This document shows, piece after piece, positions 1-42,132 of a stretch of DNA of 42,132 nt; position 1 is the stretch's first letter; every line of letters begins with the position of its first letter. Made by a program: the position numbers and the translations under genes. Under the pieces are notes generated by a model, which was given only the letters and a program-made list of their open reading frames with translations, did no database searches and was not told the origin of the DNA. Origin of the DNA: Xinfangfangia pollutisoli (lineage in GTDB: Bacteria; Pseudomonadota; Alphaproteobacteria; Rhodobacterales; Rhodobacteraceae); assembly GCF_020179405.1 (NCBI RefSeq), contig NZ_JAICBZ010000030.1, forward strand, positions 1 through 42,132, read 5' to 3'.

Positions 1-809
1 CGCCAGCCGCCCGGCGCCAAGATCGGCCAGGCCCGGTCCAGCCCGGCGCCGAAGCCCGCCCCGCGCGCCAGATGCCAGGCGGCCAGGGCCGAGGCCGCGC
101 CCAGCATCACCTGCAGCAGCGCCAGCCCGGCCGCATGGCCCAGATCGAATTCAAAGCGCACCGCCTGATAGATCGCCAGTTCCAGCGTGGTGGCCCGCGG
201 CCCGCCCCCCAGGATCAGCGACACGGCGAACGAGGTCAGGCAGATCGCGAAAACCGTGGCCAGCGCGCCCGGCAGCGTGTCGCGCAGCATCGGGCGTTCC
301 AGATGCCGGGCCAGATCGGCCGGGGCAAAGCCCAGCGAGGCCGCCAGCCGCAGCCGCTCGGCCGGGATCGCCAGCCAGCCCTGCAGGATCATCCGCGTCG
401 CCAAGGGCAGGTTCAGGAACAGATGCGCGACCAGCACGCCTTGCAGCCCGTAGATCGAGACCCCGGGCAGGCCCAGCGCCTGCAGCCCGTCATTCAGCAG
501 GCCCGAGCGGCCGAAGACCGCCAGAATGCCCATGACGGCGACGATCACCGGCAGAAGGAAGGGCGCGCCCAGCAGTGTGATCAGCGCACCGCGGCCGGCA
601 AAGCGCCGCCGCGCCAGCGCGCGCGCCAAGGGCACCGCCAGCGCGCAAGAGATCAGCGCCGACAGGCCCGCCTGCAGCAGGGTGAAGCGCAGCGCCGCCA
701 GATCCGCCGGCCCCAGCGCCGGCCCGCCGGCAAACCAGGCGACGGCACCCAGGGGCGCCGCCACCGCCAGCGCGACCGCCGCGCCTACTGCGCGAGCGCC
801 GCTTGCCAT
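1..809 (-). CDS. thiP: Thiamine/TPP ABC transporter permease ThiP (3' end outside window)
   Basis: Inner-membrane permease of the thiamine/thiamine pyrophosphate importer. About 269 codons are visible, starting at the ATG at 809. The translation is almost entirely hydrophobic helices. It includes a stretch with the conserved EAA-loop character of binding-protein-dependent permeases (around residues 145-165, PAERLRLAASLGF), which contacts the ATPase. The start lies inside the end of thiB (25-bp overlap), so the two are translationally coupled. The family is normally a tandem duplicated permease of about 500 residues, so roughly half should lie beyond position 1, probably followed by the ATPase thiQ (not visible). 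Identity rests mainly on the coupling to thiB and the riboswitch; the permease fold itself is clear. Expression should be repressed by TPP through the leader upstream of thiB. Confidence 0.85.
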   Translation of the reverse strand, partial: MASGARAVGAAVALAVAAPLGAVAWFAGGPALGPADLAALRFTLLQAGLSALISCALAVPLARALARRRFAGRGALITLLGAPFLLPVIVAVMGILAVFGRSGLLNDGLQALGLPGVSIYGLQGVLVAHLFLNLPLATRMILQGWLAIPAERLRLAASLGFAPADLARHLERPMLRDTLPGALATVFAICLTSFAVSLILGGGPRATTLELAIYQAVRFEFDLGHAAGLALLQVMLGAASALAAWHLARGAGFGAGLDRAWPILAPGGW

Positions 810-1765
810 GTGTCCAGCGCCGGGGCACGCAGCGCCTCGGCCTCGTCCGGCGCCACCAGGATCGAGGTCGCGGGGCGGCGGTCCTCATAGCCTTCGGGCA
901 GCGGAATTGCGGTGGCCGGGTACATCCAGTTGGTTTCGGGCAGCGCCGACTGGAAGGCCGGGCTCTGGCTGAAGGCCAGGAACTGCCGGGCTAGATCCAT
1001 CTGGTCGGTCGAGGCCAGAATGCCCGTCACCTCGACCTGCAGGTAATGGCCTTCCGAGAATTCCGCCCAATCCTTGCTGTCATCCTTCTCGGCGATCCGG
1101 TGATAGGCGGCCGAGGTGGTATAGGACAGGACCATGTCGGCCTCGCCGGCCAGGAACATGCCATAGGCTTCCGACCAGCCCGGGGTGACGGTGACGATAT
1201 TGTCGGCCAGCCCGGTCCAGATCTCGGCCGCGCGGTCGCCATAGGCGGCCTGCACCCAAAGCAGCAGCCCCAGCCCCGGGCTGGACGAGCGCGGATCCTG
1301 GATCAGGATCTTGGCATCGCTTGCCGCCAGCGCCTCGAACGAGCCGGGGGGCGTGGGCATCCTGGCCTTGTCATAGATGAAGGCCAGCCAGCTCCAGTCA
1401 TAGGGCAGGAACAAGGGGTCGTCGAAGGCCACCGGCAGGGCAGTGGCGGCGGGCTGGCCATGCGGGGCGAAAAGCCCGGTCGCGCCGGCCCGGGCGGTCA
1501 GGCTGGTGTCCAGGCCCAGGACGATATCGGCGTCGATCGCCGCGCCTTCCAGCTGCACCCGCGCCAGCAGCGCCGCGCCATCACCGCCCGAGACGAAGCG
1601 CAGATCGCAGCCGCAGACCTCTTCGAAGGCCTTTTCCACCACGGGGCCCGGTCCCCATTCGGAAATGAAACTGTCATAGGTCAGCACGGTCAGGACAGGG
1701 GTTTCGGCCTGCGCGGCAAAGGCCGTCAGGGCAAGAACTCCGGTCGCGATCAGCGGGGATTTCAT
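785..1765 (-). CDS. thiB: Thiamine ABC transporter substrate-binding protein ThiB
   Basis: Periplasmic thiamine/TPP-binding protein of 326 residues, the usual family length. Residues 1-20 form a Sec signal peptide (MKSPLIATGVLALTAFAAQA, AxA-type cleavage). The mature protein begins with the family pattern LTVLTYDSF and has the two-lobe solute-binding layout, including the conserved TTS(A)AYH segment near residue 220. The start is supported by a strong ribosome binding site (GGAGGAAAG) seven bases upstream of ATG 1765. It is the first gene of the thiB-thiP operon and lies just downstream of a TPP riboswitch, which fixes the substrate class. High certainty. Confidence 0.95.
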   Translation of the reverse strand: MKSPLIATGVLALTAFAAQAETPVLTVLTYDSFISEWGPGPVVEKAFEEVCGCDLRFVSGGDGAALLARVQLEGAAIDADIVLGLDTSLTARAGATGLFAPHGQPAATALPVAFDDPLFLPYDWSWLAFIYDKARMPTPPGSFEALAASDAKILIQDPRSSSPGLGLLLWVQAAYGDRAAEIWTGLADNIVTVTPGWSEAYGMFLAGEADMVLSYTTSAAYHRIAEKDDSKDWAEFSEGHYLQVEVTGILASTDQMDLARQFLAFSQSPAFQSALPETNWMYPATAIPLPEGYEDRRPATSILVAPDEAEALRAPALDTWQAALAQ

Positions 1766-1814
1766 CAGCTTTCCTCCAGTGATGCGACGGATGGTCGGGC
1801 ATGGGGAAACCGAT

Positions 1815-1905
1815 GCACCTTCCCTCCGCCGGTATGATCCGGTTCAGGTTCGACGGGTTCACGCTTGCGCGCATCTCAGCCCTGTGCAGGGCACCCCGAG
1901 GTGAA
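1815..1905 (-). promoter_or_regulatory. TPP riboswitch (THI element)
   Basis: On the minus strand the leader contains the conserved THI-box segments in order: GGGGTGCC, GGGCTGAGA, ACCC, GAACCTGA and a GCGGAGGGA-type end. These form the pyrimidine- and pyrophosphate-sensing arms of the thiamine pyrophosphate aptamer. It lies about 50 nt before thiB. The expression platform is probably the 1766-1814 stretch next to the thiB ribosome binding site, so TPP likely blocks translation or causes termination; which of the two cannot be decided by eye. Confidence 0.96.
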
Positions 1906-1909
1906 GCCG

Positions 1910-1938
1910 AGACTAGGCAGATTGCCGGCAGGGTGCAA
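1910..1938 (-). promoter_or_regulatory. Candidate promoter of the thiBP transcript
   Basis: Minus strand TTGCAC (1938-1933), a 17-bp spacer and TAGTCT (1915-1910), directly upstream of the TPP aptamer. Each hexamer matches the sigma-70 consensus only in part, but position and spacing fit the riboswitch leader. Confidence 0.35.
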
Positions 1939-1967
1939 GGGCCGCAGCCCCGGCAGTCCCGGCCGCC

Positions 1968-2369
1968 CTAGCCCGCCGGCGCGGGGGCGGCATCGAACAC
2001 CTCTTTCGCGGCGAAAAGCCCGTTCAGCGCGGCGGGAAACCCGGCATAGACCGCCATCTGCATCAGGATCTCGGTGATCTCGTCGCGGCTGAGGCCGACA
2101 TTCAGCCCGGCCTGCAGATGCACTTTCAACTGCGGCTGGGCGGTGCCCATCGCCGCCAGCGCCGCGATCGTCGCGATTTCGCGGTCGCGCAGCGACAGGC
2201 CCGGGCGGGCGTAGATGTCGCCAAAGGGAAATTCCAGCAGATAGGTCGCAAAGTCGGGCGCGATGCCGGCCAGCGCCTGCACCACCTTCTCGCCGCCCTC
2301 GCCGTCAATCCGGGCCAGCGCCCGCCGCCCGCGATCAAGCCGGCTTTCACCGCTGATGGGATCCGTCAT
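1968..2369 (-). CDS. Carboxymuconolactone decarboxylase family protein
   Basis: Small all-helical CMD/AhpD-fold protein of 133 residues. The conserved core reads LSLRDREIATIAALAAMG, then a VHLQAGLNVGLSRDEI segment with the family His. There is no CxxC pair, so a peroxidase (AhpD) role is unlikely. The family includes gamma-carboxymuconolactone decarboxylases and many proteins of unknown substrate. The start at 2369 is chosen because AAAGGAG lies seven bases upstream; it overlaps the end of the merR gene by 23 bp, so the two form one operon. The MerR regulator presumably controls it, but the inducer is unknown. The pca genes in this window lie elsewhere, so a role as PcaC is not supported by context. 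Confidence 0.85.
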   Translation of the reverse strand: MTDPISGESRLDRGRRALARIDGEGGEKVVQALAGIAPDFATYLLEFPFGDIYARPGLSLRDREIATIAALAAMGTAQPQLKVHLQAGLNVGLSRDEITEILMQMAVYAGFPAALNGLFAAKEVFDAAPAPAG

Positions 2370-2733
2370 CCGTTTCGCTCCTTTCAAGGGCGGCTTCATA
2401 GCCGTCGATCTTGCTGTCCAGACTGGCAAGGCAGGCCTGAAGCTCGGCCAGATGCGCCTGCACGGCCGCGCGATGCGCGATCAGCAGGTCGCGGCGCTGC
2501 GCCGTCGTGCCCGCGCCCTGCGCCCTGAGCCGCGCATAGCGCAGCATCTCGCGCAGGGGCATGCCGGTGGTCTTCAGCCGGCGCAGGAACGCGATCCAGA
2601 CCAGCGCCGCGCCATCATAATCGCGTTGGCCCGACCCATCGCGCCCGGCCCGGGGCAGCAGCCCGATCCGTTCGTAATAGCGCAGCGTATGCGCCGTCAG
2701 ACCCGAGCGTCGCGCCAGTTCGCCGATCTTCAT
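2347..2733 (-). CDS. MerR-family transcriptional regulator
   Basis: 128 residues with an N-terminal MerR winged helix-turn-helix (MKIGELARRSGLTAHTLRYY, residues 1-20, the family hallmark). A wing and a C-terminal coiled-coil dimerisation helix follow (about residues 75-118, LLIAHRAAVQAHLAELQACL). There is no metal-binding Cys cluster at the C terminus, so it belongs with the small-molecule or stress-responsive MerR group rather than metal sensors. It is the first gene of the operon with the CMD-family gene and is divergent from the aminotransferase gene. It probably regulates its own promoter, which has the typical 19-bp spacer. Confidence 0.92.
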   Translation of the reverse strand: MKIGELARRSGLTAHTLRYYERIGLLPRAGRDGSGQRDYDGAALVWIAFLRRLKTTGMPLREMLRYARLRAQGAGTTAQRRDLLIAHRAAVQAHLAELQACLASLDSKIDGYEAALERSETDDGSHQR

Positions 2734-2760
2734 CGCCCCACCTTTCCGAAAACAGGGCCA

Positions 2761-2791
2761 AGGCTACGGCTTTGAGTGGACTTCAAGTCAA
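2761..2791 (-). promoter_or_regulatory. MerR-type promoter with 19-bp spacer
   Basis: Minus strand TTGACT (2791-2786), exactly 19 bp, then TAGCCT (2766-2761). The spacer holds an imperfect dyad (CTTGAAGTC / CACTCAAAG). Overlong spacers with a central dyad are the signature of promoters untwisted by MerR proteins. It lies 28 bp upstream of the merR start, so autoregulation is likely. Confidence 0.7.
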
Positions 2792-2882
2792 GGGCCCGAT
2801 TGCGGCGGGGGCCTGCGGGAATAATCCGATTGATCAATTGCCGGCCGCGCGCTTCTATGGCGCTGTCAGCCGGAGACCCGTC

Positions 2883-4232
2883 ATGCTGCAAAACAGCCGC
2901 TCGCACCTGTTCTACCAGACCGACCATCCCCGTCCGGTTCTGGACCGTGCCGAGGGGATCTACATGTGGGATACCCAGGGCAACCGCTTCATCGACGGAT
3001 CCTCGGGGGCGATGGTGTGCAATATCGGCCATTCCAACCCGCATGTGCTGGAGGCGATGCGCCGGCAGATGGAGAAATCCACCTTCGGCTACCGGCTGCA
3101 TTTCGTCACCGAAGCGTCCGAGGCGCTGGCGGCGAAGGTGGCGGATCTGGCCTGGCCGGGAATGGACCGGGTGTTCTTCGTCTCGGGCGGGTCCGAGGCG
3201 GTGGAATCGGCGATCAAGCTGGCGCGGGAATGGGCTGTGGCCACGGGGCAGGGCGGGCGCTGGAAGGTGATCTCGCGCTATCCGTCCTATCACGGCTGCA
3301 CGCTGGGGGCGCTGTCGGTTTCGGGCTATGACGCGCTGACCGACCCCTATCTGCCGATGATGGTCGCCATGCCCAAGGTGCCCGCCCCGCGCTGGTGGCT
3401 GGACGGGCTGGATCCGGACGATCCGGCCACGGGCGCGCATTACGCGGCCCAGCTGGAGGCGAAGATCCTGGAAGAGGGCGCCGATACCGTGCTGGCCTTC
3501 ATCCTTGAACCGGTGGGCGGCGCCTCGACCGGGGCGCTGGTGCCGCCGAAAGGCTATATGGAGGCGGTGCGCGAGGTCTGCACCCGGCATGGCATCCTGT
3601 TGATCCATGACGAGGTTCTGTCGGGCGGCGGGCGCACGGGGCATATGTTTGCCGGTCAGAACTGGGGCGGCGCGCCCGATATCATCGCGATTTCAAAGGG
3701 GTTTGGCGCAGGCTATGTGCCCCTGGGCGCGATGATCGCGCGGGGCGAGATCGTGGATGCGGTGCTGCGCCACGGGCCTTTCGCGCATGGCTTTACCTAT
3801 GCGGGCAACCCGCTGGCCTGTGCGGCCGGCCTGGCCGTCCTGGACGAGATCGAGCGGCAGGGGATGATGCAGAACGCGGTTTCGACCGGCGATTTGCTGA
3901 AGGCGCGGCTGGAGGGGCTGATGGCGGAATTCCCCTTCATCGGCGAGGTGCGCGGGATCGGGATGCTGCTGGCCTTTGAAGTGGTGGCCGACCGCAAGAC
4001 CAAGGCACCCTTCGATCCGGCGTTCAAGGCCTATGACCTTCTGACCGAAGAGGCCTATGCGCGGGGACTGATCATCTATCCGCGCCGCTCGCGCGGGGGG
4101 TATGCGGGCGATCACTATCTGGTCGCGCCGCCGATGATCACCACGCCGGCGCAGGTGGATGAGATCATGGAAAAGCTGACCGCCGCGCTGCAGGCCTTCG
4201 CACCGCAGGCCCTGGCGCGGATGACCGGCTAG
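2883..4232 (+). CDS. Class III PLP-dependent aminotransferase
   Basis: 449-residue fold-type I aminotransferase of the omega-amino-acid/acetylornithine-like class III group. Visible signatures: FVSGGSEAVESAIKLAR (PLP phosphate region), EPVGGASTGALVPPKGY, LIHDEVLSGGGRTG (the Asp that contacts the pyridine N), and AISKGFGAGYVPLGA with the Schiff-base Lys at residue 272. The start at 2883 has GGAGA upstream; longer in-frame starts have no family similarity. It is the first of four tightly packed genes and lies 5 bp before a beta-keto-acid cleavage enzyme. That context suggests, as inference, that it turns a beta-amino acid or amine into the keto acid used by the next enzyme. Exact substrate unknown. 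Confidence 0.93.
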   Translation: MLQNSRSHLFYQTDHPRPVLDRAEGIYMWDTQGNRFIDGSSGAMVCNIGHSNPHVLEAMRRQMEKSTFGYRLHFVTEASEALAAKVADLAWPGMDRVFFVSGGSEAVESAIKLAREWAVATGQGGRWKVISRYPSYHGCTLGALSVSGYDALTDPYLPMMVAMPKVPAPRWWLDGLDPDDPATGAHYAAQLEAKILEEGADTVLAFILEPVGGASTGALVPPKGYMEAVREVCTRHGILLIHDEVLSGGGRTGHMFAGQNWGGAPDIIAISKGFGAGYVPLGAMIARGEIVDAVLRHGPFAHGFTYAGNPLACAAGLAVLDEIERQGMMQNAVSTGDLLKARLEGLMAEFPFIGEVRGIGMLLAFEVVADRKTKAPFDPAFKAYDLLTEEAYARGLIIYPRRSRGGYAGDHYLVAPPMITTPAQVDEIMEKLTAALQAFAPQALARMTG

Positions 4233-4237
4233 GTGCC

Positions 4238-5164
4238 ATGTCCAAGATCATCATCTCCTGCGCGGTGACGGGCTCGATCCACACGCCGTCCATGTCGCCC
4301 CATCTGCCGGTGACGGCGGATCAGATCGCGACCCAGGCCATCGGCGCGGCCGAGGCGGGGGCGGCCATCCTGCATCTGCATGCCCGCGACCCGGGCAACG
4401 GCCGGCCCTCGGCCGATCCGGCGCATTGGCGGGGCTTTCTGCCCCGGATCGCGGGCGCGACGGATGCGGTGATCAACATGACCACCGGCGGATCGGCGAT
4501 CATGACGCTGGAGCAGCGGCTGGCGGCGCCGATGGAATTCCGGCCCGAGATGTGCAGCCTGAACATGGGCAGCATGAATTTCGCGCTGTATCCGATGGTG
4601 CAGCGGATCAAGGACTGGAAGCACGATTGGGAGAGGCCGTTCCTTGAGGGCACGGATGACCTGATCTTCAAGAACACGCCGCGCGACATTGCCCATGTGC
4701 TGCACGTGATGGGAGAAGAGCGCGGCGCGCGGTTCGAATTCGAATGCTACGACATCGGCCATCTGACCATGCTGCAGCATTTCGTCCAGCGCGGCGCGGT
4801 GCAGCCGCCCTTCTTCCTGCAATTCGTCTTTGGCGTCCTGGGCGGCATGGCGGCCGAGCCAGACACGCTGACACATCTGAAACGCACGGCGGACCGGATG
4901 TTCGGCGCCGACTATCAGTTCTCGGTCCTGGCGGCCGGGCGGGCGCAGGTGCCGATGGCCAGCATGGCGGCGGCGATGGGCGGGCATGTGCGGGTGGGGC
5001 TTGAGGACAATCTGTATCTGTCCAAGGGCGTTCTGGCAGAGTCGAATGCCCAGCAGGTGCGGCTGATCCGCGGCATCGTCGAGGCGCTGGGGCGCGTGGT
5101 CGCCACGCCGGACGAGGCGCGGGAGATGCTGGGTCTGAAGGGCCGGAAGGAGACGGCGATATGA
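4238..5164 (+). CDS. BKACE family beta-keto acid cleavage enzyme (Kce/DUF849)
   Basis: 308-residue TIM-barrel enzyme of the beta-keto acid cleavage family. Characterised members condense a beta-keto acid with acetyl-CoA to give acetoacetate and a new acyl-CoA; Kce acts on 3-keto-5-aminohexanoate in lysine fermentation. The HLHARDP motif has His46 and His48 where the family binds the divalent metal, and the start PVTADQIATQAIGAAEAGA is typical. The C-terminal half keeps RVGLEDNLYL. The gene begins 5 bp after the aminotransferase and overlaps the GNAT gene by 4 bp (ATGA). The specific beta-keto acid cannot be read from sequence. Confidence 0.93.
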   Translation: MSKIIISCAVTGSIHTPSMSPHLPVTADQIATQAIGAAEAGAAILHLHARDPGNGRPSADPAHWRGFLPRIAGATDAVINMTTGGSAIMTLEQRLAAPMEFRPEMCSLNMGSMNFALYPMVQRIKDWKHDWERPFLEGTDDLIFKNTPRDIAHVLHVMGEERGARFEFECYDIGHLTMLQHFVQRGAVQPPFFLQFVFGVLGGMAAEPDTLTHLKRTADRMFGADYQFSVLAAGRAQVPMASMAAAMGGHVRVGLEDNLYLSKGVLAESNAQQVRLIRGIVEALGRVVATPDEAREMLGLKGRKETAI

Positions 5165-5634
5165 TCGACTACAGGCCGCCCCGGCCCGAGGAATGGGGCA
5201 TCGCGCAGGATCTGCTTTGTGCATTGGCGGCGGATGATGGCGGGCTCGCCTCGCCCCGCAACGAGGCGCTGCTGCGCGATCTGGGCAGCGATCCGAAGGG
5301 CTGGCTGGCGGTGATCCTGGCGGTGCGCGGCGATGAGGTGCTGGGGATTTCCACCTTCACCCCCGATTATTCCAACTATCGCGGCGCCGTCGGCACCTAT
5401 ATCGCCGATCTCTATCTGCGCCCCGAGGCGCGGGGGCTGAACCTGGGAAGGGGGCTGATCCGCGCGTCCGAGGCCGAGGCGCGGGCGCGCTGGGGGGCGG
5501 TGTTCGTGTCGCTGAACGTTCATAGCGGCAATGCGGCGGGGCGGGGCTTTTATGACCGGCTGGGCTTTGCCCTGCGCGAAGATTGCCACTATCTGATCCT
5601 GGAAGGGGCTGCGCTGGAGGCGCTGAAGCAATGA
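5161..5634 (+). CDS. GNAT family N-acetyltransferase
   Basis: 157-residue acetyl-CoA-dependent N-acetyltransferase fold. The core strand-helix unit is visible: IADLYLRPEARGLNLGRGLI (residues ~81-100) matches the acetyl-CoA pyrophosphate-binding motif A (R/Q-x-x-G-x-G/A, here with Leu-Asn changes). VSLNVHSGNAAGRGFYDRLGF is the classic C-terminal GNAT motif B. It overlaps both neighbours by ATGA junctions, so it is translationally coupled to the BKACE and deacetylase genes. A gene pair adding and removing acyl groups on the same substrate class is plausible but not shown. Confidence 0.9.
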   Translation: MIDYRPPRPEEWGIAQDLLCALAADDGGLASPRNEALLRDLGSDPKGWLAVILAVRGDEVLGISTFTPDYSNYRGAVGTYIADLYLRPEARGLNLGRGLIRASEAEARARWGAVFVSLNVHSGNAAGRGFYDRLGFALREDCHYLILEGAALEALKQ

Positions 5635-6647
5635 AAGTCATTTTCAGCGAGGCGCAGCGTGCGCATGACCCGCAGATGTTCCTGTCCTCGGGCGCGCCGA
5701 GGCCCTGCCCGGAAAAGCCCGCCCGGATCGAGGCGCTGCTGGGCGGGGTGCGGCGGCTGGGCCTGCCGGTGATCGCGCCCGGTGATGCCGGGATGGGCCC
5801 GATCGCGGCGGTGCATCCCGAGCGCTATCTGACCTTCCTGCAAAACATCCACACCCGCTGGCGCCAGATCGACGGCGCCTCGGACGAGGTGATCCCGAAC
5901 ATCCATCCTGGCAGCCGCAAGGATGGCTATCCGAAATCGGCGGTGGGTCAGGCGGGGTTCCACATGACCGACACCTCCTGCCCGATCTCGGGCCCGACCT
6001 GGGGCTCGGCCTATGCCTCGGCCCAGACGGCCATTGCCGGCGCGCAGCTGATGTTGGCGGGCGAGAGCGTGGCCTATGCGCTGTGCCGCCCGCCGGGGCA
6101 TCACTGTTTCCCCGAACTGGCCGGCGGCTTCTGCTATCTGGCCAATACCGCCATCGCGGCGCGGATGCTGCAGCAGGCCGGGCGCCGGGTGGCGGTGCTG
6201 GATGTGGACCTGCACCATGGCAACGGCACGCAAGGCGTGTTCTGGGAAGATCCAAGCGTGCTGACCATATCGCTGCATTGCCACCCCGAGCGGTTCTATC
6301 CGTTCTTCTGGGGCTATCCCGAGGAAATCGGCGCCGGCGAAGGCGAGGGCACGAACCTGAACCTGTGTCTTGCGCGCGGCGCAGAGGATCCGGTCTTTCT
6401 GGCGGCGCTGGATCAGGCGCTGGATTGGATCGGCGCCTGGGGGGCGGATACGCTGGTGCTTGCGCTGGGGCTGGATGCCTTTGTCGGCGATCCCTTTGCC
6501 GGGCTTGGCGTGACCACGCCGGGTTTCGCGCAGATCGGAAGGGCGATCCGCGGCCTGGGCCTGCCCACGCTGATCGTGCAGGAAGGCGGCTATCTGTGCC
6601 CCGAACTGGGCGAGAATCTGGAAGCGGTGCTGGGCGCCTTTCTGTAG
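5631..6647 (+). CDS. HDAC-like acetylpolyamine amidohydrolase family enzyme
   Basis: 338-residue class II HDAC/APAH-type zinc amidohydrolase, close in length and layout to Mycoplana acetylpolyamine amidohydrolase (341 residues). The active site is complete: His157-His158 in PPGHH, zinc ligands Asp193 and His195 in LDVDLHHGNG, Asp282 in LGLDAF, and Tyr321 in EGGY. The start at 5631 is set by the ATGA overlap with the GNAT gene. The family removes acetyl groups from N-acetylated polyamines, cadaverine or similar omega-amines. With an aminotransferase and BKACE in the same operon, a catabolic role on an acetylated amino compound is more likely than protein deacetylation. Confidence 0.92.
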   Translation: MKVIFSEAQRAHDPQMFLSSGAPRPCPEKPARIEALLGGVRRLGLPVIAPGDAGMGPIAAVHPERYLTFLQNIHTRWRQIDGASDEVIPNIHPGSRKDGYPKSAVGQAGFHMTDTSCPISGPTWGSAYASAQTAIAGAQLMLAGESVAYALCRPPGHHCFPELAGGFCYLANTAIAARMLQQAGRRVAVLDVDLHHGNGTQGVFWEDPSVLTISLHCHPERFYPFFWGYPEEIGAGEGEGTNLNLCLARGAEDPVFLAALDQALDWIGAWGADTLVLALGLDAFVGDPFAGLGVTTPGFAQIGRAIRGLGLPTLIVQEGGYLCPELGENLEAVLGAFL

Positions 6648-6682
6648 GGCGCCAGATTTCCTGAAAGAGATTTGCGCCCCGC

Positions 6683-8503
6683 TCAGCCGGCCGGCGGGGC
6701 GCGACGCGGCCCTTTCGCGAAGCTGTCGGCCAGGAATTCCGCGCTGGCCGCCAGATAGGTTTCCACATTGCCGCGGCGAAAGACGCCATGGCCTTCATCG
6801 GCAAACAGCAGCACGCGATGCGGGATCTGGCGGTCTTCCATCTCGCGGATCGCGACATGGGTGTTTTCCGGGCCGACATTGGTATCGGCCAGCCCATGCA
6901 CCACCAGAATATGGCCGCGCAGGTTGGACAGGAAAGTCCCAGGGCTGGCATTGGCGTATTTTTCGGGGAAATCCTGCGGCGAGCCGCCCATCATTTCCTC
7001 GGAATAGCTTTGGCCCCAGGGCATGCCGGTCGCCTCATAGTCGATGTCCAGCTTGTACATGCCGCACATCGGGATGGCGGCGGTGACCAGATCGGCATGG
7101 CGGATCGCCTGGAACCAGGAGGAAAACCCACCATAGGAATTGCCCGCCACCGCGACCGGGCCGGGGATGCCGGCGGTCAGGGCCGCCTCGATCCCGGCAC
7201 GGATATCGGCCTGCTCGCGCCCGCCCCAGCCATCTTCCTTGACCTTCTCGCGCCAGCGCCGGCCATAGCCGGTGGAGCCGCGATAATTCGGGTCAAGGAC
7301 GGCATAGCCGGATTGCACCCAGAAGCCGATCTTGGGATTCACCCAATCCTCGGAATGCCAGGTTGGGCCGCCATGGATATAGGCGATCAGGCCTTTCGGG
7401 CTGCCCTCGGGCCGGTAAAGCCAGCCCTGCACCGCTTCGCCATCGGGGGCGGTCCAGCGGAAATCCTGCGGGGCGCTGTAGCGGCGGGTGACGTTGGGCG
7501 CGGCTTCGGCCAGGGTCAGGCAGCTGCCATCGGGCAGGATGCGGACCAGTTGATGCGGGGCCGAGGCGTCATAGGCCTCGGCCAGAAAGCCGCCATCGGG
7601 CAGACCGGCATGGGGCAGCAGGGTGTGGCGGCCCGAGGCGTTCGGCAGGGGCGTCAGGGTGCCGTCGCGCCAGACCGAGGCGATGGTGGCGGGGCGGGCA
7701 TGGTGGATCAGCGCGAAGCTGCCATCGGCGCCGGGAATGATGTCGAAGGGCAGGATCTCGGGCTCTGCGGCAAGCTCTGTCACTTGCAGGGTCTCGGGGT
7801 CCAGCACGCCCGCGATGTCACGATCCCCGGTATCGGCGACAAAGGCGATCCGGCCGTCCGACAGCCAGTCGCCCACCAGCGCCCCGGCCTCGCCATAGGC
7901 CAGCACCTCGCGCAAGGCGCTGCCATCCACCCCGATCAGCCAGAATTGCGTGCCGCCGGGCGCCCGCAGGTTGCGCGGCCACAAAAGCGTGCTGCCATCG
8001 GGCGACAGCGTCACGCCTTGGGTGAAGGGGGCGTCGCATCTGGCCAGGCAGGTGAAGGCGCCCGAGGCCAGATCCAGCCGCCAGAGCCAGCCGCCCCGGG
8101 TGACCGCGCCCATCGCATAGTCGAAATTCGCGATGAAGAAGACCGCCGCTTCATCGGCCGAGAACACGCCGCCATAGACGTAATGCGTCTGTTGCGGCGG
8201 GGTCAGAACCCGCAGGCTGTTTCCGGCGCCGCGATCCAGCAGCAGCAGGTGGTCGCGCTCAGATGCATTCTGCGACTGGGCCAGGATCAGGCGCTGCCCG
8301 TCGCGTGACACGTCGCGGATCAGGAAATGGTCGGTGCCATGGGTCAGCCGTTCCGGCGGGGCCGAGCCATCGGTGGGGGCGCACCAGACCTCTTCGGTCT
8401 CGGTGGGGCCGGCCCAGCACCAGAAGGCCCATTTGCCATCGGCCGAGGCATGGACATTGCTGATTTGCGGCAGGGCGGCCCAGGCTTTCGCCAGATCGGA
8501 CAT
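6683..8503 (-). CDS. S9 family serine peptidase (acylaminoacyl-peptidase-like)
   Basis: 606 residues: an N-terminal beta-propeller-like part (repeated WxLD/SPDGS strands) and a C-terminal alpha/beta-hydrolase peptidase domain from about residue 370 (LIAYIHGGPTWHSED). The catalytic triad is readable: Ser456 in GNSYGG, Asp540 in HGLADTNV, His572 in DEGHGV. No signal peptide is evident, so it acts in the cytoplasm on short or N-acylated peptides. It starts one base after the stop of oppF (same strand), so it is the last gene of the opp operon. That fits cleavage of what the transporter brings in. Confidence 0.93.
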   Translation of the reverse strand: MSDLAKAWAALPQISNVHASADGKWAFWCWAGPTETEEVWCAPTDGSAPPERLTHGTDHFLIRDVSRDGQRLILAQSQNASERDHLLLLDRGAGNSLRVLTPPQQTHYVYGGVFSADEAAVFFIANFDYAMGAVTRGGWLWRLDLASGAFTCLARCDAPFTQGVTLSPDGSTLLWPRNLRAPGGTQFWLIGVDGSALREVLAYGEAGALVGDWLSDGRIAFVADTGDRDIAGVLDPETLQVTELAAEPEILPFDIIPGADGSFALIHHARPATIASVWRDGTLTPLPNASGRHTLLPHAGLPDGGFLAEAYDASAPHQLVRILPDGSCLTLAEAAPNVTRRYSAPQDFRWTAPDGEAVQGWLYRPEGSPKGLIAYIHGGPTWHSEDWVNPKIGFWVQSGYAVLDPNYRGSTGYGRRWREKVKEDGWGGREQADIRAGIEAALTAGIPGPVAVAGNSYGGFSSWFQAIRHADLVTAAIPMCGMYKLDIDYEATGMPWGQSYSEEMMGGSPQDFPEKYANASPGTFLSNLRGHILVVHGLADTNVGPENTHVAIREMEDRQIPHRVLLFADEGHGVFRRGNVETYLAASAEFLADSFAKGPRRAPPAG

Positions 8504-8504
8504 C

Positions 8505-9476
8505 TTACACCTCGGGGAAATGGCAGGCGGTGGCGCGGGGGCCTTCGCGGCGCAATTCGGGCCTTTCGCGGCGGCACAGATCCCGCGCCTTCGGGCAGCG
8601 GCTGGCGAAGACGCAGCCGGGCGGCGGATTGGCGACCGAGGGCAGTTCGCCCTGCAAGGCCTGACCGGCGCGGCCGCGTTCCAGCACCGGATCGGGCTCG
8701 GGCACGGCCTGCATCAGCGCGCGGGAATAGGGGTGGCGGGGGCTGGCATAGAAGGCGTCGCGCGGCGCCTGTTCCATGACCCGGCCCAGACACATGACCA
8801 TGACATCATGGCTGATATGGCGCACCACCGACAGGTTGTGCGAGATGAAGACCAGCGCCAGCCCCAGATCGCGCTGCAGATCCATCAGCAGGTTGACGAC
8901 CTGGGCCTGGATCGAGACATCCAGCGCCGAGACCGGCTCGTCGCAGATGATCAGCTTCGGGCGGGCGATGATCGCGCGGGCAATGCCGACGCGCTGGGCC
9001 TGACCGCCCGACAGTTCATGCGGATAGCGCTGCGCGAAATCCGAGGACAGGCCGACCAGTTCCAGCGCCTCGACCGCGCGGTCGCGCAGCTGCGCGCGGC
9101 TGAGCCCGGGTTCGAACGTGGCCAGGGGGCGCGAGACGATGCGGCCCAGCACCATGCGCGGGTCCAGTGCGGCGACCGGATCCTGGAAGATGATCTGGAA
9201 TTCGGCGCGACGCTTGCGCAGGGTTTCGGCCGGCATGGCCCCCATATCCTCGCCCTGCCACAGCACGCTGCCGCCGGTCGGCTCGATCAGCCGGATCAGC
9301 GCCCGGCCCAGCGTGGACTTGCCGCAACCGGATTCGCCCACGATGCCAAGGGTCTGGCCGGGCTCCAGCCGGAACGAGACGTCATGCACGATGGGCAGAA
9401 GCCGCGGGCGGGCGAAAAGCCCAGCACCCAGGATGCGATAGCCGACCGACAGGGCCCGGGCCTCCAGCAGGCTCAT
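8505..9476 (-). CDS. oppF: Oligopeptide ABC transporter ATP-binding protein OppF
   Basis: 323-residue ATPase of the OppF/DppF type. Walker [10 protein letters not shown] (residues 47-55), the signature [14 protein letters not shown], and Walker [13 protein letters not shown] are intact. The C-terminal oligopeptide/dipeptide domain has the [12 protein letters not shown] cysteines, which in this subfamily can hold a metal cluster. ATG 9476 is the start because it overlaps the oppD stop by 4 bp; a longer in-frame extension would run antisense to oppD. It partners with OppD as the heterodimeric motor of OppBC. Confidence 0.95.
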
Positions 9477-10447
9477 GGCTGGGCCCCCCCCAGATGGCAG
9501 GCGGCACGGCGGGCGGGGCCGCGGGCGGTCAAGGGCGGCTGGGTCAGGTCGCATTCGGGCAGTTTCACCGTGCAGCGCGGGGCGAAGGGGCAGCCGGGCA
9601 ACATCGCCCCGCCCGAGCGCGGCGTGCCCGGAATGGTGCCCAGCCGCGGCGTCAGCGCATCGGTCAGCCGCGGCGTCGCCGCCAGAAGGCCCCGGGCATA
9701 GGGATGCGCAGGGGCGGCAAAGACCGTCTCGCAGGGGCCCTCTTCCATCACCCGCCCGCCATACAGAACCAGCACCCGGTCGCAAAGCCGCGCCACCACG
9801 CCCAGATCATGGGTGACCAGGATCACCGAGGTTCCGGCCTCGCGCGCAAGCTCGGCGATCAGGTCCAGCACCTGGGCCTGGATCGTCACGTCCAGCGCGG
9901 TGGTGGGCTCGTCCGCCAGCAGCAGCGCCGGCCGCACCAGTAGCGCCATGGCGATCATCACCCGCTGGCGCATGCCGCCCGAAAACTCATGCGGATATTG
10001 CCGCGCCCGCCGCGCCGCATCGGGGATGCGCACCCGGTCCAGCATGGCCACGGCGGCTTTCGCGGCCTCGGCCCGGCCCAGACCCTTGTGGACGCGCAGC
10101 CCCTCGGCCAATTGGTCGCCGATGCGCATATAGGGGTTCAGCGAGGTCATCGGATCCTGGAAGATCATCGACAGGCTGACGCCCCGCACCCGGTCCAGCG
10201 CGGCGGGGGGCAGGGCCAGCAGGTCCTGGCCCTGGAACAGCGCCTGGCCCGAGACCCGGCCATTGCTGGCCAAAAGCCCCATCAGCGCGAACAGGATCTG
10301 CGACTTGCCCGAGCCCGATTCGCCCACGATGCCCAGGATCTCGCCCGGGGCCACATCAAGGCTGACGCGGTCCACCGCGCGCATCAGCCCGCCCGGCAGG
10401 CGGAAATCGACCGCAAGGTCGCGCAGGGACAGAAGGTTACCGCTCAT
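9473..10447 (-). CDS. oppD: Oligopeptide ABC transporter ATP-binding protein OppD
   Basis: 324-residue ATPase with Walker A (GESGSGKSQ near residue 42), [12 protein letters not shown] (Q-loop), signature [15 protein letters not shown], Walker [13 protein letters not shown] and the switch His in [10 protein letters not shown]. The C-terminal CPFAPRC segment is the OppD/DppD domain. Start 10447 (MSGNLLSL) overlaps the oppC stop by 11 bp; an alternative ATG lies five codons upstream at 10462, and neither has a convincing Shine-Dalgarno. Confidence 0.95.
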
Positions 10448-11309
10448 TGGGATCGAAGGCATCGCGCAGCCCGTCGGCGATGAAATTCAGGCAGAACAGC
10501 ACCGCGGCCAGAAGCCCGCCGGGCAGCAGCAACAGCCGCAGGTCGGTGTCCATCGCCGAGGTGCCGGCCTGGATCAGGTTGCCCCAGCTGGCCTGGGGTT
10601 CCTTGATGCCGATGCCCAGGAAGGACAGGAAGCTTTCGGACAGGATCACCTCGGGCACCAGCAGGCTGCCATAGACGATGACGACCGAGATGCAGTTCGG
10701 CACGATATGTTCCAGCAGGATCTGCGCCCGGGTCATGCCGCCGGCGCGCGCGGCCTCGACGAATTCGCGGCGGGCCAGGCTTTGCGCCTGGGCGCGGACG
10801 ATGACGGCGGGCGTCAGCCACAGGGTGAAAACGATGGCCGCGAACAGCGCCACGGTGCCGCCGCCGAACAGAAGCCCCAGCAGGATCACCAGGATCACAT
10901 AGGGGAAGCCATACAGAACCTCGACCCCGGCCATCATCAGCCGGTCGGCGCGGCCGCCCAGATAGCCCGCAACCGCGCCATAGACGACGCCGATCACCCC
11001 GGCGGTCAGCGCGCCCAGAAAGCCGATGGTCAGAGAGACCTGGCCGCCCTCCATCACCCGCACCAAGAGGTCGCGGCCGAAATCGTCGGTGCCGAACAGA
11101 TGCGGCGAGGTGAAGTCGATCGGCGCCGAGATATAGTCGAAATCCGCGTCTTCCCCGGTGAAGGGAAAGGCGTGGGGGCCCAGGAAACACAGCGCGACGA
11201 TCAGCGCCAGCACCACGACCGAGGCCATGGCCAGATGGTTCCCGGCAAAGCGGCGCAGCTGCAGCTGGAAGGTCGACAGATGGCGCGGGGGCGTGGCGAT
11301 GTCAGCCAT
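10437..11309 (-). CDS. oppC: Oligopeptide ABC transporter permease OppC
   Basis: 290-residue inner-membrane permease. The N-terminal region has the OppC-type first helix ([21 protein letters not shown]), a periplasmic segment with [18 protein letters not shown] (the DppC/OppC family signature), then five helices. The EAA loop is [25 protein letters not shown] (two parts of a conserved stretch near residue 190). It overlaps oppB by 8 bp and pairs with it to form the channel. Confidence 0.95.
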
Positions 11310-12225
11310 GGCTGCGCACCCGCGGGTCGATCCAGCCGCGCAGCAGGTCGGTCGCGATGTTGAACAGGATCACCAGCCCGCCGTAGAGAATGGTGATCCC
11401 CATCACCAGCGGATAGTCGCGGTTCAGCGCGGCATCGACGAAATGCCGGCCGACGCCCGGCACGGCGAAGACCGTCTCGATCAGGATCGAGCCGGTGATG
11501 ATCGCCGCCGTGGCGGGGCCCAGATAGGCGATCACCGGCAGAAGCGCGCCGGTCAGGATATGGCCGGTCAGCACCCGGCGCGGTCCGATCCCCTTGGCGC
11601 GGGCGGTGCGGACGTAATTCTCGCGCATCACCTCGATCATCGAAGACCGGGTCAGGCGCGAGATATAGGCGATGTTCGGCAGGGCCAGGATCAGGATCGG
11701 CAGGATCAGCGAGCGCCAGCCCGCCGCGATCCCGCCCACCGGCAGCCAGTTCAGCTTCAGCGCGAACAGAACCTGCGCCAGGGGGCCCAGGACGAAGATC
11801 GGAATGGCGATGCCGATCACCCCGACGATGCCGGCGGCATAATCCGTCGCCCCGTTGCGGCGCAGCGCGCCTGCAATGCCCAGCGCCACGCCGACCAGCC
11901 CGGCCACGACGATGGCCCAGAAGCCGATGGTCAGCGAATAGGGCAGGCCCGAGGCGATCAGATCGCCCACCGAATAGTCGCGGAACCGGGTCGAGGGGCC
12001 AAGGTCCAGATGCAGCAGGCCCCAGACCCAGCGGGCATATTGCTGCCAGATCGGCTCGTCCAGATGGAAGGCGCGCTTGATGTTTTCAAGCACTTCCGGG
12101 CTGACCTTGCGATTGCGCGAGAAGGGCCCGCCCGGCGCCAGGCGCATGATGAAGAAGGTCAGCGTCACCAGCGCCGCCAGGGTCAGCCCGCCCCCCCACA
12201 ACCGTCTGGCCACGAAGCGCAGCAT
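11302..12225 (-). CDS. oppB: Oligopeptide ABC transporter permease OppB
   Basis: 307-residue permease starting MLRFVARRLWGG, with the OppB hallmarks FFIMRLAPGGPF, a periplasmic HLDEPIWQQYARWVWG and LGPSTRFRDYSVGDLI. The EAA loop is ENYVRTARAKGIGPRRVL, and the end is LNRDYPLVMG followed by IDPRVR. These match E. coli OppB closely enough to prefer oligopeptide over dipeptide or nickel subfamilies. It starts 10 bp after the oppA stop. Confidence 0.95.
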   Translation of the reverse strand: MLRFVARRLWGGGLTLAALVTLTFFIMRLAPGGPFSRNRKVSPEVLENIKRAFHLDEPIWQQYARWVWGLLHLDLGPSTRFRDYSVGDLIASGLPYSLTIGFWAIVVAGLVGVALGIAGALRRNGATDYAAGIVGVIGIAIPIFVLGPLAQVLFALKLNWLPVGGIAAGWRSLILPILILALPNIAYISRLTRSSMIEVMRENYVRTARAKGIGPRRVLTGHILTGALLPVIAYLGPATAAIITGSILIETVFAVPGVGRHFVDAALNRDYPLVMGITILYGGLVILFNIATDLLRGWIDPRVRSHG

Positions 12226-12234
12226 GATCTGCCC

Positions 12235-13845
12235 TTAATCCAGGGTCAGGAACTGGCTGTTGTAATAGCCCAGCGCCGAGGGGACCCAGCCATGCACATG
12301 GCTCGACACCAGCATGCGCGAGGATTCGATGGCCACCGGCGCGAAGATCATGTCATCCAGCAGCAGCTTCTCGGCCTCGGCCAGGGCGGCATTGCGGGCG
12401 GCCTTCTCGGTCAGCGTGGCGGCCTTGTCCATCGCGGCGTCGAATTCCGGCTTCACCCAGTTGTAGCCCGGTTCGGTCGAGGGGCGCATATAGGCGAGGA
12501 AGGTCTCGGCGCCGGGGAAATCGCCGATCAGATCGTCGGCGAAGACGTCCCAGTCGCCGGCATAGAAGGAATCCAGCCAGGCCTTGCGTTCGACCGGGTT
12601 CACCCGCGCCTCGACGCCCAGAACCTTCTTCCACATCAGCGCAATGCCCTGTGCCGTCTTCACCCGGTCTTCGGCGACGGTGGTGACGATGGTCAGCTTC
12701 AGCGGATTGCCGGGCCCATAGCCGGCCGCGGCATACAGCTCTTGTGCCTTGGCCTCGCGTTCCGCCTGGGTCAGCTCGGCGCCCGGCATCTGCGGCCCGT
12801 GATAGTCGGGGTCGAAGCCGCCGGCATAGGAATAGGTCGGCACCGCGCCGGTCTTGACGATCTTGCTCATCAAGGTCTCGCGGTCGATCGCCCAGGACAG
12901 GGCGGTGCGCAGGTTGATGTCCTTCAGAGGCTCATGCGTCAGGTTGAAGTCGAAATACAGCACCTCGGTCGCGGGCGAGAGGATCAACTCGTCCGGTCGC
13001 GTCTGGGCCAGCTTGTCCAGCATCGCGGCGGGCACGTCATAGGTCACGTCGATCTCGCCGGCCTCGAACCGCTTCAACTCGGTCGTGACATCTTCGGTGA
13101 CATGGTATTTCACCTGCGGAATCTTGACGTTGTCCGCATCCCAGTAGTTCGGATTCCGCACCAGCAGCACATGGCTTTGCGGCACGATTTCCTTGAACAT
13201 ATAGGCGCCGTTCGACACGGTCTTGCCCGGGTCGGTGAATCCCGCGGCGCCGTTCGCCTGGAACGAGGGCCCGTGCAGCGGCGGGATCTGGAAGGCGCCC
13301 AGGATGTTCAGCAGATGCGGCGCGGGGGCGGCCAGTCGGATCACCACGCTGCGGTCATCGGGCGCGGTCACGCCAAGGGTCGCGGCATCGCTGGTCTCGC
13401 GATTGGCAAGCGCCGCGGCGCCTGCGATCTGCACGACCGAATAGAAGTAATAGCCCTTGTCCGACAGCGTCTCGGGGTTCAGCGTGCGCAGCACCGAGGC
13501 CACGAAATCCTGCGCCACCAGCGGGTCGCCATTCGACCATTTCAGCCCGTCGCGCAGATGGAAGGTATAGGTCAGCCCGTCTTCCGAGATCTCCCAGCTT
13601 TCGGCGGCGCCGGGCAGGATCTTGCCGCCGGGGCCGAAGGTGACCAGCCCCTCATAGGCATCCATCAGGATCAGCCCGGCGGCGGCGTCGAAATTCACCT
13701 GCGGATCCAGCGAGGACCACTCCGACCCGACGCCGCGATCCAGCGTGTCATCGGCCCACGCCGCCGAGGGGGCCAGGGCCGGGGCGGCGGCCAGTGCCGT
13801 CGTCAGGGCAAGCGCAGCGATCGTCTTGGCAAGCAGGCGTCTCAT
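12235..13845 (-). CDS. oppA: Oligopeptide-binding periplasmic protein OppA
   Basis: 536-residue solute-binding protein of family 5. Residues 1-31 form a Sec signal peptide (hydrophobic Ala/Leu core ending SAAWA). The mature part has SLDPQVNFDAAAG, AESWEISEDGLTYTFHLRDG and WSNGDPLVAQDF, the typical start of OppA/MppA proteins. GGGGAGTG lies just upstream of ATG 13845. It is the first transporter gene of the opp set. Ligand specificity is not predictable: relatives bind peptides, murein peptides and other amino compounds. The presence of a deacylase upstream and acyl-handling enzymes nearby suggests an acylated amino compound or peptide. Confidence 0.94.
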   Translation of the reverse strand: MRRLLAKTIAALALTTALAAAPALAPSAAWADDTLDRGVGSEWSSLDPQVNFDAAAGLILMDAYEGLVTFGPGGKILPGAAESWEISEDGLTYTFHLRDGLKWSNGDPLVAQDFVASVLRTLNPETLSDKGYYFYSVVQIAGAAALANRETSDAATLGVTAPDDRSVVIRLAAPAPHLLNILGAFQIPPLHGPSFQANGAAGFTDPGKTVSNGAYMFKEIVPQSHVLLVRNPNYWDADNVKIPQVKYHVTEDVTTELKRFEAGEIDVTYDVPAAMLDKLAQTRPDELILSPATEVLYFDFNLTHEPLKDINLRTALSWAIDRETLMSKIVKTGAVPTYSYAGGFDPDYHGPQMPGAELTQAEREAKAQELYAAAGYGPGNPLKLTIVTTVAEDRVKTAQGIALMWKKVLGVEARVNPVERKAWLDSFYAGDWDVFADDLIGDFPGAETFLAYMRPSTEPGYNWVKPEFDAAMDKAATLTEKAARNAALAEAEKLLLDDMIFAPVAIESSRMLVSSHVHGWVPSALGYYNSQFLTLD

Positions 13846-13894
13846 CGGTCACTCCCCGTTCTTGTTCGTTTGTGTAATTCTTTGGTCGGCTTTC

Positions 13895-15013
13895 TCAGTC
13901 TGACAAGAGATTTCCGCTGCGGCCGGGGTCTTTGCCGGCCACATCGCCCAGCACCTGCCCGCGCAGGCAGCCCCGCCACAGCTCTTGCCGGTACAGGATG
14001 CCGTCGATCGGGCTGATCACTGGGTGGCGCTGGCGGGTCATCGGTTCGGTCACATGGCCCAGGGTCTGGCCGGCGGTGACGCGGCTGCCGGGCGGCAGGG
14101 CCCAGGTCACGACGCCCCCCGCGGGGGCATGCAACTCGACCGTGCCCGACAGCGGCAGGATCTCGGGCTCGGGGAAGGACGGGGGCGGAACGTCGCCCGC
14201 CAGCGTGCCGATGGCGGCCAGGAAGGTCATCAGATGCGCGGCATCCTGCGCCGCGGTCGCGTCATCGACATCAAACTGCCCGCGATATTCCAGCGTCGCC
14301 GAAAACGGCCCGACCGGGATCGGAAAGCGGTCGCCATAGCGGTTGCGCAGCTGCAGCCAGGGCACGGTATGCGCCTCGTCAAAGGCATTGCCGCCCGACA
14401 CCGCCTCGATCAGCGCCAGGCCCGCGCCGATCGAGCGCGCCAGAAGACGGGTCACTTCGGGCCGGGCGGGCGAGGCGTAAAGATGCATCATCGCCCAATG
14501 GTCGCAATGCAGATCCAGCACCATATCGGCCTGGCTGGACCATTGCAGCAGCGCGATGCGCAGCTCTTCCGCCTCGGTTCCCGGCGGCATCTCGTCCAGC
14601 GCTTCGGCAAAGGCTGCCCGGATCGTGGCGGCGTTGGCCGCGGGATCGGGGCCCAGCCGCGCCTCCAGCCGGTCGCCGGCCAGGGCGGCCAGTTCGGGAT
14701 AGTAGCGGTTGAAGTTGCGCAGCGAATCGCCGTCATGCCGGCCCAGCGGCTTGTTATGCGCCCATTGCGTCAGCCCGATCGGATTGGCGACCGGCACCAC
14801 CCGCACCGGGCCCCGCAACTGGCCTGCGGCCTCGGCCCGTTCCAGCAGCGGCAAGAGATGCTGCAGGACCAGGATGCCCGGCATTTCATCGGCATGCAGC
14901 CCCGCCTGCAGATAGACCGACGGGCCTTCTGCCGGACCGGCAAACAGGAACGCGGTCAGATGGCGCTGCGTTCCGGCGGCTGGGCTTTGCAGAGCGCGGC
15001 GTTCCTCGATCAC
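13895..15013 (-). CDS. Succinylglutamate desuccinylase/aspartoacylase-like deacylase
   Basis: M14-type zinc amidohydrolase of about 372 residues. Visible zinc motif: LQAGLHADEMPG with His40 and Glu43, and a second DLHCDHW segment. The C-terminal part is a lipoyl/biotinyl-like sandwich domain (LPLSGTVELHAPAGGVVTWALPPGSRVTAGQTLG) that is typical of this subfamily. The start is uncertain: GTG at 15013 (VIEERRALQSPAAGTQRHL) gives the expected length, with an in-frame TTG at 15055 as an alternative. Much longer in-frame extensions run antisense through aroC and are not real. It lies upstream of oppA on the same strand with a 49-bp gap, so it probably belongs to the same transcript and removes an acyl group from an imported amino compound. 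Confidence 0.88.
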   Translation of the reverse strand: MIEERRALQSPAAGTQRHLTAFLFAGPAEGPSVYLQAGLHADEMPGILVLQHLLPLLERAEAAGQLRGPVRVVPVANPIGLTQWAHNKPLGRHDGDSLRNFNRYYPELAALAGDRLEARLGPDPAANAATIRAAFAEALDEMPPGTEAEELRIALLQWSSQADMVLDLHCDHWAMMHLYASPARPEVTRLLARSIGAGLALIEAVSGGNAFDEAHTVPWLQLRNRYGDRFPIPVGPFSATLEYRGQFDVDDATAAQDAAHLMTFLAAIGTLAGDVPPPSFPEPEILPLSGTVELHAPAGGVVTWALPPGSRVTAGQTLGHVTEPMTRQRHPVISPIDGILYRQELWRGCLRGQVLGDVAGKDPGRSGNLLSD

Positions 15014-15166
15014 GGCAGACCCCGGGGTATGGCTTCTTGTTGAATGACCATGCAACGAGCCGCGCCCGCCGCGCAACGGATTTCTTGCGGGCGGGGAAAG
15101 GGCTTGATGCAGCGCCGGGCCGGGCCTATTGCCGCAGGCAATTCGAAGGATGCCGAGGAGACCGCC

Positions 15167-16267
15167 ATGAGCCTGAACACATTCGGCCATCTGTTCCGCG
15201 TGACGACCTGGGGCGAAAGCCACGGGCCGGCGATCGGCTGCGTGGTCGATGGTTGCCCGCCCGGCGTAGCCCTGACCGAGGCGGATATCCAGCCCTGGCT
15301 TGACCGGCGCAAGCCCGGCCAGTCGAAATTCGTGACCCAGCGGCGCGAGGCCGATGAGGTGCGCATCCTGTCGGGTGTCTATGAGGGCGCCACGACCGGC
15401 ACGCCGATTGCGCTGATGATCGAGAATACCGACCAGCGGTCGAAGGATTACGGCGATATCGCCCGGCAGTTCCGGCCCGGCCATGCCGATGTAAGCTATC
15501 ACCTGAAATACGGCATCCGCGATCCGCGCGGCGGCGGGCGGTCCAGCGCGCGGGAAACCGCGTCGCGTGTGGCGGCGGGGGGCGTCGCGCGGTCGGTGCT
15601 GGCGGCTTTGGTGCCGGGGCTGAAGATCACTGGCTATCTGGTGCAGGTGGGCGAACATGAAATCGACCGCAGCCGGTTCGATGTCGCGGAAATCGAGCGC
15701 AATCCGTTCTGGTGCCCCGATCCGGTGATGGCCGCGACCTGGGAAAGCTATCTGGACGAGATCCGCAAGGCGCATGACTCGGTCGGCGCGGTGATCGAGG
15801 TGGTGGCCGAGGGCGTGCCGCCGGGCCTGGGCGCGCCGCTTTACGGCAAGCTGGATCAGGATCTGGCGGGCGCAATGATGTCGATCAACGCCGTGAAAGG
15901 CGTGGAGATCGGCGAGGGCATGGGCGCGGCCCGGCTGCGCGGCACGGAAAATGCCGATGAGATGGCGATGGGCAATCAGGGGCTGGCCTTCGGGTCGAAC
16001 CATGCCGGCGGCATCCTGGGCGGGATTTCCACCGGCCAGCCGGTCGTCTGCCGGTTTGCGGTGAAGCCCACCTCGTCGATCCTGACGCCGCGCGCCTCGG
16101 TCGATGTGGCGGGGCAGGCGGTCGAGGTGGTGACCAAGGGCCGGCACGACCCCTGTGTCGGCATCCGCGCCGTGCCGGTGGGCGAGGCGATGATGGCCTG
16201 CGTGCTTCTGGACCATCTGCTGCTGGATCGCGCGCAAACCGGCGGCGCGCGCGGCCAGATCGGCTAA
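15167..16267 (+). CDS. aroC: Chorismate synthase
   Basis: 366 residues. It catalyses the last step of the shikimate pathway, EPSP to chorismate, using reduced FMN. All three family signatures are present: [39 protein letters not shown] (in two parts) and [15 protein letters not shown] followed by VKPTSSI. ATG 15167 is preceded by GAGGAG at good distance and gives the normal length. The last codons (CGC GGC CAG ATC GGC TAA) are the first unit of a 19-bp tandem repeat that continues past the stop. Divergent from the deacylase gene; convergent with pcaF. Confidence 0.98.
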
Positions 16268-16306
16268 GCGCGGCCAGATCGGCTGGGCGCGGCCAGATCG
16301 GCGAAG
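16250..16306 (+). repeat. 19-bp tandem repeat (3 units plus a partial) at the aroC stop
   Basis: Three head-to-tail 19-bp units, starting at 16250, 16269 and 16288. All share CGCGGCCAGATCGGC and differ only in the last four bases (TAAG, TGGG, GAAG). A partial fourth unit (CGCGGCC) starts at 16307. The first unit contains the aroC stop codon, so the array duplicates the end of the gene. Confidence 0.9.
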
Positions 16307-16327
16307 CGCGGCCCGGGGGGGCCGCGC
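16306..16327. terminator. Hairpin between convergent aroC and pcaF
   Basis: GCGCGGCC (16306-16313) pairs perfectly with GGCCGCGC (16320-16327) around a 6-nt loop, followed by CTTT. The left arm is the partial fourth unit of the 19-bp repeat. It probably works as a terminator for aroC and perhaps for pcaF in the opposite direction; T-tracts are short. Confidence 0.6.
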
Positions 16328-16335
16328 CTTTCGGG

Positions 16336-17535
16336 TCAGACCCGTTCCAGCGCCACGGCGATGCCCTGGCCCACGCCGATGCACATGGTCGACAGCGACC
16401 GCTTGCCGCCGATGTGGTGCAATTCGCGCGCGGCGGTGCCGGTGATGCGGGCGCCCGACATGCCCAAGGGGTGACCCAGGGCGATGGCGCCGCCATTGCG
16501 GTTCACCCGCGGGTCGTCATCGGCAATGCCCAGCTGGCGCAGGGTGGCGATGCCCTGGGCGGCAAAGGCCTCGTTCAGCTCGATCACGTCGAAATCGGCC
16601 TGGGTCAGGCCCAGCCGGTCCATCAGCTTCTGGCTGGCCGGCGCCGGGCCGATGCCCATGATCCGCGGCGGCACGCCCGCCGTGGCCCCGCCCAGCACCC
16701 GGACGATCGGCGTCAGCCCGTATTTCGCCGCCGTTGCGGCATCGGCCAGGATCAGCGCCGCCGCCCCGTCGTTGACGCCCGAGGCATTGCCGGCGGTGAC
16801 CGAGCCATTCGGGAACAGCGGTTTCAGCTTGGCCAGCGCCTCGGGCGTGGTGGCGCGGGGGTGTTCGTCGCGATCCACCACCAGCGCCTCGCCCTTGCGC
16901 TGCGGTACGGTGACGGGCGTGATCTCCAGCGCCAGCCGGCCGTTTTCCTGCGCGGCCGAGGCTTTGGCCTGGCTGGCCAGCGCCATGGCATCCTGCGCCT
17001 CGCGGCTGATGCCGTAATCGTCGGCGACGTTCTGGCCGGTTTGCGGCATCGACTCGGTGCCATAGGCCTTGTCCATCGCCGGGTTGATGAAGCGCCAGCC
17101 GATGGTGGTGTCATACACCGCATTGTCGCGCGAGAAGGCGCTGGTGGCCTTGGGCATCACGAAGGGCGCGCGGCTCATCGATTCCACGCCGCCCGCGATC
17201 ATCAGCCCGGCCTCGCCGGCCGCAATCGCGCGGGCCGCGGTCAGCACAGCATCCATGCCCGAGCCGCACAGCCGGTTGATCGTGGTGCCGGTCACGCCGA
17301 CCGGCAGCCCGGCCAGCAGCACCGACATGCGGGCCACGTTGCGGTTGTCTTCGCCGGCCTGATTGGCGCAGCCGAAGATCACGTCATCGACCGCTTCCCA
17401 GTCCACGCCCGCATTGCGCGCCATCAGCGCGCGCAGCGGCACCGCGCCCAGATCGTCGGGCCGGACCGAGGACAAGGACCCGCCATAGCGGCCAATCGCC
17501 GTGCGGATATAGTCGCAGATGAAAACGTCTTTCAT
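16336..17535 (-). CDS. pcaF: 3-oxoadipyl-CoA thiolase
   Basis: 399-residue thiolase that cleaves 3-oxoadipyl-CoA to succinyl-CoA and acetyl-CoA, the last step of the beta-ketoadipate pathway. Catalytic residues: Cys90 in NRLCGSGMDAV, His355 in ALGHPLGMSG and Cys385 in TMCIGVGQG. The N-terminal YIRTAIGRYGGSLSSVRPDDLG and the GWRFINP segment are characteristic of PcaF among thiolases. It follows pcaJ by 15 bp, which together with pcaIJ fixes the assignment. Confidence 0.96.
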   Translation of the reverse strand: MKDVFICDYIRTAIGRYGGSLSSVRPDDLGAVPLRALMARNAGVDWEAVDDVIFGCANQAGEDNRNVARMSVLLAGLPVGVTGTTINRLCGSGMDAVLTAARAIAAGEAGLMIAGGVESMSRAPFVMPKATSAFSRDNAVYDTTIGWRFINPAMDKAYGTESMPQTGQNVADDYGISREAQDAMALASQAKASAAQENGRLALEITPVTVPQRKGEALVVDRDEHPRATTPEALAKLKPLFPNGSVTAGNASGVNDGAAALILADAATAAKYGLTPIVRVLGGATAGVPPRIMGIGPAPASQKLMDRLGLTQADFDVIELNEAFAAQGIATLRQLGIADDDPRVNRNGGAIALGHPLGMSGARITGTAARELHHIGGKRSLSTMCIGVGQGIAVALERV

Positions 17536-17550
17536 ATCATTCTCCGCCGA

Positions 17551-18222
17551 TCACAGCTCGGGCACGTTCAGATCGCCGATGTCGCCTTCGACATGCAGCG
17601 TGGCGCCGGTCAGCGCCTGCAGGTCGTCCAGGCCAAGCCCCGGCAGTTTTTCACGCAGGACGAAATGGCCGTCCTGAATGTCGATCACCGCCAGCGAGGA
17701 ATAGACGCGGGTCACGCAACCCACGCCGGTCAGGGGCAGGCTGCAGCGCTGCAGAAGCTTGGGCTTGCCGTCCTTGGTGACGTGATCGGTGATCACCGCC
17801 ACGCGCTTGGCGCCATGGACCAGATCCATCGCCCCGCCCACGGCGGGGACGCCCTTCGGGCCGGTGGACCAATTCGCCAGATCGCCGGTTTCGGCGACCT
17901 CATAGGCGCCCAGGATCGCCACATCCAGATGGCCGCCGCGCACCATGGCGAAACTGTCGGCATGGTGGAAGAAGGCGGTGCCCGGCTTGATCGTCACGGC
18001 CTTCTTGCCGGCATTGATCAGATCCCAGTCTTCCTCGCCGGGCTTAGGTGCCTCGCCAAAGCCCAGAATGCCGTTCTCGGTGTGGAAGATCGCCTGTTTG
18101 CCCGGAGGCTGGAACTTTGCCACCATCTCGGGGAAGCCGATGCCCAGATTGACATAGGCGCCATCTTCGATGTCCTGCGCCGCGCGCCAGGCCATTTGCG
18201 TGGGGGAAAGCTTCGCGGTCAT
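17551..18222 (-). CDS. pcaJ: 3-oxoadipate CoA-transferase subunit B
   Basis: 223-residue beta subunit of the CoA-transferase that moves CoA from succinyl-CoA to 3-oxoadipate. Motifs: AYVNLGIGFPEMVA and the catalytic Glu49 in HTENGILGFG. ATG 18222 overlaps the pcaI stop by 4 bp (ATGA); longer in-frame versions only run out of frame through pcaI. Forms a heterodimer with PcaI in the cytoplasm. Confidence 0.96.
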   Translation of the reverse strand: MTAKLSPTQMAWRAAQDIEDGAYVNLGIGFPEMVAKFQPPGKQAIFHTENGILGFGEAPKPGEEDWDLINAGKKAVTIKPGTAFFHHADSFAMVRGGHLDVAILGAYEVAETGDLANWSTGPKGVPAVGGAMDLVHGAKRVAVITDHVTKDGKPKLLQRCSLPLTGVGCVTRVYSSLAVIDIQDGHFVLREKLPGLGLDDLQALTGATLHVEGDIGDLNVPEL

Positions 18223-18953
18223 TGGGCCACCTCGGGGTAAACCGCCTTGGCGCGGTTCAGATCTTCTTCCTGGGCCGGGTTGGCCACCTGCACCACGCCC
18301 TGCACGAAGATGCCGGGGGTGACGACGGTTTCGGGGTCGATGGCGCCCGGCTCGACGATCTGGCTGACCTGCACGATGGTCTTCGCGGCCGCCATGCACA
18401 TCAGCGGGTTGAAGTTCCGCGCCGCCATCCGGTAGGTCAGATTGCCCAGCCGGTCGCCCAGATGCGCCTTGACCAGCGCGACATCGGCCTTCAGCCAGCG
18501 TTCCCGCACATAGGACCGGCCCTCGAATTCCTCGACCGGCTTGCCCTTGGCCAGATCGGTGCCAAAGCTGGTGGGGGTGTAGAAGGCCGGAATCCCCGCC
18601 CCGCCGGCGCGGATGCGTTCGGCCAGCGTGCCTTGCGGCACCAGTTCCAGCTCGATCTTGCCGGCCTGATACAGTTCGGTGAACACCACCGGATCGGCCG
18701 AGCGCGGGAAGGAGCAGATCAGCTTCTTCACCATGCCCTGTTCGATCAGCGCGGCCAGGCCCACATGGCCATTGCCGGCATTGTTGTTCACCACCGTCAG
18801 ATCCTTCGGGTGGCCTGTGGCGCGGAAGCGGTCGATCAGCGCGTGGATCAGCTCGATCGGCGCGCCCGAGCCGCCGAAGCCGCCGATCATCACCACCATG
18901 CCGTCTTCGATCCCCGCCACGGCCGTGGCGAGATCGGGAATCGTCTTGTCCAT
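18219..18953 (-). CDS. pcaI: 3-oxoadipate CoA-transferase subunit A
   Basis: 244-residue alpha subunit of the same transferase. It has the oxyanion/CoA-binding GGFGGSGAP segment (residues 24-32), NNNAGNG, and GTLAERIRAGGAGIPAFYTPT, all standard for family I CoA-transferase alpha chains. It is the first gene of pcaI-pcaJ-pcaF and is divergent from the IclR regulator. The promoter must lie in 18,954-19,074 and overlap the palindrome there. Confidence 0.96.
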   Translation of the reverse strand: MDKTIPDLATAVAGIEDGMVVMIGGFGGSGAPIELIHALIDRFRATGHPKDLTVVNNNAGNGHVGLAALIEQGMVKKLICSFPRSADPVVFTELYQAGKIELELVPQGTLAERIRAGGAGIPAFYTPTSFGTDLAKGKPVEEFEGRSYVRERWLKADVALVKAHLGDRLGNLTYRMAARNFNPLMCMAAAKTIVQVSQIVEPGAIDPETVVTPGIFVQGVVQVANPAQEEDLNRAKAVYPEVAQ

Positions 18954-19027
18954 CGGGAACCTCCTGGCCAGGCCCCTGCCCGGCAGACCGATTTAGCGGT
19001 GCAAGGGTGCTTCCGTCCACCCGATTT

Positions 19028-19060
19028 GTGCGATATGCTGTATTTGTTCACATACCGCAC
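19028..19060. promoter_or_regulatory. Palindromic operator between pcaI and the IclR regulator
   Basis: GTGCGATATG (19028-19037) and CATACCGCAC (19051-19060) form a 10-bp inverted repeat with one mismatch and a 13-bp spacer. The first half resembles IclR-family pca operators, which contain a CGAT core. It lies 15 bp before the regulator start and about 75 bp before pcaI, well placed to control both directions. Confidence 0.6.
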
Positions 19061-19074
19061 GAAAGGCCGGCCCG

Positions 19075-19833
19075 ATGACGATCAGCGAGCGCGACATCAT
19101 GGGCGGGCTGGCCAAGGGCCTGGCGGTGATCGAAACCTTCGGGGCCGAGCGTCCGCGCCAGTCGATTGCCGAGGTTGCCGCGGCCTCGGGTCTTGACCGG
19201 GCAACGGCGCGGCGCTGTCTGCTGACGCTGGCGCATCACGGCTATGCCGATTGGGACGGCAAGTTCTTTACCCTGACCCCGCGCGTGCTGCGGCTGGGCA
19301 CGGCCTGCCTGGCCGCCATGCCGCTGCCGCAGATCGTGCAGCCGGCGCTGGACCGGCTGTCCGAGCGGATCGGGCAAAGCACCTCGGTCTCGATCCTGGA
19401 CGGGGCCGAGATCGTCTATGTCGCGCGGGCGGCGCAGACCAAGGTGATGTCGATCGGGCTGATGCCGGGCTCGCGCCTGCCGGCCTATTGCACCAGCATG
19501 GGGCGGGTTCTGCTGGCCAGCCTGCCCGAGGCCGAGGCGCAGGCGATTCTGGAGGCGGCGCCCCGGCCGGCGCGCACGCCGAAAACCCTGACCGGGATCG
19601 AGGCGATTCTGTCGCGCCTGGCCGAGGTGCGGGCGCAGAGCCATGCGGTGATCGACGAAGAGGTCGAGATCGGGCTGCGGTCCTTGGCGGTGCCGCTGAT
19701 GAATGCGCGCGGCCGGGTGGTGGCGGCGCTGAATGTGGGCCTGTCGACGGCCGTGCCGCTGGACGAAATCCTGCCGCGTTTCCTGGGCCCGCTGCAGGCG
19801 CAGGCGCAAGAGTTGCGCGGGCTGTTGCGCTAG
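19075..19833 (+). CDS. pcaR: IclR-family regulator of the beta-ketoadipate pathway (PcaR/PcaU type)
   Basis: 252 residues: an N-terminal winged helix-turn-helix (AEVAAASGLDRATARRCLLTL, around residues 34-54) and a C-terminal IclR effector domain. The latter has GQSTSVSILDGAEIVYVAR, the LPAYCTSMGRVLLA segment, and IDEEVEIGLRSLAVP. Position, divergent from pcaIJF, and the PobR/PcaR-like sequence (RPRQSIAEVAAASGLDRATARR) support a role as activator or repressor responding to a pathway intermediate, likely beta-ketoadipate. Symbol given by context and subfamily resemblance. Confidence 0.88.
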   Translation: MTISERDIMGGLAKGLAVIETFGAERPRQSIAEVAAASGLDRATARRCLLTLAHHGYADWDGKFFTLTPRVLRLGTACLAAMPLPQIVQPALDRLSERIGQSTSVSILDGAEIVYVARAAQTKVMSIGLMPGSRLPAYCTSMGRVLLASLPEAEAQAILEAAPRPARTPKTLTGIEAILSRLAEVRAQSHAVIDEEVEIGLRSLAVPLMNARGRVVAALNVGLSTAVPLDEILPRFLGPLQAQAQELRGLLR

Positions 19834-19951
19834 GGGGACGCGGCTTCGCAGCCCCTTCGCGGCCCCGCGGCCGGCCTTGACGGGCCAGCCAAAGCCTCAC
19901 AATGTCACGCAAACGCTTGCGCACCGGCAAAAGCCGGGTAAATGTCGGTGT

Positions 19952-19966
19952 CCCCCTGTCAGGGGG
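19952..19966 (+). other. GC hairpin in the dnaN leader
   Basis: CCCCCT-GTC-AGGGGG, a 6-bp perfect stem with a 3-nt loop, ends 18 nt before the dnaN start. A second short stem (CCGGC-AAAA-GCCGG, about 19924-19937) precedes it. These could end the IclR transcript or shape the dnaN leader. A weak promoter-like pair, TTGACG (19877-19882) with CAATGT 17 bp later, lies upstream. No DnaA-box cluster is seen in 19,834-19,984. Confidence 0.4.
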
Positions 19967-19984
19967 CCGGCAGGGGGAAAGACG

Positions 19985-21103
19985 ATGAAACTCTCGATCG
20001 AACGCGGCACGCTGTTGAAAGCCCTGGCTCAGGCCCAGTCGGTGGTCGAGCGGCGCAACACCATTCCGATCCTCGCCAATGTGCTGATCGAGGCCGAGGG
20101 GAATACGGTTTCCTTCCGCGCCACCGATCTGGACATTGAAGTGGTCGACCGGGCCCCCGCCATGGTGGAACGTCCGGGCGCCACCACGGTTTCGGCGGTG
20201 ATGCTGCATGAAATCGTCCGCAAGCTGCCCGATGGCGCGCTGGTCAGCCTGACCGAAGACGCGGCGACGGGGCGGCTGACGGTGCAGGCGGGGCGGTCGA
20301 CCTTCAGCCTGGCCACGCTGCCGCGCGAAGATTTTCCGGTGATGGCCACCTCGGAATACACGACGAATTTCTCGGCCAAGGCGCCGGTGCTGCGCCGGCT
20401 GTTCGACAAGTCGAAATTCGCGATCTCGACCGAGGAGACGCGCTATTACCTGAACGGCGTCTACATGCATGTGGCGCAGTCGGAAAACGGCCAGGTGCTG
20501 CGCTGCGTGGCGACCGACGGCCACCGGCTGGCGCGGATCGACGCCGAGCTGCCGGCGGGGGCCGAGGGCATGGCCGGGGTGATCGTGCCGCGCAAGACCG
20601 TGGCCGAATTGCGCAAGCTGTTGGACGATGACGACGCGGTGATCGCGGTCTCGGTGTCGGAAACCAAGGTGCGCTTCGCGACGCCGGGGGTCACGCTGAC
20701 CTCGAAGGTGATCGACGGCACCTTCCCCGATTACAGCCGGGTGATTCCGATGAACAACACCCGCAAGCTGGAAGTGGACGCATCGGAATTCGCCAAGGCG
20801 GTGGACCGGGTGGCGACCGTGTCCTCGGAACGGTCGCGCGCGGTGAAGCTGGCGCTGGACGAGGACCGGCTGATCCTGTCGGTGAACGCGCCCGACAGCG
20901 GCGCGGCCGAGGAAGAGTTGGCCGTGGCCTATGGCGACGAGCGGCTGGAGATCGGGTTCAACGCGAAATATCTGCTGGAAATCGCCAGCCAGGTGGATCG
21001 CGAGAATGCGGTTTTCCTGTTCAATTCCTCGGGCGATCCGACGCTGATGCGCGAGGGCAATGATACCTCGGCGGTCTATGTGGTCATGCCGATGCGCGTG
21101 TGA
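19985..21103 (+). CDS. dnaN: DNA polymerase III beta sliding clamp
   Basis: 372 residues, the normal clamp length. It forms the dimeric ring that tethers polymerase III to DNA. N-terminal MKLSIERGTLLKALAQAQSVVERRNTIPIL, central CVATDGHRLAR and the C-terminal MPMRV ending (the conserved M-P-M-R end of the clamp) are visible. ATG 19985 follows GGGGGAAAG; upstream in-frame sequence belongs to the end of the IclR gene and is not coding for this protein. It begins the dnaN-recF-gyrB cluster, but no dnaA lies directly upstream. Confidence 0.98.
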   Translation: MKLSIERGTLLKALAQAQSVVERRNTIPILANVLIEAEGNTVSFRATDLDIEVVDRAPAMVERPGATTVSAVMLHEIVRKLPDGALVSLTEDAATGRLTVQAGRSTFSLATLPREDFPVMATSEYTTNFSAKAPVLRRLFDKSKFAISTEETRYYLNGVYMHVAQSENGQVLRCVATDGHRLARIDAELPAGAEGMAGVIVPRKTVAELRKLLDDDDAVIAVSVSETKVRFATPGVTLTSKVIDGTFPDYSRVIPMNNTRKLEVDASEFAKAVDRVATVSSERSRAVKLALDEDRLILSVNAPDSGAAEEELAVAYGDERLEIGFNAKYLLEIASQVDRENAVFLFNSSGDPTLMREGNDTSAVYVVMPMRV

Positions 21104-21152
21104 CGAACGCCCGGGGGGGCATCTCTCGGACGCGCGACATCGTTAGACAAAG

Positions 21153-22256
21153 ATGAAGGGGACGGGCTTGGGCGGGCTTTCGATCCAGTCGCTCAGCCTG
21201 TCGCATTTCCGCAGCCATCGGGCGACGCGGCTGGTGCTGGACGGGCGGCCGGTGGCGATTGTCGGCCCGAACGGGGCGGGCAAGACCAATATTCTGGAAG
21301 CGGTGTCGCTTTTGTCGCCGGGGCGCGGGCTGCGCCGGGCGGCGATGGACGATCTGGTGCGGCGGCCCGAGGCGATCGGCTGGAAGATCTCGGCCGCGCT
21401 GGTCGGGCCCGGCGCCGGGCATGAGGTGGAAACCTTCTCCGAGGGCGGCGAGGCGCGGCAGGTGCGCATCGACGGCAAGGCCGCGCCGCAGCTGGCGCTG
21501 GGCCGGCTGTTGCGGGTGCTGTGGCTGGTGCCGGCGATGGACCGGCTGTGGATCGAGCCGGCCGAGGGGCGGAGGCGGTTTCTGGACCGGATGGTGCTCA
21601 GCTTTTTCCCCGACCATGCCGAGGCGGCACTGGCCTATGACAAGGCGATGCGCGAACGCAACCGGCTGCTGAAGGAAGAGATCACCGATGCGCGCTGGTA
21701 TGGCGCGCTTGAGGCGCAGATGGCCGAGGCCGGGGCGCAGCTTGACGCCAATCGCCGGGCGGCGCTGGCGCGGCTGGCGGCGGCGCAAGAGGGCGCGGAA
21801 ACCGCCTTTCCGCGCGCCGATCTGACGCTGACCCATCCGGACGACTGGGGGGCGGATCTGGCCCAGGCCCTGGCCGAGGGGCGGCGGCGCGATCTGGCGG
21901 CGGGGCGCACGCTTCTGGGCCCGCATCGCGCCGATCTGGCGGGCGTCTATGCGGCCAAGGGCGTGCCGGCCGACCAATCCTCGACCGGCGAGCAGAAGGC
22001 GCTGCTGCTGTCGCTGGTTCTGGCCAATGCCCGGGCGCTGAAGGCCGATCTGGGCGCGGCGCCGCTGTTGCTGCTGGACGAAGTGGCGGCGCATCTGGAT
22101 GCCGCGCGGCGCGCGGCGCTGTATGACGAGATCGTTGCCCTGGGCGCGCAGGCCTGGATGACCGGGACCGAGGCGGGGCTGTTTGACTCTTTGGGCGCGC
22201 GGGCGCAAAGCTTTGCCGTCGTCGAGCAAGGCGGCCTTTCCGTGGTGCAAGAATGA
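21153..22256 (+). CDS. recF: DNA replication/repair protein RecF
   Basis: 367-residue SMC-like ATPase that helps load RecA at gapped DNA. Walker A GPNGAGKTNILEAV, the signature region around STGEQKALL (residues ~280), and Walker B LLLLDEVAAHLD are intact. The N terminus LSLSHFRSHRATRL is typical. The start used is ATG 21153; a slightly shorter start is possible. The end overlaps the next gene by 4 bp (ATGA). Confidence 0.97.
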   Translation: MKGTGLGGLSIQSLSLSHFRSHRATRLVLDGRPVAIVGPNGAGKTNILEAVSLLSPGRGLRRAAMDDLVRRPEAIGWKISAALVGPGAGHEVETFSEGGEARQVRIDGKAAPQLALGRLLRVLWLVPAMDRLWIEPAEGRRRFLDRMVLSFFPDHAEAALAYDKAMRERNRLLKEEITDARWYGALEAQMAEAGAQLDANRRAALARLAAAQEGAETAFPRADLTLTHPDDWGADLAQALAEGRRRDLAAGRTLLGPHRADLAGVYAAKGVPADQSSTGEQKALLLSLVLANARALKADLGAAPLLLLDEVAAHLDAARRAALYDEIVALGAQAWMTGTEAGLFDSLGARAQSFAVVEQGGLSVVQE

Positions 22257-22681
22257 CCCCTCAGCGCGTAACCCTGATCACTTTGGGCGTGGCCGATCTG
22301 CCGGCGGCGCGGGCCTTCTATGGCCGGCTGGGCTGGGTCGAACATGCCGAAAGCCAGACCGGGGTGGCCTTCTTCCAGATGCATGGCGCCGCGCTGGCGC
22401 TGTTCGGTGCCGCGGATCTGGCCGCCGATCAGGGCCGGCCAGAGGCGAAGCTGGGCACCGGCGCCGTCACCCTGGCGCAGAATTTCGCCACCGAGGCCGA
22501 GGTGGATCAGGCCTATGCCGCGGCACTGGCCGCCGGGGCCAAACCGTTGAAGGCGCCCGAGAAAGTGTTCTGGGGCGGCTATTCCGGCTATTGGGCCGAT
22601 CTGGACGGCCATGTCTGGGAAGTGGCGATGAACCCGTTCTGGACGCTGGCCGCCGATGGCAGCCTGCGCCTGCCGGGATGA
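22253..22681 (+). CDS. VOC (glyoxalase/bleomycin resistance) superfamily protein
   Basis: 142 residues with the two beta-alpha-beta-beta-beta modules of vicinal oxygen chelate proteins: VTLITLGVADLPAARAFYGRLGW at the start and WADLDGHVWEVAMNPFW at the end. The latter gives the usual metal-ligand Glu; the first-module His is not obvious (LITLGV where LxHv is common), so catalytic metal binding is doubtful. It is coupled to recF and to the LysE-type gene by ATGA overlaps. Substrate unknown. Confidence 0.9.
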   Translation: MTPQRVTLITLGVADLPAARAFYGRLGWVEHAESQTGVAFFQMHGAALALFGAADLAADQGRPEAKLGTGAVTLAQNFATEAEVDQAYAAALAAGAKPLKAPEKVFWGGYSGYWADLDGHVWEVAMNPFWTLAADGSLRLPG

Positions 22682-23298
22682 GCGTCTCGCTGTATCAGCT
22701 GGCGATCTACGCGCTGGGCATGGCGGGGCTTTGGGCGGTGCCCGGCCCGGTCTGGGTGGCGCTGATCGCGCGGGCCCTGTCGGGCGGGTTCGCCGCCGCC
22801 TGGCCCCTGGCCGTGGGCGTGGCGCTGGGCGATCTGGTCTGGCCGCTGGCGGCGATCCTGGGGCTGAGCTGGATCGAAAGCAGCTATGGCGATTTCCTGT
22901 CGATCCTGCGCTGGGTCGCGGCCGGGATCTTTCTGGTCATGGGGGTGCTGCTGATCCGCAAGCCGGCGGCCAACCTGCAGGCCGACAGCCGGCTGACCAA
23001 GCCCGGGCTTTGGGCGGGCTTTTCAGTGGGCGTCGCGGCAGTGATCGGCAATCCGAAGGCGATCCTGTTCTACATGGGCGCGCTGCCCGGCTTCTTCGCG
23101 CTGGAGCGGCTGACCACCCCCGACATCCTGGCGATCATCGCGATTTCCGCTTTGGTGCCGATGCTGGGCAATCTGGGTCTGGCGCTGTTCCTGGACCGGG
23201 CCCGGCGGCTTCTGTCCAGCCCGCAGGCGATGCGGCGGATGAACATCGGCTCGGGCATCCTGCTGATCTGCGTCGGGCTGGTCATCCCCTTCCTGTGA
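22678..23298 (+). CDS. LysE-family amino-acid exporter
   Basis: 206 residues, about six transmembrane helices. The N-terminal AIYALGMAGLWAVPGPVWVALIARAL contains the PGP motif of the LysE/RhtB family. A later helix start, AAVIGNPKAILFYMGALPGF, carries the second family signature (NPKA). It is coupled to the VOC gene by ATGA. Exported compound not predictable. Confidence 0.92.
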   Translation: MSVSLYQLAIYALGMAGLWAVPGPVWVALIARALSGGFAAAWPLAVGVALGDLVWPLAAILGLSWIESSYGDFLSILRWVAAGIFLVMGVLLIRKPAANLQADSRLTKPGLWAGFSVGVAAVIGNPKAILFYMGALPGFFALERLTTPDILAIIAISALVPMLGNLGLALFLDRARRLLSSPQAMRRMNIGSGILLICVGLVIPFL

Positions 23299-23321
23299 CC
23301 ACAAAATCTTGTGTCGTGCGC

Positions 23322-25830
<2,509 letters not shown>

Positions 25831-25860
25831 CCGGCTTTCGGGCTGCAGCCTTCGCCGCAC

Positions 25861-25890
25861 AGGGCGCTTCGTGGATGTCCGAGGCGCCCT
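25861..25890. terminator. Putative terminator after gyrB
   Basis: AGGGCGC (25861-25867) pairs with GCGCCCT (25884-25890) around a 16-nt loop, followed on the plus strand by ATGCGCTTTT. It lies between the convergent gyrB and asparagine-synthetase-like genes. Loop size makes it only a moderate candidate. Confidence 0.45.
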
Positions 25891-25902
25891 ATGCGCTTTT
25901 CG

Positions 25903-27723
25903 TCAGAGCTGCAGCGCGGGCAGCGTGTCATCAGTTTCGATCATGCGGAAGGTGATCAGCGACAGAAGCGCGCTGATCGAAGCAATCCTGCGGCCCCAGG
26001 GGTTTTTCGCATTGCGCCGGGCCTCCAGTTTCTGCCGATCAACGAAATCAAAGATCATCGACTGCGGCGCATCCAGCACATAGGCGAACAGATTTTCCCA
26101 ATCCTGCTCGGCGAAATCCAGCATCCAGTTCTCGCCGACCACATCCTTGCGATCGATCAGGGGGTAGGGCGCCGTCGCGATCGGCAGACCCTCGGCAAAG
26201 GGGCGCAGGCGTTCGTCCCATTGGTTGTCCAGAAATGGGAAGCAGACCAGTCGCGGATCGCATTCCTTCATCAGTACGAAATGCAGCCAGTCGATCTTCT
26301 TCAGTTCGGGCGAGCCCTGATACATGATTTCGGCCGCACGCAGTGACACCAGCGGGAACAACCGCCGGCGCCCGCCGATATTTGCCAGAGAATAACCGGC
26401 CCACCAGGGCAGCCGATGCTCCAGATAAAACAGATAATTCACATCTTCGAACGGAACGTTCTGATTGACATACCATCGCGCCAGGCGCTGCATCTGCGCG
26501 ACCAGATCGGCATTCACCGAATCTTTATGGGTCGAAAGCGGATCCATCGGCCGCTGGTAACGGGCCACCATCTGAAGCAGATCTTCCAGAGTGGTGATAT
26601 TGTCCAGCCGGCGTTGCTTTATATGCGGGCGGAACATTTCGCCGCCGCTGCCGGAAAGGCAAAGGCGCACATCATGCGGCGGCGAACCAATACCGATATC
26701 GGCAGAAACTGCCCCGTCAAAAACCGTTGCGCTGTAGCGCAGCCGCTTCCAGAACGACTCTGCGGAATCGTTGCGCCGCTCGGGTGTTGGCGGTGGTGCG
26801 GGCGGAGGGGCCATATGCATATGCGGCAAGCCCATATGCCGGGCCAAAGCGCTGGCCACTTCCAGATCGGGCAGATCCTTGCTGCCATAGGTGCGGAAGG
26901 CCTTGATCCGGTCTGCCAGTCCGGATTTCACCGCAAGGCCAAGCACGGCGCGGCTGTCCATGCCGCCAGTGAGGTCGGCTTCCAAATCGGTGAAGGGCAA
27001 GTCGTTGAACAGTTGCGCCTGGGCGATGATCGCGCGGGCTGCTTCGCGCCCGTCTTCGACTGTCAATTCACGTTGAGCCTGGCCATAGAAGCGGCGGAAG
27101 CCACCTTGGGTCAATGTGCCATCGGTGATGGTCACAAACCGGCTGGGCCCGATGATCTCGACCCCGGAATAGATGGACTTCTGCCCGAAGAGATTCGCCT
27201 GCCCGGTCAGCATGGCGCAGGTTTCCGCATCCAGCGAGGCGCGCTTTTGGCCGGTCGCCAGTTGCTGGGTCAGGCGTTGCCGGTTCGAGATCACCGGCCT
27301 TTCGCCGGACTTACTGAAGAAGATCGGACAGAGGCCAGAGAAATCGCCAAAAGCAAAGACCTTGCCGCCGATCTTGGCGCAGAGGCAGAAATCACCCATC
27401 GTTGTCTTGAAGAACTCACCGATCCCTTCGGATTTCAGCTTCACAAAAAGCCGCTTCGCCCATGGAATCTGAAGATTCTGGCCCTTGAAGACAGGAATGC
27501 CATCGAACACCAGGAAATCATCGCCATCGACATGGGTATAATCCATATCGGGCAGCGGGGTCTTCTGGGCCGAGGCCGAGACAAGAATCCCGGCGCTTGT
27601 GCGCAGGATCAGCTTCTTCCCGATGTGAAATGGCGCAGCGGCGAACGTCGAGGCTGCAATGGCCTGCATCTGTTCGTCTGAAACTGCACTGCGACCGACG
27701 GCAACAAAGGCGAATTTATTCAC
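25903..27723 (-). CDS. Asparagine-synthetase-like protein without the catalytic N-terminal Cys
   Basis: 606 residues. The C-terminal part is an asparagine synthase-type ATP-pyrophosphatase domain: the PP-loop reads LTGGMDSRAVLG (usual SGGxDS), and a later LSGSGGEMFRP matches the second conserved loop. The first ~200 residues resemble a degenerate class II glutamine amidotransferase domain. The protein starts GTG-AAT (Met-Asn), so the catalytic Cys2 needed to split glutamine is missing. The start at 27723 is chosen because GGGGGGAGA lies just before it. Such proteins can activate a carboxylate and use another nucleophile, as in beta-lactam synthetase or lasso-peptide cyclases, but no such partner is identified here. 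The base composition is less GC-rich than gyrB, consistent with acquisition. Confidence 0.85.
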   Translation of the reverse strand: MNKFAFVAVGRSAVSDEQMQAIAASTFAAAPFHIGKKLILRTSAGILVSASAQKTPLPDMDYTHVDGDDFLVFDGIPVFKGQNLQIPWAKRLFVKLKSEGIGEFFKTTMGDFCLCAKIGGKVFAFGDFSGLCPIFFSKSGERPVISNRQRLTQQLATGQKRASLDAETCAMLTGQANLFGQKSIYSGVEIIGPSRFVTITDGTLTQGGFRRFYGQAQRELTVEDGREAARAIIAQAQLFNDLPFTDLEADLTGGMDSRAVLGLAVKSGLADRIKAFRTYGSKDLPDLEVASALARHMGLPHMHMAPPPAPPPTPERRNDSAESFWKRLRYSATVFDGAVSADIGIGSPPHDVRLCLSGSGGEMFRPHIKQRRLDNITTLEDLLQMVARYQRPMDPLSTHKDSVNADLVAQMQRLARWYVNQNVPFEDVNYLFYLEHRLPWWAGYSLANIGGRRRLFPLVSLRAAEIMYQGSPELKKIDWLHFVLMKECDPRLVCFPFLDNQWDERLRPFAEGLPIATAPYPLIDRKDVVGENWMLDFAEQDWENLFAYVLDAPQSMIFDFVDRQKLEARRNAKNPWGRRIASISALLSLITFRMIETDDTLPALQL

Positions 27724-27747
27724 TAGGTCTCCCCCCAATACCGACGA

Positions 27748-27981
27748 TTACACATCAGGTTTTCCTGTCGATAGGGGGTGCGACAGAGTGACGCGGGTGC
27801 GGGAAATTGCCCCGACAAGGCTCAGCTGAGAAATTCTTGGACTTTCGTTGATGAATTCGACCTTGCTTCGGCTGACTAGCTGTTCAGAATCGCCACCTGT
27901 GGCGTCGTAATATCCGGGAGTTTCTTGGATGACGTCGCGTCTTATCAGCCACTGCGACACGGGCGCGGCGGGCGGTCGCAC
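27748..27981 (-). CDS. Uncertain small ORF upstream of the asparagine-synthetase-like gene
   Basis: A GTG-started frame of 77 codons (RRDVIQETPGYYDATGGDSE...) ends 24 bp before the synthetase start and is on the same strand. The same frame stays open for about another 17 codons upstream, to a stop inside the IS66 remnant. It could therefore be the tail of a gene cut by the IS element, a small real gene, or chance. No Shine-Dalgarno and no family recognised. Reported only because of its position. Confidence 0.25.
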   Translation of the reverse strand: MRPPAAPVSQWLIRRDVIQETPGYYDATGGDSEQLVSRSKVEFINESPRISQLSLVGAISRTRVTLSHPLSTGKPDV

Positions 27982-28037
27982 CAGTTCCTCACAGGATTGC
28001 GCTTCCGGTGTTGGAGCATCTGTAGGCGCTGCGGCGA

Positions 28038-28370
28038 CTACACGCTGGCCGCGTGTTTCCGGCGAAGCAGGTCATCGATCCGGCTTATCGTGACGCTTTG
28101 GACGTTGGCGGCAAGCATCCGTCCCGGCGCTGAGCGTGGATCGGCGCAGTTCAACGTGCAGGCGTCGTGGGGCGGGAAGATGGCGAACCGGTTTTCGGTG
28201 CCGTTGCCATGGTTTCAAACTGGGCGCTCTTGCTGTTCTGCGCGATGTATCGGATGGTGTAGTCGACGGTCTTGTTGACGATCTCGATCCGGCCATCTGT
28301 CAGAAGGAGGCCAAAGCCGTCGTGGTATTTGGCGATGTGTCCGAGAGTCTTGCCGAAGGGTGTTTGTGCC
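28038..28370 (-). pseudogene. IS66-family transposase remnant (C-terminal end, frameshifted)
   Basis: On the minus strand FGKTLGHIAKYHDGF then LLTDGRIEIVNKTVDYTIRYIAQNSKSAQF reads as the C-terminal core of IS66 TnpC (usual DGRIEIDNN-VERxIRPIALxRKN). Around 28,215 the similarity moves to another frame (NRFAIFPPHDACTLNCADP), ending SRIDDLLRRKHAAS at a TAG at 28038. It is therefore decayed and frameshifted, with several core residues changed. The rest of the element is not found; 28,371-28,634 holds nothing I recognise. Confidence 0.75.
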
Positions 28371-28634
28371 GGGGTGCAGGCGCGGTGAGGCGGGCGGCTC
28401 GTCGTCGAGGGGGCGAAGCGGGGGCTGGCCCGGCCTGCTATAGGATCCGGCGAAGGAGACGCATATCTTCCATCCACTCGATCCTCAGGTCTTTTTCATG
28501 TTTGCCCGTCAGGTTCCTTGCAGGGCCGCCACCGCGCCCTGGTTTCCGCATGCAGGGCTTGCGCAAGGCGGGCGCCAAATTTCGGCCCCAATCTTTGATT
28601 ACTTCAACCGGGTTTCCAAACCAGGCGACACGAG

Positions 28635-28910
28635 ATGACAACGGCTTACAACCAGCTTTTCTACGCATTCCGCGAGGCGCGCAGCGCGCTGGATGCGCTT
28701 CGCCCGCGGGCCTGGTCGACCGATGCGGCCCTGGCGCGTGACCCGGATTATCATCGTCTTCACCGCTCGGGCATGGTCATCGCCCGCATCGGCGGCGGCG
28801 AGGCGATTGACGGCGCAATCGATGCGCTGTCCGACAACGATCAATGCGCGGCCGATCTGCGGCGCTATTGGGCCGGGATGGACCAATGGCCCAGCACGCA
28901 GCGGCACTGA
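28635..28910 (+). CDS. Small hypothetical protein
   Basis: 91 residues starting MTTAYNQLFYAFREARSALDALRP. Helical and charged, with no signal peptide, membrane segment or known motif. It has natural-looking codon use and composition and a plausible start, though only a weak ribosome binding site. It lies alone between the IS66 remnant and the left boundary of the integrated element. The following 28,911-29,158 shows no gene. Confidence 0.55.
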   Translation: MTTAYNQLFYAFREARSALDALRPRAWSTDAALARDPDYHRLHRSGMVIARIGGGEAIDGAIDALSDNDQCAADLRRYWAGMDQWPSTQRH

Positions 28911-29158
28911 CGCCGCGGCCGGCCGTTTTCCGTGGCCTGACCCCGGCAGGCGCCTGCGTCTGACGCGGCCGCCTTCCCGCAAGGCCCACCGCCTGCCGCG
29001 CCTAGCCCGCCCCGGATTGCCCCCTTCAAGACTGCTGGCGCCAGGCCGAAGGGGGCCTGTCGTCAAAGGCTGCTCGGGCGTGCCGCGACGCCCCGGGGCT
29101 GCGCTGATACCGCGCGCGATGCCGGGCGGAGACCGATCCTGAAGAATGCGATGGGTTC

Positions 29159-29203
29159 TGGTGACCCCGGCAGGACTTGAACCTGCAACCTTCCCCTTAG
29201 GAG
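29159..29203. repeat. Left attachment site (45-bp copy of the tRNA-Arg 3' end)
   Basis: 45 bp identical to 37937-37981, from the CCA end through the T arm to the anticodon loop of tRNA-Arg on the minus strand. The 5' half of the tRNA is absent here, so this is an att remnant, not a tRNA gene. It lies 19 bp from the integrase stop codon. Confidence 0.93.
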
Positions 29204-29222
29204 CGGCACCGTCATATTCTGA

Positions 29223-30323
29223 TTACCTCTTGTCTTTCAGTAGTTTAACGACTTTTCCGCTTCTGCTCTGTACGGGCTTTGTACGGAAGCGCGCCCTGAT
29301 CGAAGCCTCGTCGAGTTCGGCGTGGGCATAGGTCCGCATAGGCAAGGTGGCGTCTGCCCACCGCCCGGCCTTGGCCGCTGTGACAGGGTCGACACCCTGC
29401 CGCACTGTCAGTTCGGTGTAGAAGCCATGGCGGCCCGCAGGGTGCGCAGAGATGAAGGAAATACCCGCGTTCTTGCAGATCGTTCGCCAGCGCTTTCCGT
29501 AGCTGCTTGGGTCGGAATAGCCGAAGACTCGTGCCGCCTTCACCTCGCCGGTCTTCAAGTTCACAGGCCGTTTCGGTGGTAGGTTTGCCAGCTCCACCAT
29601 CATCTCATGCGAGATCTCCACCCAGCCCGCGGAATGGCCTTTCTGCGCCCCCAGCCATACCCGCCGGTTCGTAAGGTCGAGGTGTGTGGGTTCTAGCGCC
29701 ACCGCCTGACCCACACGGGCGGCTGTTTCGAACATGAACCGTGCGAGTGCTGCGTTGTAGGGATCAGCGGCCGCGCAGAAGGCCTCGATCCAGGCTCTGT
29801 CCGAAGGCACCCTCTCGACTCGGCTCTGTTTTCCGCGCCTCTGATCCTGGGCGATACGCTCGAACTGGTCGTAGCGCTTAACCCGGATCATCGGAGTGCC
29901 CTTGATCTCATGCGAGTGGTTGATCACTGCCCGGGCGGGCGTGACGATATCCCGCCACCAGGTATCCACGGCAGCATCAGGTTTCAGCTTGGGGCCAAGT
30001 TCCTTGAGCAGCTTTCCAGTAATGGAGCCCAGCATCATATTGCCGATCTCCGCTGTGATCGGCAGCAACTGACGGGCGATATAGGGGTTCGTGTGGGTTT
30101 CGCTGTAAAGCAACACCGCATCAGCGAAGGTTAGCGCCGCCTCGTCTCCAAGGAGGTGACGGCGTCTTTGCCGGTCGGTTTCCGCTGCGATCCATGCCCT
30201 TGCGCCCGCTTCGTCAGAAGCGCCAGTGCTCTGGCGGTAGTATCCGGTGATCGGCCTGCCGTCGAATTCGACGCGGCCTCGGACCCAGAAGACGACACCA
30301 CGGCGATAGGTTTCGAGCGGCAT
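29223..30323 (-). CDS. int: Tyrosine recombinase (integrase)
   Basis: 366-residue phage-type integrase. The catalytic domain shows Arg203 (FETAARVGQAVALE), His294 and Arg298 (SAHPAGRHGF), a Trp322 at the usual His/Trp position (AGRWADA) and the nucleophile Tyr332 (MRTYAHAE). An N-terminal arm-binding/core-binding region precedes it. ATG 30323 follows GGAGGAA; longer in-frame starts would sit inside the preceding gene. The gene ends 20 bp from the left att site and is transcribed towards it. It should integrate and excise the element at tRNA-Arg(CCU). All catalytic residues are present, so it is probably active. Confidence 0.95.
   Translation of the reverse strand: MPLETYRRGVVFWVRGRVEFDGRPITGYYRQSTGASDEAGARAWIAAETDRQRRRHLLGDEAALTFADAVLLYSETHTNPYIARQLLPITAEIGNMMLGSITGKLLKELGPKLKPDAAVDTWWRDIVTPARAVINHSHEIKGTPMIRVKRYDQFERIAQDQRRGKQSRVERVPSDRAWIEAFCAAADPYNAALARFMFETAARVGQAVALEPTHLDLTNRRVWLGAQKGHSAGWVEISHEMMVELANLPPKRPVNLKTGEVKAARVFGYSDPSSYGKRWRTICKNAGISFISAHPAGRHGFYTELTVRQGVDPVTAAKAGRWADATLPMRTYAHAELDEASIRARFRTKPVQSRSGKVVKLLKDKR
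29268..29287 (+). other. Candidate integrase arm-type site (left)
   Basis: CTGTACGGGCTTTGTACGGA, within the end of the int gene, 65 bp inside the left att repeat. It matches 17 of 20 bases, in the same orientation, with 37817-37836 near the right att. It contains two TGTACGG-like half units. Paired sites flanking the crossover core are typical of integrase arm or excisionase sites; no binding evidence. Confidence 0.35.
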
Positions 30324-30532
30324 TTCCGTTCCTCCATTAGAATCAGGTCCAGTTGCTCCGGCGTGATGAGCATCGCGTTGCCAATGCGGCAGCACGCGCT
30401 GATCCGGTTTGCGATCTCCCGCAGCTTGCGTTCCGATATCACCAGGCCGCGCGCAGCCATCACATCAACCCAATCGACCGGCGTCTTGCCGGTATCGAGG
30501 ATCTTAGATCCGGTTGCGGGGAGGGCAGACAT
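30131..30532 (-). CDS. Excisionase/AlpA-like DNA-binding protein
   Basis: 133 residues. The N-terminal half (WVDVMAARGLVISERKLREIANRISACCRIGNAMLITPEQLDLIL, in parts) is a small helix-turn-helix or winged-helix domain resembling phage AlpA/excisionase-type proteins. The C-terminal half overlaps the start of int by about 190 bp, is low in hydrophobic residues and may be a tail. It is directly upstream of int and on the same strand, the usual position for a recombination directionality factor. The role as excisionase is inference. Confidence 0.6.
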   Translation of the reverse strand: MSALPATGSKILDTGKTPVDWVDVMAARGLVISERKLREIANRISACCRIGNAMLITPEQLDLILMEERKCRSKPIAVVSSSGSEAASNSTAGRSPDTTARALALLTKRAQGHGSQRKPTGKDAVTSLETRRR

Positions 30533-30604
30533 CGGTTCGCCTCTGGTTCAGTGTTTGGGTTTACGAACGGCATAGCGGGCGATCGACGGCTAACTTTGCG
30601 GGAT

Positions 30605-30639
30605 GTTCTGGTCTGCTCCGCCAAGCAGCAGACCAGAAC
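30605..30639. terminator. Strong hairpin between capsid gene and int module
   Basis: A perfect 13-bp stem (GTTCTGGTCTGCT at 30605-30617 with its complement at 30627-30639) around a 9-nt loop. It lies in the 214-bp gap between the capsid stop (30747) and the excisionase-like start (30532). No long T-tract on either side. Probably it insulates the int module from the capsid transcript. A second weaker GGTGG/CCACC stem lies at about 30,665-30,695. Confidence 0.6.
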
Positions 30640-30746
30640 TTTCGGGCCTCCCGTGGCCCGGAGGGGTGGTGACGCGGGCGAAAGACGCGCCACCAGATCC
30701 CTCAAAGCAGGGGCAGGGAAGGAGGAAGCCACCCCACCCCCGATCA

Positions 30747-32219
30747 TTACGCGCCCGGGTTGCGGAACCAGGAGGCGTAGGAAACGAAACGGGCATCCAG
30801 CGCCCAGACCAGGCGGAACTCGGTCCCGAGAGTTTCCCAGCCCGGCTTGGACTCGACACGCGGGCCGGCCTGACCGTCGAGGAACGAATAGGCAAGGCCA
30901 TCCGCGCTGGCCGGATTGCCGATCAGATACCAGGCCATGGGGCTGGTCAGGCCGACTTCCACGATCAGTTCCAGCGCGCCGGAGAAGGGGTTCACGTCAG
31001 CTGTCTTGGTCGCGTTGATCTCGGCCAGGACCTGTTGGGCCACGGTTTCCAGCTGCGGCGGGACAACCAACGCCCAAGGCTCGATGGCGTAGTATTCGCC
31101 GGATGCGCCCCGCTGGCTGCGCAGCGCAAGCCGCGCCTCCGACAGGCTGGTCACGTTGAGGGATGCGCCCGCAGCTGCCAAGTTTCCGTGATCGGTATGG
31201 AAAACCGTCTTACCATCCCGCATCGCATGCCCAAGTCCGGCATTGGCAAGCACCGGCTCCAGAAGCACGCGCCGGAAGCGCTCGGTAGCGCCGGCAACCA
31301 TCTTCCGGCCGATCTCTTCGAACATGCCGAGGTCGTCGTTGTAGATGGCCTTATTCGACAAAGCGAACAGCGCGCCGAAGTCGCGCGGCGCCGGCTTACG
31401 CTCACCGCCCTCGTGGATCGTCACGTGCTTGACTTCGCCGCCCTCGGCGATCTCGTCCGGCATCCCGGACGCAGACAGGGAAAGCAGGTTGCCGCCCCGA
31501 TAGTCCACGGCCGGGATCTCATGCGCCGCCCGGGCCAGCGCCGGGGTGATCTGTTCCATCTGGCGGGCGATCGACTTGTTCAGGGCGTCCTCGAGCACCA
31601 ACGGGAAGTCGCTGGTGGTGTGGGTCGCCATACGGATCGCTTCCTGCATGTTCATCGGCCGATGGCCGGCGCTACGCACCACGTGCATCGCCATATCGCC
31701 CAGCGTCAGGCCAGCGAACTCACGCCCGATCGTCGGAGTGTGGCGCCGGTCCATGCGCGCAAGCAAAGCGTCCGACAAGGCCGCGCGGCTCGTATTCTGC
31801 GCCGTGCCGGAGCCAGGACCGCGACCGTCGATGCGGACTTTCGGGCGGCTCCCCTTGATCTTGCTATACACAAGCGCAGTCAGGTTCGGCTTCTTTGCCG
31901 CGGGTTTGTTCTTGTAGAACGCCGCGAAACCTTCGTCGCCCTCCCCTTCAGTATCCGAGGCGGCAATCAACTCGTCGACCACTTCGCGGATTGCGGCCAT
32001 CGCCTCGGCCCCTGGCACTTTGTTGCGCTCAAGCAGGTCTACCAACGCGGCGATCTGGATCATCACCTCCTCGTCGAGTTCATCCTCGGATTCCATCAAG
32101 GGCGCGAAGATCTCCGCGAGCATCGGCGGATGATTTGCCTCCTTCAGACGCATGCGGAGTTGCGCAACCAAGCGGGCGGGCGGCTCGCCATCATGTTTCA
32201 TCCGGAAATCAAGCGGCAT
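30747..32219 (-). CDS. HK97-type major capsid protein with N-terminal scaffold-like region
   Basis: 490 residues. The C-terminal ~270 residues resemble the capsid part of Mu/ClpP-linked prohead systems: DFGALFALSNKAIYNDDLGMF, LLEPVLANAGLGHAMRDGKTVFHTDHGNLA, PWALVVPPQLETVAQQVLAEI, then NPFSGALELIVE and AWYLIGNPA (in parts). The first ~130 residues are acidic, helical and Pro/Ala-rich in the linker, like a delta/scaffold domain removed by the protease. Many relatives are a single protease-capsid fusion; here the protease is a separate gene overlapping by 11 bp. It should form a T-number shell on assembly. No portal gene is nearby. Confidence 0.85.
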   Translation of the reverse strand: MPLDFRMKHDGEPPARLVAQLRMRLKEANHPPMLAEIFAPLMESEDELDEEVMIQIAALVDLLERNKVPGAEAMAAIREVVDELIAASDTEGEGDEGFAAFYKNKPAAKKPNLTALVYSKIKGSRPKVRIDGRGPGSGTAQNTSRAALSDALLARMDRRHTPTIGREFAGLTLGDMAMHVVRSAGHRPMNMQEAIRMATHTTSDFPLVLEDALNKSIARQMEQITPALARAAHEIPAVDYRGGNLLSLSASGMPDEIAEGGEVKHVTIHEGGERKPAPRDFGALFALSNKAIYNDDLGMFEEIGRKMVAGATERFRRVLLEPVLANAGLGHAMRDGKTVFHTDHGNLAAAGASLNVTSLSEARLALRSQRGASGEYYAIEPWALVVPPQLETVAQQVLAEINATKTADVNPFSGALELIVEVGLTSPMAWYLIGNPASADGLAYSFLDGQAGPRVESKPGWETLGTEFRLVWALDARFVSYASWFRNPGA

Positions 32220-32826
32220 CTTTCTTCTCCTGTGTCTTGGGAATGGGCGATCCGGTCGCCCAACCGTTTTTCTTCGTCAGCCGGACAAGATCTTCGGGCG
32301 GCTGGTGGAACTTCGTGTAGTCGTAGGCCGCGACCATTTGGGGAGCCTTGGCCGCCTCGATCCGATCGGCGAAGCGCAGTTCCACGGCTTCTTCAGCCGT
32401 CAGCCAGGTTTCCGCCTTCATCCATGCGGCAATTCTGGCGACCGGATGCCCGGTGTGGCGGGCATAGGCCGCGGCATAGGTCGCGCTCATCTTGTCCAGC
32501 GCGGCCGCGGTGTCGCGCAGCTCGTCCGCCGTGCCGCCGCCCCAGGCGGAGGGCTCGTGGATCATCACCATGGCAGCGGGATGCAGGATGACCTCTTTCG
32601 CTGCAACCATCGGCAGGGTGGCGGCAGAGGCCGCGACCCCCTGGACATGCACCGTCACTGCACCGTGCCGCTCGACCTCTGCCATGAGCGCCGCACCCTC
32701 GAGCGCATCGCCACCGGGCGAGTTGATGAACATCGTCACCGCGCCCGGGTTGGCCGAAAGGACCCCCGCAAGGCGGCTGGCTGCGCCGGTTTCGATATCG
32801 CCGTTCAGTTCGAAGCGGGCGGACAT
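32209..32826 (-). CDS. ClpP-related phage head maturation protease
   Basis: 205-residue S14-type serine protease. NSPGGDALEGAALM is the ClpP oxyanion strand region, the catalytic Ser is in VQGVAASAATLPM, the His is in HPAAMVMIHEPSAW, and an Asp/Glu later completes the triad. Start 32826 is chosen because it follows the stop of the upstream small gene by 1 bp and gives a normal N terminus (MSARFELNGDIET). It cleaves the scaffold region of the capsid precursor during assembly. It overlaps the capsid gene by 11 bp, so the two are translationally coupled. Confidence 0.92.
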   Translation of the reverse strand: MSARFELNGDIETGAASRLAGVLSANPGAVTMFINSPGGDALEGAALMAEVERHGAVTVHVQGVAASAATLPMVAAKEVILHPAAMVMIHEPSAWGGGTADELRDTAAALDKMSATYAAAYARHTGHPVARIAAWMKAETWLTAEEAVELRFADRIEAAKAPQMVAAYDYTKFHQPPEDLVRLTKKNGWATGSPIPKTQEKKDAA

Positions 32827-32827
32827 A

Positions 32828-33049
32828 TCAGGCCGCCTCCACGGAACCGGCCGGAGCCAGCACCTTCTGCAAGGTGTAAGCCGGCGTCCGCCGCAGCAGC
32901 ACCCGGCCGCTCTCCGCATGGGGGCTGACCATGTAGAGGCAGTTCGCGAAGGAGATTTCGCTCTCGCTTTCTGCCGCCGGTTCAATGATCGAGAACAGCA
33001 CGATCTTGTAAAACGGGGCCGGAACCGAGAATGTCTGTGTCCAGAACAT
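32828..33049 (-). CDS. Small phage-type protein of unknown function (73 aa)
   Basis: 73 residues starting MFWTQTFSVPAPFYKIVLFSI and ending in KVLAPAGSVEAA. Mixed hydrophobic and charged, no signal peptide or clear motif. It sits between the 199-residue gene and the protease with gaps of 4 and 1 bp, so it is part of the capsid transcript. A structural or assembly role is likely by position only. Confidence 0.7.
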   Translation of the reverse strand: MFWTQTFSVPAPFYKIVLFSIIEPAAESESEISFANCLYMVSPHAESGRVLLRRTPAYTLQKVLAPAGSVEAA

Positions 33050-33053
33050 CGGA

Positions 33054-33653
33054 TCAGTCCCTGGCCGCGCGCCAGTTGCGCAGCAGTTCACGACGGCGCA
33101 ACTCATCTTCCTTGAACCACTCGGGATACGAGCTGAGATCCTCCGGAACCGAATGGGCTTCATCCCCTTCGGGCAGCCCAAGGTCGCGGGCTTCACGAAA
33201 CACGCGTTGCGCGATCTCGGTGGCCGAAATCGCCATGACGATGGAGGCCCTCGCACTGCTGCCCAGGTCGCGGATAAAGTTCTTGGTTTGATCGCGCAGA
33301 TCGGACCAGCGGCCGGCAACCACGGTACGGCAGTCCCACCCCTCGGGAGCATCCGGCCAGTCATAGCGCACCAACGCCACCCACATCTCTTCCCCCCCGG
33401 TGTAGGCGAATGGATCGATGGGCTGCAGCTTGTCCAAGGCCTGGCGGGCGAGGAAGTAGGCGCTGCCTTGATCGGTGTCCTTCGAAGCGTCGAGCATAAG
33501 TTGGAGCGTAAAGGCATCTTCCAACCCGTAGTCCGACCAGCGGTCTTCCCTGACAAGAACCGGGTTGATGTTGCGGGCGGTGAAGGTTTCGAATGCCTTG
33601 GCCGAGCAGCCGGTGATGGCGAGTAGAGCTTTTCGTTTCATTTGACCACTCAT
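33054..33653 (-). CDS. Protein with MerR-like HTH start, in the capsid operon
   Basis: 199 residues. The first ~50 (MKRKALLAITGCSAKAFETF, ... REDRWSDYGLEDAFTLQLML) look like a MerR/excisionase-type winged helix. The rest is acidic and helical (ALDKLQPIDPFAYTGGEEMWVALVRYDW), with no known domain. Starts at 33653 or, four codons later, at 33641; neither has a strong Shine-Dalgarno. It is the first gene of the capsid operon and lies directly after a promoter with an upstream palindrome, so it may regulate that operon or be an assembly factor. Family not recognised. Confidence 0.75.
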   Translation of the reverse strand: MSGQMKRKALLAITGCSAKAFETFTARNINPVLVREDRWSDYGLEDAFTLQLMLDASKDTDQGSAYFLARQALDKLQPIDPFAYTGGEEMWVALVRYDWPDAPEGWDCRTVVAGRWSDLRDQTKNFIRDLGSSARASIVMAISATEIAQRVFREARDLGLPEGDEAHSVPEDLSSYPEWFKEDELRRRELLRNWRAARD

Positions 33654-33674
33654 GATTTGTGCAGTTCGCTTCAA

Positions 33675-33726
33675 GTAATGAACCAATAGCGCCAAATTTT
33701 CAATCCATGTACACACATAATGTGTG
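33675..33726 (-). promoter_or_regulatory. Promoter of the capsid operon with upstream palindrome
   Basis: Minus strand TTGAAA (33703-33698), a 17-bp spacer, and CATTAC (33680-33675). Just upstream, at 33712-33726, CACACAT-A-ATGTGTG is a perfect 7-bp palindrome. Its centre falls about 51 bp before the expected start of transcription, the usual location of an activator site rather than a repressor site. Confidence 0.6.
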
Positions 33727-33739
33727 GTCTTTTGGAGAT

Positions 33740-33799
33740 CATCCCGGTGCGGGAACCCCGCCGGCCTTTGACGGACGGCGGGAGGGTGCTTTCGGGATG
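33740..33799. terminator. Nested hairpin upstream of the capsid promoter
   Basis: CATCCCG (33740-33746) pairs with CGGGATG (33793-33799), and inside it CCCGCCG (33757-33763) pairs with CGGCGGG (33776-33782). It lies between the stop of the 116-residue gene and the capsid promoter, so it probably separates the two transcripts. No U-tract. Confidence 0.5.
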
Positions 33800-33822
33800 C
33801 GGTGACGCTCCGCCGCAATGCG

Positions 33823-34173
33823 CTAGATCAGCATCCGGGCGGGCGGCACACCGGCCAACGCGCATACCTCCCCCCAGAATTCCCGGGTAGGATTGAAGAC
33901 GCCAAAACCGACCTCAATGAGAAGCTTCCGGGCAAAATCCTGAGCAGTCAGAGGTGGGAGGCGCTGCATTTCCTTCTCAACGGCGACCTCAACATCAACG
34001 CGTCGGTTGCACTCATCTTCGGAAATGCCGGGTTCGTTGGAGTGATCGTGCAGGCGGCACCATTCGGCGAATAGCCGCGAAATCGGGGTTTCTTCGGATG
34101 CCGCAAAGGCCAGAAGTGTGCCCGGCATCACGGTGAGAACGGGTGCAGTGGTCAGGAAATCACGCCGTTGCAT
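33823..34173 (-). CDS. Hypothetical protein with Tat-like N terminus
   Basis: 116 residues. It begins MQRRDFLTTAPVLTVMPGTLLAFA, a twin-Arg plus hydrophobic start reminiscent of Tat signals. The rest is acidic and helical (SEDECNRRVDVEVAVEKEM). Similar short proteins with a Tat-like start are common in Rhodobacterales prophages, and I know no function for them. It overlaps the 69-residue gene by 14 bp. Confidence 0.7.
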   Translation of the reverse strand: MQRRDFLTTAPVLTVMPGTLLAFAASEETPISRLFAEWCRLHDHSNEPGISEDECNRRVDVEVAVEKEMQRLPPLTAQDFARKLLIEVGFGVFNPTREFWGEVCALAGVPPARMLI

Positions 34174-34369
34174 GGCGCACCCTCATCAACTGTTCGGTGC
34201 GGCGCAGGGCCGAGCGGACGTAGGACCGCGCCTCGCGCTCGCCCTGGCTGTAGCCCTGCGGGCGCTGGGAGGCATCCAAGGCGAGCGTCAGACAATCATG
34301 GATTTCCGCCAGCCGGGCGGAAGCTTGCGCGCCTGCCTTGCGCGCGTCATCGAGAACTGGCATGTTCAT
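34160..34369 (-). CDS. Small hypothetical protein (69 aa)
   Basis: 69 residues, MNMPVLDDARKAGAQASARL..., mostly helical and basic at the C terminus. GGAAAGG precedes the start. It lies between the Arc-type repressor and the 116-residue gene, overlapping the latter. No motif recognised. Confidence 0.65.
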   Translation of the reverse strand: MNMPVLDDARKAGAQASARLAEIHDCLTLALDASQRPQGYSQGEREARSYVRSALRRTEQLMRVRHATA

Positions 34370-34404
34370 GCTCAGAACCTTTCCTAGAGAGTTGGGTTTG
34401 TTCG

Positions 34405-34438
34405 AAGGCCGGTTGGGGTTGCCGCCCCGCCCGGCCTT
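34405..34438. terminator. Hairpin at the end of the minus-strand Arc-type gene
   Basis: AAGGCCGG (34405-34412) pairs perfectly with CCGGCCTT (34431-34438), with an inner GGGG/CCCC pairing. The stem touches the repressor's stop codon (34438). It may partly end or process the transcript before the 69- and 116-residue genes. Confidence 0.45.
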
Positions 34439-34593
34439 TACTTTTGCAGCGCGAGCTCATCCCGCGACATCGCCAGGCGAACCGCCCGGACGATCTCGGA
34501 GTTTTGGCTGCTCATGTTCTTCTCCGCTTGAAGCTCGATCCACGCCTTCACATCGGAAGGCAAGCGGAGCTGTAGTGGCTTTCTGTCGGTCAT
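34438..34593 (-). CDS. Arc-type ribbon-helix-helix repressor (51 aa)
   Basis: 51 residues, MTDRKPLQLRLPSDVKAWIE..., the size and pattern of the P22 Arc/Mnt family. An N-terminal beta strand (LQLRLPSD) reads DNA in the major groove as a dimer, then two helices follow (KAWIELQAEKNMSSQNSEIVRAVRLAM). It is divergent from the larger Arc-type gene at 34676 across an 82-bp region with three palindromes. Very likely one half of a bistable switch or an autorepressor. Confidence 0.88.
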   Translation of the reverse strand: MTDRKPLQLRLPSDVKAWIELQAEKNMSSQNSEIVRAVRLAMSRDELALQK

Positions 34594-34604
34594 GCGTGCC
34601 CCTC

Positions 34605-34674
34605 ATGGCTCAGTGCCATCACAGATGGCTCATAGCCATGATTGCGTCAAGCGCAAATTATGGCTCTATGCCAT
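34605..34674. promoter_or_regulatory. Three ATGGC-N5-GCCAT operators
   Basis: Three 15-bp palindromes, ATGGCTCAGTGCCAT (34605-34619), ATGGCTCATAGCCAT (34625-34639) and ATGGCTCTATGCCAT (34660-34674). All share the same 5-bp arms; centres are 20 and 35 bp apart. They fill the region between two divergent Arc-type genes, with the last touching the start codon of the plus-strand gene. A TTGACG hexamer (minus strand, 34650-34645) places the middle site inside a promoter. Confidence 0.85.
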
Positions 34675-34675
34675 C

Positions 34676-35083
34676 ATGACCTCGGAGCGCAAACCACAGA
34701 CACAAGACAAGTTCATCCTTCGCCTTCCCGATGGGATGCGCGACCGGATCAAGGCTGCGGCCGAGGCCAACAACAGGTCGATGAACTCCGAGATCCTCGC
34801 CGCCCTGGACGAGAAGTTCCCGCCGCCGTTTTCGCGCCAGGAGACCATGAGGATGATCAAGGCCTCCCTGATAATGTTTGCCGACGATAAGGCCGGTCTG
34901 CGTGAAGGCACCGCGGCGAAGAACGAGGCCTTTGCTCTTCTGGTCATCGAGAAGATCCTGGGTGAGAAGAACCCGGGCCATCTTCTCGATGAGATCGAGG
35001 CGGCATCGATCGACATTTCGGATGTCAGCATCAATCGATTTGTCGAATGGCAGAACGAGATGCTGGCACGGCTGCAGGACTGA
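34676..35083 (+). CDS. Arc-family DNA-binding protein with C-terminal extension
   Basis: 135 residues. The N terminus (KFILRLPDGMRDRIKAAAEANNRSMNSEILAALDEKF, residues ~12-48) is a ribbon-helix-helix Arc domain. The remaining ~85 residues are an acidic helical part of unknown role, perhaps oligomerisation. ATG 34676 starts 1 bp after the third operator, so this gene's translation start is inside a likely repressor-bound region. Longer in-frame starts upstream would run through the operators and are unlikely. Confidence 0.9.
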   Translation: MTSERKPQTQDKFILRLPDGMRDRIKAAAEANNRSMNSEILAALDEKFPPPFSRQETMRMIKASLIMFADDKAGLREGTAAKNEAFALLVIEKILGEKNPGHLLDEIEAASIDISDVSINRFVEWQNEMLARLQD

Positions 35084-35219
35084 GGCTGACCATCGTTGGG
35101 GCCAACGTTAAGCACCCGACCAGACCAGAGGTACGTATCAGATTCGCTCGGTAGCCTGAGCGCAGGCGGCTGATCTAACGGCTCGAGCGCGACGTGTTAA
35201 CCTATGCCATCTAGATCTT

Positions 35220-35259
35220 AACCATCATGGTTGACAAAGTTCGCATGCATGCCTAAGTT
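35220..35259 (+). promoter_or_regulatory. Promoter and operator of the XRE/ImmA pair
   Basis: TTGACA (35231-35236), a 17-bp spacer, and TAAGTT (35254-35259), before the XRE start at 35288. AACCAT-C-ATGGTT (35220-35232), a perfect 6-bp palindrome, overlaps the -35 box. It is a likely site of autorepression. The rest of 35,084-35,219 shows no gene. Confidence 0.6.
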
Positions 35260-35287
35260 TTAACTTGAACCCTACGGGAGAGCGACC

Positions 35288-35662
35288 ATGGCAACCACAG
35301 AACTCGGAAAGGAACTCCGCCGGCTCAGAATAGACAAGGATGAACGATTGCTCGACATGGCGGACCGCCTCGAGAAGTCTTCGGCCTTCATCTCGGCAGT
35401 TGAGACTGGGAAGAAGAGCCCGCCCTCAGACTTCGAGGAGCTGGTTATCCGCGCATATCGTCTGATCGGTGACGCGGCCAATCGGATCCGGCAAGCGGCG
35501 GATCGTTCGCGCAAAACCTTCACGCTCCAAGGAGACACAGATCTCCAGCGTGACACTTTCGGGCTTATGGCGCGCAAGATGCACACCCTGTCTGATGACG
35601 AACTGAATCAGATTTTCCAACTGCTGAAAGGCGGAGGAGCCAAAGATGGCGGAACCCGATGA
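35288..35662 (+). CDS. XRE-family helix-turn-helix regulator
   Basis: 124 residues. The N-terminal Cro/CI-type HTH is visible (LGKELRRLRIDKDERLLDMADRLEKSSAFISAVETGKKSPP, about residues 6-46). A helical linker follows, ending in FGLMARKMHTLSDDELNQIFQLLKGGG. GGGAGAG precedes the start. It overlaps the ImmA-type gene by 17 bp, the classic ImmR/ImmA pairing in which the protease degrades the repressor to induce the element. Confidence 0.88.
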   Translation: MATTELGKELRRLRIDKDERLLDMADRLEKSSAFISAVETGKKSPPSDFEELVIRAYRLIGDAANRIRQAADRSRKTFTLQGDTDLQRDTFGLMARKMHTLSDDELNQIFQLLKGGGAKDGGTR

Positions 35663-36185
35663 TTACCTGGTCCCTCCGAGAAGCTGGGACCAGATCGATA
35701 GCGAAGCGGATCGGATCCGCGAAATGCTGAGAATGACCGACCATCCGTATATCGACATCGTGCGGGTGGTCGAGAACGTTGTCTGCAACATCATGGAGCT
35801 TTCCGAGTTTCAGATTGGGACAAAGGTCGAGATGGGGCGCGATGAGGGGCTTACCTGCCCGCGAGGGTCTTTCATCCGGTTCCGTGAAGATGTGTACAGG
35901 CGTGCGTGTGAAGGAGATCCTCGATCGCGCTTCACATTTGCGCATGAACTCGGGCATCTCATACTACACAGGAACGCTCCGATGGCGCGTGCGTCCAAGC
36001 GGGACGGGACCAAAGCCTTCAGACTAGCAGAACCTCAAGCCAATCGATTCGCGGCGACTCTGCTGATGCCGCGAATGCACATCTCGAGGGAAGATGAGGC
36101 GCGGCATCTAACGGAGCGGTTCGGTGTCTCATGGGACGCAGCGTGCAACCGGCTGTCCGATCTGAAAACGAAAGGGAAGCTCTAA
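35646..36185 (+). CDS. ImmA/IrrE-family metallo-endopeptidase
   Basis: 179 residues with the zinc motif FAHELGHLILH (His100, Glu101, His104). A conserved later segment, AEPQANRFAATLLMP, gives Glu129 as the likely third ligand. In ICEBs1 and many phage elements this family cleaves the adjacent XRE repressor to trigger excision or induction; here the XRE gene overlaps it. GGAGGAG before the start. The active site is complete. Confidence 0.92.
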   Translation: MAEPDDYLVPPRSWDQIDSEADRIREMLRMTDHPYIDIVRVVENVVCNIMELSEFQIGTKVEMGRDEGLTCPRGSFIRFREDVYRRACEGDPRSRFTFAHELGHLILHRNAPMARASKRDGTKAFRLAEPQANRFAATLLMPRMHISREDEARHLTERFGVSWDAACNRLSDLKTKGKL

Positions 36186-36193
36186 AGAAAAAA

Positions 36194-36215
36194 GGCTCAG
36201 GTTGGCGCCCGAGCC
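36194..36215. terminator. Terminator after the ImmA-type gene
   Basis: GGCTCAGG pairs with CCCGAGCC (one mismatch) around a 6-nt loop, flanked by an A-rich stretch on the left and CTTTCC on the right, 8 bp after the stop. It can act in both directions. Confidence 0.6.
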
Positions 36216-36280
36216 CTTTCCGAAAATCTGCATCGTGCATGAGGGGCTCGACGATGCCGAGCCGATCAGGCGACGAACTG

Positions 36281-36478
36281 TCAGTCTCCTAGAACAAGGC
36301 TGATCATATAGTTCTCCTCGACTGATTTGGCAAGATACGCCCCGCCGAAGGAACGGAACCGTGGATAAGCATTCTTTGCCCCCGGCTCCGCCTGGTTATC
36401 GGTACATTTTTCGCCCCTGGCGAACATGCCCGATGACTGGCCGCCTCCTGCTCGCTCGCGCGTTCGGGAAGCGTGCAT
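36281..36478 (-). CDS. Small protein of unknown function (65 aa)
   Basis: 65 residues, MHASRTRERAGGGQSSGMFARGEKCTDNQ..., basic, with AYPRFRSFGGAYLAKSV towards the end. A very good Shine-Dalgarno (GAGGAGAGG) precedes ATG 36478, which is the main reason to accept it. It is divergent from the 37-residue gene. No family recognised. Confidence 0.55.
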   Translation of the reverse strand: MHASRTRERAGGGQSSGMFARGEKCTDNQAEPGAKNAYPRFRSFGGAYLAKSVEENYMISLVLGD

Positions 36479-36580
36479 GGCCTCTCCTCGTCCCTGAGTG
36501 AGGTCAGATCCTGAGATCGGCGTGGGCGGTGAATTTTCCGCCCGCACCTCGGTCAACTTGCCATTCAAAGGAGATCCATC

Positions 36581-36694
36581 ATGGCAAAAGGTACCTTCAA
36601 AATCGGCCGCAATGCCGGGAATGGCCGTTTCACCACGGTCAAAACTGCTACGACGAAAAAAGCCACCCACGTGGTTGAGACGATCAAGAAGTGA
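36581..36694 (+). CDS. Very small basic protein (37 aa)
   Basis: 37 residues, MAKGTFKIGRNAGNGRFTTV..., Lys/Thr-rich, ending THVVETIKK. AAAGGAG eight bases upstream is a strong ribosome binding site, and a clean terminator follows 6 bp after the stop, so it looks like a single-gene transcript. The KGTFKIGRNAxxGxF start resembles short proteins seen in mobile elements and near toxin-antitoxin genes; I cannot assign a role. No HTH or membrane segment. Confidence 0.7.
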   Translation: MAKGTFKIGRNAGNGRFTTVKTATTKKATHVVETIKK

Positions 36695-36700
36695 CGGGAC

Positions 36701-36725
36701 CGGCGGGCTCCAAAAGGGCCCGCCG
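36701..36725 (+). terminator. Terminator of the 37-residue gene
   Basis: CGGCGGGC (36701-36708) pairs perfectly with GCCCGCCG (36718-36725) over a 9-nt loop, followed by TGTTCATCCCTTT. The remaining gap to 36,851 holds only a GCACCCC-C-GGGGTGC palindrome (36794-36808). Confidence 0.7.
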
Positions 36726-36851
36726 TGTTCATCCCTTTGTGTGCCGCGTTATGTTTAGGATCGTTTAGGCTTTCGATTTTGTTAAGTTCAGCGGCACCCC
36801 CGGGGTGCGAATTACCCGCGTACAGACCCGTTATGGAAGGACCCGGACCGC

Positions 36852-37757
36852 TCACAGGCGCACCCCGACCCTGAGCAGATCTTGTTCCCGCACCAACCCG
36901 CCTTGGATCATGCAATGTGCGACTTCGGCGCTGATGCCAGAAGGCGGGATGTAGGCGCCGCACTTCACCTTCTTGGCCCAGAAGGTCGCTAGATCACGCA
37001 CGGCATCAGTGCGAGCGACCACCGGAGCGGCAGCCTGACAGTCCTCCCACCGGCGCTGATCGAGCCAGTTATCGGCATAGGCGAGATACTGCGGCTTGTT
37101 TCCGGCGTTCTCTGCCCTGTAGTGCCTGGCTGCACCAAGAATGACCTCGGCGCCGACACCGGCCTCCAAGGCCTCCACAAACAGCCTCTCTGCACGTTGC
37201 CTGTCTCTGGGCCTAGGATAGACCTTCCAGAATTCTTCAAAGGCTTTAGACGTGTGTGCGGCAGCGCCGCCAACACAAGGTTCCATTACTGGTTCCTTTA
37301 CAAGGTTAGTGTCGGGATTTCCGACACGGCTTTGCCCGTTTTTCCGACACGGCTCTGCCGGAAATTCCGACACGGCTTTGGGGGTCTGTGTCGGGATTTC
37401 CGACACGGGTTTTTGGGCTGACTTCGCGACCGGAGCGGCCGGTGACTGCGGCGTTTCTTCGCTGCAGCCTTGCCCGTCGAAATCGGCCTCGAAGGACAGC
37501 TTATAGCGTGTCGGCCGCTGCCGTTTCGTGGCCGGATCGATCGACCGGACACGCCGGATCAGCCCGCGTTCCTCAAGGTGCGCAAGCTGCACATTCACCG
37601 TGTCGCGGTTCATCTCGCAGGCATCGGCCAAGAAAGCCTGCGTCGGGAAGCAACCGTGCGCCGGGTTGTGGCAATCGGCCAGGATCAGCAGGACGATCTT
37701 CGCGGAAGGCTTCAGGCCGCGCTGCGAGAAGGCCCAGTTGGTGGCAGCATGGCTCAT
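36852..37757 (-). CDS. Phage-type replication initiator (winged HTH, lambda O-like layout)
   Basis: 301 residues. The N-terminal winged HTH domain (GLKPSAKIVLLILADCHNPAHGCFPTQAFLADACEMNRDTVNVQLAHLEERGLIRRV, about residues 14-70) is typical of phage replication or DnaT-like proteins. A Pro/Ser/Thr-rich linker of ~70 residues follows, then a helical C-terminal domain (EEFWKVYPRPRDRQRAERLFVEAL...) of the kind that recruits helicase. The linker-coding DNA holds four iterons, as in lambda O. Start 37757 overlaps an upstream small frame by 4 bp (ATGA). It is the rightmost gene of the element, transcribed inward. Confidence 0.85.
   Translation of the reverse strand: MSHAATNWAFSQRGLKPSAKIVLLILADCHNPAHGCFPTQAFLADACEMNRDTVNVQLAHLEERGLIRRVRSIDPATKRQRPTRYKLSFEADFDGQGCSEETPQSPAAPVAKSAQKPVSEIPTQTPKAVSEFPAEPCRKNGQSRVGNPDTNLVKEPVMEPCVGGAAAHTSKAFEEFWKVYPRPRDRQRAERLFVEALEAGVGAEVILGAARHYRAENAGNKPQYLAYADNWLDQRRWEDCQAAAPVVARTDAVRDLATFWAKKVKCGAYIPPSGISAEVAHCMIQGGLVREQDLLRVGVRL
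37309..37408. repeat. Four iterons: candidate replication origin inside the initiator gene
   Basis: TTCCGACACGG occurs at 37319, 37342, 37365 and 37398 in the same orientation. Periods are 23, 23 and 33 bp. The first and last copies extend to a 21-bp palindrome-like unit (GTGTCGG and CCGACAC arms). Because 23 is not a multiple of three, the repeats are read in different frames, so the conservation is at DNA level. A more AT-rich stretch (37,280-37,308) lies next to the array. Confidence 0.8.
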
Positions 37758-37918
37758 GCTGGCACCCGATCATTCAAGGTGCTGCCGGGAACAAACTGTG
37801 AATTCGCCGGGTCCGGCTGTACGGGATTTGTACGAGCGTTCCCGTCCTGTTCGCTGAAATCGGCTGCAAAAAGCTTCAAGCGGAGCCTGAGTGGATCTGC
37901 TTCTTCCTCGCAACACAT
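37754..37918 (-). CDS. Possible small ORF before the replication initiator (54 aa)
   Basis: ATG 37918 opens a 54-residue frame (MCCEEEADPLRLRLKLFAADF...) whose stop overlaps the initiator's start as ATGA. That coupling is the only support: no Shine-Dalgarno and no motif. The sequence also contains one of the candidate arm-type sites. Confidence 0.35.
   Translation of the reverse strand: MCCEEEADPLRLRLKLFAADFSEQDGNARTNPVQPDPANSQFVPGSTLNDRVPA
37817..37836 (+). other. Candidate integrase arm-type site (right)
   Basis: CTGTACGGGATTTGTACGAG, 101 bp inside the right att repeat. 17 of 20 bases match the site at 29268-29287 in the same orientation. In the circular form the two would flank the att core on either side, as arm sites do. 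Confidence 0.35.
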
Positions 37919-37936
37919 TGCCAAATAAGGGTTTTT

Positions 37937-37981
37937 TGGTGACCCCGGCAGGACTTGAACCTGCAACCTTCCCCTTAGGAG
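37937..37981. repeat. Right attachment site (45-bp copy inside tRNA-Arg)
   Basis: Identical to 29159-29203. Here it joins the chromosomal 5' half of the tRNA, so a full tRNA-Arg is rebuilt. The copy runs from the CCA end to just past the anticodon; the bases beyond it differ between the two sites. Confidence 0.93.
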
Positions 37982-38012
37982 GGGGACGCTCTATCCGTTG
38001 AGCTACGAGGCC
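37937..38012 (-). tRNA. tRNA-Arg (anticodon CCU)
   Basis: 76 nt with an encoded CCA. The acceptor stem GGCCTCG pairs with CGGGGTC (including G-U pairs). The D arm starts TAGCTCAACGGATAGAGC, the anticodon loop CTCCTAA gives CCU, and the T arm has GGTTCAAGTCC. It is the integration target of the element; its 3' 45 nt now come from the element's att copy, without change to the product. Confidence 0.96.
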
Positions 38013-38248
38013 ACGGCGCCTTTCCTGCACTTAATGCGGGCGCAAGGCAACCATTTGCTGCAGCGGCCGGGTCTGTGTGCCGGCGGGGCGTGCGGGATGC
38101 GGAAGGACCGGGCGGCGAAGGAAGGGGGGAGTGTTTTTGGCCCACCACTCCCCCCCGATATCCCCGGCGCCCGAAGTGAGAGCTTGCAGATGCACAGGGC
38201 GTTCCGTCGACGCTTGCCATCGGCCGAAGGGCCGTAGGCTTTGCGGCC

Positions 38249-38309
38249 GTTAGCGCTAGCGGTAGCATGCGAAACGGCCTTGGACAAGAACCACCTTTGG
38301 CGCTAACAA
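38249..38309. promoter_or_regulatory. Two LacI-family operator-like sites before the GntR-like gene
   Basis: GTTAGCGCTAGC (38249-38260) and TTGGCGCTAACAA (38297-38309) both resemble the TGTTAGCGCTAACA-type palindrome of GntR-like LacI-family repressors; centres are about 48 bp apart. They sit 31-91 bp before the gene, pointing to autoregulation. The rest of 38,013-38,248 shows no gene. Confidence 0.6.
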
Positions 38310-38339
38310 GAAAGAAAGTTGCTCAACGGAGCGCGAGAT

Positions 38340-39374
38340 GTGACCAAGATGCCCCCTGATCCGCGCCGGACCCTGACGCTTCGCGATGTCTCGGAGGCGT
38401 CGGGCGTGTCTGAAATGACCGTCAGCCGCGTGTTGCGCAACCGCGGCGACGTGTCCGACTCGACGCGCGAACGCGTTCTCGAAGCCGCGCGGCGGCTGGG
38501 CTATGTGCCGAACAAGATCGCCGGCGCCCTGGCCAGCCAGCGGGTGAACCTGGTGGGGGTGATCATCCCCTCGCTGTCGAACATGGTCTTTCCCGAAGTG
38601 ATGACCGGCATTTCCGAAGTGCTGGAAGACACCGGGCTGCAACCCGTGGTGGGCGTGTCGAATTACCAGCCCGAGCGGGAAGAGCAGGTGATCTACGAGA
38701 TGCTGTCCTGGCGGCCCTCGGGGATGATCGTGGCGGGGCTGGAACATTCCGATGCCTCGCGCGCGATGCTGGCCCAGGCGGGCATTCCGATCGTCGAGAT
38801 CATGGATATCGACGGCGAGCCGGTGGATTCGGCGGTGGGCATCTCGCATCGCCGGGCCGGGCTGCAGATGGCGGCGGCGATCGTGGCGGCGGGTTATCGG
38901 CGCATCGCCTTTCTGGGCACGCATATGCCCACGAATGACCACCGCGCCCGCAAGCGGATGGAAGGCTTTGAGGAAGGTCTGGCGCGGGCCGGGCTGGCGC
39001 TGGTCGAACGGGAATATTACTCGGGCGGGTCGGCGCTGCTGAAGGGGCGCGAGATGACCGAAGCGGTGCTGACGCGCAGCCCCGATGTGGATTTCCTGTA
39101 TTATTCCAACGACATGATCGGGGCGGGTGGGCTTCTGTACTGTCTGGACAAGGGGCTGGACGTGCCGGGCAAGATCGGGCTTGCCGGGTTCAACGGCGTC
39201 GAGCTGCTGGAAGGCCTGCCGCGGCGTCTGGCGACGATGGATGCCTGCCGGCTGGAAATCGGCCGCTGCGCGGCCGAGATCATCGCGGGCAAGCGGCCGG
39301 CGGGGGTGATCGGCGGCGAGGTGATCGAGCTGTCGCCGACGCTGCAGCCGGGCGACACGATTCGCAAAGTCTAG
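38340..39374 (+). CDS. LacI-family regulator, GntR (gluconate repressor)-like
   Basis: 344 residues. N-terminal LacI HTH (LTLRDVSEASGVSEMTVSRVL, with hinge RRLGYVPNKIAGALASQRVNLVGVI in parts) and a periplasmic-binding-protein-like effector domain (IIPSLSNMVFPEVMTGI, AGFNGVELLEGLPRRLATM). The SLSNMVFPEV and IPIVEIMDI segments resemble E. coli GntR, the gluconate repressor. The start is GTG 38340, with GGAG eight bases upstream; ATG 38349 is an alternative. No gluconate genes are seen in the window, so the regulon is elsewhere. Confidence 0.88.
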   Translation: MTKMPPDPRRTLTLRDVSEASGVSEMTVSRVLRNRGDVSDSTRERVLEAARRLGYVPNKIAGALASQRVNLVGVIIPSLSNMVFPEVMTGISEVLEDTGLQPVVGVSNYQPEREEQVIYEMLSWRPSGMIVAGLEHSDASRAMLAQAGIPIVEIMDIDGEPVDSAVGISHRRAGLQMAAAIVAAGYRRIAFLGTHMPTNDHRARKRMEGFEEGLARAGLALVEREYYSGGSALLKGREMTEAVLTRSPDVDFLYYSNDMIGAGGLLYCLDKGLDVPGKIGLAGFNGVELLEGLPRRLATMDACRLEIGRCAAEIIAGKRPAGVIGGEVIELSPTLQPGDTIRKV

Positions 39375-39398
39375 GTCGCAAAGCCTGGGCCGCAGAAC

Positions 39399-40670
39399 CT
39401 AGGCGGTCAGCCGGCCGCCGGCCTGGCCGGTGATCGCGGCGGTCAGGATCACCCCTTCGGGCTGATCCGCGGCGAATTGCACTTCGGTGAATTGCTCGGT
39501 GCGGCCCAGGCGCGGGGTTTCGGTCAGCACCCGATGGACGCGGCCCTGCTGCGCCGCCAGATGCCGGGCCAGCGCCGCCTCTCCGGCCGCCCGCAGCCGT
39601 GCGGCACGGTCCTTGATTGTCGGGCCCCTGACCTGCGGCATGCGGGCGGCGGGGGTGCCCTTGCGCGGGCTGAAGGGGAAGACATGCAGGAAGGTCAGGC
39701 CGCAGTCTTCGACCAACTTCAGCGAATTGGCGAACATCTCGTCGGTTTCGGTGGGGAAACCGGCGATCAGATCGGCGCCGAAGACCATGTCAGGGCGCAG
39801 CTGGCGGGCTTCCTCGCAGAAGCGGATCGCATCGTCGCGCAGATGGCGCCGCTTCATCCGCTTCAGGATCATGTCATCGCCCGCCTGCAGGGACAGGTGC
39901 AGATGCGGCATCAGCCGGGGCTCGGTGGCAATCGCCTGCATCAGCATCGGGTCCGCCTCGATTGAATCGATCGACGAGATCCGCAGCCGCGCCAGATCGG
40001 GCACCAGTTTCAGGATCCGCATCACCAGATCGCCCAGCCGCGGCTGGGCCGGCAGATCGGCGCCCCATGAGGTCAGGTCGACCCCGGTCAGCACCACTTC
40101 CTGAAAGCCCTTGTCGACCAGCCGCTTGATCTGTTCCACCACCACGCCGGCGGGGACAGACCGGGAATTGCCGCGACCATAGGGGATGATGCAGAAGGTG
40201 CAGCGGTGGTCGCAGCCGTTCTGAACCTGCACATAGGCGCGCACCCGGCCGAAACCGTCGATCAGGTGACCGGCGGTTTCCTTGACCGACATGATGTCAT
40301 TGACCTGCACCTTCTCGGTTGCGCCGATCAGGTCGGGCACCGCCAGATCGCCGCGCAAGCCCGACCAGGTTTCGGCCTGCATCTTTTCATGATTTCCGAC
40401 GACGCGGGTCACCTCGGCCATGGCGGCGAAGGTTTCGGGTTCGGTCTGGGCGGCACAGCCCGTCACGATCACCGGCGCGCCGGGGTTTTCGCGGGCAAGC
40501 CGGCGGATTTCCTGCTTGGCCTTGCGCACGGCCTCGGCCGTCACGGCGCAGGTGTTCACCACCACGGCACCCTCCAGCCCCGCCGACGCGGCCAGTTCCT
40601 TCATCGCCTCGGTCTCATAGGCGTTCAGCCGGCAGCCCAGGGTCGCAAAGATCGGTGGGGTCGCGTTCAT
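39399..40670 (-). CDS. mtaB: tRNA t6A37 methylthiotransferase MtaB
   Basis: 423-residue radical SAM methylthiotransferase that turns t6A37 into ms2t6A37 in tRNAs reading ANN codons. N-terminal MTTase part with [12 protein letters not shown] and NTCAVTAEA, then the radical-SAM cluster Cys in [30 protein letters not shown] and a C-terminal TRAM-like end. The start at 40670 overlaps the dapF stop by 4 bp (ATGA). Confidence 0.96.
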
Positions 40671-41509
40671 GCCATTGCCGCCAGGAAGTCGGGCGACAGC
40701 CAGCCGTCGAACACATGCGCCACCGGCCCGGTCATCCAGACGCCATCCGCGCGCCAGTCGATTTCCAGGACGCCGCCATCCAGTTCCAGCGCGACTTGGC
40801 GGCCCGTGAGCCCGCGCAGATGCGCCGCAACGGCGGTGGCGCAGGCGCCCGAGCCGCAGGCCAGGGTCACCCCCGCGCCGCGTTCCCAGACCCGCATCCG
40901 CAGCCGGTCGGGGCCGATCAGGCTGGCGAATTCCACATTGGTCTTCTGTGGGAACAAGGGGTCGGTCTCGACCGCGGGGCCGCGCAGGGCCGGGTCGGTC
41001 GTGCCGGCATCGGCGACGAAGAAGACGCAATGCGGATTGCCCATGCCCACGGCCGCGGGATCGCCGTCAAGCGGCAGATGCAGCAGGTCGACCTCGCGCG
41101 CGAGCGGCAGGTCGCGCCAGTCCAGCTGCGGCGGACCCATGTTCACGCTGACCCGCCCGTCTTCCAGCCGCTGCGCCGACAGGCCGCCGCGCGCGGTGAC
41201 CAGCGTCACCGCCGTCTTGCCCAGATCGCGCATGACGTAATCGGACACGCAGCGCGTGGCATTGCCGCAGGCGCCGGCCCGGCTGCCATCGCTGTTCCAG
41301 AAATCCAGGGTGAAATCGGCGCCGGTCGCGGGGCGGATCTCGGCCAGCTGGTCAAAGCCCACGCCCCGGTTGCGGTCGCCCAGGGCCCGCGCCAGCGCAG
41401 GCGTCACCACCGCCCCCGCGCGGCTGCGCGAGTCGATCACCACGAAGTCGTTGCCGGCCCCGTGCATCTTCAGGAAGGCCAGGCCCTCTGGGCGCGATGC
41501 GTTGTTCAT
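40667..41509 (-). CDS. dapF: Diaminopimelate epimerase
   Basis: About 280 residues. It isomerises LL- to meso-diaminopimelate for lysine and peptidoglycan synthesis. The two active-site Cys are in [10 protein letters not shown] and [12 protein letters not shown], and the N-terminal [15 protein letters not shown] is characteristic. The start is uncertain: ATG 41509, 41518 and 41530 are all in frame and none has a good Shine-Dalgarno; 41509 gives the usual length. Upstream of mtaB in one operon. Confidence 0.96.
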
Positions 41510-41605
41510 GGCGCGCATATACGCCTGCATGAGGGGGCAATCCAGTGCCCGGTGCAGATTCCTGCTTGCACCCGCCGCGTTAGGGGATTAAGCGGGCGGC
41601 CGGAT

Positions 41606-41681
41606 GGGCCGTTAGCTCAGTTGGTAGAGCAGCTGACTCTTAATCAGCTTGTCGAAGGTTCGAATCCTTCACGGCTCACCA
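41606..41681 (+). tRNA. tRNA-Lys (anticodon CUU)
   Basis: 76 nt with encoded CCA. The acceptor GGGCCGT pairs with ACGGCTC, the D arm is TAGCTCAGTTGGTAGAGC, the anticodon loop CTCTTAA gives CUU, and the T loop is GGTTCGAATCC. Clean cloverleaf. Confidence 0.97.
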
Positions 41682-41860
41682 AGCATCTCCGCCCGTGGCC
41701 TCGGCCATGCCGGACCGGAGACTGCTTGGTCCCCCATCCCCTCCGCCGATCTGACGCAGCTTGCCAGCGCCGCTCTGGCCCGGTACCGCGAAAGCCGCTA
41801 TCAGGCCGTGGCGCATGGTCTTGGGCCTGCCGCAGACGCATGTATCGCAGGACCGCCCCA

Positions 41861-42132
41861 ATGCAGCTTGGCATCGACGCCTACAGCTTCCACCGCTATT
41901 TCGGCGAGCTTTATCCGGGCCTGGAAACCGCCCCCGATCAGCCGATGACGGTCTGGGATTTCATCGACCTTTCGGTCGAGTTGGGGGTGCGGGCGGTTTC
42001 CTTGGAAAGCTGTTTCCTGCCGGTGGGCGACCGCGCGCTGACCGCGGCCCTGGCCGCCCGGCTGGACCGCGCCGGGATGGAACGGGTCTGGGCCTGGGGC
42101 CATCCGCGCGGGTTGCAGTCGGGGGCGGCGCC
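41861..42132 (+). CDS. Sugar phosphate isomerase/epimerase-like TIM-barrel protein (partial)
   Basis: Only the first ~90 codons lie in the window. MQLGIDAYSFHRYFGELYPG, WDFIDLSVELGVRAVSLESCF and MERVWAWGHPRGL match the start of xylose-isomerase-like TIM barrels (AP endonuclease family 2). An upstream in-frame ATG at 41840 is possible. Substrate not predictable from this part. Confidence 0.75.
   Translation, partial: MQLGIDAYSFHRYFGELYPGLETAPDQPMTVWDFIDLSVELGVRAVSLESCFLPVGDRALTAALAARLDRAGMERVWAWGHPRGLQSGAA

Follow-up and report, generated by a model that had tools for sequence, protein, structure and literature searches.

Phage satellites that carry a capsid gene and no packaging genes are known among gammaproteobacterial PICIs and in SaPIbov5, according to published descriptions, which list a capsid gene for 21 of 29 reference Gram-negative PICIs. 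Capsid-gene PICIs such as PmCI172 and 11capE, reported in these sources from Enterobacteriaceae and Pasteurellaceae, are small integrated elements with their own integrase, replication and regulatory genes that are packaged by a helper phage. They are described as having alpA, a primase, most genes in one direction and sizes of 10-20 kb; 11capE and EcCICFT073 are described as having a cos-like region in common with their helper, and PmCI172 as having a Mu-like helper. SaPIbov5 encodes Ccm, which is homologous to the capsid protein of its helper, and is cos-packaged by the helper terminase; its authors assumed that Ccm is cleaved by the helper protease. The cf-PICIs encode their own capsid and head protease together with, as described, a portal, connectors, both terminase subunits and an HNH protein. 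Finally, two plasmids of approximately 10.5 kb, pYD-K10_2 of Klebsiella aerogenes and RHOAph of Rhodovastum atsumiense, carry a protease-capsid gene, with no large terminase or portal gene found; the former also encodes an integrase, AlpA and a small terminase, and the latter ParA and a toxin-antitoxin pair.

Within a window of 42,132 nucleotides, the whole stretch of Xinfangfangia pollutisoli DNA analysed here, we identified an element that is a new, alphaproteobacterial variant of these capsid-carrying satellites. We found no report of such elements in Alphaproteobacteria in the open-licence literature, most subscription papers lying outside the scope of the search. The novelty originally claimed was nevertheless too strong, because Gram-negative PICIs with capsid genes, PmCI172 for example, had already been described in the sources cited above. 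The element is flanked by a 45-bp exact direct repeat at positions 29159 and 37937, 8,778 bp apart and extendable to 54 nt at 94%, which confirms the predicted att-flanked island at a tRNA-Arg gene. One copy (37937-37981) is the 3' end of a whole tRNA-Arg (CCT) gene (37937-38012, minus strand), recognised by ARAGORN, Rfam and the repeat, and the other (29159-29203), by the integrase, is a partial tRNA-Arg 3' end matching it exactly over 45 bp. At 8,778 bp the element is smaller than the approximately 12-15 kb given for PICIs by Fillol-Salom 2018. Integrase, replication and regulator genes are all present, in the layout integrase, small ORF, capsid, protease, regulators, cos-like site and initiator; this order is unlike that of PICIs, and the head genes adjoin the integrase. 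The frames of the core genes are open.

The 366-aa tyrosine integrase (29223-30323, minus strand) is intact, as predicted, with matches to PF00589 (E = 3e-8) and phrog_1 (6e-20). The ORF ahead of and overlapping it (30131-30532, minus strand), previously called excisionase-like, has no significant family match in Pfam or PHROGs, and its putative excisionase or regulator role comes from position only. Among the small genes before the integrase in five relatives, those of L016, L055 and L057 gave weak, sub-cut-off HTH_17 matches and those of L003 and L083 none.

The head genes comprise a 490-aa major capsid protein of gpT/PF25209 type (30747-32219, minus strand; PF25209 2e-29, phrog_4523 4e-82) and a 205-aa head maturation protease of ClpP type (32209-32826, minus strand; PF00574 2e-24, phrog_94 7e-50), a separate ORF that overlaps the capsid start. 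Two separate head genes had been predicted, and in carrying its own capsid and head protease the element resembles the cf-PICIs. In contrast, pYD-K10_2 and RHOAph have fused protease-capsid genes, 29-30% identical to the element capsid. The capsid also matches the Mu gpT family, and the helper of PmCI172 is likewise described as Mu-like. When the capsids were used as profiles against the PDB, the matches were all weak (E 0.02-0.08) and fell on chains of Mu gpT type and on a single further capsid. Judged by dN/dS values against the relative L016 (0.074 for the capsid and 0.092 for the protease), both genes are under strong purifying selection.

We scanned the 14 called genes of the element with Pfam and PHROGs, and no portal or large terminase matched among them, in agreement with the original prediction and in contrast to the cf-PICIs. 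The largest stop-to-stop frame with less than 30% overlap of called genes has 155 codons, a length that could accommodate neither a portal nor a large terminase. The prediction had named the discovery of either gene among the unassigned ORFs as a refutation, and this did not occur. Small terminase, HNH and head-tail connector genes likewise had no Pfam or PHROG match in the scanned genes, although very diverged versions are possible in the small proteins g73, g116 and g69. Capsid and protease are present, and no lysis gene was matched in the element by Pfam or PHROGs.

Upstream of the protease lie four more ORFs (73, 195, 116 and 69 aa), regulatory or without assigned function. Between regulator and protease lies g73 (32828-33049, minus strand), conserved in five elements and with no significant Pfam or PHROG match, followed by g196 (33054-33641, minus strand), a 195-aa MerR-like HTH protein with a MerR-type domain in a PDB profile search (E 0.0037), g116 (33823-34173, minus strand), with no Pfam or PHROG family match, and g69 (34160-34369, minus strand), which has homologues in L003, L055 and L059. 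Homologues of g196 stand upstream of portal-protease-capsid in cf-PICI-like elements. We considered g196 as a small terminase and rejected this, because L093, a cf-PICI-like element, encodes a small terminase (phrog_57, 1e-26) in addition to, and distinct from, its homologue of g196, and the profile indicates a MerR-type regulator. The predicted Arc-type and XRE/ImmA regulators were recovered as an Arc-type DNA-binding protein (34438-34593, minus strand; PF03869 3e-5), a divergent Arc-type regulator (34592-35083, plus strand; PF03869 9e-16), an XRE-type regulator (35288-35662, plus strand; PF13560 8e-6, just below the curated cut-off) and an ImmA/IrrE-type metalloprotease of the ImmA/M78 group (35646-36185, plus strand; PF06114 2e-15). 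Neither AlpA nor a primase was matched in the element by Pfam or PHROGs, in contrast to the Gram-negative PICIs as described. The lambda O-like replication initiator (36852-37757, minus strand; phrog_270 4e-32) contains four copies of TTCCGACACGG (37304-37412, plus strand), iterons that form a probable origin, and both had been foreseen. Among the loci examined, the only others with at least two copies of this 11-mer were satellites L055 and L004.

Approximately 8 bp from the end of the initiator gene there is a cos-like packaging site, GGGGTGCGAATTACCCGCGTAC-N11-GGAAGGACCC (36802-36844, plus strand), which the original prediction did not contain. The site is common to C154, a resident prophage, and 26 bp (36796-36821) are identical between the element and a site upstream of the C154 terminase genes, of which the large subunit is of lambda gpA type (PF05876/PF20454) and the small is named by position only on this 21.7-kb contig, which may be incomplete. 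The genome holds only two copies, those of the element and C154, and a control gave no match. Across 2.09 Mb of loci the motif had 19 matches and the reversed motif 0. Of 22 IMG/VR contigs with the site, 19 have the large terminase gene within approximately 0.7-1.1 kb after it, always in one relative orientation, and the other three are too short to test; many of the 19 carry near-identical terminases and do not count as independent. In L018, L190, L192, L199 and the cf-PICI-like L093, the site also lies approximately 40-70 bp upstream of a putative small terminase gene; the sites in L193, L194, L197 and L198 had none of the searched packaging genes alongside. A search of isolated phages with the 51-nt site returned no meaningful match (best E = 1). 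Five of 13 portal- and terminase-free elements (L016, L057, L059, L063 and L064) lack the motif in their stretches, L016 having a cos-like site elsewhere in its genome.

We identified four satellites paired with a cos-bearing prophage in the same genome: the element with C154, L004 with L020, L055 with L190 and L056 with L233. The site of the own prophage ranked 3, 15, 1 and 1, respectively, among 24 matches, and the test of co-residence is based on counts of 2 of 9 genomes compared with 5 of 379. The rank of 15 for L004 speaks against the reading, as does L190, which may be decayed because its portal and protease-capsid are spread over several frames. Since C154 carries the same packaging signal, it is our best guess for the helper, and its terminase would presumably cut the site; the search for a helper prophage, suggested with the original prediction, thus returned a candidate with terminase genes downstream of the shared site, and the idea that the element borrows even its packaging machine gained direct support. 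C178, a cf-PICI-like element in the same genome with 11.9 kb between its repeats, was rejected as the source of the shared cos, as its stretch (L017) is free of the motif and the genome has only the two copies.

For the evolutionary distribution of the element, we gathered the capsids of relatives with the protease profile and an A1-based profile. In the capsid tree, the element groups with eight relatives in a single clade (SH-aLRT 100). L095 and L099 were left out of this tree, L064 and L100 were trimmed, L060 and L021 were included as unclassified, and the midpoint root serves for drawing; the places of L018, L020, L063, L064 and L059 are unsure because of long branches. None of the nine clade elements has a portal or large terminase, in stretches of 9 to 21 kb each, and in these stretches the genes were not seen as part of full 30-45 kb prophages, the other finding that would have refuted the prediction; capsids of prophages with terminase and portal are only 26-32% identical. 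The same reduced gene set recurs in all nine, the kind of recurrence that the proposed search of relatives was to look for, and members adjoin tRNA-Arg, tRNA-Trp, tRNA-Cys, tRNA-Glu, tmRNA and other sites; no att repeats of at least 13 bp were found for L003, L016, L057, L058 and L066. The contig of one member, which has a Rep_3 initiator, ends in identical stretches of 123 nt and therefore reads as an 8,880-bp circle, apparently a circular plasmid or episome. A first scan found no viral contigs with the same reduced gene set; profile scans returned capsid relatives at up to 39% identity and protease relatives at up to 47%, none of which carried g196 or g73 homologues.

Taken together, these sequence data point with good probability to a cos-type phage satellite. 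Upon helper induction it would excise and replicate from its own origin; the helper terminase would cut the concatemer at the shared cos and package it through the helper portal; the satellite capsid and protease would either build the shell or co-assemble with helper capsid protein into a small one; and tail and lysis functions would come from the helper.

How the satellite capsid would be used divides this reading. Under redirection resembling that by Ccm, a sub-model of the satellite reading which we hold somewhat short of an even chance, the capsid would co-assemble with that of the helper, for example as pentamers, forcing the formation of small heads from which the helper genome is excluded. 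Consistent with this, Ccm is described as an HK97-fold protein that shares only 24% identity with the capsid protein of its helper, is located in the pentamers and cannot form capsids alone; the element capsid is 28% identical to that of C154, and the element encodes no portal. However, the satellite also encodes and conserves a maturation protease (dN/dS 0.09), where SaPIbov5 was assumed to depend on its helper, and its capsid clusters with those of portal-encoding cf-PICI-like elements and not with helper capsids.

Alternatively, and more tentatively, these satellites, integrated and plasmid-borne, would be a separate alphaproteobacterial family that builds its own complete small shell around the portal and terminase of a sequence-matched helper prophage. 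If true, the family would be a step between PICIs and cf-PICIs, and the portal vertex, rather than the tail, would be where its heads become hybrid.

It is unlikely that the main role of the capsid is to act against phages, by poisoning the assembly of helper heads, rather than to make transducing particles. Ccm expressed alone is reported to lower helper phage titre, and a PICI to tolerate knockout of its capsid gene; integrase, origin and packaging-type site nonetheless indicate transfer, with which interference is compatible. The tolerated knockout, in a Gram-negative PICI, also counts against the cos-type satellite reading as set out above.

Finally, a degraded prophage or cf-PICI, its capsid and protease left over after loss of packaging and tail genes, is very improbable: descent by loss is plausible because in L093, too, the MerR-like gene precedes portal-protease-capsid, and L093 and satellite L004 share their two flanking host genes, and damage in relatives (IS copies interrupting L016, an initiator over two frames in L004) favours it, but the gene set is shared by nine elements and not unique to one genome, selection is purifying, core frames are open, several members retain the cos-like site next to their replication gene and one member is apparently episomal. 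Random decay, which the prediction had also argued against, is therefore unlikely for this element, even with some relatives partly damaged.

Capsid-carrying satellites thus now extend to the Rhodobacteraceae, with one member apparently living as a plasmid. Their head module occurs in graded states, from terminase, portal and capsid, through small terminase and capsid, to cos and capsid. The shared cos-like sequence provides a route to helper-prophage candidates from genome sequence alone, and raises the testable question of whether the shell protein of a satellite assembles on the portal of another phage.

In our window (the whole of contig C113, one of the 188 contigs of a 4.4-Mb genome), a 45-bp exact repeat with copies at 29159 and 37937 delimits an 8,778-bp insertion. 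The insertion adjoins the 3' end of a tRNA-Arg(CCT) gene that is intact at 37937-38012 on the minus strand. Its G+C content is 60.6%, versus 66.9% outside it. From the left, the minus strand encodes the integrase, a 133-aa ORF in the excisionase position, a capsid (490 aa), a ClpP-type protease (205 aa) whose ORF overlaps the start of the capsid gene, the ORFs g73, g196 (encoding a 195-aa protein), g116 and g69, and a small Arc protein. Next, the plus strand has genes for a second, larger Arc protein, for an XRE protein and for an ImmA-type protease; to their right come a cos-like site and then, back on the minus strand, an initiator with iterons. Among the 14 called genes, scans of Pfam and PHROGs gave no match above chance-level scores to terminase, portal, connector, tail or lysis families, and the biggest unassigned frame in the element spans 155 codons. 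A defence-gene scan of nine element proteins matched the XRE and ImmA proteins only, to CapH/CapP-like and RmrA regulators. Elsewhere in the window, a TPP riboswitch (1804-1908; Rfam RF00059) precedes minus-strand ORFs at 1-1765, which we take to resemble a periplasmic binding protein and a permease.

We identified a 26-bp identity between the element (36796-36821) and C154, a prophage-bearing contig, on comparison with the other contigs of the same genome. The cos-like site (36802-36844) consists of GGGGTGCGAATTACCCGCGTAC, 11 bases and GGAAGGACCC, with the initiator gene about 8 bp from its end. The 18-base core, searched with at most one mismatch, has two copies in the genome, in the element and in C154 (reversed control, 0). 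In C154 a putative small terminase gene (encoding an HTH protein, named by its position) lies 68 bp downstream of the site and is followed by genes for a large terminase of the lambda gpA type (PF05876, PF20454) and a lambda-type portal. Terminases of the gpA type cut cos sites. Only two PF05136 portals were found in the genome, in C154 and in C178. The latter (L017:1310-13275) is a second satellite-like element, cf-PICI-like and located at tRNA-Glu, with large terminase, portal, integrase and fused protease-capsid genes (37% to the window capsid) and 20-bp direct repeats 11,946 bp apart.

We investigated the distribution of portal and large terminase among capsid relatives gathered from named genomes, 13 genus genomes and 394 genomes drawn from the family. 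In 56 loci we looked for large terminase, portal and protease-capsid, for g196 and g73, and for tape measure, integrase and initiator, using profiles built from the gathered loci, whose E-values refer to small databases. Neither large terminase nor portal was detected in the fetched stretches of 16 of the 56 loci by profile search. Three were set aside as unclassifiable (L060, at a contig start, and the orphan capsids L021 and L095), leaving 13 portal- and large terminase-free elements: the window element, L016, L003, L004, L055, L056, L057, L058, L059, L062, L063, L064 and L066. Of these, L058 and L066 are close to contig ends, and insertion sequence copies interrupt L016.

In a capsid tree of 54 rows, built by a quick method, the window element, L016, L003, L004, L055, L056, L057, L058 and L059 resolve into a single clade (SH-aLRT 100), with capsid identities to the window from 91% down to 42%. 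This clade falls among cf-PICI-like elements that have portal and large terminase, and the only two full prophages in the tree, on long branches, group apart. Protease and capsid are separate ORFs in eight clade members and fused in L059. In comparisons of the window genes with those of L016, Nei-Gojobori dN/dS was 0.074 in capsid and 0.092 in protease, and higher in g73 (0.32) and g196 (0.57), values that are rough because dS was 0.76-1.34. Members of the clade neighbour tRNA-Arg, tRNA-Trp, tRNA-Cys, tRNA-Glu or, for L055 and L057, tmRNA genes; L004, whose initiator is in two frames, is inserted between two host genes, presumably serA and serC. Alongside the 45-bp att repeats of the window, we identified repeats of 24 bp in L004, 16 bp in L059 and 13 bp (weak) in L055, and detected none in L003, L016, L057 and L058.

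Homologues of g196 were identified in 11 of the 13 elements, before the protease-capsid genes, and in four cf-PICI-like elements (L078, L083, L093 and L094), before portal-protease-capsid. A role for g196 as small terminase was rejected, since L093, which has the same pair of flanking host genes as satellite L004, encodes a separate small terminase besides its g196 homologue. In a PDB profile search g196 showed resemblance to MerR-type DNA-binding domains (best E 0.0037), and its product is a putative late-gene regulator. In five elements the conserved g73 (window 32831-33049; 73 aa) separates the protease from the MerR-like gene, in the slot occupied by the portal in cf-PICI-like elements; the g73 family had no significant match (best PDB profile E 0.06).

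When the fetched loci (2.09 Mb) were scanned with a two-block motif, 19 matches emerged, and the reversed motif had none. Eight fall in the 13 elements, and the match in L088, with 7 mismatches and a short spacer, is probably fortuitous. Of the 22 IMG/VR contigs that contain the strict motif, 19 have a large terminase gene about 0.7-1.1 kb after it in the same relative orientation, cases that are not independent because many of the terminases are near-identical; the remaining three (L200, L206 and L213) have less than 1 kb of sequence on the terminase side. Across 388 family genomes, the exact pattern was found 17 times in 12 genomes (control, 0): three times in satellites (window, L055, L062), three in cf-PICI-like elements (L087, L093, L094), and seven beside prophage packaging genes (C154, L190, L191, L192, L195, L196, L199). 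At the other four sites (L194:18751 in G050, L197:19008 and L198:19192 in G048, and L193:1107 in G321), none of the searched packaging genes adjoined. The L194 stretch also carries an Eco57I-type methylase gene (PF07669), which makes it a candidate island for restriction or defence genes.

We additionally identified four pairs of satellite and same-genome prophage with a common site: window/C154, L004/L020, L055/L190 and L056/L233. When each satellite site was ranked against 24 prophage sites, its own prophage came first for L055 (41 vs 35) and L056 (44 vs 32), third (tied second) for the window and 15th for L004. The top match of the window was L192, whose large terminase is 82% identical to that of C154. 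L190 is possibly decayed, its portal and capsid being spread over several frames. In L233 the genes for terminase, portal, fused capsid and tape measure are all in open frames. Prophages with the strict-pattern site were present in 2 of 9 satellite hosts, compared with 5 of the 379 other genomes (p = 0.009 in a one-sided Fisher test that ignores relatedness). The relaxed pattern was found in 9 of the 12 host genomes searched, and was absent from G049, G259 and G225, the host of the unclassified L060.

L056 (G227:C18) is a 9,003-bp contig with ends identical over 123 nt, indicating a circle of 8,880 bp. It encodes a Rep_3 initiator, primase-like and MerR-like proteins, head protease and capsid, with 22-nt repeats and a cos-like site; profile search gave no integrase match. 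It is apparently an episomal capsid-bearing satellite, a circular plasmid of about 8.9 kb. The nearest relative of the window element, L016 (capsid 91% identical), has its head module and integrase at 2.29 Mb in G012, and an initiator fragment (72% identical to the window initiator) lies with a cos-like site at 0.396 Mb (L234). Copies of one insertion sequence, which we take to be IS3-like, adjoin both parts. This satellite appears to have been split in two, as the single site of G012 adjoins the window-like initiator fragment and an insertion sequence copy like that of L016.

The element, its genes, the selection on them and the shared site are shown by the sequence; the pathway from excision to particle is inferred. 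On helper induction, the element would excise and replicate from its iterons, and helper terminase would cut its DNA at the shared cos. The DNA would enter through the helper portal into a shell made wholly or partly of satellite protein, which the satellite protease would cleave, and helper tail and lysis functions would complete the particle. A small head, such as that reported for PmCI172, would be appropriate to a genome of 8.8 kb.

As far as excerpts of the cited papers go, the gene set of cf-PICIs comprises capsid, protease and portal together with connectors and both terminase subunits (PMC10690885), a definition that excludes the window element. In the same excerpts, SaPIbov5 Ccm is a capsid-protein homologue that is found in pentamers and is unable to form shells alone (PMC8569155; PMC5052747); PmCI172 has a capsid homologue, a Mu-like helper and small heads of 37-39 nm (PMC6092414); and 21 of 29 reference Gram-negative PICIs have a capsid gene, dispensable for transfer, with 11capE and its helper having a common region that contains cos (PMC10111431). 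Thus, the strategy of carrying a capsid gene and borrowing packaging is already known. The excerpted text of Fillol-Salom 2018 places Gram-negative PICIs in Gammaproteobacteria only, and in searches of an open-licence library we saw no description of this lineage, its host group, its capsid type with separate protease, its gene order or its plasmid form.

Two public small plasmids, L064 (NZ_CP142848.1; Klebsiella aerogenes), with integrase, AlpA, fused protease-capsid and small terminase, and L063 (NZ_OW485609.1; Rhodovastum atsumiense), with fused protease-capsid, ParA and toxin-antitoxin, had no detectable portal or large terminase on search. They are similar to the window element in content but have different capsids, suggesting that such an arrangement arose more than once. 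Within the clade, L058 encodes a small terminase (phrog_57, 9e-31), and its cos-like site is diverged (6 mismatches); neither portal nor large terminase was detected in its stretch, near a contig end. Together these states suggest the stepwise reduction of a module that would first have comprised terminase, portal and capsid, then small terminase with capsid, and finally cos with capsid.
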